Program-made: the position numbers and the translations under genes
The notes under the pieces: model-generated
The model's database searches: none
What the model was told of the DNA's origin: nothing
Seen by the model: the letters and a program-made list of their open reading frames with translations, nothing else
Shown here: piece by piece, positions 1-64,000 of the stretch
Numbering within the stretch: position 1 is the first letter of the stretch
Layout of the letters: each line of letters starts with the position of its first letter
Source of the DNA: Mycobacterium paraseoulense
GTDB taxonomy: Bacteria > Actinomycetota > Actinomycetes > Mycobacteriales > Mycobacteriaceae
Direction of reading: 5' to 3'
Assembly (NCBI RefSeq): GCF_010731655.1
Contig: NZ_AP022619.1
Coordinates: 62,001 to 126,000, forward strand
DNA length: 64,000 nt

Positions 1-426
1 TCGATCGACCGCGCCGACGCGCCGAAATGGTGGATCACCGTCGGCGGTGAGGTGGGCAAGGGGGAGCGGTTGGCCGAGGCCGCCGCCCGGGAATTGGCCG
101 AGGAGACCGGACTACGGGTCGCGCCCGCCGAGATGGTCGGTCCCGTCTGGCGGCGCGACGAGGTGTTCGAGTTCAACGGCGCCCTGATCGACAGCGAAGA
201 ATTCTATTTCGTCTACCGCACCCGCCGGTTCGAGCCGTCGGGCGTGGGCCGGACCGACTTGGAACGCAGCTACATCCACGGCCACCGCTGGTGTGATGCT
301 GCCGACATCGTCCGGCTGACCGCGGCCGGTGAGACGGTGTACCCGATGCAGCTGTCCGAACTGCTCACCGACGCGGCCGCGCTGGCCGGCGGCCGGGCGC
401 CGGGCCCGCTGCAATCAATTCGTTGA
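1..426 (+). CDS. Nudix hydrolase, 3' part (5' end outside window)
   Basis: The reading frame is open from the first base and ends at TGA 424-426, so the N-terminus is missing. A perfect Nudix box (G-x5-E-x7-REL-x-EE-x-GL) occupies residues 16-38 of the visible part; its REL and EE residues bind the metal needed to cleave a nucleoside-diphosphate-linked substrate. The exact substrate cannot be read from the sequence. It converges on the PE gene on the other strand and overlaps its last 12 bases. The position matches M. tuberculosis Rv2609c (recalled). Confidence 0.9.
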   Translation, partial: SIDRADAPKWWITVGGEVGKGERLAEAAARELAEETGLRVAPAEMVGPVWRRDEVFEFNGALIDSEEFYFVYRTRRFEPSGVGRTDLERSYIHGHRWCDAADIVRLTAAGETVYPMQLSELLTDAAALAGGRAPGPLQSIR

Positions 427-1719
427 CTCCGCAATCCACAGTCCGCTCACCGAGACATGCAGGTCTAATGGCGGGCTCAGCCCCGCGGCCAGTGATTCCG
501 GGATCGCTTGCGCCGCAACCGGAGTCAGGCCGCCGGCAGCGGTGACCGAGAGGGACTGGAACGGCCCGGGGAGCCCGGTCGCGTAGCCGAAGTCGATGAA
601 CGGCCGAACGAAGGGCTGGAGCAGGTCGGCCAGCGGGTTGCCCAGGACAGGGATCATGCGCAGCGGGTCCAGCAGCGGCAGGTTCTGGGGAATCAGGTAG
701 TAGGTGGTCATGCCGATGTGCGTCTGGATGGCGGTGGCAAGCTGCGCGGCGGTGAGGGTCGGATATGTCGAGTGCAGGTAGGGAAAGCCCAAGAGGGCGT
801 TGAGGTCGGCCGGGATGTTGAAGATGCTGCGCGGGAAGTAGGCGATGGGGTCGTATTGGAGTGTGTAGATGGCGGTCTGGTACAGCGTGTCCACCGGAGT
901 CACGACGTGAAACGCGCCGAAGCCGGGGATGAAGTGCGTCAGGATGCCGGTGCCCGGAACGTTCGGGTCGGAGAGCATCACGAACGACAGCAGGTCCGAA
1001 CTCGGCCGGATGGCGGCGGGTAGGGCGTCCAGGTAACGCATTTCCAGGGTGGCGATCGTGGCGCTCTGCGAATAGCCCAGTACGACAACGTGATTGCCCG
1101 CGCCGGTTTCGCTCAGGATGGCGTTGTTGAGTATCGCGACGCCCTGCCGGACCGACTGACCGAAGGTTTCGCTGGTGAGGCCGGTGACGGGCCAGAAGTC
1201 CTCGGGCGTCGTCAAACCCACCGGCGTATAGCCGGGGTAATGGGGGGCGATGTAGGTGCTGTAGACGGAAGTCACGTAGGACGGGGTGGGTTGCGGGTTT
1301 CCCGTGCCGCCCATGATCAACGCCACGTTGGTCGACGACGACGTGGTCGGCGTGCTTTGCACTTGGCTTGCCAGGCTCAAGCTTCCGGTCACCGTCTGCT
1401 GCGAGGGCAGGGCCGGCGCCAATTGCGTGGCGGCCGCGTTGGAGGCCTCCGCCTGGGCATACGAATCGCTGCTGCCGATCAACGTTTGCACGAACTGCTG
1501 ATGAAACGCTTCCGCCCGTGCGCCGATCTCCTGATAGCGCTGGCCGAACGCCGCGAACAGCGCCGCCGTGCGGACGGATACCGCATCCGCGGCCGGGGGG
1601 AACACCATGGTCGTCGGGGTGGCCGCCGCTGCGTCGGCAGCGGCTATCGCCGAACCGATCCCCTGCAAATCAGTGGCGGCCGCTGCCAGCGTCTCCGGCG
1701 CTGTGATCACAAACGACAT
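415..1719 (-). CDS. PE family protein with C-terminal PE-PPE serine hydrolase domain
   Basis: This 434-residue protein begins with a PE domain (Pro8-Glu9, helical hairpin to about residue 95) that carries a YxxxE type VII secretion signal at Tyr87-Glu91. After a Thr/Ser-rich linker (about 105-132) comes an alpha/beta-hydrolase of the PE-PPE type (about 133-380) with the nucleophile elbow GYSQS at 215-219, Ser217 being the likely nucleophile. Family members with this domain are esterases or lipases exported by ESX systems. It lies 15 bases downstream of a PPE gene on the same strand, so the two are probably co-transcribed and may pair. In M. tuberculosis, as I recall, the gene here (PPE42, Rv2608) has the hydrolase domain on a PPE rather than a PE N-terminus. 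Confidence 0.92.
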   Translation of the reverse strand: MSFVITAPETLAAAATDLQGIGSAIAAADAAAATPTTMVFPPAADAVSVRTAALFAAFGQRYQEIGARAEAFHQQFVQTLIGSSDSYAQAEASNAAATQLAPALPSQQTVTGSLSLASQVQSTPTTSSSTNVALIMGGTGNPQPTPSYVTSVYSTYIAPHYPGYTPVGLTTPEDFWPVTGLTSETFGQSVRQGVAILNNAILSETGAGNHVVVLGYSQSATIATLEMRYLDALPAAIRPSSDLLSFVMLSDPNVPGTGILTHFIPGFGAFHVVTPVDTLYQTAIYTLQYDPIAYFPRSIFNIPADLNALLGFPYLHSTYPTLTAAQLATAIQTHIGMTTYYLIPQNLPLLDPLRMIPVLGNPLADLLQPFVRPFIDFGYATGLPGPFQSLSVTAAGGLTPVAAQAIPESLAAGLSPPLDLHVSVSGLWIAESTN

Positions 1720-1734
1720 CGCATCGCCGCCTGA

Positions 1735-2853
1735 CTAGCCCACCACCGGGCGCGCCAGCACACCGGAGCGCGATGCCTCGATCGCCGGATTCACACCGGC
1801 CACCCCGCGCCCGGGCGTGGTGACCGCCGGCTTGAACGGCACTCTCGGCACGCTGGGCGTCAGTTGACTCACACCCGTGGTCGGCACGCCGGCAACGGGA
1901 GCAATCGACGTCGGCGCCTGCACCTCGGTGGCCCAGCTCGGCGGAACCGACAGCGCCCCAATTGAACCCGCCCTACCCGCATCCGCCAACACCGCGGGAG
2001 CACCCAGCTGCGACGGGGCCTGCGCCCCCAGCGGGGAACCGGCGGAGGCCAAGGCCGAACCCATGGACGGCATGCCGGCGACAGCACCGCTCATCAACGG
2101 ATTGGCGCCACCCATGAACTGGCCCAGGACCTGACTGACGAGCATGCTCATGGGTTGCATGGCGAACTCGCCGCCCATCGAGAGCATCTCCAGCGGCGAC
2201 AGCCCCGAAGCCGGCGACGGGGAGAGCCCGAACGACTGAAACAGCGAGGAGACCAGCTGGGCGTCCGACATGGCCGATTGCGTCTCGGTTGTCACCGACG
2301 CCGCGGCTTGAGGCGCGGGGCCGAGGCCGTCGGGCGGTTCGGCGAACGACGTCAACTGCGCCCCCACTGCCAGCGTGCCGGCATCGTAGGCGGTCATCGC
2401 GGTGGCGTCCTGTGCCCACATCTCGGAGTAGTGCGCCTCGGTGGCCATGATCGCCGGGGTGTTCTGGCCGAAGAAGTTCGTCGAGATCAACGCCATCAGC
2501 TGCGCGCGGTTGGCGGCGATCACGGGCGGTGGCACCGTCATCGCGAACGCCGCCTCGTAGGCCGCAGCCGCCGCCATCGCCTGGGTCGACACCTGCTCGG
2601 CATCCATCGCGGTCGCCGCCAACCAGGTGACGAACGGGCTGGCCGCGGCCGCCATCGCGACGGCCGAGGGACCCAGCCACGGCCCGCTCGTCAACGCTGC
2701 GATCACCGTCGCATACGAGGACGCCGCCCATCCCAATTCGGCGGCCAACCCCGCCCAGGCGGCCGCGGCGGCCAGCATGGACCCCGCCCCCGGACCGGCA
2801 TACATCAGACCGGAGTTGATCTCGGGCGGTAACAGCCCAAAATCCGGCACCAT
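1735..2853 (-). CDS. PPE family protein, SVP subgroup
   Basis: This 372-residue protein opens with a PPE domain (Pro9-Pro10-Glu11, roughly residues 1-175, helical, with a GPWLGPS segment near 57-63). The subgroup signature G-x-x-SVP-x-x-W is seen as GALSVPPSW at 299-307. PPE-SVP proteins are surface-exposed or secreted through ESX type VII systems as heterodimers with PE partners. The PE-lipase gene follows directly downstream (15-base gap), so this is the first gene of a two-gene unit. ATG is the chosen start, with the usual short N-terminus before PPE. Confidence 0.92.
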
Positions 2854-3064
2854 CCCGACCCTCCTCAGCCAGGCGGCGGCCGTTCCCGCAACCAGGTGGC
2901 GGGCCGCGTCCGCGTCAACGATGTGAGCAAAGTAACGATGACGTGTCTAGCAAGGGGTCGATTTCGGGGCCTAGGGCCAATCGGCCCTTTGTGACTCCGC
3001 CGTTGGAAAATCCGTGTCCCGCCCCCCACTAGACTGGGGCGACAACGGTTGAAGGAGATCAGCA

Positions 3065-3976
3065 GTGGATACCGCCGCGTCAGGCAACGGCAGCGGACGA
3101 ACCGGAACCGCGCGCGTCAAGCGCGGCATGGCCGAGATGCTCAAGGGCGGCGTCATCATGGACGTCGTCACCCCCGAGCAGGCCCGCATCGCCGAGGGCG
3201 CCGGCGCCGTCGCGGTGATGGCGCTGGAACGGGTGCCCGCCGACATCCGCGCCCAGGGCGGCGTGTCGCGGATGAGCGACCCCGACATGATCGAGGGCAT
3301 CATCGCCGCGGTGACGATCCCGGTGATGGCCAAGGCCCGCATCGGGCACTTCGTCGAGGCGCAGATCCTGCAGAGCCTCGGCGTCGACTACGTCGACGAG
3401 TCCGAGGTCCTGACCCCCGCGGACTACACCCACCACATCGACAAGTGGAAGTTCACCGTGCCGTTCGTGTGCGGGGCGACCAACCTCGGCGAGGCCCTGC
3501 GGCGCATCGGCGAGGGCGCGGCGATGATCCGGTCCAAGGGTGAGGCCGGCACCGGAGACGTCTCCAACGCGACCACGCACATGCGGGCCATCGGCGGCGA
3601 GATTCGCCGGCTGACCTCGCTGTCGGAAGACGAATTGTACGTCGCCGCAAAGGAATTGCAGGCGCCCTACGACCTCGTCGTCGAGGTGGCCCGCGCCGGC
3701 AAGCTGCCCGTCACCCTGTTCACCGCGGGCGGCATCGCCACCCCCGCCGACGCGGCCATGATGATGCAACTGGGCGCCGAGGGCGTCTTCGTCGGCTCCG
3801 GCATCTTCAAGTCGGGGGACCCCGCGCAGCGCGCCGCCGCCATCGTCAAGGCCACCACGTTCTACGACGACCCCGACGTGCTGGCCAAGGTGTCGCGCGG
3901 CCTGGGCGAGCCCATGGTGGGCATCAACGTCGAGCAGATCGCGCAGCCCCACCGGCTGGCCGAACGCGGCTGGTAA
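3065..3976 (+). CDS. pdxS: Pyridoxal 5'-phosphate synthase lyase subunit PdxS
   Basis: PdxS builds pyridoxal 5'-phosphate from ribose 5-phosphate, glyceraldehyde 3-phosphate and ammonia supplied by PdxT, as a cytosolic (beta/alpha)8-barrel dodecamer. The 303-residue product has the Schiff-base lysines Lys90 (in [10 protein letters not shown]) and Lys158 (in RSKGEAGTG), plus Asp33 in [10 protein letters not shown]. The GTG start at 3065 sits behind a strong ribosome site (AAGGAGATC, 3052-3060). It leads a pdxS-thioesterase-pdxT operon. In M. tuberculosis a pdxH-like gene (Rv2607) lies next door; none is seen here. Confidence 0.97.
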
Positions 3977-3990
3977 GCCGAGGGCTATAG

Positions 3991-4836
3991 GTGGCGATCG
4001 AAGAGATCCTTGATCTCGAGCAACTCGAGGTCAACATCTACCGCGGTCGGGTGTTCAGCCCGGAGTCGGGATATTTCCAGCGCACGTTCGGCGGTCACGT
4101 CGCCGGCCAGTCGCTCGTCTCGGCGGTGCGCACGGTCGACCCGCGTTACCAGGTGCACTCGCTGCACGGCTACTTCCTGCGGCCCGGGGACGCCAACGAG
4201 CCCACCGTCTTCATCGTCGAGCGCACCCGCGACGGCGGCTCGTTTGCCACCCGGCGCGTCAACGCCATCCAGCACGGGGAAATCATCTTCAGCATGGGGG
4301 CGTCCTTCCAGACCGACCAGGAGGGCATCCACCACCAGGACGTCATGCCGGCCGCGCCGCCGCCCGACGGGCTGCCCGGCCTCGACTCGATCAAGGTGTT
4401 CGACGACGCCGGATTCAAGCAGTTCGAGGAGTGGGACGTCTGCATCGTGCCGCGCGAACAGCTGCGGCTGTCGCCCGGCAAGGCCTCCCAGCAGCAGGTG
4501 TGGTTTCGCCATCGCGACCCGCTGCCGGACGATCCGGTGCTGCACATCTGCGCGCTGGCCTACATGAGCGACCTCACGCTGCTGGGATCGGCGCAGGTCA
4601 ACCACCTCGACGTGCGCCAGCATCTGCAGGTGGCCTCGCTGGACCACGCGATGTGGTTCATGCGGGCGTTCCGGGCCGACGAATGGCTGCTCTACGACCA
4701 GTCCTCGCCGTCGGCCAGCGGCGGCCGCTCGCTGTGCCAGGGCAAGATCTTCACCCAGACGGGCGAGATGGTGGCGGCGGTCATGCAGGAGGGGCTGACC
4801 CGCTTCGAGCGGGGATTCCAGCCCTCCAAACAGTGA
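3991..4836 (+). CDS. tesB: Acyl-CoA thioesterase II (TesB family)
   Basis: The 281-residue protein has two tandem hotdog folds, typical of TesB thioesterases that hydrolyse acyl-CoA to free fatty acid and CoA. The N-terminal half has the hotdog helix segment [10 protein letters not shown] near residue 30; the C-terminal half has LDHAMWF, whose Asp belongs to the Asp-Thr-Gln catalytic group, and a late QEGLTRF segment. It starts with GTG 14 bases after pdxS and ends 7 bases before pdxT, so it is translated from the vitamin B6 mRNA. Its link to PLP synthesis is unexplained. M. tuberculosis has the same arrangement (Rv2605c, tesB2). Confidence 0.93.
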
Positions 4837-4843
4837 GAGCGCA

Positions 4844-5440
4844 GTGAGCGCGCCGCGCATCGGCGTGCTGGCGCTGCAGGGCGACACCCGTGAACACCTG
4901 GCCGCGCTGCGCGAAGCCGGGGCCGAATCGATGCCGGTGCGGCGCCGCGGCGAGCTCGAGAACGTCGACGGGCTGGTGATTCCCGGTGGGGAGTCCACGA
5001 CCATGAGCCACCTGCTGCTCGACCTCGGCCTGCTCGAGCCGTTGCGTGGGCTGCTGGCCGACGGCCTGCCCGCCTACGGCGCGTGCGCGGGCATGATCCT
5101 GCTGGCCAGCGAGATCCTCGACGCCGGCGCGGGCGGCCGGGAGGCGCTGCCCCTGCGTGCGATCGATATGACCGTGCGCCGCAACGCATTCGGACGCCAG
5201 GTCGATTCGTTCGAGGGTGACATACCGTTCGCCGGCCTGGACGGTCCGGTGCGCGCGGTGTTCATCCGCGCCCCGTGGGTCGAGCGCGCCGGTGAGGGCG
5301 TGCAGGTGCTTGCCGAAGCGTCGGGGCACACAGTCGCGGTGCGGCAGGGCACGAAGCTGGCGACGGCGTTCCACCCCGAGATGACCGGAGACCGGCGCGT
5401 CCACCGGCTCTTCGTCGACATCGTCAACGGCGTCGCCTGA
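4844..5440 (+). CDS. pdxT: Pyridoxal 5'-phosphate synthase glutaminase subunit PdxT
   Basis: PdxT is a class I glutamine amidotransferase that hydrolyses glutamine and channels ammonia to PdxS. The 198-residue protein shows the oxyanion-hole segment PGGEST at 48-53, the nucleophile Cys81 in YGACAGM, and the His177/Glu179 pair in FHPEM, so the catalytic triad is intact. It starts with GTG 7 bases after the thioesterase gene and is the last gene of the operon. A near-perfect inverted repeat about 40 bases downstream may end transcription. Confidence 0.97.
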
Positions 5441-5481
5441 CCCACCCGGCACGCCGGCACCCACTCCCGGCGCGATCACGC

Positions 5482-5509
5482 AAAGTGATAGCGCAGGCGA
5501 TATCACTTT
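5482..5509. repeat. Inverted repeat between pdxT and the yebC-like gene
   Basis: Two 13-base arms (5482-5494 and 5497-5509) separated by AG are complementary at 12 of 13 positions; the ends read AAAGTGATA and TATCACTTT. It is AT-richer than its surroundings and lies 42 bases after the pdxT stop and about 137 bases before the next gene. It could fold as an RNA hairpin ending the pdx transcript, although no T-run follows, or act as a protein-binding palindrome upstream of the yebC-like gene. Confidence 0.55.
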
Positions 5510-5646
5510 CGCGACGGCGCATATGCCCGCGTTCGTGTGACGCCGGGGCGGCTGGGCCGCAGGGGGAACGGACGCGGGGGCGGCGCCGACCGTGCACGTA
5601 GACTCGTCTGGCGATCTTTCCAAGACAGAAGAGGTAAGAGACACCG

Positions 5647-6402
5647 ATGAGCGGCCATTCCAAGTGGGCCACCACCAAGCACCAGAAGGCCGTCAAGGAC
5701 GCGCGCCGAGGCAAGGAGTTCGCCCGGCTGATCAAGAACATCGAAGTCGCCGCCCGTACCGGCGGCGGGGATCCGGCGGGCAACCCGACGCTGTATGACG
5801 CCATCCAGAAGGCGAAGAAGACCTCGGTGCCCAACGACAACATCGAGCGTGCCCGCAAGCGCGGCGCCGGCGAGGAAGCCGGCGGCGCCGACTACCAGAC
5901 GATCATGTACGAGGGCTACGGGCCCAACGGCGTGGCGGTGCTGATCGAATGCCTGACCGACAACCGCAACCGCGCGGCCGGCGAGGTCCGGGTGGCTGTG
6001 ACCCGCAACGGCGGCACCATGGCCGATCCGGGCTCGGTGTCGTATCTATTCACCCGCAAGGGCGTGGTCACCCTGGAAAAGAACGGCCTGTCCGAGGACG
6101 ACGTGCTGGCCGCCGTGCTGGACGCCGGCGCCGAGGACGTCAACGACCTGGGTGACAGCTTCGAAGTCATCTCGGAGCCAACGGATCTGGTCGCGGTGCG
6201 GACGGCTCTGCAAGATGCCGGCATCGACTACGAGTCGGCCGAGGCCAGCTTCCAGCCGTCGGTGAGCGTGCCGGTGGACGTCGACGGCGCCCGGAAAGTA
6301 TTCAAGCTCGTCGACGCCCTGGAGGACAGCGACGACGTGCAAAACGTGTGGACCAACGTCGATTTGTCCGACGAAGTGTTGGCCGCTCTCGACGAGGACT
6401 GA
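5647..6402 (+). CDS. YebC/PmpR family regulator or translation factor
   Basis: The 251-residue protein is a full-length YebC/TACO1 family member. It begins with the family hallmark [15 protein letters not shown] and contains [10 protein letters not shown] near residue 86, in the central domain. Family members are described as DNA-binding regulators, and more recently as factors that relieve ribosome stalling at proline-rich stretches; sequence alone does not decide between these. The ATG at 5647 follows a purine-rich ribosome site (GAAGAGG). It is a monocistronic-looking gene between the pdx operon and a convergent operon. M. tuberculosis Rv2603c is the counterpart. Confidence 0.93.
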
Positions 6403-6413
6403 CGCCACCAGAA

Positions 6414-8012
6414 CTAGTCGTAGCCGTGCCGCATGTCGTCCACGATGCGCGGATTGTCCAGCGTGGAGGGCTCGAGCGGGCGGGGTCGGGTGTCGTCGGG
6501 AAACACCGTGGCGGCGTCGAGGACGTGCTGATTGAGGAAGCGCAGCGGGGGCGCGTTGGGCGGCACGGTGGGCGTGGGCGCGCCGGCCCCGCGGCGCGCC
6601 AGCGCGAAACCCCAGTCACCGAACGTGGGCACGTAGACGTGGTAGGGCGTCACCGCGTAGCCGGCCGCGCGGATTGACGACGCGGTGCGCCAGAACGCCG
6701 TCTGCGTCGAGAACGGGCTGCCCGACTGGACCACCATGAGCCCGTCGGCGGCCAGCGCGTGCCCGACCAGCGCGTAGAACTCGGTCGAATACAGCCGGCC
6801 CAGGACCGGGGTGTCGGGGTCGGGGAGGTCGACGATCACCGCGTCGAAGCCACCGGCCGGGACGACGTCCGGGTGCGGCGTGCGCAACCAGCGCATCGCG
6901 TCGTCGATCACCACCTTGACCCGCGGGCTGTCCAGCGAACCGCCGTTGGTCCTGCGCATGGTGGTGCGCGCCAGCTGGATCACCGCGGGGTCGAGTTCCA
7001 CCTGCACGATCCGGGCAATGCCCGGCTGACGCAGCAGTTCGCGGGCCACCAGGCCGTCGCCGCCCCCGAGGACGAGGACCGATCGGGCGCCGGCCCCGAG
7101 CGCGGGGTAGACCAGGCTTTCGGTGTAGCGGTACTCGTCGCGGGTGGAGAACTGCAGGCCACCGTCGAGGTAAAGGCGCATGTCGTTACCCCGCTGGGTG
7201 ACCACTATCTCCTGGTAGGCCGAGTGCTGGTAGGCGATGATCGGGTCGGCGTAGAGCCGCTGCCTGCTCGTCGTCTCGATGTCGGCCGACCGCGCCAGCA
7301 GCGTGGCCAGCAGCGCGAGCGCCGCGGCGAGCGCGCACAGCGCCGTCAGGAGTTGTCGGGTGGGCACGATTCGGCGGAGCACAAAGGCCGCCACGACGGC
7401 CGCGGCCAGGAGATTGACGATGCCGGTGGCCGCCGCGCCGCGGATCATGCCCAGCTGCGGCAGCAGCAGGAACGGCCAGACCAGGCCGCCCAGCAGCGCG
7501 CCGAGGTAGTCGGCGGCGTTCAGGTCGGCCAGGGTCCGGCCGGTGTCGGCCGCGTGATCCGCATCGGGGGCCATGCGCCCGCGCTGCAGCATGGTCATCA
7601 GCAGCGGCACCTCGGCGCCGACCAGCCCCCCGATCAGGGCGGTGCTGACCGCCAGCATCCACATCGACTCGTCGTCGATGAAGGCGAACGCCGTGTACAG
7701 CGCCGCCGCCGACAAGCCGCCGACGATGCTCAGCAACACCTCCACCGCGACGAAGGCGATCGCCGCGTGCGCCAGCAGCGGCTTGACCACGAGGGCGCCC
7801 ACCCCGAGCGCGGCGATGTAGCCCGCGACGATCAGCGACGTGGCGACGATGCCGCCGCCGTTGAGGCTGGCCGCCAGCGTCAGCAGCGCGAGTTCGTAGA
7901 CGATGCCGGACGCCGCGCACGCGGCGACCGCGGCCAGCAGCACGGCCCGCCAGCGCGCCGGAGGCTCCGCGGGCCGGTTCACCTCTGACGCCGGCAGCTC
8001 AACGGATGTCAT
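6414..8012 (-). CDS. speE: Membrane-integrated spermidine synthase-like aminopropyltransferase
   Basis: The 532-residue protein has about seven hydrophobic segments in its first 225 residues and a cytosolic spermidine-synthase fold after that. The SAM-type nucleotide motif [10 protein letters not shown] lies near 315 and the acidic segment VIVDLPDPD near 390. The family transfers an aminopropyl group from decarboxylated SAM to a polyamine. The membrane-fused form is widespread in actinobacteria, and its true substrate is uncertain. It is the last gene of a five-gene minus-strand operon, its ATG overlapping the preceding stop by 4 bases. Rv2601 is the counterpart. Confidence 0.88.
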
Positions 8013-8464
8013 GACACCGCGGCGGCCGTGACCCCTCCCACGGCGAGCAATATCAGCGCCACGGCGAACGATCCCGGATGCAGCTCGGGCTCGTCGATGT
8101 GCTCGTGAAAACTGCCCGGTATCAGCAGATGCATTGCGAGCAGGGCTATTCCGAGCAGGATCACGCCCATCAGCCCATATACGGCCACGCCGACGAGCCC
8201 CTGGCCCAGCTGGCTATAGCTGTTCGAGATGGCGGTGATGATGACGACGGTCAGGGCGATGTACATCGCACCGGCGACGATGACGGCGTTGGGGCGGCGG
8301 TCGATGAACACCAGCCGACGCAGATTGCCCGGGGTCAATACGTCGACCGCGTAGAACCCGACGAGAAGTACGCCCATGCCGACGCAGAAGTAGAGGATCG
8401 TCGCGACTGCGCCTTTCAGGACGGGATTGAGGTCGACGGTGCCGATCTCGACGGCGAGGTACAT
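8009..8464 (-). CDS. DUF350 family membrane protein
   Basis: This 151-residue, four-helix inner-membrane protein matches the DUF350 (UPF0719) pattern: helices near 20-42, 58-80, 90-113 and 130-148, with short charged loops. A strong ribosome site (AAAGGAG on the minus strand) precedes the ATG at 8464. It is translationally coupled to the aminopropyltransferase gene by a 4-base overlap. DUF350 genes often travel with DUF4178, DUF4247 and membrane aminopropyltransferase genes, as here, which suggests one membrane-associated function whose nature is unknown. Confidence 0.85.
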
Positions 8465-8498
8465 GGTTGTCTCCTTTGCGGTTTCTATCGGCTAGACG

Positions 8499-8939
8499 TC
8501 ACTTGGTTCCGCCGGGGCCACCCGGGGTGCCTCCGGCGCCGCCCGAGGGGGAGCCGGGGGTGAAGCCGGGCCCGAGGAATATGAAGGCGCCGTGGCTGTA
8601 CCCGGCGTTCAGGCCTTCCAGGCGGATGCTGCACGGGCGATTGCCGTCGGGGCCGACGATCACGATGTTGTTGCTGTAGCGCAGGTACTCGTTGTCGCCG
8701 TTGGCGGCGCGGGCCTGGGGGGCCTGGTACTCGGCGAGCGTGTCGGCCACGTCGTCGGGTGGGCCGCTGCATTCGTAGCGTGTGCCGTTCGCGTCGTGGG
8801 AGTACGCGTGATAGTGGCCGGCGATGTAGGAGCCGATGTTCTTCTGCAGCAGGATGATTCCGGGAACGAGGCAGGCGACGGCGGCCACGGCCAGCGCGCC
8901 GGCGATCACGAACAGGCGGTTGCGGCTCACGGCTGCCAC
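8499..8939 (-). CDS. DUF4247 family membrane-anchored protein
   Basis: The 146-residue protein has one N-terminal transmembrane segment (about residues 9-31), then an extracytoplasmic domain with two cysteines (in YECSGPP and RPCSIRL) and a low-complexity Gly/Pro/Ser tail from about residue 126. The fold resembles DUF4247 proteins; no enzymatic motif is visible. The GTG start at 8939 overlaps the end of the preceding DUF2617 gene by 13 bases, so it belongs to the same operon. Counterpart of Rv2599. Confidence 0.8.
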   Translation of the reverse strand: MAAVSRNRLFVIAGALAVAAVACLVPGIILLQKNIGSYIAGHYHAYSHDANGTRYECSGPPDDVADTLAEYQAPQARAANGDNEYLRYSNNIVIVGPDGNRPCSIRLEGLNAGYSHGAFIFLGPGFTPGSPSGGAGGTPGGPGGTK

Positions 8940-9430
8940 CGGCTCGCCGTGTGGACCACCGTGCCGCCGTTGCCCGCCGGGTACAGGTGCCAGGTCTGCC
9001 AGCGCCAGCCGGTGCCGTCGGGTTCGGCGGCCAACGCGGTCAGCGCGGCGTCGTCACCGGGGAAAGAGCCGCCGAGCCAACCCTTTTCCCGCGCGCACCG
9101 GCCTCGAAGGTCACGCGCGACGCGCCGGAAGGTCGCCTCGTCGTACCGATCGACGCGGGATTCCAGCGAGTAGCCGGGCGCGGTCGTGCGCTCCGGCAGG
9201 TCGACGCCGTGGCCGCGTGCCGTGCACGAGACCTCCTCGGAGAACCGGCCCGCGGCGTGTTCGACCGTCACGACGTGCGACGCGCCGAGGACCCCGAGCA
9301 ACAGCGCGCCGCCGGCGGGGTGCGTCAGCGCGGATGTTGCCAGCGGCGGCGGTGCGGGCACGTTGAGCGCGAGTCCAAGGTTTTGCCCGGAGACGTCCGA
9401 GGGCGCTACGGCGAGCTGATGAAGCGGCAC
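8927..9430 (-). CDS. DUF2617 family protein
   Basis: The 167-residue soluble protein has no signal peptide or membrane segment. It matches the DUF2617 family in length and in its ending, with a Trp-rich C-terminus (GTGWRWQTWHLYP near residues 144-156). Its function is unknown. It starts with GTG, 10 bases after the DUF4178 gene, and its 3' end overlaps the DUF4247 gene by 13 bases. Its persistent place in this operon suggests a cytosolic partner of the membrane components. Counterpart of Rv2598. Confidence 0.8.
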   Translation of the reverse strand: MPLHQLAVAPSDVSGQNLGLALNVPAPPPLATSALTHPAGGALLLGVLGASHVVTVEHAAGRFSEEVSCTARGHGVDLPERTTAPGYSLESRVDRYDEATFRRVARDLRGRCAREKGWLGGSFPGDDAALTALAAEPDGTGWRWQTWHLYPAGNGGTVVHTASRWQP

Positions 9431-9440
9431 CGACGCGCTC

Positions 9441-10055
9441 CTAGGAGGACGACGAGGGCGGGGGTGCCGGATACACGGTCAGTTCGCCGGCCAGCACGGG
9501 CTTGCCGGTCGAAACCTCCCACGGCATGCCCGGCGCCCAGCGCTCGAACGAGAGCAGCGCCGACTCGTCGGCGTTGGCGCAGTCGACGAACTCCATCTCG
9601 CCGCCCGCCGGCAGGCCCGTGGTGCCCTCGGTGGTGAACGAGGCGCGACCGCGTTCGGACTCGTGGAACGTCACCCCGTCGACGACGTAGGAGTCACCCG
9701 GCTGCAGCCCAACGTCCTTGCGGCTGACCCACATCGCCAGCTCGAGGCGCCCGTCGTCCTCCTCGACACTGAACCAGATCGGCTGGTCGCCGCCCTCGAG
9801 CAGGTGCTCCCACCACACGAACGGGCCCTCGCGGTACGTCACCGATCCGCGGACCACGTAGTCGACGCCGCCGTAGCTGACGATGGCGCCGGGCCCGAGC
9901 TGGCGGGGGCCGAACTCCGGCATCGCGTTGAACGAAAGGGGGTCCTGGCGCCCGCGCGGCGGGCCCGGCTGCTTGGGGCGCCGCAAAGCGATGACGAGGA
10001 CGACGATGGACGCGATGAACAGCACGATCGCGATAACGACCAGCAGTGATCCCAC
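9441..10055 (-). CDS. DUF4178 domain membrane-anchored protein
   Basis: The 204-residue protein has an N-terminal membrane helix (residues 4-24), a short basic Pro-rich linker, and a beta-rich DUF4178 domain from about residue 50 to 190 (VVRGSVTYREGPFVWWEHLL near 70-89). The function of the domain is unknown; it recurs in polyamine-type gene clusters. It is the first gene of the five-gene minus-strand operon, so the promoter should lie in the divergent 10056-10235 gap shared with ruvC. Counterpart of Rv2597. Confidence 0.82.
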   Translation of the reverse strand: MGSLLVVIAIVLFIASIVVLVIALRRPKQPGPPRGRQDPLSFNAMPEFGPRQLGPGAIVSYGGVDYVVRGSVTYREGPFVWWEHLLEGGDQPIWFSVEEDDGRLELAMWVSRKDVGLQPGDSYVVDGVTFHESERGRASFTTEGTTGLPAGGEMEFVDCANADESALLSFERWAPGMPWEVSTGKPVLAGELTVYPAPPPSSSS

Positions 10056-10097
10056 GCGAACCCTTCCGTTGCCACCTTGCTCGAGCGAACGTCGGCT

Positions 10098-10112
10098 AAA
10101 GCTAACAGCTTT
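10098..10112. promoter_or_regulatory. 15-bp palindrome in the DUF4178 / ruvC divergent gap
   Basis: The sequence AAAGCT-AAC-AGCTTT is a perfect 6+6 inverted repeat with a 3-base centre. It lies 43 bases upstream of the DUF4178 start and about 124 bases upstream of ruvC, in an AT-rich patch of a GC-rich gap, where a promoter for the minus-strand operon is expected. It could be an operator; no specific regulator is implied. Confidence 0.4.
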
Positions 10113-10203
10113 TCGGTGGATTCGGCGCTGTAACGTCCCTACACGAATTGGGCGGCGGCGCCGCGTGTCCTCCGCGGAGCCGTCGGTCGCGACCGCTAGG
10201 GTA

Positions 10204-10219
10204 TCGAACAGCTGTTCTA
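10204..10219. promoter_or_regulatory. LexA (SOS) box upstream of ruvC
   Basis: TCGAAC-AGCT-GTTCTA matches the mycobacterial SOS box (TCGAAC-N4-GTTCGA) at 11 of 12 defined positions. It ends 16 bases before the ruvC ATG and overlaps the expected promoter region (TAGGGT just upstream). It should place ruvC-ruvA-ruvB under LexA control, consistent with ruvC being DNA-damage inducible in M. tuberculosis. Confidence 0.85.
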
Positions 10220-10235
10220 CAGGTGGGAGCGGGCA

Positions 10236-10790
10236 ATGCGGGTGATGGGCGTCGACCCCGGGCTGACCCGATGCGGATTATCGGTCGTGGAAAGCGGGCG
10301 CGGGCGCAACGTGGTCGCGCTGGACGTCGACGTGGTGCGGACCCCGTCGGATGCACCGCTGGCCAGGAGGTTGCTGGCCATCAGCGACGCCGTCGAGCAT
10401 TGGCTGGCCACCCATCAACCGGACGTCGTGGCGATCGAGCGGGTGTTCTCCCAGCTGAACGTGTCGACGGTGATGGGCACCGCACAGGCCGGCGGGGTGG
10501 TCGCGCTGGCAGCGGCCAAACGCGGCATCGATGTGCACTTCCACACGCCCAGCGAGGTCAAGGCCGCCGTCACCGGCAACGGCGCCGCGGACAAAGCTCA
10601 GGTTACCGCGATGGTCACGAAAATCCTTGCGCTGCAAGCCAAGCCGACGCCGGCCGACGCCGCCGACGCGCTGGCCCTGGCGATCTGTCATTGCTGGAGG
10701 GCGCCGATGATGGCCCGGATGGCGGCGGCCGAGGCGCTGGCGGCGCGGCAACGTCAGGCGTATCTGGCCAAGCTGAAGGCCGCTCGGTGA
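10236..10790 (+). CDS. ruvC: Holliday junction resolvase RuvC
   Basis: RuvC is a dimeric endonuclease that cuts Holliday junctions after RuvAB branch migration. The 184-residue protein keeps all four catalytic acidic residues: Asp7 (GVDPG), Glu68 (IERVF), Asp141 and Asp144 ([11 protein letters not shown]). The ATG at 10236 lies just behind a LexA box. Its stop overlaps the GTG of ruvA by 4 bases, giving translational coupling within ruvC-ruvA-ruvB. Confidence 0.97.
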
Positions 10791-11386
10791 TCGCCTCGGT
10801 GCGCGGCGAGGTGCTCGAGGTGGCGCTCGATCACGCGGTGATCGAGGCGGCCGGCGTCGGCTACCGGGTGAACGCGACACCGTCGACGCTGGCGACGCTG
10901 CGCACGGGGACCGAGGCCCGGCTGATCACCGCGATGGTGGTCCGCGAGGACTCGATGACGCTCTACGGGTTCCCCGACTCCGACAGCCGCGACCTGTTCC
11001 TGACGCTGCTGACGGTGTCGGGCGTCGGGCCGCGCCTGGCGATGGCGACGCTGGCCGTGCACGACGCCGCGGCGCTGCGGCAGGTGCTGCACGACGGCGA
11101 TGTCACCGCGCTGACCCGGGTGCCCGGCATCGGCAAGCGCGGCGCCGAACGGATGGTGCTCGAGCTGCGCGACAAGGTCGGTGCCGGCGCGGCGGGCGCA
11201 CCGGGCGGCGCGTCGGCGGTGAACGGGCATGCCGTGCGGGGGCCGGTGGTGGAGGCCCTGGTGGGCCTGGGCTTCGCGGTCAAGCAGGCCGAAGAGGCGA
11301 CCGACAAGGTGCTGGCCGCCGAGCCGGACGCGACGACGTCGGGTGCCCTGCGCGCGGCCCTGTCGACGCTGGGTAAGTCCCGATGA
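10787..11386 (+). CDS. ruvA: Holliday junction branch migration protein RuvA
   Basis: RuvA binds the four-way junction as a tetramer and loads the RuvB motor. The 199-residue protein has the N-terminal OB fold ([12 protein letters not shown]), two helix-hairpin-helix motifs (GVGPRLA near 78 and [14 protein letters not shown] near 113), a flexible Ala/Gly-rich linker, and the C-terminal UBA-like RuvB-binding domain (about 150-199). The GTG at 10787 is chosen because it gives the family N-terminus and overlaps the ruvC stop. The frame is open further upstream, but that part overlaps ruvC and is not family-like. Confidence 0.96.
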
Positions 11387-12441
11387 CCCGCGCCGGCGAC
11401 GACGACTTCGCCGACCGCGAGCTGTCCCCTGCCCTGGCCGTCGGGGAGGGCGACATCGACGTCAGCCTGCGGCCGCGCTCGCTGGGGGAATTCATCGGCC
11501 AGCCGCGGGTGCGCGAACAGCTCCAGCTGGTGATCGAGGGGGCCAAGAACCGCGGCGGCACACCGGATCACATCCTGCTCTCGGGTCCGCCCGGGCTGGG
11601 CAAGACGTCGCTGGCCATGATCATCGCCGCCGAGCTCGGGTCGTCGTTGCGGGTCACGTCCGGTCCGGCCCTGGAACGCGCCGGTGACCTGGCCGCCATG
11701 CTGTCCAACCTGGTCGAGCACGACGTGCTGTTCATCGACGAGATTCACCGCATCGCCCGGCCCGCGGAGGAGATGCTCTACCTGGCCATGGAGGACTTCC
11801 GGGTCGACGTGGTGGTCGGCAAGGGTCCCGGCGCGACGTCGATACCGCTGGAGGTGGCGCCCTTCACCCTGGTCGGCGCCACCACGCGGTCCGGCGCGCT
11901 GACTGGCCCGCTGCGCGACCGGTTCGGCTTCACCGCGCACATGGACTTCTACGAGCCCGCCGAGTTGGAGCTGGTGCTCGCCCGCTCCGCCGGCATTCTT
12001 GGCATCGAGCTGGGCGCGGAGGCGGCCGAAGAGATCGCCCGGCGCTCGCGCGGCACGCCGCGAATCGCCAACCGGCTGCTGCGCCGGGTCCGCGACTTCG
12101 CCGAGGTCCGCGCCGACGGGGTGATCACCCGCGACGTGGCCAAGTCGGCGCTGGCGGTCTACGACGTCGACGAACTCGGTCTGGACCGGCTGGACCGGGC
12201 GGTGTTGTCGGCGCTGACCCGCAGCTTCGGCGGCGGGCCGGTCGGGGTTTCGACGCTGGCCGTGGCCGTCGGCGAGGAGGCCGCCACCGTCGAGGAGGTG
12301 TGCGAGCCGTTCCTGGTCCGCGCCGGGATGGTCGCCCGGACGCCGCGCGGCCGGGTGGCCACCGCACAGGCGTGGACGCACTTGGGCATGAGCCCCCCGG
12401 CCGGGTTCACGGGGCTGGGGCAGGTCGGCCTGTTCGACTAG
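11383..12441 (+). CDS. ruvB: Holliday junction branch migration helicase RuvB
   Basis: RuvB is the AAA+ hexameric motor that drives branch migration. The 352-residue protein has Walker [10 protein letters not shown] (about 67-75), Walker B FIDEIHR (about 118-124), the sensor-1 segment GATTRSG, and the C-terminal winged helix ending in GQVGLFD. Its ATG overlaps the ruvA stop (ATGA). It is the last gene of the LexA-controlled operon; a GC hairpin lies about 70 bases downstream. Confidence 0.97.
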
Positions 12442-12454
12442 CCTCAGCGGGTCG

Positions 12455-12480
12455 CGACCATTATCAACGACCATTATCAA
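12455..12480. repeat. Tandem 13-bp direct repeat downstream of ruvB
   Basis: The 13-mer CGACCATTATCAA occurs twice back-to-back (12455-12467 and 12468-12480), 13 bases after the ruvB stop. It is AT-rich relative to the flanks. It may be a slipped duplication or paired protein-binding sites; no function is assigned. Confidence 0.7.
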
Positions 12481-12512
12481 ATCGTGACCTGCCGGGTGAG
12501 CAATCGCCCGAA

Positions 12513-12526
12513 GGGGCGTTCGCCCC
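12513..12526 (+). terminator. GC hairpin downstream of ruvB, possible terminator
   Basis: GGGGC-GTTC-GCCCC can fold as a short stable hairpin about 70 bases after the ruvB stop. No T-run follows, but many mycobacterial terminators lack one. Support is only structural. Confidence 0.35.
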
Positions 12527-12632
12527 GACTCCGGCCCGCTCAAGAAGCCGCCACCAGGGATAACACCTCGCGGACCACGCCAGTCGTGCCGCAGTCCGGG
12601 TCGCACAGCAAACACCTAGGTGGTCAGCGGTC

Positions 12633-12658
12633 GGTTATGCGTGGGCCCCGCCGGGTAA
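12633..12658 (+). promoter_or_regulatory. SigF-type promoter upstream of first paralogous membrane gene
   Basis: GGTTA at 12633-12637, a 15-base spacer, and GGGTAA at 12653-12658 match the mycobacterial SigF consensus (GGTTT-N15-17-GGGTA). The -10 element ends 39 bases before the ATG at 12698. The same arrangement, including the flanking CCGCC before and CC after GGGTA, precedes the paralogue at 14038, which strengthens both calls. Confidence 0.65.
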
Positions 12659-12697
12659 CCAGGGTCACAGCAGCAATATCCGTTGAAGGAGATTCTC

Positions 12698-13366
12698 ATG
12701 AGGACCACGCGCCACGACTACGAACGCCCCCGCGCGCTGTACATGCCACGTTCCCGCGGCGCGCTGACGGGGCTACTTCTGATCCTTCTGGGGGCCTGGG
12801 GCGCATTGGTGCCGTTCTTCGGGGCCAACATCGACTGGGCCTACACGGCCGATCCGGCGTGGACGTGGACCGCGGCCAAGGGTTGGCTCGAGGTGCTCCC
12901 CGGCGCCGCTGCCGCGGCGGCCGGCCTGCTGGTGCTTCTCTCCGGCAACCGCGCCAACGCGGTGCTCGGTGGCTGGCTGGCGGTCGTTGCCGGCGCCTGG
13001 TTCGTCGTCGGCCGCGCCTTCGCGCCGACACTGGGCATCGGCGACGTCGGCCAACCGATGGCCGCGACGGACCTCAAACGCACCCTGCTCGAGGTCACCT
13101 ACTTCACCGGGCTGGGCGCGTTGATCGTGTTCCTGGGCGGGGCCGCGGTGGGGCGCCTGGCGGTTCGGCACGCGCGAGACGTAATGAGGGAACCGGCGGT
13201 GGCGGCCGACGCCGTGCCGGCGGGTGAACCCGCCGTGTACGACGAGACGCGCGGCGTGACCGCGGCACGCACGGACCGGGCGGAAGCCGAGCCCCGCGGG
13301 CGCGGCTTGTTCGGCCGGCGCGCCGGCGGCGGCCTGTTCCACCGGCACCACCACGCCGGCGTGTAG
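12698..13366 (+). CDS. Four-helix membrane protein, paralogue A
   Basis: I do not recognise a named family. The 222-residue protein has a short basic N-terminus with MPRSRGA, four predicted membrane helices (about 20-40, 63-82, 86-106, 130-150) and a charged C-terminal tail of about 70 residues ending in a His-rich stretch. It is clearly homologous to the gene at 14038 over the helical part (shared MPRSRGA, LGAWGAL, GWLEVLPGA, GAWFVVG, LEVTYF-GLGAL). ATG 12698 is chosen over an in-frame TTG at 12683 because GAAGGAG lies just before it. A SigF-like promoter precedes it and a strong terminator follows, so it is probably its own stress-responsive unit. Confidence 0.8.
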   Translation: MRTTRHDYERPRALYMPRSRGALTGLLLILLGAWGALVPFFGANIDWAYTADPAWTWTAAKGWLEVLPGAAAAAAGLLVLLSGNRANAVLGGWLAVVAGAWFVVGRAFAPTLGIGDVGQPMAATDLKRTLLEVTYFTGLGALIVFLGGAAVGRLAVRHARDVMREPAVAADAVPAGEPAVYDETRGVTAARTDRAEAEPRGRGLFGRRAGGGLFHRHHHAGV

Positions 13367-13383
13367 TTACCCAGTCACGCGGG

Positions 13384-13416
13384 AGGTGCCGGCAGCCAAG
13401 GCTGCCGGCACCTTTT
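13384..13416 (+). terminator. Intrinsic terminator after paralogue A
   Basis: A 12-base perfect stem (GGTGCCGGCAGC with GCTGCCGGCACC) closes a CAAG loop and is followed directly by TTTT. It starts 18 bases after the stop codon at 13366. This is a textbook factor-independent terminator, and the best in the window. Confidence 0.9.
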
Positions 13417-13522
13417 CGCGTTTAGGACGGTCGGAGCACCGCAGGTCGGTAAAGTCCACCGGCACACCGAGACACGCGGATGCCTACGTCGCGCTGCAGG
13501 CCTCGACGACCGAGGAGGAGCG

Positions 13523-13906
13523 ATGCTCACAGCCGGGCTGATATTCGCCGCATTGGCGGCGTTACTGCATGTGTACATCTTCGTGATGGAATCGTTGACC
13601 TGGACCTCGCCGCGCACCCGGGCCACTTTCGGCACCACGGCGGAGGAGGCCGAGACCACCAAGCTGCTGGCGTTCAACCAAGGCTTCTACAACCTGTTCC
13701 TGGCGGTGGTCAGCGGCGTGGGAATCGTTACGATTGCCTTGCGGCACAACGCCGTTGGTGCGGCGCTGATCCTGGCCGGCGTCGGGTCCATGGCCGCGGC
13801 CGCACTGGTGCTGCTGTTGTCGGCGCCGGCGAAGGCGCGGGCCGCCGTGACGCAGGGCGCCTTTCCGGTCATTGCGATCGTGCTGCTGCTCCTCGGGCTT
13901 CAGTAG
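13523..13906 (+). CDS. DUF1304 family membrane protein
   Basis: The 127-residue protein has four hydrophobic helices and matches the DUF1304 family: an N-terminal helix ending HVYIFVMESLTW, an FNQGFYNLFLAV segment near residue 52, and a hydrophobic C-terminus. The function of the family is unknown. A strong ribosome site (GAGGAGGAG) precedes the ATG at 13523. It sits between the two paralogous membrane genes but shares no similarity with them. Confidence 0.85.
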   Translation: MLTAGLIFAALAALLHVYIFVMESLTWTSPRTRATFGTTAEEAETTKLLAFNQGFYNLFLAVVSGVGIVTIALRHNAVGAALILAGVGSMAAAALVLLLSAPAKARAAVTQGAFPVIAIVLLLLGLQ

Positions 13907-13966
13907 TAACACCGGCCTCACCAGCCCCAATGGCCACGGCCGGGGGTGGCTTTCGACCGCCGGATG

Positions 13967-13992
13967 GGTTACGAGTGGAAACCGCCGGGTAC
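13967..13992 (+). promoter_or_regulatory. SigF-type promoter upstream of second paralogous membrane gene
   Basis: GGTTA at 13967-13971, a 15-base spacer and GGGTAC at 13987-13992 reproduce the arrangement seen upstream of the paralogue, with the same spacer length and the same CCGCC flank. The -10 element ends 45 bases before the ATG at 14038. Confidence 0.65.
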
Positions 13993-14037
13993 CCATGGCG
14001 GGCCGGAAACAGGCCCGGTATTTAACGAGGGGATGTC

Positions 14038-14724
14038 ATGAAATACGCAGAAGACGGCCAACCCCGCGGGCTGAGCATGCCGCGTTCGCGCGGCGCGGTC
14101 AGCGGATTGCTCCTGGTCATTCTGGGGGCGTGGGGGGCGTTAATACCGTTTGTCGGACCGCGCTTCAATTTCGCCTACACACCTGACCGGGAGTGGGCGT
14201 GGAGTTCGGCTCGAGGGTGGCTCGAGGTTCTGCCGGGGGCCGCGACCGTGTTGGGCGGTCTCTTGTTGATCGTCGCCGGAAACCGCGTGGCGGCGATGCT
14301 GGGCGGCTGGCTGGCCGTCCTGGCCGGCGCCTGGTTCGTCGTCGGAGGTCAATTCGCGCCGCTGCTGGGCATCGGCTCCGCCGGTGACCCCGTCGCCGCC
14401 ACCGAGCGCAAGCGTGCGGTGCTCGAGGTCACCTATTTCTCCGGGCTGGGTGCGCTGATCATCTTCGTGGGCGGTGTGGTGCTGGCGCGCACCGCCGTGC
14501 GCCTGGCGCGTGACGTGCAACCCGTGGCGCCGGCGGCAGCCTCGGCGGCGCCGGGCGTGGAACCGTACCGGGAGTCGGTGTACGAGCCGGCCGAGGTGTC
14601 CTCGGGCGCGCTGACCAAGCCGCGTACGGCCGCCGACCCGGAGCCCAAGCGGGGATGGCGTCGCCAGCGCCCCGCGTCGGGTGCCAACGCCGCGTACCTG
14701 CGGTGGCCGCACCCCCAGCAGTAA
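14038..14724 (+). CDS. Four-helix membrane protein, paralogue B
   Basis: The 228-residue protein is the second copy of the membrane protein at 12698, alike over residues 1-160 and divergent in the cytosolic tail. Helices are predicted at about 20-40, 62-82, 86-106 and 130-150. The tail (about 160-228) is rich in Pro, Ala and basic residues. No catalytic or binding motif is visible. A SigF-like promoter lies upstream, and a strong hairpin shared with the convergent car gene lies downstream. The pair replaces the PE_PGRS44 gene that I recall at this place in M. tuberculosis. Confidence 0.8.
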   Translation: MKYAEDGQPRGLSMPRSRGAVSGLLLVILGAWGALIPFVGPRFNFAYTPDREWAWSSARGWLEVLPGAATVLGGLLLIVAGNRVAAMLGGWLAVLAGAWFVVGGQFAPLLGIGSAGDPVAATERKRAVLEVTYFSGLGALIIFVGGVVLARTAVRLARDVQPVAPAAASAAPGVEPYRESVYEPAEVSSGALTKPRTAADPEPKRGWRRQRPASGANAAYLRWPHPQQ

Positions 14725-14741
14725 CGCGCTCTGACGCAACA

Positions 14742-14778
14742 GCAATCGCCCAGTCCCTCGCGGGGACTGGGCGATTGC
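14742..14778. terminator. Bidirectional hairpin terminator between paralogue B and car
   Basis: Two perfectly complementary 16-base arms (14742-14757 and 14763-14778) flank a 5-base loop, midway between the convergent stops at 14724 and 14789. The stem is long and GC-rich, with no clear T-run on either side, as is common for mycobacterial terminators. It probably ends transcription from both sides. Confidence 0.75.
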
Positions 14779-14788
14779 CGTCTGGCGC

Positions 14789-17700
14789 TTACAGCAGTCC
14801 GAGCAGCTGCAGGTCGGTGATGTACTTCACGATGATCGGCGCCGAGACATGCGGAATGTCTTTGTCCGGGCCGATCTTCGCGTCCTGCACGGCGGCGCGG
14901 AAGCGGTCGGTCGGTGCCATCGACCCGTTGATCGGCTTCTCCGGCTCCTGGTAGTTGTGCAGCAGCGGCAGCAGCGAGTACTGGCGTTGCCGCTCGGGCA
15001 GGGTCCGCATCGCCTGTTCGAACCGCCGCAGCCATTCGCCGTAGTCGGCGACGCGCTGGATCCCGTAGCCCTCGTCGACCAGCCAGTCGACGTATTCGTC
15101 GAGACCGATGCCGTCGTCGTACGGATTCATCACGTGGTACGTCTGGAAGCCATCCCCGCTGGAGGCGTTGTCGAGCACCTGCGTGCCCAGCGTGGAGATC
15201 GCCGCGGCGACGAACTCGACCGGCAGCCCGTCGTAGTGCGCACGCTGGCGGTTGCCCTCGGCGTCCAGCTCGTAGAACGAACCGGGAGCGACACCGGTGG
15301 CGACCAGGCTCAGCATCAGCCGGGTGAACATGTCCGGCAGGTTGAGCTGACCCGCATAGCTGGTGTCGGCCAAAATCATGTCGCAGCGGAACACCGCGGC
15401 CGGCAGGCCGCAGAGGTCGTGCGCCTCGCGGAGCAGCACCTCGCCGGCCCACTTGCTGTTGCCGTAGCCGTTCGCGTAGCTGTCGTTGACCGCCCGCGTC
15501 GCGCTGATCTGCCGGATGTCGGCGTCCTCGACGAACTCGCCCGGCTTGATCTGGTCACCGACGCCGATCGTCGACACGTAGGCATACGGCTTCAGCCTGG
15601 TGGTCAGCGCGATCCGGATCAGTTCGGCGGTACCCAGCGCGTTGGGGCCGAACAGCTCGCTGTACGGCAGCACGTGGTTGACCAGGGCGGCCGGGTCGAC
15701 GATCAGGTCGACCGTGTCGGCCAGCCGCTGCCAGGTCTGCGGGTCCAGGCCGAGGTTGGCCTCGCCCTTGTCGCCGGCGATGACCTCGAGGTGGTCGGCG
15801 GCCAGTTCCCGGTAGTGCGCCACCAGCTTCGGGTCGCCTTGCGGAGAGCCGACGCCGAAGGTCTTGTCCAGCCGGGCCCGCGCCTCGTCGTCGGACTTGG
15901 CCCGCACCAGGGCGATGACCTTGCCGTCCACCATGTCCATGCGCTCGAGCCATTCCAGCGCCAGGTAGCGGCCCAGGAAGCCGGTCGCGCCGGTCAGCAG
16001 CACCGTCCGGACCTCGGTAGTGGGCCGCGGCAGGCTGGGTGCGGCGGCCAGCGTCTCGGCTTCGAGGAACTTGTCCAGGGTGAGGTCGGCAGCGCGCACC
16101 GTGGTGGCATCACGACCGTGCACCCCGCCATGAACGAAGGCGAACGTCGGCCGCTTGGTGCCCTGGCGCTCGCCCTCGATGTAATTGGCGATGGCCTGCA
16201 GGTCGCTGGCCGGGCTGACGATCACGCCCACCGGGACGTCGATGTCGAAGATCTCGCGCAGCAGGTTGCCGAACGTCAACGCCGACAACGAGTCTCCGCC
16301 GAGATCGGTGAAGTGCGCGTCGGGGGTCAACTCGGTGCTCGCCGTGCCCAGCATGGCCGCGGCGGCCCGGGTCACGGTCTGCAGCACGGGCGCGCTCGCG
16401 CCGTTGCGGCGCAACTCGGCCAGCTCGTTGGCCTGCCCCTGGGCCAGCTCGGCGTAGAGCTGTTCGAGCCGCTCGCCATAGTGCTGCTTCAGCTTCGGCC
16501 ACGCCAGCTTGCGGATCCCGGTCAGCAGACCGTTCTCCAGGCTGAACGGTGTGGTCTCGATGATGAAGTCGCGCGGCACCTCGTAGGACTGCAGGCCCGC
16601 CTGACGCGCGACGTTCTGCAGCGAGTCGGCGATCTTGCCCTTGAGCGTGTCGAGGTCCCAGCGCGCCAGGGCCTCTTGGGTGGGCACCACGACGGCCAGC
16701 AGGTACGGCTGCGAGCTGTTGCCGTAGACGTAGATCTGGCGGACCAGCGGGCTGTTGCCGAATTCGGCCTCCAGCTTGGCCAGGGTCACGAACTCGCCCT
16801 GCGCCAACTTCAGCACGTTGTTGCGGCGGTCGACGTACACCAGCTTGTCGGGTGCGACCTCGGCGAACACGTCGCCGGTCCGGTAGTAGCCGTCCTCGTC
16901 GAACACGTTGGCGGTGGTCTCGGCGCGCTTGTAGTAGCCGGGAAACATGTTCTCGGTCCGCAGCAACAGCTCGCCGCGCGGATACGGCCGGTCGGTGCTG
17001 AAGTAGCCCAGGTCCGGCACATCGACCAGCTTGTAGTCGATCACCGGCGGGCGCTGGATCTCGCCGTCGAACAGCACCATCCCGGCCTCGGTCGAGCCGT
17101 AGCCGTCCGTCAGGTGCATCTCGAGCAGGGACTCCACCCAGGTGCGCAACTCCGGTGAGGTGGGGGCCGAGCCCGTCATCGCGAAGATGAACCGCCCGCC
17201 CAGCAGGTACTGCCGCTGCTCGGCGAGCACCTCCGCCTCGATGGCTGTCCGGTCGGCACCCTCGGTCAGTCGCCGCTCGACCTGGCGCTGGAATTCGCCG
17301 AACAGGGTCTCCCAGATGCGCGGCACGAAGTTCAGCTCGGTGGGCCGCACCAGCTCGAGGTCTTCCAGCAGCGTCGACAGGTCGCTCTTCGCGGCGAAGT
17401 AGGCGGTGCCGCCGTTGCCCAGCGTGCCGTACAGGATGCCGCGGCCCATCACGTGGCTCATCGGCATGAAGTTGAGGGTGATCGACGCGGCGCTTTCCCC
17501 GAACCAGTTCCTGCTGCCCCGGCGCCAGATCTTGGCCACGTTGCTCTGGGGGTACATCGCCCCCTTGGGTGCGCCGGTGCTGCCCGAGGTGTAGATCAGC
17601 AGGGCCAGGGGGTCGGAGCCCTCGCCGTCCGGCAGCGGCGTGTCCGGCAGCGCCCTGCCGCGCTCGAGCAGCTCGGCCAGCGTCTCCACCGCGACGCCGG

Positions 17701-18334
17701 CGCCCGCCAGCCGCGTGCGCGCGGTTTCCAGCGCCTCGCGCTCGTCGTCGACCTCGGGGTGGTAGTCGAACGCCACCAGCTTGGCGGGCCGGTGGCCGCT
17801 CAGAATCAGCTCCACGGCTTCGGGCAGCTGGTTCGCGCTGGCCGCGATCACGGTGGGCTCGGTCTCGGTGACAATCGACTGCAGCGAGGCCAGCGACGCG
17901 CTGGTCTGCAGCGGCACCGACACCGCGCTGATCGTCGCCAGCGCCATGTCGATGGTGGCGTAGTCGACGCTGTTGAAGCCCAGCACACAGACCCGGTCAC
18001 CGACGTGCACCTCGCCGTCGGCCCAGGCGCGGCCAAGCGCGGCGACCCGCTCGCCCAGCTGGCGATAGGTGATGGTCTCGAAGCGGGGGAGCAGCTCCAG
18101 CCGGGTGCGCCCGGTCGCCCCATCCTCGACGAATTCGACCACCCGGTGCGCCAGCGCGGGACGGTCGGCATACCCCTCGAGCACGGTGCGGATGACCTGC
18201 GGGAGTCGCATCCCGGGCTTCTCGACGGCGGCCTCGACCGCCGGGTCGGGGTGGGCGGCGGCGAACTGCGGGTCGTTGGCGGTCAGTTCCTCGATACGGC
18301 GCTCGAGCCGCTCGTCGCGATCAATGGTCGACAT
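14789..18334 (-). CDS. car: Carboxylic acid reductase (adenylation-carrier-reductase)
   Basis: This 1181-residue enzyme reduces carboxylic acids to aldehydes with ATP and NADPH. The adenylation domain (about 1-640) has [11 protein letters not shown] from Tyr248; the carrier domain has GGDSLSA with the phosphopantetheine Ser682; the reductase domain has the NADPH motif TGATGFLG from Thr781 and the catalytic pair Tyr957/Lys961 (YGNSK). All key residues are present, so it should be active once modified by a phosphopantetheinyl transferase. ATG 18334 is chosen because GAGGA precedes it and it gives the usual MST N-terminus; the frame is open 42 codons further up without family similarity. It lies downstream of gabT. 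Rv2590 (fadD9) is the counterpart. Confidence 0.97.
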
Positions 18335-18396
18335 AAACAGTTTCCTCGCAATGAAAGATGGTGAGTCATTTTGCGCCAATGCGCCGACTGATAGAA

Positions 18397-18413
18397 CGTT
18401 AGCTAAAGTAACG
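18397..18413. promoter_or_regulatory. Palindrome in the gabT-car gap
   Basis: CGTTA-GCTAAAG-TAACG is an inverted repeat in an AT-rich patch 63 bases upstream of the car start, in the 148-base gap between gabT and car. The gap is large for a simple operon, so car probably has its own promoter here and the palindrome may be its operator. No regulator gene is adjacent. Confidence 0.4.
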
Positions 18414-18482
18414 GTATTCCACCATGACCGCGGCCCGGCCGGTGTTGTGAGATTGCCCACGCCGACCGTCGATGCGCCAGGT

Positions 18483-19823
18483 CTAGAGGTCGCCGAGCAG
18501 CCCGCCCAATACGTCCAGCCCCTCGCGCAACAGCTCGTCGCCGATGGTCAGCGGGGGCAGCAGCCGGATGATGTTGCCGAACATGCCGCAGGTCAGCACG
18601 ACGACTCCGGCGGCATGGGCCGCGGTGGACAACTTCTGCGTAAGCTCCGCGTCGGGCTCGGCGGTTCCCGACTTCACCAACTCGATGGCGATCATGGCGC
18701 CCCGGCCCCGCACGTCGCCGATCCGGTCATCGCCGGCCTGCAGGCGCAACAGCGGTTCGGTGATCAGCCGTTCCAGCTGTCGGGCTCGCTCGATCAGCCC
18801 GTCACTTTCGATCGTGGTGATGGTGGCCAGCGCTGCCGCACACGCGACCGGGTTACCGCCGAATGTGCCGCCCAAACCGCCGACATGCGATGCGTCCATG
18901 ATCTCGGCGCGGCCGGTGACCGCCGAGAGCGGCAGCCCGTCGGCGATGCCCTTGGCCGTGCAGATCAGGTCGGGCTCGATGCCCTCGTGCTCGCAGGCGA
19001 ACATCGCGCCGGTGCGGGCGAACCCGGTCTGCACCTCGTCGGCGATGAACACCACGTCGTTCTTCCGGCACCAGTCGAGCAGGGCGGGCAGGAACCCCTC
19101 GGCCGGCACGATGAATCCGCCTTCGCCCGCGATCGGCTCGATGATGACGGCGGCCAGGTTGTCGGCGCCGACCTGGCTCTCGATGACGTCGATCGCCCGG
19201 GCGGCGGCCTTCTCCCCATCGGTGGCCAGCTCCTTGTCCAGCAGGCCGTCCCGGTAGGGATAGGACACCGGGGCCCGGTAGACCTCCGGCGCGAACGGGC
19301 CGAAGCCGCTCTTGTACGGCTTGGACTTGGCCGTCAGCGCCATCGCCAGGTTGGTGCGGCCGTGGTAGGCGTGGTTGAACGCCACGACGGCGGGCTTGCG
19401 CGTGTACGACCGGGCGACTTTGACGGCGTTCTCGACCGCCTCGGCGCCGGAATTGAACAACACCGAGCGCTTCTCGCCGGTGCCCGGCGTGATCCGGTTG
19501 AGCTCCTCGGCGACGGCGATGTACTGCTCGTACGGCACGACCATGAAGCAGGTGTGGGTGAACTCGGCGACCTGCGCTCGCACCGCCTCCACCACCCGCG
19601 GCGAGGAGTTGCCGATGGTGGTCACCGCGATGCCGGACGCCAGGTCGATGAGCCGGTTGCCGTCGACGTCCTCGATGATGCCGCCGGAGGCGCGGGCCAC
19701 GAACACCGGCAAGGAGACGTTCACCCCGTGCGACACCGCCGCGGCGCGGCGTTTGGTCAGTTCCAGCGAAGCGGGACCGGGGATTTCGGTGACCAGTTGG
19801 CGAGTCTGATCGAGGCCGGCCAC
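18483..19823 (-). CDS. gabT: 4-aminobutyrate aminotransferase
   Basis: A PLP-dependent class III aminotransferase of 446 residues that converts 4-aminobutyrate and 2-oxoglutarate to succinate semialdehyde and glutamate. Visible features are the [14 protein letters not shown] cofactor-phosphate segment near 125-138, the pyridine-binding Asp262 in [12 protein letters not shown], and the Schiff-base Lys291 in [11 protein letters not shown]. Length and motifs are normal for GabT. It lies upstream of car on the same strand and diverges from yajC across 196 bases. Rv2589 is the counterpart. Confidence 0.94.
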
Positions 19824-20019
19824 GATTTTCTCCTCACCGCGGCGCGGCTGTCACGTCGCCACCCAAGCCTATCCGCCCCGGCGTCCGCGGGCCTCCCGCG
19901 CACCGCGGGGCTCGGGAGCGACCTGCAGCAATGGCACACTGGCCGGTACGAGGTGCGCGGCCCGCGGGTCGTCCCGGCACTAACGCCCTTCGACGCCACT
20001 ACGAAAGACAGGCCCGTTC

Positions 20020-20361
20020 ATGGAGAGTTTGATTCTGTTCCTGCCCTTCCTGCTCATCATGGGCGGGTTCATGTACTTCGCGTCGCGGCGCCAGAAGCGC
20101 GCGATGCAGGCCACCATCGACCTGCACGAGTCGTTGCGGGCCGGCGACCGCGTGCACACCACCTCCGGCCTTCAGGCCACGGTCGTCGCGATCACGGACG
20201 ACACCGTCGACCTCGAGATCGCGCCCGGCGTGGTGACCACCTGGATGAAGCTGGCGATCCGCGACCGGATCCTGCCCGAGGACGACGAAGACCTGGCCGA
20301 CGGTGACGACTCCGACGACCTGGCGGAATTCGACGAGGGCCGGCTGCCCAAGGATTCCTGA
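20020..20361 (+). CDS. yajC: Preprotein translocase subunit YajC
   Basis: The 113-residue protein has one N-terminal membrane helix (about residues 2-20), then the YajC cytosolic domain (SRRQKRAMQ, LRAGDRVHTTSGLQATV, DTVDLEIAPGV) and an acidic tail. YajC associates with SecD and SecF and supports SecYEG-driven export. It is the first gene of a yajC-secD-secF cluster, with a 111-base gap to secD that contains a separate purine-rich ribosome site. Confidence 0.95.
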   Translation: MESLILFLPFLLIMGGFMYFASRRQKRAMQATIDLHESLRAGDRVHTTSGLQATVVAITDDTVDLEIAPGVVTTWMKLAIRDRILPEDDEDLADGDDSDDLAEFDEGRLPKDS

Positions 20362-20472
20362 CGGGAAATCCCAGCCCGGACGCCACGGCGGCGGGCCGCT
20401 TGCGCCACGGTCGCGCGCACGACACTAGGCTCGTCCGGGGTAAGAACCGATATTCGAGGAGATAGAAGGAAC

Positions 20473-22281
20473 GTGGCATCGTCTTCGGCGCCGGTGCACC
20501 CTGCCCGCTACCTGTCGGTCTTCTTGTTGCTGCTCGTCGGCGTCTACCTGCTGGTGTTCCTGACCGGGGATAAGCGCGCCGCCCCCAAGCTCGGCATCGA
20601 CCTGCAGGGCGGCACCCGCGTCACGCTGACGGCGCGCACCCCGGACGGGTCGCGCCCCAGCCGCGACGCGCTGGCGCAAGCGCAGCAGATCATCAGCGCG
20701 CGGGTCAACGGGCTGGGCGTCTCCGGTTCCGAGGTCGTGGTCGACGGCGACAACCTGGTCATCACCGTCCCCGGCAATGACGGCAACGAGGCTCGCAACC
20801 TGGGGCAGACCGCCCGGCTGTACATCCGCCCGGTGCTCAACTCGATGCCGGCGCAGGCCGTCCAGCCCAAGCCCGCCCCGCAGGCGGCCCCGCCGGCTCA
20901 GGCGCCGCCCCCGGGCCCGGCACCCTCTGGCCAGCCGGCGCCCGGTCAGGCGCCGCCCCCGGGCCAGGCGCCACCGCCGGCCGGCCAGCCCGCGCCGGCT
21001 CAGCCCGCGCCGCCGGGGGGCCGACCACCGGCCCAGCCGCGGCCGTACCCGCAGGACCCGCCGCCGCCCAGCCCCGCACCGCCCCCCGCGCCCGCGGGCA
21101 ACGCGCCGCCGGCCGACGTGCCCCCGGCCGAGCAGCCGGCGCCGGCCGACCCGCGCAAGGAACTCGCCGAGCGCATCGCCGACGAGAAGAAGTGGCGGCA
21201 GAGCACCCGTCAGGGTGTTCAGTTCCTGGCGCTGCAGTTCCAGGCCACCCGCTGCGACAAAGAAGACATCCTGGCCGGCAATGACGACCCGAAGCTGCCG
21301 CTGGTGACGTGTTCGACCGACCACAAGGTGGCCTACCTGCTGGCGCCCTCGATCATCAGCGGCGACCAGATCCAGGACGCCACCTCGGGCATGAATCAGC
21401 GCGGCATCGGTTACGTCGTCGACGTGCAGTTCAAGCCGGCGGCGGCGAACACCTGGGCGGACTTCACCGCCGCCCACATCGGCACCCAGACCGCCTTCAC
21501 GCTGGACTCCCAGGTGGTCAGCGCCCCGATGATCCAGGAGGCCATCCCCGGCGGCCGGACCCAGATCACCGGCGGTGACCCGCCGTTCACCGCCGCGACC
21601 GCCAAGCAGCTGGCCAACGTCCTGAAATACGGCTCATTGCCGCTGTCCTTCGAATCCTCGGAGGCCCAAACCGTCTCGGCGACACTGGGATTGACCTCGC
21701 TGCGAGCGGGGCTGATCGCGGGTGCGATCGGTTTGGTGTTGGTGTTGCTGTACTCGTTGCTGTATTACCGAGTGTTGGGCCTGCTCACCGCGCTCTCGCT
21801 AACCGCCTCCGGCGCAATGATTTTCGCCATCCTGGTGATCCTGGGCCGGCAGATCAACTACACCCTGGATCTTGCGGGCATCGCGGGTCTGATCATCGGC
21901 ATCGGCACCACCGCGGACTCGTTCGTGGTGTTCTTCGAGCGCATCAAAGACGAGATCCGGGAAGGCCGATCGTTCCGGTCGGCGGTGCCCCGAGGCTGGG
22001 TGCGGGCCCGCAAGACGATCGTGTCGGGCAACGCCGTCACTTTCCTGGCCGCCGCGGTGCTCTACGCCCTGGCGATCGGCCAGGTGCGGGGATTCGCCTT
22101 CACGCTGGGTCTCACCACGATCCTCGACGTCGTGGTGGTGTTCCTGGTGACCTGGCCGCTGGTCTACCTGGCGTCCAAGTCGCCGACGTTGGCCAAACCC
22201 GCCTACAACGGCCTGGGCGCGATACAGCAGGTCGCCCGCGAGCGCCGGGCGTCGGCGCAAGTCAAGACGGGACGGGGATAG
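20473..22281 (+). CDS. secD: Protein translocase subunit SecD
   Basis: SecD uses the proton gradient with SecF to help pull exported proteins across the membrane. The 602-residue protein has TM1 (about 13-31), the first periplasmic part ([12 protein letters not shown] at 41-52), a long Pro/Ala/Gln-rich insert (residues 130-228), the second part of the periplasmic domain, and five C-terminal helices from about 405 with the family segment [20 protein letters not shown]. The insert breaks the P1 domain and is far more Pro-rich than the rest. The GTG start follows GGAGATAGAAGGAA. It is probably co-transcribed with secF, 4 bases downstream. Confidence 0.96.
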
Positions 22282-22285
22282 CGTG

Positions 22286-23569
22286 ATGGCCTCCAAAGGC
22301 AAGGCCCAAACCGACGCGGCCGAAGCGACCGAGATCACCGAAGCCGGCGCGGTGGAGCAGGCCGCCGAGACCGGCGCCGCGCAGCCGCACCACAGCTTCC
22401 TCGCGCGGCTCTACACCGGCACCGGCGCGTTCGAGGTGATCGGCCGGCGTCGCCTCTGGTACGGGATCAGCGGGGCGATCGTCGCGGTCGCCCTCGTCAG
22501 CATCGTCTTGCGGGGCTTCACCTTCGGGATCGATTTCAACGGCGGCACCACGGTGTCGATGCCCACCGCGGGCTCGTCGGGCACCGTCACGACGGCCACC
22601 GTGTCCGACGTCTTCCGGAAGGCGATCGGCCGCGACCCGGAGTCGGTGGTGATCGTGGGCAACGGCGCCTCGGCCACGGTGCAGATCCGCTCGGAAACGC
22701 TGTCCAACGACCAGACGTCCAAGCTGCGCAACGCCCTGTTCGATGCCTTCCAGCCCAAGGGCGCGGACGGCAAGCCCAGCAAGCAGGCGATCAGCGACGC
22801 GGCGGTATCCGAGACCTGGGGTGATCAGATCACCGACAAGGCGGTGATCGCGCTGGTGGTGTTCTTGGCGTTGGTCAGCCTGTACATCACGGTGCGGTAC
22901 GAGCGGTACATGGCCGTCTCCGCGCTGACGACCATGGTGTTCGACCTGACCGTGACCGCGGGGGTGTACTCGCTGGTCGGTTTCGAAGTCACCCCGGCCA
23001 CCGTCATCGGCCTGCTGACGATCCTCGGTTTCTCCCTGTACGACACCGTCATCGTCTTCGACAAGGTCGAGGAGAACACTCACGGATTCCAGCACACCAC
23101 CCGGCGCACGTTCGCCGAGCAGGCCAACCTGGCGATCAACCAGACGTTCATGCGCTCGATCAACACCAGCCTGATCGGGGTGTTGCCGGTGCTGGCGCTG
23201 ATGGTCGTGGCGGTGTGGCTGCTGGGCGTCGGCACGTTGAAGGACCTGGCGCTGGTACAGCTGGTCGGCATCTTGGTCGGCACCTACTCGTCGATCTTCT
23301 TCGCCACGCCGCTGCTGGTCACCCTGCGCGAGCGCACCGAGCTGGTGCGCACGCACACCCGCCGCGTCACCCGCCGGCGCAAGGGCGGGGCCGAACCGGC
23401 CGAGGAGGCGAAGCCCACCGCGGACGAACCGGCGTCGTCGGAGACCACCGCATCGGTGTCGGCAACCTCCGACAAGCCCGCACCCAACAAGCCGGCGCCA
23501 GGCGCCCGCCCGGTGCGGCCGGCCGGGACCCGGCGTCCGAGCGGCAAGCGAAACGCCGGCCGGCGGTAG
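22286..23569 (+). CDS. secF: Protein translocase subunit SecF
   Basis: SecF partners SecD in post-translocational pulling. The 427-residue protein has a charged N-terminus, TM1 near 66-88 followed by GIDFNGGTTVS, a periplasmic domain, five further helices with ILGFSLYDTVIVFDKVEEN near 253-271, and a basic, Pro-rich C-terminal tail of about 70 residues. GTG 22283 and ATG 22286 are adjacent in-frame starts; the ATG fits the MASK N-terminus of mycobacterial SecF. Confidence 0.95.
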   Translation: MASKGKAQTDAAEATEITEAGAVEQAAETGAAQPHHSFLARLYTGTGAFEVIGRRRLWYGISGAIVAVALVSIVLRGFTFGIDFNGGTTVSMPTAGSSGTVTTATVSDVFRKAIGRDPESVVIVGNGASATVQIRSETLSNDQTSKLRNALFDAFQPKGADGKPSKQAISDAAVSETWGDQITDKAVIALVVFLALVSLYITVRYERYMAVSALTTMVFDLTVTAGVYSLVGFEVTPATVIGLLTILGFSLYDTVIVFDKVEENTHGFQHTTRRTFAEQANLAINQTFMRSINTSLIGVLPVLALMVVAVWLLGVGTLKDLALVQLVGILVGTYSSIFFATPLLVTLRERTELVRTHTRRVTRRRKGGAEPAEEAKPTADEPASSETTASVSATSDKPAPNKPAPGARPVRPAGTRRPSGKRNAGRR

Positions 23570-23574
23570 TCGCC

Positions 23575-25224
23575 ATGGCCACCAGGTACCGCCTCGCTGG
23601 GGGCGCTATCGGTGTGGCCGCAATGCTCGTGGCGGCCGTCACGCTGTCCGCGTGCTCCGGCAGCGCCGCCGCCCAGATCGACTACGTGGTGGACGGCCCG
23701 CTGGTCACCTACAACGCCAACACCGTCGTCGGCGCCGCGTCGGCCGGGGCGCAGGCGTTCGCACGCACGCTCGCCGGCTTCAGCTATCACGGTCCGGACG
23801 GGCAAACCGTCGCCGACCGGGACTTCGGCACGGTCGCGGTGGTGAGCGGTTCACCGCTGGTCCTCGACTACCAGATCGCCGACAACGCCGTCTACTCCGA
23901 CGGCAAGCCGGTGACCTGCGACGACCTGGTGCTGGCGTGGGCGGCCCAGTCCGGCCGGTATCCCGACTTCAACGCCGCCACCCGGGCCGGTTACCTGGAC
24001 ATCGCCAACGTCGAATGCCTGCCCGGTCAGAAGAAGGCCCGGGTGTCGTTCATCCCGGATCGCGGCGTCGTGGACTACAACCAGCTGTTCACCGCCACGT
24101 CGCTGATGCCGTCGCACGTCATCGCCGACCAGCTCCACGTCGACGTGACCGCCGCCCTGCTCAGCGGCAACACCCAACTCGTGCAGCAGATCGCCCGGCT
24201 GTGGAACACCATCTGGGACCTCAAGCCTGGGCTGGACCTGAAGAACTTCCCGTCGTCGGGGCCGTACAAGATCGAACGCATCCTCGACGGCGGCGCGGTG
24301 GTGCTCGTCGCCAATGACCGATGGTGGGGCCCCAGGGCCGTCACCAAGCGGATCACCGTCTGGCCGCAGGGTCCCGACATCCAGGACCGGGTCAACAACC
24401 GCAGCGTCGACGTGGTCGACGTCGCGGCGGGCTCGTCGGGAACGCTGACGACACCGGACAACTACGAGCGCGCCGACTCCCCGTCGGCCGGCATCGAGCA
24501 GCTGATCTTCGCGCCGCAGGGGCCGCTCTCGCAGCCCAAGGCCCGGCGCGCGCTGGCGCTGTGCACGCCGCGCGACACGCTCGCGCGCGACGCCGGGGTG
24601 CCGATCGCCAATTCCCGCCTGAACCCGGCCGCCGACGACCCCGCCACCGCCGGCGACGGTGCCGCCGAGGCCGGCCAGTTCGCCAAGGCGGACCCGGGCG
24701 CCGCCCGCGACGCGCTCGGCGGTGCGCCGATGACGGTGCGCATCGGCTACCACGGGCCCAACGCGCGGCTGGCGGTCAACGTCGGGGTCATCACCAAATC
24801 CTGTGCCGCCGCCGGTATCACCGTCGCCAACGTCGCGCTGGACACCTCCGGGCCCCAGGCGCTCAGGGACGGGAAGATCGACGTGCTCCTGGCCAGCACC
24901 GGCGGGGCCGCCGGTAGCGGGTCGACGGGCTCGTCGGCGATGGACGCCTACGATCTGCACACCGGCAACGGCAACAACCTGTCCGGGTACACGAACCCGC
25001 AGGTCGACGGCGCGATCGCGGCGCTGGCGGTGTCGGCCGACCCCGCCGAGCGCGTCCGGCTGCTGGGCGAGGCGGCGCCGATACTGTGGGGCGACATGCC
25101 CACGTTGCCCCTCTACCGCCAGCAACGCACCCTGTTGAGGTCGAAGAAGATGTACGCCGTGAGCAAGAACCCCACTCGCTGGGGTGCGGGCTGGAACATG
25201 GACCGATGGGCGCTGGTCCAGTGA
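23575..25224 (+). CDS. ABC transporter substrate-binding lipoprotein (peptide-binding type)
   Basis: The 549-residue protein has a lipoprotein signal with lipobox LSAC ending at Cys27, then a family 5 (oligopeptide/nickel type) solute-binding fold: [20 protein letters not shown] near 93 and the C-terminal [20 protein letters not shown]. No transporter permease or ATPase gene is adjacent, so its partner lies elsewhere or it works alone. The ATG at 23575 is 5 bases after secF. Its stop overlaps the apt GTG by 4 bases, so secF, this gene and apt are coupled. Rv2585c is the counterpart. Confidence 0.92.
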
Positions 25225-25763
25225 CCGGTGTGGGCGGGAGCGCGTCGGTTGCCAACGTCATCGCCTCGCTGTTGCGCGAGGTGTCCGACTTTCCCAAACC
25301 GGGGGTCCAGTTCAAGGACCTCACGCCCGTGTTCGCCGACCCGCGGGGGTTGACGGCGGTCACCGACGCGCTGGCCGAGATCGCCACGGGCGCCGACCTG
25401 GTGGCCGGGATCGACTCCCGCGGCTTCCTGGCCGCGGCGGCCGTCGCCGACCGGCTGCGCACGGGCGTGCTGGCCATTCGCAAGGGCGGCAAGCTGCCGC
25501 CGCCCGTGCACGCCGAGCACTACGACCTGGAGTACGGCAGTGCCACGCTGGAAATCCCCGCCGACGGCATCGACCTGCGTGGACGACACGTCGTGATCAT
25601 CGATGACGTGCTGGCCACCGGGGGCACCCTCGCCGCGGCGGCCCGGCTGCTGGAACGCAGCGGCGCCCGTGTGATCGCGGCCGCGGTGATCCTCGAGCTG
25701 ACCGCGCTCGGGGGCCGTCAAGCGGTCGCGGACTTGCCGCTGCACAGCCTCAGTCGCGTCTAG
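25221..25763 (+). CDS. apt: Adenine phosphoribosyltransferase
   Basis: Apt makes AMP from adenine and PRPP. The 180-residue protein has [17 protein letters not shown] near 63-79, the KGGKLPPP segment, and the PRPP loop [13 protein letters not shown] near 120-132, all as in the family. The GTG start at 25221 overlaps the stop of the lipoprotein gene; the frame is open further upstream, but that part overlaps the lipoprotein gene and is not Apt-like. It lies upstream of rel in the usual actinobacterial order secD-secF-apt-rel. Confidence 0.96.
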
Positions 25764-25806
25764 CGGCGCCCACCGCGCGATATCCTCGAGGTCGGAGGTG
25801 ACCAAC

Positions 25807-28197
25807 GTGGCGGACGAGAAGAGCGCGGCGCAGGCGCTTGACGCGCCCACCGACGCCGGCGACGCCCTGCTGGTCGGGGAGCCGGTCACGGCGCAGGCCG
25901 AGCCGCCGGAGCCGCCGACGGAGACGCTGAAGGTCCCCAGCAGCGCGTCTCGCCGGGTCCGGGCCCGGCTGGCCCGGCGGATGACCGCCCAGCGCACCAC
26001 GCTCAACCCGGTGCTGGAACCGCTCGTGGCGGTGCACCGGGAGTTCTACCCGAAGGCGAACCTGTCGTTGCTGCAGCGCGCCTACGAGGTTGCCGACCAG
26101 CGGCACGCCACGCAGTTGCGCCATTCCGGCGATCCTTACATCACCCACCCCCTGGCGGTCGCGAACATCCTCGCCGAATTGGGCATGGACACCACCACTT
26201 TGGTGGCCGCGCTGTTGCACGACACCATCGAGGACACCGGTTACACGCTCGAGGCGTTGAGCGAGGAGTTCGGCGAGGAGGTGGGTCACCTCGTCGACGG
26301 CGTGACCAAGCTGGACCGGGTGGTGCTGGGCACCGCCGCCGAGGGCGAGACCATCCGCAAGATGATCACCGCGATGGCCCGCGACCCCCGGGTGCTGGTG
26401 ATCAAGGTCGCCGACCGGCTGCACAACATGCGCACCATGCGCTTCCTGCCGCCGGAAAAGCAGGCCCGCAAGGCCCGCGAGACACTGGAAGTCATTGCGC
26501 CCCTTGCGCATCGGCTGGGCATGGCCAGCGTCAAGTGGGAGCTGGAAGACCTGTCCTTCGCAATCCTGCACCCCAAGAAGTACGAGGAGATCGTCCGGCT
26601 GGTCGCCGGCCGCGCGCCGTCGAGGGACACCTACCTGGCGAAGGTCCGCGCGGAGATCATCAACACCCTCAACGCGTCGAAGATCAAGGCGACGGTGGAG
26701 GGCCGCCCCAAGCACTACTGGTCGATCTATCAGAAGATGATCGTCAAGGGTCGCGACTTCGACGACATCCACGACCTGGTCGGCATCCGCATCCTGTGCG
26801 ACGAGATCCGGGACTGTTACGCCGCGGTCGGCGTGGTGCATTCGCTGTGGCAGCCGATGGCCGGGCGGTTCAAGGACTACATCGCCCAGCCCAGATACGG
26901 TGTCTACCAGTCGCTGCACACCACCGTGGTCGGGCCGGAGGGCAAGCCGCTGGAAATCCAGATCCGCACCCGGGACATGCATCGCACCGCCGAATACGGC
27001 ATCGCGGCACACTGGCGCTACAAGGAAGCCAAGGGGCGCAACGGCGTTCCGCATCCGCACGCCGCCGCCGAGATCGACGACATGGCCTGGATGCGTCAGC
27101 TGCTCGACTGGCAGCGGGAGGCCGCCGACCCGGGCGAGTTCCTGGAGTCGTTGCGCTACGACCTTGCGGTGCAAGAGATCTTCGTGTTCACCCCGAAAGG
27201 TGACGTCATCACCCTGCCCAACGGGTCGACGCCCGTGGACTTCGCCTACGCGGTGCACACCGAGGTCGGCCACCGGTGCATCGGCGCCAGGGTCAACGGG
27301 CGGCTGGTTGCGCTGGAGCGCAAGCTGGAAAACGGCGAAGTCGTCGAGGTTTTCACGTCGAAGGCGCCCAACGCCGGCCCGTCGCGCGACTGGCAGCAGT
27401 TCGTGGTGTCGCCGCGCGCCAAGGCGAAGATCCGGCAGTGGTTCGCCAAGGAGCGCCGTGAGGAGGCGCTGGAGACCGGCAAGGAGGCGATGGCCCGCGA
27501 GGTGCGCCGCGGCGGGCTTCCCTTGCAGCGCTTGGTCAATGGCGAGTCGATGGCCGCGGTGGCCCGCGAACTGCACTACGCGGACGTGTCCGCGCTCTAC
27601 ACCGCGATCGGCGAGGGCCATGTGTCGGCGCGCCATGTCGTGCAGCGGCTGCTGGCCGAGCTCGGCGGAATCGACCAAGCCGAAGAGGATCTCGCCGAGC
27701 GGTCCACACCGACGACCATGCTGCGGCGCCCGCGCAGCAGCGACGACGTCGGGGTCTCGGTCCCCGGCGCCCCGGGCGTGCTGTCCAAGCTGGCCAAGTG
27801 CTGCACCCCGGTGCCCGGCGATGCGATCATGGGGTTCGTCACCCGCGGCGGGGGTGTGAGCGTGCACCGCACCGACTGCACCAACGCCGCGTCGCTGCAG
27901 CAGCAGTCCGAGCGCATCATCGAAGTGCATTGGGCGCCGTCGCCGTCGTCGGTGTTCCTGGTGGCCATCCAGGTCGAGGCGCTCGACCGGCACCGGCTGC
28001 TCTCCGACGTCACCCGGGTGCTGGCCGACGAGAAGGTCAACATCCTGTCGGCGTCGGTCACCACATCCAATGACCGGGTGGCGATCAGCCGGTTCACCTT
28101 CGAGATGGGTGACCCCAAGCACCTCGGGCATCTGCTCAACGTGGTGCGCAACGTCGAGGGCGTCTTCGACGTCTACCGCGTGACGTCGGCGGCTTAA
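25807..28197 (+). CDS. rel: Bifunctional (p)ppGpp synthetase/hydrolase Rel
   Basis: The 796-residue enzyme makes and degrades the stringent-response alarmone (p)ppGpp. It has an intact hydrolase HD domain (His138-Asp139 in LLHDTIEDT), the synthetase domain ([26 protein letters not shown]), a TGS domain ([18 protein letters not shown]), a zinc-finger region with adjacent cysteines (KCCTPVPGD) and a C-terminal ACT domain. GTG 25807 is chosen because GGAGGTGA just upstream is its ribosome site; the in-frame GTG at 25798 is part of that site. It follows apt by 43 bases. Confidence 0.97.
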
Positions 28198-28215
28198 CGG
28201 ACCTGACGGCCGCGG

Positions 28216-29985
28216 CTAGCCGACGCGGACCGAGGTGATGGTGACCGGGTTGGTGGGGGCGCCACTCTGACGATTGCCGGCGATGCCCGCCTGGGCGATC
28301 TTGTCGAGAACCGCCAGGCCCGCCTCGTTGATGGTGCCGAATACCGTGCTCTGGGGCGCCAATTCCGAATCCCGGAAGATCAGCGAGAACTGGCTGCCGT
28401 TGGTGTTGGGTCCGTCGGTGGCCATGATCACGGTGCCGCGGGGGTACATCACGGTGGCCCGAAGGGCGGGATCCCCGGCCGGGTACTGGTTGGTGGGGTA
28501 TTCGTCGGCGAACTGGTAGCCGGGGCCACCGGAGCCGTCGGATTCCGGACCGCCGCACAGCAGCGACCCCCCATCGGTGGAGTCGATCAGGCGCGCGCAC
28601 TGGGTGTTGTCGAAGAACTGCTGCTTCGCCAGGCTGACGAAGCTGTTGACCGTGCATGGCGATTCGGAGTTGGCGAGCTGAACACCGATGTCACCGAAGT
28701 TGGTGGTGATGGTGGCCGGGATCTGCGGCGGCTCGGTCGACACCCTGCCCGACCGGGGCGGGCTGACGGGCTTGACGATGGTGTCGGGCGCGCTCGGATA
28801 GTCGCAGTTTGCGCCCGGATCCGCCGGCGGAGCGAACGCCGGTAGCGGCGGGACCGTCGCCGTCGCCTGGGCCGTCGGCCCGGGATTGGACCCGAGCCTG
28901 CCCGGCACCCGCGCGCGCGTCGGGGTGCTCGACGCCGCGCTGTTGGTGGGGCCGTCGTTCTCGGTGACCAGCGCGATGACCAACGCCACCACCGCGGCCA
29001 GCGCCAGGGCCGACGCGCCGACGATGCCCAGCAGCAGGCGCCGGGAGTGCGTGGGCGGGTGATACGGCGGCCGCGGATCGGGATTGGCGCCCGTCGGGGG
29101 GAAGTCCGGTGTGGGTGACGCGGCGGTCGGTGGCGGCGGTGGGGGCCCCGGCGCCGCGGCTGCCGCCGGGACGGCCAATGCCGCCCGGGCGGCTTCGGCG
29201 AGTTCCATCGCCGACTGGTAGCGGTGGTCGGGATCTTTGGCCATGCCACGGGCGACCACCGCATCGAGGGCCGCGGGCACCCCGGCTGACGTCGTCGACG
29301 GTCGCGGCGGCGGGGTGTTCAGGTGTGCGTTGAGTTGTTCCTCGAGGCTGTCGCCGGCATAGGGCCGCTTGCCGGTCAGACACTCGTGCAGCACGCAGGC
29401 CAACGAATACACGTCGGCGCGGTGATCCGTCGTGCCCCTGAACCGCTCGGGTGCCATGTAGGCGACGGTGCCCATCGTGTGCCCGGTCTGCGTGAGCGAG
29501 GTGTCCGCCATGGCGCGGGCGATGCCGAAGTCGATCAGGTAGACGAAGTCACGCGCGTTGGTGACCAAGATGTTCTTCGGCTTGATGTCGCGGTGGATGA
29601 GGCCCACCTGGTGTGCGCTGTCCAGCGCCGCGGCGACCTGTTCGATCACCGCGACGGCGCGCTCGGGGGACAGCCGCCCGCCGTTCTCCTCGATGTACTG
29701 CAGCAGGTCGCGGCCCTCGATGAGCCGCATGTCGACGTAGAGCCGTCCGTCGATCTCGCCGTAACTGTGGATGGGCACCACGTGCGGATCGTTGAGGCTT
29801 GCCGCTATGCGCGCCTCGCGGCGGAATCGTTGCTGAAACTGTTGATCCTCGGCCAAGTTCGGGGGCAGCACCTTCAGGGCGACGACCCGATCGGTCGCGG
29901 CGTCGTAGGCGCGATACACCTCTCCCATCCCGCCGCGCCCCAGGACGTCCAGCAATTGGTATTGCCCGAAAGACTGTGACCCCAC
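28216..29985 (-). CDS. Receptor Ser/Thr protein kinase fused to an extracytoplasmic cyclophilin domain
   Basis: This 589-residue fusion has a cytosolic kinase (about 1-270) with GRGGMGEVY (16-24), Lys38 in VALKV, HRDIKPKN (131-138) and DFG (152-154), all intact. A Pro/Ala-rich linker (about 272-314) leads to one membrane helix (about 317-340), a Ser/Thr/Pro linker, and a cyclophilin-like domain (about 380-589). From VPPLPAF at 378 onward it closely resembles the neighbouring PpiB, linker included. In the cyclophilin site the usual Gln is Leu476 and the Phe of GSQFF is Ser534, while Arg465 and Gln532 are kept, so isomerase activity may be weak and binding more likely. It is transcribed from its own start, 77 bases past the ppiB stop. 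No kinase is recalled here in M. tuberculosis. Confidence 0.92.
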   Translation of the reverse strand: MGSQSFGQYQLLDVLGRGGMGEVYRAYDAATDRVVALKVLPPNLAEDQQFQQRFRREARIAASLNDPHVVPIHSYGEIDGRLYVDMRLIEGRDLLQYIEENGGRLSPERAVAVIEQVAAALDSAHQVGLIHRDIKPKNILVTNARDFVYLIDFGIARAMADTSLTQTGHTMGTVAYMAPERFRGTTDHRADVYSLACVLHECLTGKRPYAGDSLEEQLNAHLNTPPPRPSTTSAGVPAALDAVVARGMAKDPDHRYQSAMELAEAARAALAVPAAAAAPGPPPPPPTAASPTPDFPPTGANPDPRPPYHPPTHSRRLLLGIVGASALALAAVVALVIALVTENDGPTNSAASSTPTRARVPGRLGSNPGPTAQATATVPPLPAFAPPADPGANCDYPSAPDTIVKPVSPPRSGRVSTEPPQIPATITTNFGDIGVQLANSESPCTVNSFVSLAKQQFFDNTQCARLIDSTDGGSLLCGGPESDGSGGPGYQFADEYPTNQYPAGDPALRATVMYPRGTVIMATDGPNTNGSQFSLIFRDSELAPQSTVFGTINEAGLAVLDKIAQAGIAGNRQSGAPTNPVTITSVRVG

Positions 29986-30062
29986 GCCACGACCTTAAGC
30001 GGTGCACCGCCCGCAGGCCGCGCGATTCTCACCAAACCGGGGCTGCGTTGCGCGGCTTGGCT

Positions 30063-30962
30063 TTAGTCGAGCAGCAGCGACGTGATGGTGACGTCGGAAG
30101 CCGGTGCGCTGTCCTCACCGCCGCCGGCGACGCCGGCCTTGGCGATCTTGTCCAGCGTGGCCAGCCCGTCGGGCTGGATGGTGCCGAAGACCGTGTATTG
30201 GGGCGGCAGCTGGGAGTCCTTGTACACCATGAAGAACTGGCTGCCGTTGGTCCCGGGCCCGGCGTTGGCCATCGCCAGGGTGCCGCGCGGGTAGAGCACG
30301 GGCTGTTGGGCCTTCGGGTCGTTCGGCGGGTACTGGTCGGTCGGGTACTCGTTGGCGAATTGGTACCCCGGACCGCCGGTGCCGTCGCCCTTGGGGTCAC
30401 CGCACTGCAGCACGCCCAGGTCCGGCGATGTGGTCAGCCGGTGGCATTTGGTGTTGTCGAAATATTTCTGGCCGATCAGGCTCGCGAAACTGTTTACCGT
30501 GCAAGGTGATTCGTTGTTGGCGAGCATCAGCCCGATGCGGCCCTGGTTGGTCACCATGCTGGCGCTCACTTGGGCCGGGTCGGTCGGCACCTTGCCGGTG
30601 CGCGGCGGCTTGACCTGCTTGGCCGCCGGTTCCGGTGACGCCGGGTACTGGCAGTTGGCGCCCAGGTCGGCCGACGGCTTGAACGCCGGCAACGGCGGAA
30701 CGGGCGGCGTCGGTCCGGCGGGCGTGGTGGTCTCGGGGGAGCTGCTGGCCGCGGAGGAGGTGGAGCTCGCGGCGCTGTTGCTCTTGTGCTCGTGTTTGTT
30801 GTTGATCACGGCGAGCACCACCGCGACGACCACGGCCACGGCCACGATCGAGCCGGCGGCGATCACCACGATCCGGCGCATCTTGGCTTGCTTCGCGCGG
30901 CGCTCCAGTTGCCGTTCGAGCTTGCGCTTGGCGTTGGCACGTCGTTGTTCATTGGTCGGCAC
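30063..30962 (-). CDS. ppiB: Membrane-anchored cyclophilin-type peptidyl-prolyl isomerase
   Basis: The 299-residue protein has a basic, coiled N-terminus (residues 1-29), one membrane helix (about 30-52), a Ser/Thr/Pro linker, and an extracytoplasmic cyclophilin domain (about 115-299). Site residues are present: the His-Arg pair in KCHRL, the Gln in VLQCGD and the two Phe of NGSQFF; the human Trp121 and His126 positions are not conserved. It should catalyse proline isomerisation in the periplasm-like space. The kinase-fused copy lies immediately downstream on the same strand. Rv2582 is the counterpart. Confidence 0.93.
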   Translation of the reverse strand: MPTNEQRRANAKRKLERQLERRAKQAKMRRIVVIAAGSIVAVAVVVAVVLAVINNKHEHKSNSAASSTSSAASSSPETTTPAGPTPPVPPLPAFKPSADLGANCQYPASPEPAAKQVKPPRTGKVPTDPAQVSASMVTNQGRIGLMLANNESPCTVNSFASLIGQKYFDNTKCHRLTTSPDLGVLQCGDPKGDGTGGPGYQFANEYPTDQYPPNDPKAQQPVLYPRGTLAMANAGPGTNGSQFFMVYKDSQLPPQYTVFGTIQPDGLATLDKIAKAGVAGGGEDSAPASDVTITSLLLD

Positions 30963-31079
30963 GGCCGTATGCCTCCATGGTCGGTAAGTCGGCTGCCCGC
31001 AAAAGGCGTCGGTGGCCAGCTCAGGCTAATGTGGGCGCCGCGACCGGTGTCAAGTGGGGCCCGTGGGAAACTGGGAACC

Positions 31080-31754
31080 GTGTTGATCACCGGATTTCCC
31101 GCCGGCGTGTTGCAGTGCAACTGCTACGTGCTGGCCGAGCGGCCGGGGACGGACGCCGTCATCGTGGATCCGGGGCAGCGGGTGATGGGCTCGTTGCGGC
31201 GCATTCTCGACGAGAATCGGCTGACCCCGGCCGCGGTGTTGCTCACCCACGGCCACATCGACCACATGTGGTCCGCGCAGAAGGTGTCCGACACCTATGG
31301 CTGCCCGACCTACATCCATCCCGAGGACCGATTCATGCTGAAAGACCCGATCTACGGCCTGGGCCCGCGGGTGGCGCAGCTGATGGCGGGTGCCTTCTTC
31401 CGGGAGCCCAGGCAGGTCGTCGAGCTGGACCGGGACGGCGACAAGCTCGATCTCGGCAGCGTGACCGTCAACGTCGATCACACCCCCGGGCACACGCGCG
31501 GATCGGTGGTCTTCCGGGTCGCCGGAGACAAAGCCGGCGGCAAAGAGGTGGTGTTCACCGGTGACACCCTGTTCGAGCGCTCGGTGGGCCGCACCGACCT
31601 GCACGGCGGCAGCGGCCGCGACCTGCTGACCTCGATCGTGGAAAAACTGCTGGTGCTCGACGACGAGACGGTGGTCCTGCCGGGGCACGGCAACGCCACC
31701 ACCATCGGCGCCGAGCGGCGTTTCAACCCGTTCCTCGAAGGCCTGAGCCCGTGA
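31080..31754 (+). CDS. Metallo-beta-lactamase-fold hydrolase (glyoxalase II-like)
   Basis: The 224-residue protein has the metal motif THGHIDH near residues 56-62, a further metal-site segment [10 protein letters not shown] near 133, and the FTGDTLF and LPGHG motifs, so both metal sites are complete. The family hydrolyses thioesters such as S-lactoyl-glutathione; mycobacteria lack glutathione, so the substrate is open. The GTG at 31080 gives the family start MLITGFPAG; the open frame above it runs into the ppiB promoter region. Its stop overlaps the hisS start by 4 bases. Rv2581c is the counterpart. Confidence 0.93.
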
Positions 31755-33022
31755 CGCAGTTCTCGGCGTTCTTCGCGCCCAAGGGGGTGCCGGACTACGT
31801 CCCGCCGGACTCCGCGCAGTTCGTGGCCGTGCGGGACGGATTGCTCGGTGCGGCACGCCGGGCCGGCTACGGCGACATCGAGTTGCCCATCTTCGAAGAC
31901 ACCGGCCTGTTCGCCCGCGGCGTCGGCGAATCGACCGACGTGGTGTCCAAGGAGATGTACACCTTCGCCGACCGCGGCGACCGCTCGGTCACGTTGCGCC
32001 CCGAGGGCACCGCCGGGGTGGTGCGCGCGGTGATCGAGCACGGCCTGGACCGCGGGGCGTTGCCGGTCAAACTCTGTTATGCGGGCCCGTTCTTCCGCTA
32101 CGAGCGTCCCCAGGCCGGCCGTTACCGACAGCTGCAGCAGGTCGGCGTGGAGGCGATCGGTGTCGACGATCCGGCGCTGGACGCCGAGGTGATCGCCGTC
32201 GCCGACGCCGGGTTCCGTTCCCTCGGGCTGGACGGCTTCCGCCTGGAGCTCACCTCGCTGGGCGACGACAGCTGTCGCCCCCAGTATCGGGAGCTGTTGC
32301 AGGACTTCCTCTTCGGGCTCGACCTCGACGACGAGACGCGCAGGCGCGCCGCGATCAACCCGCTGCGGGTCCTCGACGACAAGCGACCCGAGGTGCGGGC
32401 CATGACGGCCGACGCGCCGGTGCTGCTCGACCACCTGTCCGATGTCGCCAAACAACACTTCGACACCGTGCTGGCCCACCTGGACGCGTTCGGCGTGCCC
32501 TACGTCATCAACCCGCGCATGGTGCGCGGGCTGGACTACTACACCAAGACCACCTTCGAGTTCGTGCACGACGGTCTGGGCGCCCAATCCGGGATCGGCG
32601 GCGGGGGCCGCTACGACGGCCTGATGCACGAACTCGGCGGGCAGGCCCTGTCGGGCATCGGGTTCGGGCTCGGCGTGGACCGCACCCTGCTGGCGCTGCG
32701 GGCCGAGGGCAAGAGCGTGGGGGAGACCACCCGCTGCGACGTGTTCGGGGTGCCGCTGAGCGACCAGGCCAAGCTGAAGCTGGCGGTGCTGGCCGCCCGG
32801 CTGCGCGCCTCGGGTGTCCGGGTCGACATGGCCTATGGCGACCGCGGCCTCAAGGGCGCGATGCGCGCGGCCGACCGTTCCGGTGCCCGCATCGCGCTGG
32901 TCCTCGGCGACCGGGACATCCAGTCCGGCACGGTCGGGGTGAAGGATCTCACCACCGGGGATCAGGTGAGCGTGGCCATGGATTCCGTTGTGGCCGAGGT
33001 GCTTTCGCGGCTAACCCGCTGA
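31751..33022 (+). CDS. hisS: Histidyl-tRNA synthetase
   Basis: A 423-residue class II synthetase charging tRNA-His. Motif 2 is seen as [18 protein letters not shown] near 113-130, the histidine-binding segments as [11 protein letters not shown] and GGGGRYDGL, motif 3 as [10 protein letters not shown] near 299, and a C-terminal anticodon-binding domain follows. The GTG start overlaps the hydrolase stop (GTGA), so the two are translationally coupled. Confidence 0.96.
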
Positions 33023-33070
33023 CCGGCGGCGCGGGCACGCGCTAGGTGACGATATCGCGGGGGTTTTGCG

Positions 33071-33370
33071 CTAATTCGGCAAGTTGGCCAGGAAGCACCG
33101 CACCTGGGTGGCGGCGTCACTCGGCTTGACTCCCATGTCCACCAATCTTTGGACTATTTGCGCAGAGGGCACGCCGCCACTGAAATCCGTCCACATCACG
33201 TGCACGCTGGGAAACCAGTCTTCTGCGGAAACTCCCGGCGGTGGGGGCTTCGCATCGCCGCCGAGGCACTGAACGTAACCATCGACGCCGGTGTCGGCGT
33301 GAGCGGGCGACGCCCCGATCAGCACGGCGGTGGTCACGCAGACCGCCGCGGCGACATAGGTGAACCGCAT
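33071..33370 (-). CDS. Small secreted protein
   Basis: The 99-residue product has a Sec signal peptide (hydrophobic residues 3-20, likely cleavage after AHA near residue 25) and a small mature domain of about 74 residues with two cysteines (VQCLGG and VRCFLAN). The helical C-terminal half (AQIVQRLVDMGVKPSDAATQ) recalls DUF732-type mycobacterial secreted proteins, but I am not certain of the family. The ATG at 33370 gives a proper signal peptide; the frame also extends 14 codons upstream into a repeat array. It converges on hisS. Confidence 0.7.
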   Translation of the reverse strand: MRFTYVAAAVCVTTAVLIGASPAHADTGVDGYVQCLGGDAKPPPPGVSAEDWFPSVHVMWTDFSGGVPSAQIVQRLVDMGVKPSDAATQVRCFLANLPN

Positions 33371-33391
33371 GCCGCAATATACCTCGCCTTC

Positions 33392-33442
33392 GCATTGTCT
33401 AACGAAGAGCATTGTCTAACGAAGAGCATTGTCTAACGAAGG
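33392..33442. repeat. Three tandem copies of a 17-bp repeat upstream of the secreted protein gene
   Basis: The 17-base unit GCATTGTCTAACGAAGA occurs three times in a row; the last copy differs only in its final base. The array ends 22 bases upstream of the ATG at 33370 and is AT-rich, so it lies where the promoter of the minus-strand gene is expected. It could be a set of operator sites or a variable-number tandem repeat. Confidence 0.85.
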
Positions 33443-33495
33443 CAAATCTCGGGCCGCCCACCGCGAACGGCCCCGGCCCCGCCCGGGGACGCGGG

Positions 33496-33723
33496 TCAGC
33501 TTTTCTTGCTGGGAATGATGATGACGACTATCAACGTGAGAATCGAGAAGAACAGCCCGAGAATTCCCCAGCCCAGCGGATTGCGGCCCTTCATCATTGC
33601 GATAACCCCGCACACAATTGCAGCGATGACACTGCCGATCGCGACGAAGATCCCTTTGATGCCGCGGAGGATAAAGCCCGCCGCGACCGGGTCCGAACTC
33701 GCCAGAATCACCGAGTGCAACAT
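33496..33723 (-). CDS. Small two-helix membrane protein
   Basis: The 75-residue protein is almost entirely hydrophobic, with two predicted helices (about 22-42 and 48-70), a basic turn (MMKGRNPLGWG) and a basic end (PSKKS). ATG 33723 is chosen for the ribosome site AAAGGA upstream; MKGPD at 33738 is an alternative start. No named family is recognised. It follows an SRPBCC gene on the same strand. Confidence 0.65.
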   Translation of the reverse strand: MLHSVILASSDPVAAGFILRGIKGIFVAIGSVIAAIVCGVIAMMKGRNPLGWGILGLFFSILTLIVVIIIPSKKS

Positions 33724-33845
33724 GTCAGGTCCTTTCATGAGGGGCTGTGGGGTGATACCCGCACGAATGAGCGACAAAACCGCTGCCGAATATTGGCGTT
33801 TATCCAAAACCCCCGCTTCCGGGCGGAAACACGGCATACGCCGGT

Positions 33846-34331
33846 TTATCCGCGTGGATAACCGCGGCGTACGGTGCGGTCGAGAATTCCGAGGGTCGCC
33901 CGCAATGCCGCCTCGGACAGGATCGGGAAAATTCCGGCTTCCCGCCACTTGGGGTCGATTTTCGACCAGTCGTAGAACGAGGTGACCACGGTCGCCGAGC
34001 CGTCTTCGGTGGGCTGGAGCCGATAGCCGTAGACGTGACCGATCGGCGGTTGGATTTGACCGAGAACCGTCCACGCGATCAAACGATCCTGTTCGAATTC
34101 GGTGATGTCGACGGTGACGTCGTATTTACCGAATTGCGGAAAGTCGTTCAGCGCTTCGCGGTCCATGTGCACGACGAACCGCTCACCGACGCGACGTACC
34201 GGATCGCCGTCCGCGTCCTGCAGCATCCCGGACGAGTCGATCGCGACGTGCCCCTGCGGGTCACACAGCACGGCGAAGATGTCCGGCGGCGCCGCCGCGA
34301 TGGTCCGCTGAACCTCGATGCGTTCGGTCAT
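33846..34331 (-). CDS. SRPBCC (polyketide cyclase/START-like) protein
   Basis: The 161-residue protein fits the SRPBCC helix-grip fold: an N-terminal strand (RIEVQRTIAAAP), a helix (PDIFAVLCDPQGH), central strands (YDVTVDITEFEQDRLIAWTV), and a long C-terminal helix (SEAALRATLGILDRTV). Such proteins bind hydrophobic ligands in a cavity or act as cyclases or dehydratases. No partner gene indicates the ligand. Confidence 0.82.
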   Translation of the reverse strand: MTERIEVQRTIAAAPPDIFAVLCDPQGHVAIDSSGMLQDADGDPVRRVGERFVVHMDREALNDFPQFGKYDVTVDITEFEQDRLIAWTVLGQIQPPIGHVYGYRLQPTEDGSATVVTSFYDWSKIDPKWREAGIFPILSEAALRATLGILDRTVRRGYPRG

Positions 34332-34408
34332 GGGTCCCTCGCGGCCGGAGTAGGTACGACAGGGTCGTCGCTCACTCTACGACCGTCGCGGCACTTTCGG
34401 TGCCCTCG

Positions 34409-35431
34409 CTACCCCGCGGATCCGCGCGGGGTGCGCGTCGGATTCGGGTTCATCAGCCGTCCGTGCGCGATCACCGATCCGTGTTGCTTGAGACGCTGGA
34501 TGCGGGTGCTGACCTCGTAGGTGAGGACCTCGTCGATGGCCCCCAGGCGGGTGGTGAGGTACTCATACAAGTCGTGGACGTCACGGCAGATGACGACGGC
34601 CATCAGGTTCTTGCTTCCGCTGACGGCGGCGGCGAAGGCGACTTGGTCGTGCGCTGCGATCTGTTCCCCGACGCGGTGTACGTGCTGGGGTGCGGCGGTC
34701 AGCCAGAGCATGGCGCTGAGGGGGTGACCGAGTCGCTCGGGAAGCACATCGACGTCGTAGAGCAACGACCCGGCCGCTTCGAGCGCCGCCAGCCGCCTGC
34801 GGACTCGCGCCACCGACCAGCCCGTGCATTCGGCCAGCCGCGAGTGGGGGGCGCGGCCGTCGTCGGCCAGCGCGTCGAGCATGGGCCGGTCCTCGACAGT
34901 GGGCCGGGACGGCCGGCCGGTTACCGGGCGGTCGACAACACCGAGAAGTTGCTCGGCCTGTTGCGCGTTGAGCTTGTGGCCGTAGCCCGTCCACGGTGCG
35001 GTGGTGGGTCGCCCGAAAGTGTGCAGCACCACATCGATGTCGATGTCGATGACCGAACTCGTTCGCGGAAGCCGCTGTAGCAGAACGTCTTCGCGACTCT
35101 CGCCGAGCGGTGCCCGGATAGTGCAGACCAGGTCGGTCCAACCCGACAGGACGTTGGCGTGGGATACATCCGGGCTCCGAATCAGCGCGTCGGCCAGGTG
35201 CGGTATGCGGTCGGGCTTGGCGTGTATCCGGCAAACCCAATGGGCCCAATCGGTACCGCCGTCGACCCCCTCCAGCCCCACGACGCGCACGACCCCGTTC
35301 CGGCGCAGCCGGTGGTAGCGCCGGGCGACCGTTTGTTCGGTCGCTCCGACAACCTCGGCGATCCGGCGAAACGGCACCCTGGGCGATATCTGCAACGCAT
35401 GCAGAATCTGTCCGTCCAGCGAGTCGATCAT
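34409..35431 (-). CDS. Lrp/AsnC-type transcriptional regulator with two HTH units
   Basis: The 340-residue protein looks like two Lrp/AsnC subunits joined in tandem. The first has a helix-turn-helix at about 5-55 (DGQILHALQ, FRRIAEVVGATEQTVARR) and an RAM-like ligand domain at about 70-150; the second repeats this at about 185-240 (SRLAECTGWSVARVRRRL) and 250-330. Lrp proteins bind DNA and sense small metabolites, often amino acids. ATG 35431 gives the family N-terminus. It diverges from a luciferase-like oxidoreductase gene, which it may control through a palindrome in the gap. Confidence 0.85.
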   Translation of the reverse strand: MIDSLDGQILHALQISPRVPFRRIAEVVGATEQTVARRYHRLRRNGVVRVVGLEGVDGGTDWAHWVCRIHAKPDRIPHLADALIRSPDVSHANVLSGWTDLVCTIRAPLGESREDVLLQRLPRTSSVIDIDIDVVLHTFGRPTTAPWTGYGHKLNAQQAEQLLGVVDRPVTGRPSRPTVEDRPMLDALADDGRAPHSRLAECTGWSVARVRRRLAALEAAGSLLYDVDVLPERLGHPLSAMLWLTAAPQHVHRVGEQIAAHDQVAFAAAVSGSKNLMAVVICRDVHDLYEYLTTRLGAIDEVLTYEVSTRIQRLKQHGSVIAHGRLMNPNPTRTPRGSAG

Positions 35432-35493
35432 GAGTGATAGTAGACACGCATCGGCGATCAATGAGGATTTCTGGGCTCTTCGGGCCGCACATT

Positions 35494-35508
35494 GGCAATT
35501 CCGTTGCC
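35494..35508. promoter_or_regulatory. 15-bp palindrome between the Lrp-type regulator and oxidoreductase genes
   Basis: GGCAA-TTCCG-TTGCC is a perfect inverted repeat in the 258-base divergent gap, 63 bases from the regulator start. Its 15-base length matches typical Lrp-family operators. This is positional inference only. Confidence 0.4.
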
Positions 35509-35689
35509 GCCGCTGCCAGCCTTGCATCGTGAAGTTGATGCGCAACGTCGTCCTGGTCACCGCGGGAGCCCCGCCGGGATCGTCGTCGGCACCGCCCGGG
35601 CCGTCCGGTTCGTCCGGCGCCACGGCTCGTGCGGCGAAGTCTCCGGTGCCGTCAACCGGACGCCCCAGAACGAAATAGCGGAGGATGCC

Positions 35690-36547
35690 ATGCACATCGG
35701 GATCGGACTGCCGGGCCACATTGCCCACGTGCCCGGGCCGTTGACCGTCCAGTGGGCGCGCCGGGCGGAACACCGGGGATTCGCCGGCCTGGCGACCATA
35801 GACCGGCTGGTCTATGAAAGCCTCGATTCGATCGTTGCCCTGTCCGTGGCCGCGGGCGCGACCAGTGAAATCGGTTTGACCACAAACGTTCTGCTGGCAC
35901 CGCTGTATCCGGCCACACTGCTCGCCAAGCAAGTCGCCACCGTGGCGGCGGTCGCAGGCGGCCGGCTGACCCTGGGCCTGGGCGTGGGCAGCCGGACCGA
36001 CGACTACGCGGCGGTCGGTGTCGACTTTGGCCGGCGGGGGCGCCTTCTTGACGCGTCGGTGGGGCTGATGCGCGAGGCGTGGCGCGCCACCCCGGTCACC
36101 GGTGACAGAGCGCTGTGCCCGGCGCCGGTACAGGTCCCCATCGTGTTCGGCGGAAAATCGGAGGCGACCCTGCGCCGCGTCGCGACCGTGGGCGACGGCT
36201 GGTCGGCCGGCGCCGTGCGTGACTACCACAACCAGTCCCTATTCGCCGATCGGATACGCGACGCGTGGCGGGGAGCGGGCCGGGCGGGCAGGCCGCAGCT
36301 GCACGCCAGCGTGAACTTCGCCTTCGGTGATGAGGAGACCGTCCGCGCCGGACGGTTGCACCTGCAGTCCTATTACGGATTCGTGCCCGACTACGCGGCT
36401 CTCAACGTGGCCGACATGTTGACCGCGCCGCAGGACGCGGCGGCCACCGTTCACGCCTACCGCGACCTCGGCTTCGACGGGCTCGTCTTTCATCCCTGTG
36501 TCGCCGCGCTCGATCAGGTCGACCGCCTCGCCGACGCGGTGCTCTGA
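35690..36547 (+). CDS. LLM-class flavin/F420-dependent oxidoreductase
   Basis: The 285-residue protein is a bacterial-luciferase-like TIM barrel: MHIGIGLPGH at the start, TNVLLAPLYPATLLAKQVAT near 66-85, GGRLTLGLGVGSR near 91-103 and PIVFGGKSEATLRR near 150. Mycobacterial members mostly use the deazaflavin F420; the substrate cannot be read. ATG 35690 is chosen for the GGAGGA ribosome site upstream. It is divergent from the double Lrp regulator. This pair stands where M. tuberculosis has, as I recall, the haloalkane dehalogenase gene. Confidence 0.88.
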   Translation: MHIGIGLPGHIAHVPGPLTVQWARRAEHRGFAGLATIDRLVYESLDSIVALSVAAGATSEIGLTTNVLLAPLYPATLLAKQVATVAAVAGGRLTLGLGVGSRTDDYAAVGVDFGRRGRLLDASVGLMREAWRATPVTGDRALCPAPVQVPIVFGGKSEATLRRVATVGDGWSAGAVRDYHNQSLFADRIRDAWRGAGRAGRPQLHASVNFAFGDEETVRAGRLHLQSYYGFVPDYAALNVADMLTAPQDAAATVHAYRDLGFDGLVFHPCVAALDQVDRLADAVL

Positions 36548-36585
36548 ACCGCGAGATGCGCGGCCGCCACTGACGCGCGGGAGGC

Positions 36586-36614
36586 TTGACAACCAATCGA
36601 ACGAATGTTCGAAT
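36586..36614 (+). promoter_or_regulatory. Promoter of the radical SAM gene with embedded LexA site
   Basis: TTGACA (36586-36591), a 17-base spacer and TCGAAT (36609-36614) form a plausible sigma-A promoter. Transcription would begin near 36620, exactly at the chosen ATG, suggesting a leaderless mRNA. The LexA box overlaps the spacer and -10 element, an ideal place for repression. Confidence 0.6.
36597..36612. promoter_or_regulatory. Perfect LexA (SOS) box upstream of the radical SAM gene
   Basis: TCGAAC-GAAT-GTTCGA is a perfect match to the mycobacterial SOS box. It ends 7 bases before the ATG at 36620 and includes an upstream in-frame ATG at 36605, which is therefore unlikely to be the real start. 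It predicts DNA-damage induction of the radical SAM gene. Confidence 0.93.
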
Positions 36615-36619
36615 TGGTC

Positions 36620-37651
36620 ATGCGCTGGGCGGGCCAGGCCGTCGCGGTCAACGGCGATCCGATCGAGGACGGGGCGCTGCCGGGGCTGCAGCGCATCGGT
36701 TTCGTCCGGAGCGTGCGCGCCCCGCAGTTCGAGGGGATCACCTTTCACGAGGTGCTGTGCAAGTCCGCGCTGAACAGGGTGCCCGGCGCTTCGGCGCTGC
36801 CCTTCCGCTTCACCGTCAACGGCTACCGCGGCTGCTCGCACGCGTGCCGCTACTGCTTTGCCCGGCCGACCCATGAATACCTGGACCTCAACTGCGGCAA
36901 CGACTTTGACAGCCAGGTCATCGTCAAGACGAACGTCGTCGAGGTGCTGCGCCGCGAATTGCGGCGGCCGTCGTGGCGGCGCGAGATCGTCGCGCTGGGC
37001 ACCAACACCGACCCCTACCAGCGGGCGGAAGGGCGCTACGCGCTGATGCCGGGCATCATCTCCGCCCTGGCCGAATCCGGCACGCCGCTGTCGATACTGA
37101 CCAAGGGCACGCTGCTGCGGCGCGACCTGCCGTTGATCGCCGATGCGGCCGGGCGGGTTCCGCTGTCGGTCGCAGTGTCGCTGGCAATCGGCGACGCGGC
37201 CCTGCATCGAGACGTCGAGCCCGGAACCCCCACGCCGCAGGCGCGGCTGGCCCTGATCGGCGCGATCCGCGACGCCGGCCTGGATTGCCACGTGATGGTG
37301 GCGCCGGTGCTGCCCCACCTGACCGACTCCGTCGAGCAGCTCGACGGATTGCTCGGTCAGATCGCGGCCGCCGGCGCCACCGGTGTCACGGTCTTCGGCC
37401 TGCACCTGCGGGGCTCGACCCGGGGCTGGTTCATGTCCTGGCTCTCGCGCTCGCATCCCGAGCTGGTGGGCCGCTACCGCGAGCTGTACCGGCGCGGGGC
37501 GTACCTGCCGCCCGGTTACCGCGAGATGCTGCGGGAGCGGGCCGCGCCGCTGATCGCGACGTACCGGCTGGGCGGCGATCAGCGCTCGTTCCGTCAGCCC
37601 GCCCCGGCGTCCCGGGCGGAGCCGGAACCCGTTCAGGCGACGCTGTTTTGA
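36620..37651 (+). CDS. Radical SAM protein (Rv2578c/SplB-like), SOS-regulated
   Basis: The 343-residue protein has the radical SAM cluster motif Cys72-x3-Cys76-x2-Cys79 in GYRGCSHACRYCF, binding a [4Fe-4S] cluster and SAM for radical chemistry. Other conserved segments are GTNTDPYQRAEGRY near 132, LTKGTLLRRDLPL, and a C-terminal QATLF. It is distantly related to spore photoproduct lyase-type enzymes; its reaction is not known. ATG 36620 is chosen because the upstream ATG (36605) lies inside the LexA box. A perfect SOS box suggests a role in DNA damage tolerance or nucleotide repair. Confidence 0.9.
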   Translation: MRWAGQAVAVNGDPIEDGALPGLQRIGFVRSVRAPQFEGITFHEVLCKSALNRVPGASALPFRFTVNGYRGCSHACRYCFARPTHEYLDLNCGNDFDSQVIVKTNVVEVLRRELRRPSWRREIVALGTNTDPYQRAEGRYALMPGIISALAESGTPLSILTKGTLLRRDLPLIADAAGRVPLSVAVSLAIGDAALHRDVEPGTPTPQARLALIGAIRDAGLDCHVMVAPVLPHLTDSVEQLDGLLGQIAAAGATGVTVFGLHLRGSTRGWFMSWLSRSHPELVGRYRELYRRGAYLPPGYREMLRERAAPLIATYRLGGDQRSFRQPAPASRAEPEPVQATLF

Positions 37652-37652
37652 A

Positions 37653-39251
37653 CTAGGCCGGCCTGTCCCGGCGCGGCTTGGTCAGGGTGAACCGGTCCAC
37701 CACGGTCACTTCGCCGAACGGCCCACTGAGCGCGTAGTGCGTGGCCTTGATCGAGGTGTTGCCGCCGGGCGGGCCCGGGTCCACGTCGAACGCCGCGAAG
37801 CCGTAAGGATTGTCCCGGTCGCGGAAGGCGGACCACGGCGCGTCCTCCAAGACGTAGATCGGCGACTTGCGCCCGAGGCCGGGGTCGAACGCGCCGACCC
37901 CGGTCAGCACGCGGCAGCGCGGCTCGGGGAAGAAGAACGCATTGGTGGGCGCGGACGTGCCGCCGCCGCCGATGACGACGTGCACCGTTCCCTTGGTGGG
38001 GTCGATGACGTCGGTGCGGGTGTCCACGGGTATCGGCGTTCGGGTGTCGGTCTGCTGCGTGCCGCGCAACGGGTGCGACCGTTCGTAATGGTGTTCGTGG
38101 CCGCATACCACCAGGTCGACCTGATAGTGGTCGAACAATGGCAGCCATTCCTCGCGGATGCCCAGGTCGGCACCGTTCGCGGGCTGGTCGGCGGTGGAGA
38201 TCGCCGTCTGGTGCATGCACACAACGATCCAGTCGATGTCCGGGTCCCGCCGGGCGGCGGCGAGTTCGGCTGCCAGCCAACGCTTTTGCTCGCCGCCCGA
38301 GTAGCCGTGCACGTAGAAATTGCCGCCGTCCTGAAACGCCACGTCGTCGTTGTTCAGGCTGACCACCCGCACCGAGCCGGCGGTGAACGAGTACCACAGT
38401 CCGCGGGTCTCGGGGCTCGATCCCGAGTCGGGCACCGAAAAGTACGTTTGATAGGCGCCGTAACCGATGGGGCCGTTACCCGATTCGTTCTCGTGGTTGC
38501 CGGCCGCCGGCATCCACGGCCGGTAGCGGGCCGAGCGCGTGTTGTTCTCGAACCAGGCCGACCAGGTGCGGATCCGGTCTTGGGCGAGGTTGGCGTAGCA
38601 CAGGTCGCCGTTGACCAGGTTGAACAGCGGCGCCATGCGTTCGATCGCGAGGGTGGTGTCGGCGGACGCGGGCGACCCGATGTTGTCCGTGCCGTAGCTG
38701 CCGTCGGGCATCCGCTCCACCGTCGGCGTCGACTGATCGCCGAAACTGGTGAAGCGAAACGGTTTTCGCCCAGACGGCGCGGTGCGGATGGTGCCCATTT
38801 CCGGCTCCGCGCCGTCGTGCACGGCGGCGTAGACGTAGTCGGTGTCCGGGGTGAGGTTCGTCAGGCGGGCGTGGTTCACGCGGACTTCGGTGTTGGACTT
38901 GGCGTCGCGATAGGTGCGGGTTTCGGCGGCGACCGTGCGCCCGAGGCCCGACGCCGGAGTGCCGAGCAGGACGCGCGGGTTGCGGACCGCGTCGACGGTG
39001 TGCCACGACACCACCGCCTCGGTGCCGGCGTTCCGGCCGAATTGCAGGTGCAGCCCGGTCACCGGCGGCGCGCCGTCACGGCTGGGCTGATACCACAGGG
39101 CCGGTGCGCTGGGCCGGGACCAGACCAGGGCGGCCCCGCCCCCGACGCCTGCCCCGAGGGCGGCCGAGACCGCGCTGGTCGTCAACAGCCTGCGCCGGCT
39201 GATGCCGGGGGCGCGGTCGTTGCCGTGGGGTGCTGGGGGATCGTCGACCAC
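37653..39251 (-). CDS. Tat-exported metallophosphatase (purple acid phosphatase-like)
   Basis: The 532-residue protein has a twin-arginine signal (SRRRLL at 18-23, then a hydrophobic stretch), an FN3-like N-terminal domain, and a calcineurin-type metallophosphatase core with SFGDQ, VNGDLCYAN, AAGNHENE, VVCMHQTA and VCGHEHHYERS, covering all metal-binding motifs. It should hydrolyse phosphate esters outside the membrane. GTG 39251 is chosen because it lies past the patatin stop and gives a short pre-Tat region; the frame is open further upstream. It converges with the radical SAM gene (1-base gap). Rv2577 is the counterpart. Confidence 0.88.
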   Translation of the reverse strand: MVDDPPAPHGNDRAPGISRRRLLTTSAVSAALGAGVGGGAALVWSRPSAPALWYQPSRDGAPPVTGLHLQFGRNAGTEAVVSWHTVDAVRNPRVLLGTPASGLGRTVAAETRTYRDAKSNTEVRVNHARLTNLTPDTDYVYAAVHDGAEPEMGTIRTAPSGRKPFRFTSFGDQSTPTVERMPDGSYGTDNIGSPASADTTLAIERMAPLFNLVNGDLCYANLAQDRIRTWSAWFENNTRSARYRPWMPAAGNHENESGNGPIGYGAYQTYFSVPDSGSSPETRGLWYSFTAGSVRVVSLNNDDVAFQDGGNFYVHGYSGGEQKRWLAAELAAARRDPDIDWIVVCMHQTAISTADQPANGADLGIREEWLPLFDHYQVDLVVCGHEHHYERSHPLRGTQQTDTRTPIPVDTRTDVIDPTKGTVHVVIGGGGTSAPTNAFFFPEPRCRVLTGVGAFDPGLGRKSPIYVLEDAPWSAFRDRDNPYGFAAFDVDPGPPGGNTSIKATHYALSGPFGEVTVVDRFTLTKPRRDRPA

Positions 39252-39298
39252 CCCTGCTTCATACCCGAGCGCGGTGAACGTCCGCGGAACGGCGACCG

Positions 39299-40144
39299 CT
39301 AGTGCAGGTGCGGCTCGAGCAATCCGGCCTGGCCGGTGGATGGCGGCCGGCCGGCCAGCCACTTACGGGTGGCCGCGTGCGATCGCTCGATAAGCGTTGC
39401 GCCGTTCGAGAAGTCGGCGCCGGAGGTGGCGACGGGGCACAGCGGCCGGATGACGCGCAGGTCGACCGCGCGCTCGAAGCGCTCGACGTCGACGGCCAGG
39501 CGATGGTTCACGGCCAGGGTCATGGCGTGCAACACCATGTTGACCGCCGTCTTCGGCGCCGCGGGCAGGGCGCACGAGTACCCGGTGGGCAGCACCCAGA
39601 CGCGGTCGGCGCCCAGCGCGACCGCGTGCGACACCGGCGTGTTGTTCACGACGCCGCCGTCCATCAGGTCGCGCCCGTTGATCCGCACCGGCGGGAAGAC
39701 GCCCGGGATGGCGGCGCTGGCGGCGATGGCATCGACGGCGTTGCCCGACGACAGCAGGACGTCGCCGCCGGAGATCACGTCGGTGGCCACCACGTGCAGC
39801 GGGATCGGGGCGTCCTCCAGCCGGGCGAACTGCAATTTGTCGGACAGCAGCCGCCGCAACCCGGTGTTGGGGACCAGGTGCGGCCGGCGGCCCAGCATGC
39901 CCATCGCGCCGGCGATCGGGTGAGTGGGGAAGATGTCCCTCCGCGACAGCGACGTCCACAGCTCGGCCAGTCCGCGAATCCCCGGACCGTCGGGCCGTGA
40001 GGCGATCCATCCGCCGTTGACCGCGCCCACGGACGTCCCGACGATCAGGTCGGGGCGTTCCCCCTCGTCGGCCAGCGCCAGCAGCATTCCGACGTGGATC
40101 GCGCCGAGGCTGGCCCCGCCGGACAACACGAAGGCCGTGGGCAC
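39299..40144 (-). CDS. Patatin-like phospholipase
   Basis: The 281-residue protein has the patatin fold with a glycine-rich oxyanion loop (LSGGASLGAIHVG at 7-19), the nucleophile Ser38 in GTSVG and the catalytic Asp162 in DGG, so the Ser-Asp dyad is intact. Patatins hydrolyse acyl groups from phospholipids. There is no signal peptide. It lies upstream of the metallophosphatase on the same strand with a 47-base gap, and diverges from a secreted protein gene. I do not recall a patatin at this spot in M. tuberculosis. Confidence 0.9.
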   Translation of the reverse strand: MPTAFVLSGGASLGAIHVGMLLALADEGERPDLIVGTSVGAVNGGWIASRPDGPGIRGLAELWTSLSRRDIFPTHPIAGAMGMLGRRPHLVPNTGLRRLLSDKLQFARLEDAPIPLHVVATDVISGGDVLLSSGNAVDAIAASAAIPGVFPPVRINGRDLMDGGVVNNTPVSHAVALGADRVWVLPTGYSCALPAAPKTAVNMVLHAMTLAVNHRLAVDVERFERAVDLRVIRPLCPVATSGADFSNGATLIERSHAATRKWLAGRPPSTGQAGLLEPHLH

Positions 40145-40206
40145 AAATGCATACTAGGGACCTTTTGCGTGGGTGGTGCCGTAACGAATTGGGTAGCGTT
40201 TTCGAT

Positions 40207-40650
40207 ATGACGAACGTGCGAATAGTGACCACGGGGGTCGCGGCGGCGACGTTTGCGGCCACCGCAGCGGTGGCCGTCACGCCCGCGACCGCATCGGCGG
40301 ACCCGGCCGGCCACCAGGTGACCTACACCATCACCGCCACCGGCAACCTCACCGGCAACGTGCGCTACATGAACACCGATCCGCCCAGCCAGGCGGCGTT
40401 CAACGCCAACTCGTCGCAGTACTTGAACAGCGTGCAGACGGCGTTCGCCGCGGGGCAGCCGCTGGTGTACAACGCGACCCTGGCCGACCCGAATCAGTGG
40501 GCGTTCGTGAACGCGAGCGGCGGGTGCCACTGGCCGGACTGCGATTCCTCGAACACGCCGCAGATTCAGTGCCAGATCGCCGTCGACGGCCAGGTCGTGG
40601 TGACACAGAGCGCCACCACCGGGGTCACCTGCTCGACGCGACCCTGGTGA
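40207..40650 (+). CDS. Small secreted protein (Rv2576c-like)
   Basis: The 147-residue protein has a Sec signal peptide (about residues 1-31, cleavage after ASA) and a mature domain with three cysteines (GGCHWPDCD and TCSTRPW) plus IQCQIAVDGQVVV, a beta-rich arrangement reminiscent of MmpS-like C-terminal domains. No enzyme motif is visible. ATG 40207 is chosen to give a complete signal peptide. It is flanked by divergent (patatin) and convergent (MFS) genes. Confidence 0.8.
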   Translation: MTNVRIVTTGVAAATFAATAAVAVTPATASADPAGHQVTYTITATGNLTGNVRYMNTDPPSQAAFNANSSQYLNSVQTAFAAGQPLVYNATLADPNQWAFVNASGGCHWPDCDSSNTPQIQCQIAVDGQVVVTQSATTGVTCSTRPW

Positions 40651-40704
40651 GTCGCTGACCGCCGGTTTCGCCGATAGCGAGCACCACGCCGCCTTCGCGG
40701 CGGT

Positions 40705-42318
40705 TCAGTGGTGCACCCGCAACGCGAGGTAGTACTCGTGTCGCCGCGTGCTGTCGAGGGTGTAGCCCACCGCCTTCGTCACCCCGTCGTGGTCGGACTC
40801 CAGCCAGCGTTCGGTGTGCTGGCGCTCGAATTCGGTCCACGACGGCACGGTGAACCTCTCCAGGATCGTGTCGGGGTGCTCGAGGCTGTGATACAGGCCC
40901 CAGCTGTGACCTCCCGTGCGCAACCGCGAGCGCCGCACCGCGCCCATCGCGCCGACGAACTCTTCGAGGTTCTCGGTCGCCACCCGATACCGGACGGTCA
41001 CCAGCACCGGCCCGTCGTTGGGGCATGGTTCGAACATGACCATCGGCGTCGGCCAGGCCCGCGAAATGTCGCGGCTCAGCTTCCCGGTCTCCGGCCGCAA
41101 CCCGAGCGGGACGACGCTGAGGGCGGCGGCGCCCAGCAACACCGCCGACACCGTCAACGCCACGCCAAGCCCCTCGCGCGTGGCGATGAGGCCCCAGAGA
41201 TACGAGCCGATGGCCTGAGATCCGGTGAAGACCAACAGGTACATCGCCAGCCCGCGGGCGCGGACCCAGCGCGGCAGGTGCAGCTGCGCGGCGGCGTTCA
41301 ACGTCGTCAGGGTGATCAACCAGGTCATCCCCGACAACACCAGGAACGGCGTCGCCGCGGCGAACGGCAGCCAGACCGCCGCGAGCGTGGCAACGCCGTA
41401 CCCCGCCGCGCAGCCGGCCAGCAGGGTGTTGGGCGGCACCTTCTGGCGCAGCGCACCGGGAACCGCCACGGCGAGCAGCGCGCCCACGCCGATGGCACCC
41501 AGCGCCACACCGTAGCCACCGGCTCCCAGGTGCCAGGTGTCGGCGGCGGTGACCGGTAAGAGCGCCAACAGGGCCGAAGCGGGGAAGACGAAAAGGGCTG
41601 CGCGCAAAAGTATCCGGCGGAAGATCGGACCGTTGACCGCGTAGGCCAGTCCGGTGACGATGGCCTGGCCGAGGTGTTCTCGTTCGGTGGGCGCGATCTG
41701 TGTGGGCGGGCGCCACGCAGCCAAGGCGATGATGATGCCGACGAACGAGATCGCGTTGATCGCGAAGACCGCTGCGGCACCGGCCCACGCCAGGACGACG
41801 CCGCCGATGGCGGGGCCGACCACTCGGGCGACGTTCACCGAGACGCTGGCCAATGTGGCGGCGGCCGTTATCTGCTCGCGCGGGACGACCTCGGGTTGAA
41901 TCGCCTGCCAGGCCGGGGCGGTCAGCGCCGAGGCGACGCCGATGGCCAAGGTGAACAGCAGCAGCGCCGCGGGGGTGAGGTGGCCGAAGTAGGTCAGCCC
42001 CGCCAACGCCAGCGCTACCAACACCGCATAGGACTGCAGGAACATCAGCAACCGGCGCTGATTGAACACGTCGGCGAGCGCGCCGGCGAACAATGCCAAC
42101 AGCAGCGTCGGCCCCAGGCTTGCCGTCTGGACCAGTGCCACGATCGTGGCGCTGCTGTGATCTTCGATCAGGAACCATTGCGCCGCCACGCTTTGCATCC
42201 AGGTGCCGACGTTGGAGACGAACTGTGCGATGAACAGCGAACGGAAAACGGGATTGCGCAACGGCGCCCACGCCGACAGCTCCGCGGCGTCGGTGCGCTC
42301 GTGCGTGATATCCGACAT
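40705..42318 (-). CDS. MFS exporter with C-terminal ABM-like domain
   Basis: The 537-residue protein has about 12 membrane helices (residues 20-410) of the MFS_3 (EntS-like) type, followed by a soluble C-terminal domain (about 425-537) like an antibiotic-biosynthesis-monooxygenase ferredoxin fold (VLVTVRYRVATENLEEF, then RRSRLRTGGHSWGLYHSLE). The architecture is common in this family; the substrate is unknown. It is the most downstream gene of a minus-strand run beginning near 44685, separated from ypfJ by 78 bases with a TAGACT -10-like element. Confidence 0.87.
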   Translation of the reverse strand: MSDITHERTDAAELSAWAPLRNPVFRSLFIAQFVSNVGTWMQSVAAQWFLIEDHSSATIVALVQTASLGPTLLLALFAGALADVFNQRRLLMFLQSYAVLVALALAGLTYFGHLTPAALLLFTLAIGVASALTAPAWQAIQPEVVPREQITAAATLASVSVNVARVVGPAIGGVVLAWAGAAAVFAINAISFVGIIIALAAWRPPTQIAPTEREHLGQAIVTGLAYAVNGPIFRRILLRAALFVFPASALLALLPVTAADTWHLGAGGYGVALGAIGVGALLAVAVPGALRQKVPPNTLLAGCAAGYGVATLAAVWLPFAAATPFLVLSGMTWLITLTTLNAAAQLHLPRWVRARGLAMYLLVFTGSQAIGSYLWGLIATREGLGVALTVSAVLLGAAALSVVPLGLRPETGKLSRDISRAWPTPMVMFEPCPNDGPVLVTVRYRVATENLEEFVGAMGAVRRSRLRTGGHSWGLYHSLEHPDTILERFTVPSWTEFERQHTERWLESDHDGVTKAVGYTLDSTRRHEYYLALRVHH

Positions 42319-42396
42319 GCGGGCAGCGCCTTTCGCGTCGTGCGGCGGGGTAGAAGTCTAGGACACCCACCGGCGCGCTCGCGACCGAGCGGCCCG

Positions 42397-43275
42397 CTAG
42401 CCCAGGCTGGGCGCGTCGAAGGTGTCGCACTGCTTCGGGTCGCCGGTCTGGTAGCCGACGGTGAACCAGTGCTGCCGTTGCTCCGAGGAGCCGTGGGTCC
42501 ACGACTCGGGGTTGACCCGCCCGGTCGCTTCCTTCTGGATGCGGTCATCGCCCACCGAGGCCGCCGCTGACAGGGCGTCCTGAATATCCCGGTCGCTCAA
42601 CGGCTCTAGGTAGGGCACGCCGGTGCTCTCCTGCTTGACGGTCGACGCGTAGTGTGCCCAGATGCCCGCGTAACAGTCCGCCTGCAGCTCCGTGCGCACG
42701 CCGTTGCCGCCGGCGCCCTTCGCGCCCTGCTGGGAACGGCCCAGGACGCCCTGCAACTGCTGAACGTGGTGGCCGTATTCGTGGGCGACCACGTACTCCT
42801 GGGCGAACGGCCCACCGCTGGAACCGAACTTGTCGACCAGCTCCTGGAAGAAATCGGTGTCGAAGTACGCGGTCTGGTCCACCGGGCAGTAGAACGGCCC
42901 CACCGCGGTGGTGGCCGGTCCGCAGCCGGTGTCGACCGACCCGGTGAACAGCCGCACGTGCGGCCGGGTGTACTTCGGCATCAGCTGGCGCCAGACCGCG
43001 TCCACGGAGTTGCCCGTGGCGACCACGCGGCACTGCACGTACTTGTTCGCGTCGGCCCCGGTCTTGCACTGGCTCAGGTCGAACCCGGGCGCGGAGTAGC
43101 CCCCGGTGTTCGTCTGCGACTGGTCCATCACGCGGCCCGGGTCGACGCCCAACAGCAACGCCCCGATCAGGATGAGCAGGCCGAGGCCGCCGCCCCCGAG
43201 CGCCATCCCCATCCCGCCCCCGCCCGACGAGGACGCGGTGCTGGTGTCGATCTGCATACCCTCGTTGAAGGTCAT
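42397..43275 (-). CDS. Neutral zinc metallopeptidase (YpfJ family)
   Basis: The 292-residue protein has a Gly-rich N-terminus, one membrane helix (about 31-45), and a zinc metallopeptidase domain with His165-Glu166-x2-His169 in VVAHEYGHHVQ. Four cysteines (CKTG, CRVV, GCGP, YCPV) could form disulfides, consistent with an extracytoplasmic catalytic domain. Substrates are unknown for the YpfJ family. It lies 9 bases after an SRPBCC gene. Rv2575 is the counterpart. Confidence 0.9.
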   Translation of the reverse strand: MTFNEGMQIDTSTASSSGGGGMGMALGGGGLGLLILIGALLLGVDPGRVMDQSQTNTGGYSAPGFDLSQCKTGADANKYVQCRVVATGNSVDAVWRQLMPKYTRPHVRLFTGSVDTGCGPATTAVGPFYCPVDQTAYFDTDFFQELVDKFGSSGGPFAQEYVVAHEYGHHVQQLQGVLGRSQQGAKGAGGNGVRTELQADCYAGIWAHYASTVKQESTGVPYLEPLSDRDIQDALSAAASVGDDRIQKEATGRVNPESWTHGSSEQRQHWFTVGYQTGDPKQCDTFDAPSLG

Positions 43276-43284
43276 GGCACGCTC

Positions 43285-43788
43285 CTAATGTTGCCGGGTC
43301 GCGGAGTAGCGGTCGTCGGTGTAGCGGCGCAGGTTGCGCAGGAAGCGGCGCAGCCCGAGATTCAGCAGCGGCCCCACCACGTACATCGCCGGCCGGGCGG
43401 GGCCCGCTGGCTTCTGCGCCATCGTCCACGTCAGCCGGCAACCGCCCGTAATGAGCTCGACCCGGTAGTCCTCGGCGAACGCGGCGACGGCCTGGGTCGA
43501 GCATTCGTTGAACCGAAAAGCCATGTGGCTGAACGGCTCCCAGGCCAGGAATTCCTCGTTGCCCACCATGCCGCCGCGCATCTCGACGACGCGGGTGGTG
43601 CCCACGCCGCGCGGCTCGGGGCTGGTCCAGGTGACCTTAGTGATCACGCTCGCCCAGCGCGGCCACGCCTGGGCGTCGGCGAGCACCTCGAACAGCTGCT
43701 CGGGCGTGATCGCGAGGTCGACGCTGTTGCGGAACACGAAAGGCGCGTTGTCGATGAAGCTCATGTCCACGCGCTCACAGGGGAACAT
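43285..43788 (-). CDS. SRPBCC family protein (Rv2574-like)
   Basis: The 167-residue protein follows the SRPBCC pattern: FRNSVDLAITPEQLFEVLADAQAWPRW at the start, central strands (WTSPEPRGVGTTRVVEMRGG, MAFRFNECSTQAVAAF) and a C-terminal helix ending LRRFLRNLRRYTDDRY. Family members bind or transform hydrophobic ligands. It lies between the ketopantoate-reductase-like gene (9-base gap) and ypfJ (9-base gap), so all three are probably one operon. Confidence 0.85.
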   Translation of the reverse strand: MFPCERVDMSFIDNAPFVFRNSVDLAITPEQLFEVLADAQAWPRWASVITKVTWTSPEPRGVGTTRVVEMRGGMVGNEEFLAWEPFSHMAFRFNECSTQAVAAFAEDYRVELITGGCRLTWTMAQKPAGPARPAMYVVGPLLNLGLRRFLRNLRRYTDDRYSATRQH

Positions 43789-43797
43789 GGCTCGAAT

Positions 43798-44685
43798 CTA
43801 TCCTGGCCCGTCGCTGGCCGCGGCCAGTAACGGCACCACGACGTCGCTGATCGGCGTCGCCAGGTTGTGGGCGCGGGCCTTGCGGACGATCACCCCGTTG
43901 CGGATGTCCCATTCCATCCGCCTGTGGTTCTCCCGGTCGGCCAGGATCGACGTCCCCATGTCCTCGGGGGCCCGGCGGAACAGCTCGCCCAACTCGTCGA
44001 CGATGCCGTCGGGCAGCCGGGCGCCTTCGGCCCGCGCCACCGCCAGGCATTCGGCGACGTACCGGCGGGACAGGTCGGCGACGTCGTCACGGCGGTACAT
44101 CCCGGACCGCCGGCCGGCCAGCGCCATGAACCCGGCCAGCGCATTGGTGAGCAGCTTGCGCCACGCCGCGGTGATGAAGTCGGGATCGCAGTCCACCCGG
44201 CACCCGGCGCCGCGCAGCAGCTCGGCGATCGCCTGCGCCGAAGGCCCGCTGGGCAGCACCAGTGCGGCCTCGGTGCGCAGCCGGATCCAGCCCTCGGGCC
44301 GGGCCTCGGCGGAGTACCAGACGATCCCCGGGACCACGGGCGACGACGGGCAATGCGGCTGCACCTGCTCGACCTGCTCCACGCCGTTCTGCAGCACGAC
44401 GACGATGGTGTGCACGCCACACAGGCGCGCCAGCCATCCGGCGGCGGCGTCGTTCTGGGTGGCCTTGACCGCCAGCACCACGACGTCGACGGGTCCGGTG
44501 ACCTCGCCGGGATCGGTGTGCACCGGGCCGGGGACGATGATCGGATCGGCGCCGTCGGGCCGCAATTCGACGCTGTCTCGGGGCGTGTGGCCGCACAACA
44601 GCACCGAATGCCCGGCCTGGTGCAGCAGCGCGGCGACCGTCGTGCCGACGGCGCCGGGGCCGACTAGTGCGATGGTGGTGGCGAT
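43798..44685 (-). CDS. Ketopantoate reductase family protein with apparent ATC start
   Basis: The family reduces 2-dehydropantoate with NADPH in pantothenate synthesis, or acts as a related dehydrogenase. In the minus-strand frame ending at 43798, the N-terminus reads IATTIALVGPGAVGTTVAALL, with the Rossmann GPGAVG motif. The first conventional start codon in this frame is GTG 44604, which would remove that motif. The natural start position is occupied by ATC (44685-44683), with no in-frame ATG, GTG or TTG between it and aspS. It may start at ATC, or have lost its start codon. Downstream features (VVLAVKAT, VVLQNGVEQ, AWRKLLTNALAGFMAL) are intact. Length with the ATC start is 295 residues. 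Rv2573 is the counterpart. Confidence 0.82.
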   Translation of the reverse strand: MATTIALVGPGAVGTTVAALLHQAGHSVLLCGHTPRDSVELRPDGADPIIVPGPVHTDPGEVTGPVDVVVLAVKATQNDAAAGWLARLCGVHTIVVVLQNGVEQVEQVQPHCPSSPVVPGIVWYSAEARPEGWIRLRTEAALVLPSGPSAQAIAELLRGAGCRVDCDPDFITAAWRKLLTNALAGFMALAGRRSGMYRRDDVADLSRRYVAECLAVARAEGARLPDGIVDELGELFRRAPEDMGTSILADRENHRRMEWDIRNGVIVRKARAHNLATPISDVVVPLLAAASDGPG

Positions 44686-44741
44686 AGGACCGAAAGTACC
44701 TGCTCTAGACTGGGCACTCGTCCAAAGCCTGCTGAAAGGGA

Positions 44742-46523
44742 GTGTTTGTGCTGCGCAGCCACGCCGCCGGTTCGCTGAGAAGTAGCGACGCCGGACAGCA
44801 GGTGACGCTGGCGGGCTGGGTGTCTCGCCGCCGCGACCACGGCGGCGTCATCTTCATCGACCTGCGCGACGCCTCCGGCATCGCGCAGGTGGTGTTCCGC
44901 AACGCTGACGTGCTGGCCCAGGCACACCGGCTGCGCGCGGAGTTCTGCGTCGCGGTCACCGGTGTCGTGGAGATCCGCCCGGAGGGCAACGCCAACCCGG
45001 AGATCGCCACCGGCGACATCGAGGTCAACGCGGCGTCGCTGACCGTGCTCGGCGAGAGCGCGCCGCTGCCGTTCCAGCTCGACGAGCCCGCCGGCGAGGA
45101 ACTGCGGCTGAAGTACCGCTACCTGGACCTGCGCCGCGACGGCCCGGCCGCGGCAATGCGCTTGCGCTCCAAGGTGAATGCCGCCGCGCGCGAGGTGCTG
45201 GCCCGGCACGACTTCGTCGAGGTCGAAACGCCGACGATCACCCGCTCCACCCCGGAAGGCGCCCGCGACTTTCTGGTGCCCTCGCGGCTGCATCCCGGAT
45301 CGTTCTACGCGCTGCCGCAGAGTCCGCAGCTGTTCAAGCAGCTGCTGATGGTGGCCGGGATGGAGCGCTACTACCAGATCGCCCGCTGCTATCGCGACGA
45401 GGATTTCCGCGCCGACCGCCAGCCCGAGTTCACCCAGCTCGACATGGAGATGAGCTTCGTCGACGCCGAGGACATCATCGCCATCTCCGAGGAGATCCTG
45501 ACCGCGCTGTGGGCGCTGATCGGATACCAGGTCCCGACGCCCATCCCGCGGATCACCTACGCCGACGCGATGCGCCGGTTCGGCTCGGACAAGCCGGACA
45601 TGCGCTTCTCCCTCGAGCTCGTCGAGTGCACAGAGTTCTTCAAAGACACCACCTTTCGCGTGTTCCAGGCGCCCTACGTCGGCGCGGTCGTGATGCCCGG
45701 CGGGGCGTCGCAGCCGCGGCGCACGCTGGACGGCTGGCAGGAATGGGCCAAACAGCGCGGGCACCGCGGGTTGGCCTATGTGCTGGTCGGTGACGACGGC
45801 ACGCTGAGCGGTCCGGTGGCCAAGAACCTCAGCGACGCCGAACGGGACGGGCTGGCCGCCCATGTCGGGGCGAAGCCGGGGGACTGCATCTTCTTCTCGG
45901 CCGGCCCGCCGAGGTCGTCGCGGGCCCTGCTGGGGGCCGCGCGCAACGAGATCGCCGACCGCCTGGGCCTGATCGACCCGGAGGCGTGGGCGTTCGTCTG
46001 GGTGGTGGACCCGCCGCTGTTCGAGCCCGCCGACGAGGCGACCGCCGCCGGTGACGTGGCCGTCGGCTCCGGGGCCTGGACCGCGGTGCATCACGCGTTC
46101 ACCTCGCCCAAGCCGGAGTACGAGGGTGTGGTCGACACCGACCCGGGCACGGTGCTGGCCGACGCCTACGACATCGTCTGCAACGGCAACGAGATCGGCG
46201 GTGGCTCGATCCGTATCCACCGCCGCGACATCCAGGAGCGCGTGTTCGCCGTGATGGGCCTGGACAAAGCCGAGGCCGAGGAGAAGTTCGGATTCCTGTT
46301 GGAGGCGTTCACCTTTGGCGCGCCGCCCCACGGCGGAATCGCCTTCGGCTGGGACCGGATCAACGCGCTGCTGTCCCGGGTGGACTCGATCCGCGAGGTG
46401 ATCGCGTTCCCCAAGACCGGCGGCGGCGTCGACCCGCTCACCGACGCCCCGGCTCCCATCACCGCCCAGCAGCGCAAGGAGTCCGGAATAGACGCCAAGC
46501 CCGAGAAGGTTGAGCGGGCATGA
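44742..46523 (+). CDS. aspS: Aspartyl-tRNA synthetase
   Basis: A 593-residue class IIb synthetase charging tRNA-Asp (and probably tRNA-Asn, as in other non-discriminating enzymes). It has an N-terminal OB anticodon domain ([19 protein letters not shown]), class II motif 2 ([20 protein letters not shown]), the bacterial GAD insertion, and motif 3 ([13 protein letters not shown]). GTG 44742 gives the family start MFVLRSH, behind AAAGGGAG. It overlaps the next gene by 4 bases (ATGA) and diverges from the ketopantoate-reductase-like gene. Confidence 0.96.
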
Positions 46524-46963
46524 CCCAAATGCCTGACACCGACACGATCAACGCGTTCAACAAGAGCATCATCGACGAGTTCCGGACCAACGGCGGCAAG
46601 GTGGGCGGCCAGTTCGAGAACGCCGACCTGCTGTTGCTCACCACGACCGGCGCCAAGTCCGGACAGCCGCGGGTCTCGCCGCTGGCCTACTGCCACATCG
46701 ACGGCAAGCTCATCATCATCGGCTCCTTCGCCGGCGCACCGGTCAGTCCGGCGTGGGTGCACAACCTGCGGGCCAACCCGGCGGCCCGGGTCGAGATCGG
46801 CGCCCCGCAGGGAGTGCAAGAGTTCGCCGTGACGGCGCACGAGTTGCCGTCCGACGAGCGCGACGCGCTCTTCGACAAGATCACCGTCGCCGCACCCGGG
46901 TTCGCCGAATACCAGTCGAAGACCAGCCGGGTCATCCCGTTGTTCGAATTGCAGCGCACCTAG
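46520..46963 (+). CDS. Ddn-like nitroreductase/quinone reductase family protein
   Basis: The 147-residue protein belongs to the deazaflavin-dependent nitroreductase (Ddn/F420) family: split-barrel strands with [19 protein letters not shown] near 38-56, [20 protein letters not shown] near 73-92 and the C-terminal [12 protein letters not shown]. Members use F420H2 to reduce quinones or nitro compounds. Its ATG overlaps the aspS stop, giving coupling. The activity is family inference. Confidence 0.88.
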
Positions 46964-46967
46964 GCCC

Positions 46968-48035
46968 GTGGCGACATCGCGGCTGACGCTGGCTCCCACG
47001 GTTTTGGCCGCGTCCCGCGCCGGGCTCAAACGCGTGCGCGGAACCTGGTTCAACCTCGTGCAGACCTCGGTGGCCGCGGGCGCGTCGTGGTACCTCGCGC
47101 ACGACGTGCTGCACCACCCGCAGCCGTTCTTCGCGCCGATCGCCGCCGCGGTGTCCCTGTCGACCAGCAACGTGCTACGCGCGCAGCGCGCCATTCAGAT
47201 GATGATCGGCGTGACCCTGGGCATCGGGATGGGCACCCTGGTCCAGGGTGTGCTCGGGCCCGGCGCGGTATCCATCGGCGTCGCCGCGCTGATCGCCCTG
47301 TACGCCGCGGTGTTCATCGGGCACGGGCTGATCGGGCAGGGAATGATGTTCGCCAACCAGACCGTCGTCTCGGCGATCCTGGTGTTGGCGCTCTTCCACA
47401 GCGGCGTCGGTTGGGAACGTATCAACGACGCCCTCATCGGGGGCGGGGTGGCCATCGTGTTCGCGGTCCTGCTCTTCCCCGCTGACCCGTTGCAGGTGCT
47501 GCGCAGCGCGCGCGTCGGCGTGCTGGGCGTCCTGCACGGTGTCTTGACGGGCACCGCGGACGTCGCCGCGGGGCGGCGTGTGCCCGCGCAAGACTGGCAG
47601 TTGGCGATGGCCGACCGCGTGCACCAGCAACTGGGCGGGCTCATCGAGGCCCGGACCACCGCCCGCCAGGTGGTCCGCATCGCCCCCCGGCGCTGGAGGG
47701 TGCGCGAGGTCGTTGGCGTCGCGGATCACCAGGCCATCCACGTGGTCCAGCTGGCCGGCTCCGTCCTGCAGCTGGCCCGCGTCGTCGTCCCCGCGGCGGA
47801 CGGCCGCCGCGACCGGTTGCCCACGCCCGTGCCCGCCGTCCTGGTCCAACTCGCGGCGGCGACGGCCCTCGCCGACTCGGACCCCGCCGGGGCCGCGGCA
47901 TACGCCGCCGGGGCGCGTCGCAGCGCCTCAGGGCTGCAGGCCGACGCCCGCGACCGGACCGAGGTGGTGCTGGCCGGCGCCGTCGCGGCCTGCGTCGACG
48001 ACCTGCAGCGGGTGATCGACCTCCGGCACGCGTGA
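46968..48035 (+). CDS. FUSC family membrane protein
   Basis: The 355-residue protein has six hydrophobic segments within residues 25-175, matching the FUSC/aromatic-acid-exporter-like fold (FFAPIAAAVSLSTS, then AIQMMIGVTLGIGMGTLV), followed by a soluble helical C-terminal half. It probably exports or protects against an organic compound. GTG 46968 follows the Ddn-like gene by 4 bases, so it is in the aspS operon. It converges on an MmcQ/YjbR gene. Rv2571c is the counterpart. Confidence 0.85.
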   Translation: MATSRLTLAPTVLAASRAGLKRVRGTWFNLVQTSVAAGASWYLAHDVLHHPQPFFAPIAAAVSLSTSNVLRAQRAIQMMIGVTLGIGMGTLVQGVLGPGAVSIGVAALIALYAAVFIGHGLIGQGMMFANQTVVSAILVLALFHSGVGWERINDALIGGGVAIVFAVLLFPADPLQVLRSARVGVLGVLHGVLTGTADVAAGRRVPAQDWQLAMADRVHQQLGGLIEARTTARQVVRIAPRRWRVREVVGVADHQAIHVVQLAGSVLQLARVVVPAADGRRDRLPTPVPAVLVQLAAATALADSDPAGAAAYAAGARRSASGLQADARDRTEVVLAGAVAACVDDLQRVIDLRHA

Positions 48036-48044
48036 GGCGGTGGT

Positions 48045-48434
48045 TCAGCGGGAGTCGGCCAGGAATTCCTGGACCAACTTCCTCGGGGCCTGCGTCAGCC
48101 ATGCCTCGGTGACCAGGTCCTCGAGGTCGCGGACCGAGATCTTGGCCAGCTGGACCAGCACGACCGGGTAGCCGTCGAAATGCGGTGTTGTGAAGTAGAC
48201 GCCCGGCTCATCGGCGATCAACCCGAACTTGACCCCCTCGTCGGACACCCGCACGCCGAGGATGTCGCCCCCGGGCGGTTCCAACCCCTCGCGGGTGAGC
48301 GCCTCGCGTTCCGACGGGCGCAACGGCCGCTCCCAGGCCAGCAACTTCTTGCCGACCCGCCAGTCATGCGGCGACGGCTCCGAGGTGAGTGCCAGCTCAC
48401 GGACGATGCGGGCGACGTCGTACCACGTGGCCAC
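48045..48434 (-). CDS. MmcQ/YjbR family protein
   Basis: The 129-residue soluble protein matches the MmcQ/YjbR DUF: start MATWYDVARIVRELAL, WRVGKKLLAWERPL near 26, FGLIADEPGVYFTTPHFDGYPVVLV near 70 and a C-terminal helix ending RKLVQEFL. The fold is a DNA-binding-like CyaY-type sandwich; function is unknown. It is monocistronic, between the FUSC gene and the transglutaminase gene. Rv2570 is the counterpart. Confidence 0.87.
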   Translation of the reverse strand: MATWYDVARIVRELALTSEPSPHDWRVGKKLLAWERPLRPSEREALTREGLEPPGGDILGVRVSDEGVKFGLIADEPGVYFTTPHFDGYPVVLVQLAKISVRDLEDLVTEAWLTQAPRKLVQEFLADSR

Positions 48435-48535
48435 ATCTCGATTGTGCTCCCGGTTTGGCGCGCGTGCCGCCGTATCGGCAAACGGTTTCGCGCCGCGGAC
48501 GGCGCGGGACGGCCCGGTGTGATGTGATCAGCCTT

Positions 48536-49465
48536 GTGTCTGAAGCTGACGCCGGCGCCGCCCGCCGCCATCGGGTCACCCACCGCACCGAATACCGGTA
48601 CTCCGACGTCGTGACCAGCTCCTACGGCCGCGGCTTTCTCACCCCCCGCGATTCGCTGCGCCAGCGCTGCGTGGAGCACCGGCTGACCATCGACCCGGCC
48701 CCGGCCGACGTTTCCACCAGCGTCGACGTCTACGGCAACATCAGCTCGTACTTCCACGTCACCGAGCCGCACCACGCCCTGACCGTCACCAGCGACTCCA
48801 TCGTCGACGTGTATCCGCCCGCCCCCGGGCGTTACACCGCCGGGCCGGCGGTGCAGCCGTGGGAGGCCGCCCGCCCGACGGGAGGCGGGGGAGCGCTCGC
48901 CGTCGAATTCACCCTGGACCTGAACCCCCCGGAGATCACCGACGAGGTCCGCGAGTACGCGGCGCCAAGTTTCGCCCCTGGGCGTCCGCTGGTCGACGTG
49001 CTGCGTGACCTCGCGTCGCGGATCTACACCGACTTCACCTACCGATCGGGCTCGACGACGATTTCCACCGGGGTAAATGAGGTTCTGGCGGCCCGGGAAG
49101 GGGTATGTCAGGACTTTGCACGGCTGGCGATCGCCTGCCTGCGCGCCAACGGTCTGGCGGCCAGCTACGTGTCCGGCTACCTGGCCACCGACCCGCCACC
49201 GGGGAAGGATCGAATGATCGGTATAGACGCCACCCATGCCTGGGCGGCGGTGTGGACACCGCAGCAGCCCGGCCAATTCGAGTGGCTGGGTTTGGATCCC
49301 ACGAACGACCAGCTGGTCGACGAGCGCTACATCATCGTGGGACGCGGCCGCGACTACGCGGACGTGCCGCCGCTGCGGGGCATCATCTACACGAACTCGG
49401 AACACAGCGTGATCGACGTCGCCGTCGACGTGGTGCCCTTCGAAGGGGACGTGCTCCATGCGTGA
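48536..49465 (+). CDS. Transglutaminase-like protease/transpeptidase
   Basis: The 309-residue protein has an N-terminal beta domain (RVTHRTEYRYSD at 13-24, typical of this bacterial transglutaminase group) and a papain-like transglutaminase core with the triad Cys191 (REGVCQDFARL), His234 (DATHAWAAVW) and Asp254 (LGLDPTND). The triad is complete. GTG 48536 is chosen; an in-frame GTG at 48524 is a possible alternative start. It overlaps the downstream zinc peptidase gene by 8 bases. With the giant transglutaminase and ATP-grasp genes at 53-59 kb it forms a known actinobacterial module. Rv2569c is the counterpart. Confidence 0.9.
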   Translation: MSEADAGAARRHRVTHRTEYRYSDVVTSSYGRGFLTPRDSLRQRCVEHRLTIDPAPADVSTSVDVYGNISSYFHVTEPHHALTVTSDSIVDVYPPAPGRYTAGPAVQPWEAARPTGGGGALAVEFTLDLNPPEITDEVREYAAPSFAPGRPLVDVLRDLASRIYTDFTYRSGSTTISTGVNEVLAAREGVCQDFARLAIACLRANGLAASYVSGYLATDPPPGKDRMIGIDATHAWAAVWTPQQPGQFEWLGLDPTNDQLVDERYIIVGRGRDYADVPPLRGIIYTNSEHSVIDVAVDVVPFEGDVLHA

Positions 49466-50513
49466 CTTCAACTGCCCCAACTGCGGCCAGCGCCTGACGT
49501 TCGAGAACTCCACCTGCCTGAACTGTGGCAGCGCGCTCGGGTTTTCGCTCGACCAGATGGCCCTGTTGGTGATCGCCGACGGGAACGCCGGCGAGCACGC
49601 CGGGTTCGTGGACGCTTCCGAGTATCAGCTGTGCGCCAATCTGCTACTGGCCGAATGCAATTGGCTGGTGCCGGTCAATAATCCCCGGCTGCTGTGCGCG
49701 TCTTGCGCGCTGACCACCGTGCGGCCCAACGACGCCGACTCCGCCGGCCTGGCCGAGTTCGCGCGGGCCGAGGCGGCCAAGCGCCGGCTGATCGCCGAGC
49801 TGCACGAGCTCAAGCTGCCGATCATCGGGCGTGACGAAGACCCCGAGCAGGGATTGGCCTTCCACCTGCTGTCCAGCGCGCATGAGCAGGTGATGACGGG
49901 CCACGACAACGGGGTGATCACCTTGGACCTGGCCGAGGGCGACGACGTGCACCGCGAGCAGTTGCGGGTGGAGATGGAGGAGCCATACCGCACGCTGCTG
50001 GGGCACTTCCGGCACGAGATCGGGCACTACTACTTCTACCGGCTGATCGCCCCGTCCAGCGATTACCTGGCGCGCTTCAACGAGCTGTTCGGCGACCCCG
50101 ACGCCGACTACCAGGAGGCGCTCGATCGCCACTACAGCGACGGGCCGCCCGAGGACTGGCAGGAAGACTTCGTGTCGTCGTACGCCACCATGCATCCCGC
50201 CGAGGACTGGGCCGAGACGTTCGCGCACTACCTGCACATCCGCGACACCCTGGACACCTCGGCGTGGTGCGGCTTCGTCTCGGCGTCCGCGACATTCGAC
50301 CGTCCGGCGTTGGGCCCCAGCGCTTTTCAGACGATCATCGACACGTGGCTGCCGCTATCGTGGTCGCTGAACATGGTGAACCGGTCGATGGGCCATGACG
50401 ACCTGTACCCATTTGTGTTGCCCGTCGCGGTGCTGGAGAAGATGAGATTCATCCACACCGTGATCGACGAGGTGACTTCGGAATCGCGGGGGCCGGTCAC
50501 CGTCGCGAGCTAG
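49458..50513 (+). CDS. Zinc-ribbon metallopeptidase (peptidase_Mx-like)
   Basis: The 351-residue protein has an N-terminal zinc ribbon (Cys6, Cys9, Cys20, Cys23) and a putative zinc-binding peptidase domain with RHEIGHYYFYRL near residue 187, where HExxH is the metal site. A second acidic segment (HPAEDWAETFAHYLHI) likely supplies the third ligand. The substrate is unknown. It starts inside the end of the transglutaminase gene, so the two are coupled. Rv2568c is the counterpart. Confidence 0.85.
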   Translation: MRDFNCPNCGQRLTFENSTCLNCGSALGFSLDQMALLVIADGNAGEHAGFVDASEYQLCANLLLAECNWLVPVNNPRLLCASCALTTVRPNDADSAGLAEFARAEAAKRRLIAELHELKLPIIGRDEDPEQGLAFHLLSSAHEQVMTGHDNGVITLDLAEGDDVHREQLRVEMEEPYRTLLGHFRHEIGHYYFYRLIAPSSDYLARFNELFGDPDADYQEALDRHYSDGPPEDWQEDFVSSYATMHPAEDWAETFAHYLHIRDTLDTSAWCGFVSASATFDRPALGPSAFQTIIDTWLPLSWSLNMVNRSMGHDDLYPFVLPVAVLEKMRFIHTVIDEVTSESRGPVTVAS

Positions 50514-50535
50514 TCGGCGGCTCACCGCTGTCGGA

Positions 50536-50608
50536 CTAGCGGGTAACCGCCATGGACAGCGGTGATCGCGAGGGCGGCGTAGCCGGGTGAAGCGGGTCAC
50601 CGCCATGG
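50536..50608 (-). repeat. Inverted copy (and partial copy) of the 56-bp palindromic repeat
   Basis: Bases 50559-50605 are the reverse complement of the unit repeated at 52861-53027, with about 3 mismatches in 47 bases; a shorter partial copy (AGCGGGTAACCGCCATGG) lies just upstream at about 50538-50555. The element begins GCGGTGA and ends TCACCGC, so it is itself palindromic and could fold as a hairpin. Together with the downstream array it flanks the accessory genes at 50.65-52.85 kb. Confidence 0.75.
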
Positions 50609-50651
50609 ACTACGCCCGATTCGGCAGCGTCAAAACGGGCACACTGCGGCG

Positions 50652-51332
50652 GTGTGCTTCTCGATCACGGCGGATCTGGTGGTGGGCACCGCCCTGGTGC
50701 CGGTTGCGGTCGCCGCCCTGCGCGAGGTGAAGCAGTGGCGCGAGCTGCCATTCGCGTTGTTGCCCACCGTGTTCGCCGTCCACCAGTTCCTCGAGGCGGC
50801 AGTGTGGCCCAACGACGTGGTCTCCGCCGGGACGGCGCAGTTCGCGCTGCGGGCATACGTCTTTATCGCGCTGCCGCTGCTCCCAGCGCTGGTCCCGTTC
50901 GCGATCTTGATGCTCGAACCGCGCGGCGCCCGACTACGGGTGGCGCCCTTTGTGGCGCTCGGCGCCGTCGTGTCGGCGTATTTGGCTGTCGTCGTCCTCA
51001 CCAGACCGATCGGAGTGAAGACGTGCCCCCACGCGCTGGAGTACCAGACCGACGCTCGCGACAGCTACGTGTGGGCGGTGCTCTACATCGTCGCCGTCAT
51101 CGGGCCGGCATTGATTTCGGGATATCGCTCCATCGTGGTGTTCGGGTTGGCGAACCTGGTGGGGCTGATCGTGGTCGCCATCCTCTACCTGCAGGCCTTC
51201 GCGTCACTGTGGTGCATCTACGCCGCCGTGCTGTCGGTCCTTGTGCTGGTGCACATGCGGCGTCGTCGGCGACTGCCGGATTCACACCGCAACCGTGGCG
51301 TCGCCCTGGATCGCGCGACATCGAGCGTGTGA
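50652..51332 (+). CDS. DUF6629-like seven-helix membrane protein
   Basis: The 226-residue protein begins MCFSITADLVVG, a start typical of DUF6629 membrane proteins, and has about seven hydrophobic helices with few polar residues, ending in a basic, Arg-rich tail (HMRRRRRLPDSHRNR). Function is unknown. The GTG at 50652 has only a weak ribosome site. It lies inside the region flanked by inverted repeats; I do not recall it at this place in M. tuberculosis. Confidence 0.78.
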   Translation: MCFSITADLVVGTALVPVAVAALREVKQWRELPFALLPTVFAVHQFLEAAVWPNDVVSAGTAQFALRAYVFIALPLLPALVPFAILMLEPRGARLRVAPFVALGAVVSAYLAVVVLTRPIGVKTCPHALEYQTDARDSYVWAVLYIVAVIGPALISGYRSIVVFGLANLVGLIVVAILYLQAFASLWCIYAAVLSVLVLVHMRRRRRLPDSHRNRGVALDRATSSV

Positions 51333-51468
51333 TCCCGTCGTAGGGCCGGCCGTCTCGCGATGGCCGCACAGCAGGCCGCCGCTGGCTTTTTGTATTCCCG
51401 TGTGTCACTTGGGTTTCAGTGGTCACAGCGCGGTCTTTTTTGTCGGTGGGTGTTCCTAGAGTTTGGTT

Positions 51469-52844
51469 ATGGGTGCGAGTAGTCGTGAGGAGATCGTCGA
51501 GGTCTTCGACGCGCTCGATAACGACGCGGACCGGCTGTGCGCGTTGTCCTTTGAGGTGCTCACCACCCCGGAGCGGTTACGCGCCCTGGAGCGGGTGGAA
51601 CGCGTGGCCCGCAAGCTACGCACCCCGCAGCACGCGTTGATCAACCAGCTCGACGGGCAGGCCAGCCCCGAAGAGCTGGGCGGCTCGCTGCGGGTGGGGC
51701 TGGCCGACCGGTTGCGCATCACCACCGGCGAGGCCGCCCGGCGCATCGGCGAAGCCCAGGATCTCGGGAGCGCCGGGCGTTGACCGGTGAGCCGTTGGCC
51801 CCCCAGCTGAGCGCGACGGCGGCCGGGCAACGCGGCGGGCTCATCGGCGACGGGCACATCAAAGTGATCCGTAGCTTCCTGGCCCACCTGCCCGCCGAGG
51901 TGGACATATTGACCCGGCAGGCCGCCGAGGCCGACCTGGCCGGCAAGGCCGCCGGATACCGCCCCGACGAGTTGGCCAAATACGCCCAGCGGGTCATGGA
52001 TTGGCTGCACCCCGACGGGGACTTCAGCGACGCCGAGCGCGCCCGCAAACGCGGGATCACACTGGGGACGCAGGACTTCGACGGCATGTCCCGCCTCAGC
52101 GGGCTGGTGACCCCGGAGTTGCGGGCCGCGATCGAGGCCATGCTGGCCAAGCTCGCCGCGCCCGGGGCGTGCAACCCCGACGATGAAATCCCTGTGGTGG
52201 ATGCGACACCGGATGACGACGCGGTGCGCCGCGACACCCGATCTCAGGCTCAGCGCAACCATGACGCCTTCCTGGCCGGGCTGCGCGGTTTGCTCGCCTC
52301 CGGGGAACTGGGCTCGCACAACGGGCTGCCGGTGTCGATCGTGGTGACCACCACGCTGCAAGACTTGGAGGCCGCCGCCGGCAAGGCCCTGACGGCCGGC
52401 GGCACGCTGGTGCCGATGTCGGATGTGATCCGCTGGGCCGGCCACGCTCACCATTACTTGGCGATTTTCGACAACGGCCGATCACTGGCGCTGCATCACA
52501 CCAAACGGTTGGCCTCCCCGGCGCAGCGGATCATGCTCTACGCCAAGGATCGTGGGTGCACCAAGCCCGGCTGTGATGCGCCGGCCTATCACAGCCAGGT
52601 CCACCACGTGAAAGGTTGGACAACCACCCGGCGCACCGACATCGACGACCTCACCCTGGCCTGCGGGCCCGACAACCGGCTCGCCGAAAAAGGCTGGACC
52701 ACCCGCACCAACGCCCGCGGCGAAACCGAATGGCTCCCGCCACCCCACCTCGACCGCGGCCAACCAAGGACCAACACCTACCACCACCCCGAACGATTCC
52801 TCCGCGACGAAGACCGCGACGGTGACGACGACGAACCCGATTGA
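51469..52844 (+). pseudogene. DUF222-HNH endonuclease gene (REP13E12-like), split by a frameshift
   Basis: Two abutting reading frames make up one protein. The first (ATG 51469 to TGA 51783, 104 residues) carries the family N-terminus ([30 protein letters not shown]). The second (51780-52844, 354 residues) carries the rest of DUF222 and a C-terminal HNH nuclease with [18 protein letters not shown] and LACGPDNR. A single-base loss near 51766-51770 explains the switch: the family-like [12 protein letters not shown] continues in the other frame. The stop overlaps a TTG codon (TTGA), so re-initiation could still make the second part. Similar split copies of REP13E12 genes are known in M. tuberculosis. 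The ends are Arg/Pro-rich. Confidence 0.85.
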
Positions 52845-52860
52845 CACAACGCCCGCTAGG

Positions 52861-53027
52861 CCCGATGGCGGTGACCCGCTTCGCCCGGCTTCGCCGCGCT
52901 CGCGATCACCGCTAGGCCCGATGGCGGTGACCCGCTTCGCCCGGCTTCGCCGCGCTCGCGATCACCGCTAGGCCCGATGGCGGTGACCCGCTTCGCCCGG
53001 CTTCGCCGCGCTCGCGATCACCGCTAG
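52861..53027 (+). repeat. Three tandem copies of a 56-bp palindromic repeat
   Basis: The 56-base unit begins CCCGATGGCGGTGACCCGC and repeats three times almost perfectly (52861, 52917, 52973). Each unit runs from GCGGTGA to TCACCGC, so each can form a hairpin. An inverted copy lies at 50559-50605. The array fills most of the gap between the HNH gene and the ATP-grasp gene. It resembles mycobacterial interspersed repeats but is not identified with a named one. Confidence 0.9.
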
Positions 53028-53029
53028 CC

Positions 53030-55696
53030 CTAGGCCGGCATCACCCGGCGCACGTCGGGACCCCACAGCGGTTGCATGCCACCGGGCAGCGCCAGCTGCG
53101 TGGTGGTGATGACTTCGGCCAGCTCGCGCAACCCGGCGTGTACCGCACCGAGCAGGTCGGCCAGCTCCGCGCGCAGCCCGTCGGCGCTGACGAGTTCCAG
53201 CTCGGCGGGATGCGAGCGGCGCAGCAGGGTGCCGATCTCGTCCACCAGCCGCTCCGGACGCGATGACCCCGATGCCCCCGGCAGGTCCTTGAGGTTGGTC
53301 CGCAGCCGCTCGACCTGATACAGCAACGACCGCGGATTCTGCGCGTCGAACAGCATCAGCTCGGCCACGGCCGCGACGCTGACCTTGCCCACGGTGCGGC
53401 GCCGGTAGATGACCGAGGACTCGCACGCCACCAGCATCGCCTCGATGATCGTCTGCTCGGCGGCGGGCCCGCGGACGGCGGTCAGCGTGGACCGCAGCAG
53501 CGCGGTCAGCCAGAGGCCGCGTTCGATCCGCTTGCCGATGTCCATCATCGTCCAGCCCACGTCGCGCACCATCGACTCCCCGGCCACCCCCGCCAGGGTC
53601 AGCATCCCGGACAGCGTCTGCACCTGAGCCGACGCGAGCAGCGCGTCGGCCTCCGCCAGGGAATCCGGCGGCTCCCGCCGCTGAGCCAGCGCGCGTTCCA
53701 CCCCGGCCAGCACCATCCAGGTGTCGTTGGACATCTGGTCGCGCACCGCCCGGGCGGCCAGCGCCAGACCCTCCACCGACTGCAGCAGGGATCCCGGCCG
53801 GTCGGGATCCACGGTCAGCGACCACAGCGTCGAGGGGGCGACGGCGATCATCTCGGCCCCATCGCTGGCCACCTCGCTGGCGCTGTCGTCGGGCCCGGTG
53901 ATCCGCGCCAGCGCGGCCATCAGCACGGGCACGCATTCGCTTTCCTCGGTGTGCTGCTGATGCCGGTAGACATGGAACCTGTCCCTTGCGACGAGCAGCA
54001 GCCGCGCCATGTTCTCCGCGCGTTCGCCGTAGCGGCCGATCCAGAAGAGGTCCGACAGCACGCGCGGCGAGCTGACGCCCCAGGTGCCCGCAGCCGTCTT
54101 CGCGGGCGGCACCGGCGACGGCAAGCTCACCGCCTCGGCCCGCGCGCGCTCGGTCGGACGCACCCAGACATCCTTGGCGGCAACGGTTTGCAGCGTGTAT
54201 GCGGCGGGTCCGGGCGCCAGCACGTAGCCGACGCCGCCGATCATCGGGGCGTATCCGCCGCGCTGGGCGACGTTGAACAACCGGATGCCGACGCCGGCCG
54301 ACGACAACACCCCGGCGTGGTCGGTGGGCGCCGACGAGAATTGCGGCAGCTCCTGCCCGATCCACTGCCACGGCATCTTCTCGATTCGGGCGGCCAATTG
54401 CGCCAACTGATACGACGAAAGAGTCGGCCCGACATGGGTTTTCCCGCCGACGGTGGACTTCACCAGCAGCGAAGACAGATTCGCCAGCAAGTGCGACCGT
54501 TCGGCGGCGATGCCGCCCCAGTAGACCGGCGCCGTTTGCAGCAGCGGCGCCTCGGAGAGCAGGTGCTCGGAGAGTGTGGGCAAAAACCGAAGCAGCCCGG
54601 GGTTTTCGAGGACGCCGCTGCCCAGTGTGTTGACGACGGTCACCGTCCCGCGGTGGCACGCCTCGACCAGGCCGGCCACGCCGAGGCGGGAGTCGGCGCG
54701 CAGGTCGAGGGGATCGGTGTAGTCGGCGTCGACCCGGCGAAGGACGACGTCGACCCGTTTCAAGGTGCCCAGCGAGCGCATCCACAGCTTGCCGTCGCGC
54801 ACCACCAGGTCCGCGCTCTCCACCAGTGGGAAGCCCAGCAGCGTGGCCAGATACGCCTGGTCGAAGGCGGTTTCGGAGAAGATGCCCGGGCTGAGGACCA
54901 CCACAACCGGGTCCTGCGCGTCGTCGGGCGCGGCGTCGATCAGGGCCAGCCGCAGCGCCTGGGCGAACGGCGTCGTGGGGCGTGGCACGATCCGTTCGTA
55001 GAGATCGGGAATCGAGTGCGCGACGACGCGCCGGTCGGCGAGCGCGTAGCCCGCGCCCGACGGCGCCTGCGTCCAGTCGGCGTTGACCCGGAAGGCGCCG
55101 TCCGGCAACCGGCTGACGTCACAGGCGTGCAGGAAAAGCTGGTGATGCCCGGGCACTTCGATGCCGTTGGCGGCGCGCACATAACCGGGATGGGCGAACA
55201 GCAACTCGGGCGGCAGCACGCCCTCGGTGAGCAGGCTGCGCTGCCCGTACAGGTCGGCGAGCACGGCGTCGAGCAGCCGCGACCGCTGGACCAGCCCCGC
55301 CTCGAGCGCCTCCCACTCCGCGGCCGAGAGCACGAGCGGCAGCGTGTCCAGGACCCACGGCCGCGGCTCCAGGCCATGGCCGGGATCGACGTCGGTATAG
55401 GTGATGCCGTCGCTGTCGATCAGGCCGCGCACCACCGAGCGCAGCCGGTCGAGCCCCGCCCGGCCGCGCTCCGCGACGGTGTCGGCCAGCTCCGCCCAGG
55501 CCGGCCGCACGTTGCCGTCCCGGTCGACGAATTCGTCGTAGCCGGCGGCCGGGCCGTGCCGAAGGTCGAAGAGCGCCTCCTGGGCGCGCGCGGCCCGGTA
55601 GCCGGCCAGCAGCCGGTCGGCGTCGTAGCCGTCTTCGTGGCGCCCACCAGCGGCCGGGGCTATGCCGGCGCCGAATGTCCTGTCGGCAAACACCAT
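53030..55696 (-). CDS. Circularly permuted ATP-grasp type 2 / alpha-E fusion protein
   Basis: The 888-residue protein joins a circularly permuted ATP-grasp domain (about 20-500; DPGHGLEPRPWVLDTLPLVL and HHQLFLHACDVSRLPDG visible) to an alpha-helical alpha-E domain (about 560-870; LFWIGRYGERAENMARLL, then RLRTNLKDLPGASG). Such ATP-grasp enzymes form amide-like bonds and travel with transglutaminases, suggesting a peptide or amide modification system. It overlaps the preceding giant transglutaminase gene by one base, and its end abuts the repeat array. Rv2567 is the counterpart. Confidence 0.9.
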   Translation of the reverse strand: MVFADRTFGAGIAPAAGGRHEDGYDADRLLAGYRAARAQEALFDLRHGPAAGYDEFVDRDGNVRPAWAELADTVAERGRAGLDRLRSVVRGLIDSDGITYTDVDPGHGLEPRPWVLDTLPLVLSAAEWEALEAGLVQRSRLLDAVLADLYGQRSLLTEGVLPPELLFAHPGYVRAANGIEVPGHHQLFLHACDVSRLPDGAFRVNADWTQAPSGAGYALADRRVVAHSIPDLYERIVPRPTTPFAQALRLALIDAAPDDAQDPVVVVLSPGIFSETAFDQAYLATLLGFPLVESADLVVRDGKLWMRSLGTLKRVDVVLRRVDADYTDPLDLRADSRLGVAGLVEACHRGTVTVVNTLGSGVLENPGLLRFLPTLSEHLLSEAPLLQTAPVYWGGIAAERSHLLANLSSLLVKSTVGGKTHVGPTLSSYQLAQLAARIEKMPWQWIGQELPQFSSAPTDHAGVLSSAGVGIRLFNVAQRGGYAPMIGGVGYVLAPGPAAYTLQTVAAKDVWVRPTERARAEAVSLPSPVPPAKTAAGTWGVSSPRVLSDLFWIGRYGERAENMARLLLVARDRFHVYRHQQHTEESECVPVLMAALARITGPDDSASEVASDGAEMIAVAPSTLWSLTVDPDRPGSLLQSVEGLALAARAVRDQMSNDTWMVLAGVERALAQRREPPDSLAEADALLASAQVQTLSGMLTLAGVAGESMVRDVGWTMMDIGKRIERGLWLTALLRSTLTAVRGPAAEQTIIEAMLVACESSVIYRRRTVGKVSVAAVAELMLFDAQNPRSLLYQVERLRTNLKDLPGASGSSRPERLVDEIGTLLRRSHPAELELVSADGLRAELADLLGAVHAGLRELAEVITTTQLALPGGMQPLWGPDVRRVMPA

Positions 55697-58600
55697 TACC
55701 GCTGAACGGTACGCACGCGGCGCAGGTCAAGGATGCCCGGCGCGCCGACGTCGGTGAAAATGCGGGCCTGTTTCTCCCGGATGCCGGACAGGTCGAGCTT
55801 GCCGGGGGTGAAGCCGGTCGCCTCGAAGCGGCGGGCGCGGCGCGCCTCGGCTTCGACGGCGTTGACGGGCGGCTCGTCGTAGGCCCGCCCACCGGGATGC
55901 GCGACGTGATAGGTGCAGCCGCCACGCGCCGTGCCCGTCGTCAGGTCGACCAGTTCGAACTGCAGCGGCACGTCGGTGCTGATGGTCGGGTGCAGCGCGC
56001 TCGGTGGCTGCCAGGCCTTGAAGCGCACCCCGCCCACGTGGATGTCGGCGTTGTCGGTGGCCAGCAGCGGCACCGGGTAGCCGTTGACGGTCACCACGTA
56101 GCGGTGGCGGTCGGCGCCGATGACGCGGACCTGGATGCGCTCGACCGACGAGTCGACGTAGCGGGCGGTGCCGGTGGCGGTGGCCTCCTCGCCCAGGGTG
56201 TTCCAGGGCTCGATGGCTCCGCGCAGCTCGATCTCGACGCCGTCGAAAACCGCGGTGCCGATGCGCGGGAAGCGGAACTCGGTGAACGGATCCAGCCAGC
56301 TGGTCTCGAACGCGATGCCGTGCGCGCGCAGGTCGGCCGCCACGTCGGCGATGTCATGAATCAGGAAGTGCGGCAACAGGTATCGGCCGTGCAGGTTGGC
56401 GCCGTGGCGGATCAGCGGGGCGCGTAGCGGCTCGTCCCAGAACCACGCGACCAGCGAGCGCACCAGCAGCGACTGCACCATCGCCATGCGCAGGTGCGGG
56501 GGCATCTCGAACCCGCGCAGCTCCAGCAGGCCGAGCCGGCCGCGGGCGCTGTCGGGGCTGTAGAGCTTGTCGATGCAGAACTCGGCGCGGTGGGTGTTGC
56601 CGGTGATGTCGGTCAGCAGGTGGCGCAGCGCGCGGTCGATCACCCACGGCTTGGCGGCCCCGCCCGCGGAGAGCCGCGCGATTTCGGCGAACGCGATCTC
56701 GAGTTCGTACAGCGCCTCGGCCCGGCCCTCGTCGACTCGGGGGGCCTGCGAGGTGGTGCCGACGAACCGCCCGGCGAACAGATACGAGAGCGACGGGTGC
56801 CGCTGCCAATAGGTCAGCAGCGAGACCAGCAGGTCGGGGCGCCGCAGCAGCGGCGAGTCCGCGGGCGTGACGCCGCCGAGCGTGATGTGGTTGCCGCCCC
56901 CGGTGCCGCCGTGGGTGCCGTCCACATCGAAGGACTCGGTCGACAACCGGGCCAGCCGGGCCTGCTCGTACAGGGTTTCGAGTTGCCGACTCTGCTCCGC
57001 GAAGCTGGCGGTGGGCGCGACGTTGACCTCGATGACGCCGGGGTCCGGGGTGATCGTCGTCGAGCGCAGCCTGGGGTCCGGCGGGGGCTCGTAGCCCTCG
57101 ATCACGACCGGGCAGTCGGCCTTGGCGGCGGCGGCCTCGACGCGGGCGACGAGGTCGACGAAGTGTTCCAGCGCCTCGGTGGGCGGGATGAAGACGTAGA
57201 GCAGCCCGTCGCGAACCTCGGCGACCATCGCGGTGGGCGGCGCGGTGTCGGAGTCTTCCACCACCGCGGTGCCCGACTCCGCCGACAGCGCGCCGCCGAC
57301 GGTCTGCGGGTCGGCCTCGAACGACGGTCGCGGCGGTCGCCAGCTGATGGAATCCAGCGGCAGCCGCAGGCCCGCCGGAGAGTCGCCGGGCAGCAACACG
57401 ATTCGACCGCGGCGCAGCCGCCAGTCGGCGCTCGCCCAGCCCGCACCGTCGTCGCGGCGGTGCAGCGGCAAAACGAAAGCGGCTGGCGCCGTGACGGATT
57501 CGTCGAGGCGGGCCAGCAGGGCGGCGCGGGCGTCGGGAGCGTCCTGGCCGAGGTCGTCGGCCGGTTCCACCGGGTCGCCTTCGGGCTGCCGCACCTTGGT
57601 CATCAGCCGGTGCAGCGGGTCCTCGTAGGCGGCCCGCACCTGCGAAAGCGGCAGTCCCAGCCCGTCGGCGACCCCGGCGAGCAGCCGGTTGGCCGCGCCG
57701 ACGTCGACCGGGTCCGGCCGGTCGCCCCACGGGTCGGCCAGCAGCGCGTCGTCGGTCCACAGCGGTCGCCCGTCGGTGCGCCAGTACAGCGCGATCTGCC
57801 AGCGCGGCAACGGTTCTCCCGGATACCAGCGGCCCTGTCCGCGCTGCACCAACCCGTGTGGCGCCCACACCGCCTTCAGGCGGGCGGCCAGGTCGGAGGC
57901 GCGCCGCCGCTTGTGCGGGCCGTCGGCCGCCGTGGTCCACTCTTCGGCGACCTGATCGTCCACCGACACGAACGTGGGCTCACCCCCGATGGTCAACCGC
58001 ACGTCGGCGGCCGCCAGGCGCTCGTCGAGGCGCTGGCCGACCTCGCAGATCGTCTGCCACGCGGCGTCGACGTAGGGCAGGGTGACGCGGGGGTCCTCGT
58101 GGACGCGGGTGACGGTGTTGGAGAACTCCAGCACCGATTCGCACGGTTCGGTGCCGCCGCTGATGGGCGCCGCGGACGCCGGCTGCGGGGTGGCCGCCAA
58201 CGGGATGTGGCCTTCGCCGGCGAACAATCCCGACGTCGGGTCCAGCCCGATCCATCCGGCGCCGGGGATGTACACCTCGGTCCAGGCGTGCAGGTCGGTG
58301 AAGTCGGCGGCGGGGCCCGACGGCCCGTCGAGCGCCTCCACGTCGGAAGCCAGCTGCACCAGATAGCCGGACACGAAGCGGGCCGCCAGCCCCAGCTGGC
58401 GCAGTATCGACACCAGCAGCCACGCCGAATCCCGGCACGAGCCGACCCCGGTGCGCAGCGTGTGATCGGGTGTCTGGACGCCGGGTTCCATCCGCACGCT
58501 GTAGGCGACGTCGGCGTTGACGGCGCGGTTGAGGGCGACCAGCACGTCGATGGTGCGCGTCCCGGCCGGCACCGAGAAGTTGCGCACCCAGGCCCGCGAG

Positions 58601-59016
58601 AGCTCGCCGGGGCCCGCCCCGCTAGAGCCCGGGCCGTCCTCGTCGACGGGCCGCAGGTATGGCTCCAGGTCGTCGGAGAGCTCCTTGGGGTAGGTCAACC
58701 CGGTCTCCGGCCACTTCTCGGCCCAGTCCTCGATGAAGAAGTCGAACGGGTTGATCACCTTGAGGTCGGCGATCAGGCCGACCGTGATGGTCAGTCGCCG
58801 CGTGGGATTCGGAAACACCAGGCGCGCAAGGAAATTCCCGACGGCGTCCTGTTGCCAGTTGATGAAGTGCTCTTCGGGCTCGACGCGCAGCGAGTAGGCG
58901 TCCACCGGTGTGCGGCAATGGGGCGCCGGGCGCAGCCGAACGACATGCGGATACACCCGGACCGGCCGGTCGAAGGTGTAGCTGGTGCGGTGCTCCAGCG
59001 CGACTTTGATGCTCAT
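55696..59016 (-). CDS. Giant transglutaminase/DUF2126 protein
   Basis: The 1106-residue protein has an N-terminal beta domain with IKVALEHRTSYTFDRPVRVY, a transglutaminase core near 190-275 (GVGSCRDSAWLL, TDLHAWTEVYIP, LDPTSGLF: Cys-His-Asp triad complete) and a long C-terminal DUF2126 domain (about 330-1050; THGGTGGGNHITLGG near 685). DUF2126 is found with ATP-grasp and alpha-E proteins in one module. It is the first gene of the two-gene minus-strand unit with the ATP-grasp/alpha-E gene. Rv2566 is the counterpart. Confidence 0.92.
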   Translation of the reverse strand: MSIKVALEHRTSYTFDRPVRVYPHVVRLRPAPHCRTPVDAYSLRVEPEEHFINWQQDAVGNFLARLVFPNPTRRLTITVGLIADLKVINPFDFFIEDWAEKWPETGLTYPKELSDDLEPYLRPVDEDGPGSSGAGPGELSRAWVRNFSVPAGTRTIDVLVALNRAVNADVAYSVRMEPGVQTPDHTLRTGVGSCRDSAWLLVSILRQLGLAARFVSGYLVQLASDVEALDGPSGPAADFTDLHAWTEVYIPGAGWIGLDPTSGLFAGEGHIPLAATPQPASAAPISGGTEPCESVLEFSNTVTRVHEDPRVTLPYVDAAWQTICEVGQRLDERLAAADVRLTIGGEPTFVSVDDQVAEEWTTAADGPHKRRRASDLAARLKAVWAPHGLVQRGQGRWYPGEPLPRWQIALYWRTDGRPLWTDDALLADPWGDRPDPVDVGAANRLLAGVADGLGLPLSQVRAAYEDPLHRLMTKVRQPEGDPVEPADDLGQDAPDARAALLARLDESVTAPAAFVLPLHRRDDGAGWASADWRLRRGRIVLLPGDSPAGLRLPLDSISWRPPRPSFEADPQTVGGALSAESGTAVVEDSDTAPPTAMVAEVRDGLLYVFIPPTEALEHFVDLVARVEAAAAKADCPVVIEGYEPPPDPRLRSTTITPDPGVIEVNVAPTASFAEQSRQLETLYEQARLARLSTESFDVDGTHGGTGGGNHITLGGVTPADSPLLRRPDLLVSLLTYWQRHPSLSYLFAGRFVGTTSQAPRVDEGRAEALYELEIAFAEIARLSAGGAAKPWVIDRALRHLLTDITGNTHRAEFCIDKLYSPDSARGRLGLLELRGFEMPPHLRMAMVQSLLVRSLVAWFWDEPLRAPLIRHGANLHGRYLLPHFLIHDIADVAADLRAHGIAFETSWLDPFTEFRFPRIGTAVFDGVEIELRGAIEPWNTLGEEATATGTARYVDSSVERIQVRVIGADRHRYVVTVNGYPVPLLATDNADIHVGGVRFKAWQPPSALHPTISTDVPLQFELVDLTTGTARGGCTYHVAHPGGRAYDEPPVNAVEAEARRARRFEATGFTPGKLDLSGIREKQARIFTDVGAPGILDLRRVRTVQR

Positions 59017-59105
59017 ATCAAGCTGATCTCATCACAGGCGGCACAAGGCCGCAGCGCACCGCAGCCGCGGCTAACAGCGCCGTAACGTCGAACCCGGGCC
59101 GGCGC

Positions 59106-60107
59106 TTACGCCGGCTGCGGCCCCGGCGGCGGACCCGGTTGGTAACCGGGCTGCGGCACGGGGACGACCTGGCCGCCCGTCAACTTGCGGTAGGCGTAGA
59201 TGATCAGCAGGGACGCGACCGGCGCCGCCACCAACAGGCCGACACCGCACAACAGCAACCCGACGATGAAGGACGCGAACGCGACCAGCCACACCAGCAG
59301 CGCGTTCACGAAATTCGACCCGACGAGCGAGAAGCTGGAGGTGAAGCCCTTGATGGCCGACTCCGAGCGATCGATGACGAACGGGACGGTGAACTGGGTG
59401 AAGATGCCCAGCACGAGACCCGGGATGAAGCACAACGCCGACGCGATCGAGGTGAGCACCTCGACGATCAGCACGGCGAGAAACACCATGCCGAGATTGC
59501 GTGGCCTGAAGAACGACCCGACGGTCACCGCGCGCCCGTCGGCGAGGTCGAGGCAGCCGGACAGGAACGCCGACTGCGCGAATGCGCTTACCGCGTAGGC
59601 GATCAGGTAGCCGAGGGCCAGCAGTCCATACCCGGGTCCGGTCAGGTTCGTCGTGAAGGTGAAGTCGTAGTCGTCGGAAGTCGTCGCCGTGTTCATGTTC
59701 TGGCTCAGCGTGATCAGCGCGGTGGCCAGGCCAATCAGCAGCCCGTACACCAGGGTGGGGACGATCAACGCGACGGCGTTCTTGGTGAAGGTGTTCCACG
59801 CCCAGCTGAAGGCCTCACCGATGCTGAACGCGGGCTTGGGCGGGGCGCCGTACCCCTGCGGCGGGCCGTAGCCGGGCGGTGGTGCGCCGTAGCCGGGTGG
59901 CGGGCCGTAGCCGGGTGGCGGGCCGTAGCCGGGGGGTGGGTTTGGCGGTGCGCCGTAACCGGGGGGCGGTGCGCCGTAACCGGGGGGCGGTGCGCTGTAA
60001 CCGGGCGGCGGTGCGCCGTAGTTGGGCGGCGGGGGATAGCCCGGAGGGTTGTGCTCGCTGCCGTGCGGGTCGGCCGGGGTGCCTGGATACTCGGGAGGCT
60101 GGCTCAT
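59106..60107 (-). CDS. Membrane protein with Pro/Gly/Tyr repeat N-terminus
   Basis: The 333-residue protein starts with about 75 residues of PPPGYGAP-type repeats (residues 20-93), a cytosolic low-complexity tail, then a membrane domain with about six helices (from 115 to 305) and a Pro/Gln-rich end. Repeat-rich N-termini like this are common in mycobacterial DUF-type membrane proteins and may mediate self-association. ATG 60107 (MSQPPEYPG) is chosen over an upstream GTG at 60149. It is divergent from rarA. Rv2560 is the counterpart. Confidence 0.85.
   Translation of the reverse strand: MSQPPEYPGTPADPHGSEHNPPGYPPPPNYGAPPPGYSAPPPGYGAPPPGYGAPPNPPPGYGPPPGYGPPPGYGAPPPGYGPPQGYGAPPKPAFSIGEAFSWAWNTFTKNAVALIVPTLVYGLLIGLATALITLSQNMNTATTSDDYDFTFTTNLTGPGYGLLALGYLIAYAVSAFAQSAFLSGCLDLADGRAVTVGSFFRPRNLGMVFLAVLIVEVLTSIASALCFIPGLVLGIFTQFTVPFVIDRSESAIKGFTSSFSLVGSNFVNALLVWLVAFASFIVGLLLCGVGLLVAAPVASLLIIYAYRKLTGGQVVPVPQPGYQPGPPPGPQPA
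59856..60020. repeat. Coding tandem repeat (PPPGYGAP units)
   Basis: A run of 18- to 21-base units resembling GGGCCGTAGCCGGGTGGC encodes the PPPGYGxP repeats of the membrane protein gene. Units differ at several positions, so slippage polymorphism between strains is possible but not shown here. Confidence 0.7.
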
Positions 60108-60199
60108 GTCGGTCCTAGCTGTTGACTCAACCTGTGGGCACGCGCACACGGGAACTTAGCAAAGATGCGTCCGGGACGCCCGGATTGATCTCGCGTGGT

Positions 60200-61576
60200 A
60201 TGCCTGAAGCCGTGTCCGACGCTCTGTTTGACATGCCCAGTGACCTGCCCGGCGCGGCGCCGGCGGGCGACCACGGCCTGGGCGTGTCGGCCGGTGCGCC
60301 GCTGGCGGTGCGCATGCGCCCGGCGTCGCTGGACGAGGTGGTGGGCCAGGAGCACCTGCTGGCGCCCGGATCGCCGCTGCGCCGCCTCGTCGAGGGATCG
60401 GGGGTCGCGTCGGCCATCCTCTACGGCCCGCCGGGCAGCGGCAAGACCACACTGGCCGCCCTGATCTCCCAGGCGACCGGGCGCCGGTTCGAGGCGCTGT
60501 CGGCGCTGTCCGCCGGTGTCAAGGACGTGCGTGCCGTCATCGAGAAGGCGCGGTCGACGCTGCTTCGCGGCGAGCAGACGGTGTTGTTCATCGACGAGGT
60601 GCACCGGTTCTCCAAGACCCAGCAGGACGCGTTGCTGTCGGCCGTGGAGAACCGGGTGGTGCTGCTGGTGGCGGCGACCACCGAGAACCCGTCGTTCTCG
60701 GTGGTGGCGCCCCTGCTGTCCCGGTCGTTGATCCTGCAACTGCGCCCGCTGAGCGCCGACGACATCCGCGCCGTGGTGCAGCGGGCGATCGACGATCCCC
60801 GCGGGCTGGGCGGCCGGGTCGCGGTGACGCCCGACGCGGTCGACCTGCTGGTGCGATTGGCCGCCGGCGATGCCCGGCGGGCGCTGACCGCGCTGGAGGT
60901 GGCGTCTGAAACGGCGCAGGCAGCCGGCGAGTCCGTCACCGTCGAGACCATCGAGCAGTCGCTGGACAAGGCCGCGGTGCGCTACGACCGCGACGGCGAC
61001 CAGCACTACGACGTCATCAGCGCCTTCATCAAGTCGGTGCGCGGCTCGGACGTCGACGCGGCGCTGCACTACCTGGCCCGCATGCTGGTGGCCGGGGAGG
61101 ACCCGCGGTTCCTGGCGCGCCGGCTGATGATCCTGGCCAGCGAGGACATCGGCATGGCCGACCCGAGCGCACTGCAGATCGCGGTGGCCGCCGCCCACAC
61201 CGTGCAGCTGATCGGCATGCCCGAGGCCCAGTTGACGCTGGCGCACGCCACCATCCATCTGGCCACCGCGCCCAAGTCCAACTCCGTCACCACCGCGCTG
61301 GCCGCGGCGATGGACGACATCAAGGCGGGCAAGGCCGGCCTGGTGCCGCCGTATCTGCGCGACGGGCACTATTCCGGCGCGGCGGCGCTGGGGCACGCGC
61401 AGGGATACCAGTACTCGCACAACGACCCCGACGGCGTCGTCGCCCAGCAATATCCGCCGGACGAGCTGGTGGGGGTGGACTACTACCGGCCCACCGGCCG
61501 CGGCGGCGAGCGGGAGATGGCCGGGCGGCTGGAGCGGTTGCGGGCGATCATCCGCAGGAAGCGAGGACGGCCATGA
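60200..61576 (+). CDS. rarA: Replication-associated recombination ATPase RarA/MgsA
   Basis: The 458-residue AAA+ ATPase acts at stalled replication forks. It has Walker [10 protein letters not shown] near 76-84, Walker B FIDEVHRF near 130, sensor segment [11 protein letters not shown] and the conserved GRGGERE segment near residue 434. ATG 60200 gives [11 protein letters not shown], close to the family start; the frame is open 26 codons upstream. It overlaps the next gene by 4 bases. Rv2559c is the counterpart. Confidence 0.93.
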
Positions 61577-61908
61577 AGACCTTCACCGACGAGGAGATGG
61601 GCGAGCTGCTGGCCGGCGCCAAGCTCTACAGCGTCGTCATCCTCAAACAGGGGCCCGGCTTCGGCGACGAGTCGACGCCCGGCACCGTCTGGGAGCACGG
61701 GCGGCGCAACTTCGGGCTGCGTGACGACGGCGTGCTGGCCGTGGTGCTGCCGGTTACCGACGGCTCCGACGTGTGCGGCATCGGGGTGTTCGCGGCGACG
61801 GTCGAGGAGACCACCGCCATCATGGCCGACGACCCCGGCGTGGCCCGCGGCGTTTTCACCTTCGAGGTGCACCCCTGCCGCGGGTTCCCCGGCGACGCCT
61901 TGCCCTGA
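61573..61908 (+). CDS. YciI-like small protein
   Basis: The 111-residue soluble protein has a ferredoxin-like arrangement of strands and helices with a single late HPCRGFPGD segment, resembling YCII-related proteins. No catalytic group is evident. ATG 61573 overlaps the rarA stop, so it is coupled to rarA. Function unknown; it converges on the following gene. Confidence 0.7.
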
Positions 61909-61925
61909 GCCGCCCTACGCGGCTC

Positions 61926-62549
61926 TTAGACCAGCTCGGGCACCCGCAGGTGGGCGATCGCCAGCTCGAATTCGGCCACGTCGATCACCTCGGCGCCGAG
62001 TTCGCGGACGCGTCTGCTGCGCAACTCCGTCGCCCGGTCGCGATTGCGGGCCATGGCATCCATCGAGTCGAACGTCGAGCACGACACCGCCCGCCGGCAC
62101 GCCGGATGGTCGACCAGCAGGCTGGCGCTGCAGAACCCGTCGAGCTCCTCCATCTCCGGCAGCACCGAGGACCGGTAGAAGTCCAGCGACCGGCTGAGCT
62201 GATCGGGCACCACCTTGAGCCAGGTGGCCCGCACGCAGGCCCCCTGGCGGGAGTGATGGTCGCGGTGCAGCAAAGCGATGTCCCATTCCTCGACCCGGGC
62301 GCTGCCGTCGAACATCAACGCGGCCTGATCGCGGATCGGGGCGACCCGTTCGGCGCTGGCGCGCATCGCGTCGATGCTGTCCCACGAGCTGGTGGCGATG
62401 CAGGTCCCGGACTGCCGGTCGACCAACAGTGACAGTCCGACACACCCGTCGATGCCCTCGAGGGCCGGCATGACGACGTCGCGCACGTGCGCGATCCCGA
62501 TGTCGACGGATAAGGGTTGCGCCTGGATGGTGGTAGAGCGTGCGTACAC
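61926..62549 (-). CDS. ABM/Dabb-like ferredoxin-fold protein (Rv2557/Rv2558-like)
   Basis: The 207-residue protein contains two similar halves (about 1-100 and 105-207): [22 protein letters not shown] and [22 protein letters not shown] share spacing, as in tandem ABM-type dimeric ferredoxin folds. No signal peptide. The GTG at 62549 follows a strong ribosome site (GAGGAGG). M. tuberculosis has two neighbouring paralogues, Rv2557 and Rv2558; only one is present here. Confidence 0.85.
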
Positions 62550-62713
62550 GGCCGGCCTCCTCTGTAGGGGCTTGTATCGAATGGGCCCCGGTGGCGGCCA
62601 CCCGGGCCTACCAGTTACCTTCCTCCTGCCCGCGACGCGCCGCAATGCCCTGATGTGGCCGCGCTCACAAACGATTGGCTGGTCACAGTGGGGGCGCCGT
62701 AGGCTGGTCGGCG

Positions 62714-63115
62714 ATGCATACCGATGTGCTGGACGTGGACACGACACGGCGCCGCATCGTCGATCTGACCGAGGCGGTGCGGGGCTTCTGCTGGTCGCGC
62801 GGCGACGGCCTGTGCAACGTGTTCGTCCCACACGCGACGGCCGGGGTGGCCATCATCGAGACCGGAGCCGGTTCCGACGACGACCTGCTCGACACGCTGG
62901 AACGACTGCTCCCGCGCGACGACCGCTACCGGCACTCGCACGGCTCACCGGGCCACGGCGCCGACCACGTGATGCCGGCGCTGGTCGCGCCGTCGGTGAC
63001 GGTTCCGGTTTCCGGCGGTGAGCCGATGCTGGGGACCTGGCAAAGCATCGTGCTGGTCGACCTGAACCGCGACAACCCACAACGCTCGGTGCGGCTGAGC
63101 TTCCTGGAGGGTTAG
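62714..63115 (+). CDS. YjbQ family protein (UPF0047)
   Basis: The 133-residue protein matches YjbQ/UPF0047: [21 protein letters not shown] near 37-57 and the histidine-rich [17 protein letters not shown] near 76-92, with [12 protein letters not shown] near 112. Some members have thiamine phosphate synthase-like activity; the role here is unproven. ATG 62714 is chosen by family N-terminus. It lies 84 bases upstream of alaS. Confidence 0.88.
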
Positions 63116-63199
63116 CGGCCCGGTAGCCCTCCACTGCCGGCGAATAGGCTGGAATAGACGTCCACGCAACGAGCAAACAGGGAAGAAGCGGACCCAACA

Positions 63200-64000
63200 G
63201 TGCAGACACACGAGATCAGGAAGCGGTTTCTTGATCATTTCGTGAAGGCGGGCCACACCGAGGTGCCGAGCGCATCGGTGATTCTCGACGACCCCAACCT
63301 GCTGTTCGTCAACGCGGGCATGGTCCAGTTCGTGCCGTACTTCCTGGGGGCCCGCACACCGCCGTACCCGACGGCCACCAGCATCCAGAAGTGCATCCGC
63401 ACACCCGACATCGACGAGGTGGGCATCACCACCCGGCACAACACCTTCTTCCAGATGGCCGGCAACTTCTCGTTCGGCGACTATTTCAAGCGCCGCGCGA
63501 TCGAGCTGGCGTGGACTCTGCTCACCAAGGGCGTGCCCGAGGGTGGCTATGGCCTGGACCCCGAGAGAATCTGGACGACGGTCTATTTCGACGACGACGA
63601 GGCCGTGCAGCTGTGGCAGGAGATCGCCGGCCTGCCGCCCGAGCGGATCCAGCGGCGCGGCATGGAGGACAACTACTGGTCCATGGGGATCCCCGGGCCG
63701 TGTGGCCCGTCGTCGGAGATCTACTACGACCGGGGGGAAGAGTTCGGGGTGGGCGGCGGCCCGGTGGCCAACGAAGACCGCTACATCGAGATCTGGAACC
63801 TCGTGTTCATGCAGAACGAACGCGGCGAGGGCACCGGCAAGACCGACTTTGAAATCCTGGGGCCGTTGCCCCGCAAGAACATCGACACCGGCATGGGCGT
63901 CGAGCGGGTCGCGTTCATCCTGCAGGGGGTGCACAACGTCTACGAGACCGACCTGCTGCGCCCGGTCATCGATGCGGTGGCCGCCCGCGCGCCGCGCGGC
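63200..64000 (+). CDS. alaS: Alanyl-tRNA synthetase, 5' part (3' end outside window)
   Basis: The 267 visible codons encode the N-terminal aminoacylation domain of Ala[20 protein letters not shown] at the start, [19 protein letters not shown] near 24-42, [19 protein letters not shown] near 80, and [17 protein letters not shown] near 162. GTG 63200 gives the known N-terminus. The gene runs off the window. Confidence 0.95.

What the first reader, a model, noticed from the sequence alone, without database searches (positions are those of the whole stretch)
28216..30962. Receptor kinase whose sensor domain is a cyclophilin copied from the neighbouring ppiB
The kinase gene encodes an intact cytosolic Ser/Thr kinase, one membrane helix and an external cyclophilin domain. 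From VPPLPAF onward it aligns with PpiB, encoded directly upstream, linker included. In the fused copy the usual active-site Gln is Leu476 and a site Phe is Ser534, whereas PpiB keeps both. This suggests duplication of ppiB, capture of its outer half by a kinase, and drift from isomerase to binding sensor, perhaps of proline-containing peptides or unfolded exported proteins. Mycobacterial receptor kinases have varied sensors, but I know of none with a cyclophilin.
Basis: partly seen in the sequence, partly recalled or inferred. Interest (0 to 1): 0.9.

Follow-up and report, generated by a model that had tools for sequence, protein, structure and literature searches.

The report
Kinase with a retired prolyl-isomerase sensor
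A mycobacterial membrane kinase carries on its outer side a prolyl-isomerase fold whose catalytic pocket has changed beyond that of the enzyme, probably so that it now senses rather than catalyses; the domain layout was already reported in 2005.

Summary
Gene 28216-29985(-) encodes an intact-looking Ser/Thr kinase, one membrane helix and a C-terminal cyclophilin, 77 bp downstream of ppiB and convergent with relA. It is no assembly error: kinase and cyclophilin share one frame in at least 57 of 392 genus genomes. The architecture is not new: Krupa & Srinivasan (2005) listed it in M. avium subsp. paratuberculosis and thought it assists folding.

What the tools add: (1) The catalytic set R55/Q63/Q111/F113/Y126 is intact in 101 of 101 stand-alone PpiB-type domains of the genus but in 9 of 77 fused ones; there the pocket changes fast while the rest stays constrained. 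(2) The fused domain is not a recent copy of its present neighbour: it belongs to an older clade, and the slot after ppiB holds other cyclophilins (lipoprotein, DUF4190, one helix) in other genomes. (3) Fused domains arose at least twice: in L040/L089 a kinase is joined to a whole PpiB (cyclophilin 95-96% identical to the window's, pocket intact). (4) Nine of 46 fusion loci carry two tandem kinases with different pockets.

Best reading: a folded pseudo-isomerase sensor controlling a Hanks-type kinase. Ligand and activity are untested.

The parts
28216..29985 (-). receptor Ser/Thr kinase with outer cyclophilin domain (589 aa, GTG start)
   Evidence: one-frame fusion in 57 of 392 genus genomes
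29176..29967 (-). kinase domain (about residues 7-270), catalytic K38, E57, HRD131-133, N138, DFG152-154, APE178-180
   Evidence: E57, HRD, K135, N138, DFG and PE the same in 55 of 55 aligned rows, K38 in 54 with one gap (rows = window plus 54 of the 120 listed database hits)
28963..29040 (-). membrane helix (residues 316-341)
   Evidence: helix in the AlphaFold2 model, low confidence there; hydrophobic run in the translation
28858..28962 (-). outer linker, Ala/Thr/Pro-rich (residues 342-376)
28219..28857 (-). outer cyclophilin domain with its N-terminal extension from ATVPPLPAF (residues 377-589)
   Evidence: model pLDDT 94.4; best solved match M. tuberculosis PpiA 1w74
28558..28560 (-). Leu476, at the catalytic Gln63 position (CypA numbering)
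28384..28386 (-). Ser534, at the pocket Phe113 position (CypA numbering)
29986..30062 (-). 77-bp gap between ppiB stop and kinase start; same strand, probably one transcript (inferred)
   Evidence: ppiB is the cyclophilin frame directly upstream in 44 of 46 fusion loci
30063..30962 (-). ppiB, membrane-anchored cyclophilin with intact catalytic set
25798..28197 (+). relA-type gene (name recalled), convergent; usual downstream neighbour of the ppiB-kinase pair
   Evidence: present in 45 of 46 fusion loci

Best explanation
A Hanks-type receptor kinase of mycobacteria whose outer domain is a pseudo-isomerase: a cyclophilin of the PpiB family that keeps its fold but has lost its catalytic residues. 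Shown: architecture, single frame, conserved kinase catalytic residues, predicted cyclophilin fold, loss of the catalytic set, fast change concentrated in the pocket, position beside ppiB. Inferred: the altered pocket binds a ligand on the outer face of the membrane (a proline-bearing segment of an exported or envelope protein, or a cell-wall peptide); binding changes pairing of the receptors and so autophosphorylation, as thought for other mycobacterial receptor kinases (recalled). PpiB beside it serves the same compartment as enzyme and chaperone. The kinase probably took over the outer domain of a second cyclophilin that already sat in the slot after ppiB.
For: Catalytic set intact in 101 of 101 stand-alone domains of the genus and 9 of 77 fused ones. 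In the tree the six fused rows outside the main clade of 30 all keep the set and none of the 30 does. None of the 120 listed database homologues keeps it, including M. avium subsp. hominissuis P0053 (R-L-Q-A-S), though that list is the top of 1102 hits to a pocket-lost query and so is biased. Pocket sites change more slowly than the rest in slow-grower PpiB (median rate 0.10 vs 0.49, p 0.036) but faster in pocket-lost fusions (1.43 vs 0.70, p 0.024; 13 sites, 56 rows each). Pocket dN/dS 0.07 in PpiB, 0.29 in fusions; rest 0.12 and 0.18, so the domain is kept. Kinase residues conserved. Cyclophilin fold pLDDT 94.4, best PDB match PpiA 1w74. Tandem kinases differ in the pocket at all nine loci. 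M. tuberculosis PpiB is reported active, chaperone-like and oligomeric, as a GST fusion (PMC4794191, passages).
Against: No ligand and no activity data. Pocket dN/dS is below 1 (0.29), so the data show loosened constraint, not proven selection for new binding. Nine fused domains keep the full catalytic set. Arg55 (67 of 77) and Gln111 (75 of 77) are mostly kept, so weak activity cannot be ruled out. Stand-alone cyclophilins outside the genus can lose residues too (28 of 30 outgroup rows keep the set; L158 has two that do not). In L058 (M. asiaticum), L103 and L104 the kinase next to ppiB has no cyclophilin, so the domain is dispensable there.
Confidence: 0.6

Rival explanations
1. The outer domain is still a folding helper (isomerase or holdase chaperone) that is only tethered to a kinase, as proposed in 2005.
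For: Krupa & Srinivasan suggest folding assistance (passages). Nine fused domains keep the catalytic set. M. tuberculosis PpiB binds non-native proteins (passages).
Against: 68 of 77 fused domains, the window's included, have lost residues that all 101 stand-alone copies of the genus keep. Constraint on the pocket is inverted.
Confidence: 0.15
2. The cyclophilin fold is a pairing or docking module: it holds kinases together, with each other or with PpiB, and the pocket is no longer used.
For: PpiB of M. tuberculosis is reported oligomeric, measured as a GST fusion; ppiB is directly upstream in 44 of 46 fusion loci; the pocket loses constraint while the rest largely keeps it.
Against: Pocket residues differ by clade (a Q63-to-L line against an F113-to-N line), which plain neglect does not need; no interaction data.
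Confidence: 0.2
3. Decay: the fusion is drifting and will be lost.
For: Some loci have the parts in different frames (L035, L053, L084, L085, L097) or a kinase without cyclophilin (L058, L103, L104).
Against: dN/dS 0.18 over the domain outside the pocket, intact kinase residues, 57 of 392 genomes with an open fusion.
Confidence: 0.05
4. Assembly error or frameshift joining two genes.
For: None found.
Against: Same in-frame fusion in 57 of 392 genus genomes and listed from another genome in 2005.
Confidence: 0.005

Closest known systems
Kinase + TM + peptidyl-prolyl isomerase protein of M. avium subsp. paratuberculosis (gi 41407147; Krupa & Srinivasan 2005, PMC1262709)
   Same: Same domain order. 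The database homologue from M. avium subsp. hominissuis (P0053) matches the window's outer domain at 74%. Very probably the same family.
   Different: The paper says that among the mycobacteria then sequenced only M. avium has it, and suggests folding assistance. The passages I read do not mention pocket loss, the ppiB slot, tandem copies or repeated fusion. The gi record itself was not fetched.
PknE-type receptor kinase
   Same: Closest solved kinase domain (2h34, 314 bits). PknE also has a foldase-like outer domain (recalled); a kinase with a Thioredoxin_4 outer domain is in this genome (L115; not tested as PknE's orthologue).
   Different: Different fold outside; L115 lies on another branch of the kinase tree.
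Mycobacterial PpiB (Rv2582 type)
   Same: 60% identity over 204 aa, same four cysteines, same membrane orientation expected.
   Different: No kinase; a charged N-terminus and its own helix; catalytic set kept in 84 of 84 first-slot copies.
DUF4190 and lipoprotein-like cyclophilins in the slot after ppiB
   Same: Same place in the genome and same outer domain family.
   Different: No kinase; catalytic set intact in 17 of 17 second-slot stand-alone copies of the genus.

Membership tests
Hanks-type receptor Ser/Thr kinase | Kinase domain above the Pfam cut-off with catalytic K, E, HRD, N, DFG | tested here: met
Hanks-type receptor Ser/Thr kinase | One membrane helix and an outer C-terminal domain | tested here: inconclusive
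   hydrophobic helix 316-341 in sequence and low-confidence model; topology inferred, no topology program run
Hanks-type receptor Ser/Thr kinase | Kinase activity | not testable with these tools
   -
Cyclophilin-type prolyl isomerase | Cyclophilin fold and Pfam PF00160 above cut-off | tested here: met
   75.5 bits against 21.7; model and PDB matches
Cyclophilin-type prolyl isomerase | Catalytic residues R55, Q63, Q111, F113, H/Y126 | tested here: not met
   window: R, L, Q, S, S
Cyclophilin-type prolyl isomerase | Isomerase activity | not testable with these tools
   -
Kinase-TM-prolyl isomerase protein of Krupa & Srinivasan 2005 | N-terminal kinase, central membrane segment, C-terminal Pro_isomerase domain | tested here: met
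   (membrane segment by sequence and model only)
PknE | Thioredoxin-like outer domain (recalled) | tested here: not met
   outer domain is PF00160; the Thioredoxin_4 kinase is another gene, L115
StpK7 (NF052427) | Score over the curated cut-off | tested here: not met
   442.3 bits against 900; match covers residues 1-278 only

The most novel reading that the evidence does not exclude
The slot after ppiB is an evolutionary workshop for envelope receptors: one outer cyclophilin is shown on the membrane by exchangeable anchors (lipoprotein, DUF4190, single helix, kinase), kinases have taken it over at least twice, and in the main kinase line the pocket was released from catalysis and diversified into different ligand-binding sites in tandem receptors, so that non-tuberculous mycobacteria have a family of proline- or unfolded-protein-sensing kinases that M. 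tuberculosis lacks.
Probability: 0.35. Interest if true: 0.72.

Novelty: new member of a known kind. Interest (0 to 1): 0.5.

Why it matters
The signals of many mycobacterial receptor kinases are unknown (recalled). Here the sensor has an enzyme of known reaction as a close relative next door, versions with intact and with lost catalytic residues exist in the same genus, and tandem copies differ in the pocket. That makes ligand finding unusually direct and gives a clear case of an enzyme becoming a receptor. Together with the thioredoxin-type kinases it suggests that receptor kinases of this group have recruited envelope foldases as sensors more than once.

Tried and rejected
Assembly error: rejected (57 of 392 genomes). 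Recent copy of the present neighbour: rejected for the window by the tree. One origin of all fused domains: holding all 37 fused rows of a 99-row tree together was rejected (p-AU 0.005), holding 35 without L040_F1 and L089_F1 was not (p-AU 0.66); the groups were chosen after seeing the first tree, so these p values are lenient. Descent of the main fused rows from a second-slot cyclophilin: compatible (p-AU 0.54), not proven. Positive selection on the pocket: not shown, dN/dS 0.29. Fusions outside the genus: of the order-level matches (298 genomes, best 150 matches listed) I fetched 13 long open frames from outside the genus; none scored as kinase. Frames under about 455 aa and unlisted matches were not looked at. 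The table was wrong for loci L005-L033 (wrong ORF taken in some) and was replaced.

Not in the 57: eight genomes with 67-69% matches that were not fetched (G256, G051, G326, G249, G134, G201, G059, G248), and five whose parts are split over frames or cut by contig ends (G100, G038, G062, G010, G097). In the 77 fused domains, seven have no kinase score in their own frame (frame break or contig end) and were counted as fused by similarity. Two pairs among the 46 loci are the same sequence twice (L054/L087, L057/L186). Cyclophilin tree: of 192 distinct rows, 16 named rows (distant outgroups, fragments, L036's second copy) and near-identical rows of the same type (over 88%) were dropped, leaving 112; loci L001-L033 and L109-L152 were not used. 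Kinase tree: 44 rows; one weak kinase of this genome (L124) fell below the threshold.

Full report
OBSERVATION. The gene at 28216-29985(-) and ppiB at 30063-30962(-) are as described. The kinase protein has Pkinase and Pro_isomerase domains well over their cut-offs, and its tail aligns with PpiB at 60% over 204 residues without a gap. Leu476 and Ser534 are confirmed. The genome is a single 6.09-Mb contig with three cyclophilin matches: a PpiA-like one, PpiB and this kinase.

SPREAD. The cyclophilin part was searched in 392 genomes of the genus; loci were fetched. In 57 of the 392 I found kinase and cyclophilin in one open frame (27, the rest). This is a lower bound. Named carriers include M. 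scrofulaceum, M. nebraskense, M. colombiense, M. avium subsp. hominissuis, M. malmoense, M. lentiflavum and M. triplex. M. tuberculosis is described as having two cyclophilins, PpiA and PpiB (PMC4794191, passages), from which I infer that it lacks the fusion; I did not search a named M. tuberculosis genome. In 298 genomes of the order, no kinase was found on the 13 long cyclophilin frames from outside the genus that I fetched.

LOCUS. Of 46 loci with a fusion in one frame, 44 have ppiB as the cyclophilin frame directly upstream on the same strand, one (L085) has a broken first copy in between, and one (L039) is cut by its contig end; 35 are ppiB-kinase and 9 ppiB-kinase-kinase. Two pairs of the 46 are the same sequence twice. 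In L084, one of the nine, the first kinase is split over two frames. The relA-type gene is found in 45 and the metallo-hydrolase in 44 of the 46 loci, both in 43.

POCKET. In CypA numbering, R55, Q63, Q111, F113 and Y126 are all present in 84 of 84 first-slot and 17 of 17 second-slot stand-alone copies of the genus, in 28 of 30 outgroup rows, and in 9 of 77 distinct fused domains. Position 63 is Leu in 50 of 77; position 113 is Phe in 19 of 77. Two lines of change are visible: the line that includes the window has lost Q63 and mostly Y126; most second tandem copies keep Q63 but have Asn or Asp at 113, often Pro at 102, and often no R55. In the tree, pocket loss matches the main fused clade: none of its 30 rows keeps the set, and all six fused rows outside it do. 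Site rates agree that the pocket went from a slow to a fast part. Pairwise dN/dS is 0.29 in the pocket and 0.18 in the rest of pocket-lost fusions, against 0.07 and 0.12 in slow-grower PpiB (29 and 31 pairs): the domain is under purifying selection, and the pocket value below 1 is no proof of positive selection.

STRUCTURE. The outer domain is predicted with high confidence as a cyclophilin, nearest in the PDB to M. tuberculosis PpiA (1w74, TM-score 0.63 by query and 0.77 by target length). The full-length model says little about domain arrangement (pTM 0.51). Kinase catalytic residues are conserved in 55 aligned rows, apart from one gap at K38.

ORIGIN. A tree of 112 cyclophilin domains (quick search, SH-aLRT only) puts 30 of 36 fused rows, the window's included, in one clade (100), apart from the slow-grower PpiB group. 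Holding 35 fused rows as one clade is not rejected; adding L040_F1 and L089_F1 is. In L040 the kinase is followed by a whole PpiB: charged cytosolic segment, helix, linker and cyclophilin, 79% identical over 298 residues to the window's PpiB frame; L089 shows the same layout by eye. Their cyclophilins are 95.2% and 96.2% identical to the window's PpiB. This is an independent and later fusion, or replacement of the sensor by gene conversion; I cannot tell these apart. The slot after ppiB holds stand-alone cyclophilins in other genomes, with a lipoprotein-like signal (seen by eye: L063, L166, L055, L108 and others), DUF4190 (Pfam: L060, L172, L174) or one helix (L190, by eye). The simplest history is that a kinase replaced the anchor of such a second cyclophilin; the tree allows this (p-AU 0.54) but does not prove it. 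In the kinase tree the rows from this locus lie apart from 14 of the 15 other kinases of the genome (the 15th was not in it), support 78; L058 and L103, which have no cyclophilin, lie inside the locus group.

LITERATURE. Searches brought up one report of the architecture: PMC1262709 (listing and passages). In those searches I saw no report of the pocket loss, the second-slot anchors or repeated fusion; one search returned nothing at all, and most subscription journals are not held.

MECHANISM. Inferred: the domain binds a ligand outside without turning it over, and controls the kinase by pairing. The relation to other foldase-derived sensors is suggestive: this genome also has a kinase with a Thioredoxin_4 outer domain (L115), and the 2005 paper remarks on an M. 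tuberculosis kinase with a DsbA-like domain next to its M. avium prolyl-isomerase kinase.

VERDICT. A real, conserved receptor family of known architecture. The interest lies in the change from enzyme to apparent receptor and in its repeated origin at one locus.

Noticed in passing
L058:6781-7977, L103:2172-3395, L104:2210-3412: Kinase gene directly after ppiB with no cyclophilin score; in L058 and L103 it ends in a short Ser/Thr-rich tail after the helix.
   Followed up: partly
L172, L174, L060 (slot 2): The second cyclophilin after ppiB carries an N-terminal DUF4190 domain; other fast-grower-type loci look alike by eye.
   Followed up: partly
L055, L108, L063, L158, L159, L161, L162, L166 (slot 2): Second cyclophilin appears to be a lipoprotein (signal and lipobox-like Cys read by eye).
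   Followed up: no
window 28219-28857 and 30063-30962: Four cysteines are shared by PpiB and fused domains (84 of 84, 17 of 17 and 69 of 77 rows); two of them lie beside the R55 and Q63 positions, so a disulfide near the pocket is possible.
   Followed up: partly
L036:3652-6612: In Mycobacterium sp. 4858 kinase and cyclophilin pieces occur on both strands, like an inverted duplication or a misassembly.
   Followed up: no
L035, L053/L188, L084, L085, L097: Kinase and cyclophilin parts, or the kinase itself, lie in different frames: broken genes or sequencing errors. Described only.
   Followed up: no
L029 and L100 (G271): One genome has its fusion and a PpiB-like gene on different contigs; neither usual neighbour was seen within the 9 kb fetched around the latter.
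   Followed up: no
L158 (G651): Four cyclophilin frames in a row in a same-family genome outside the genus; two of the four lack the full catalytic set.
   Followed up: no
L111 (own genome C1:4508348): Another kinase of this genome has a periplasmic-binding-protein-like domain (PF01497).
   Followed up: no
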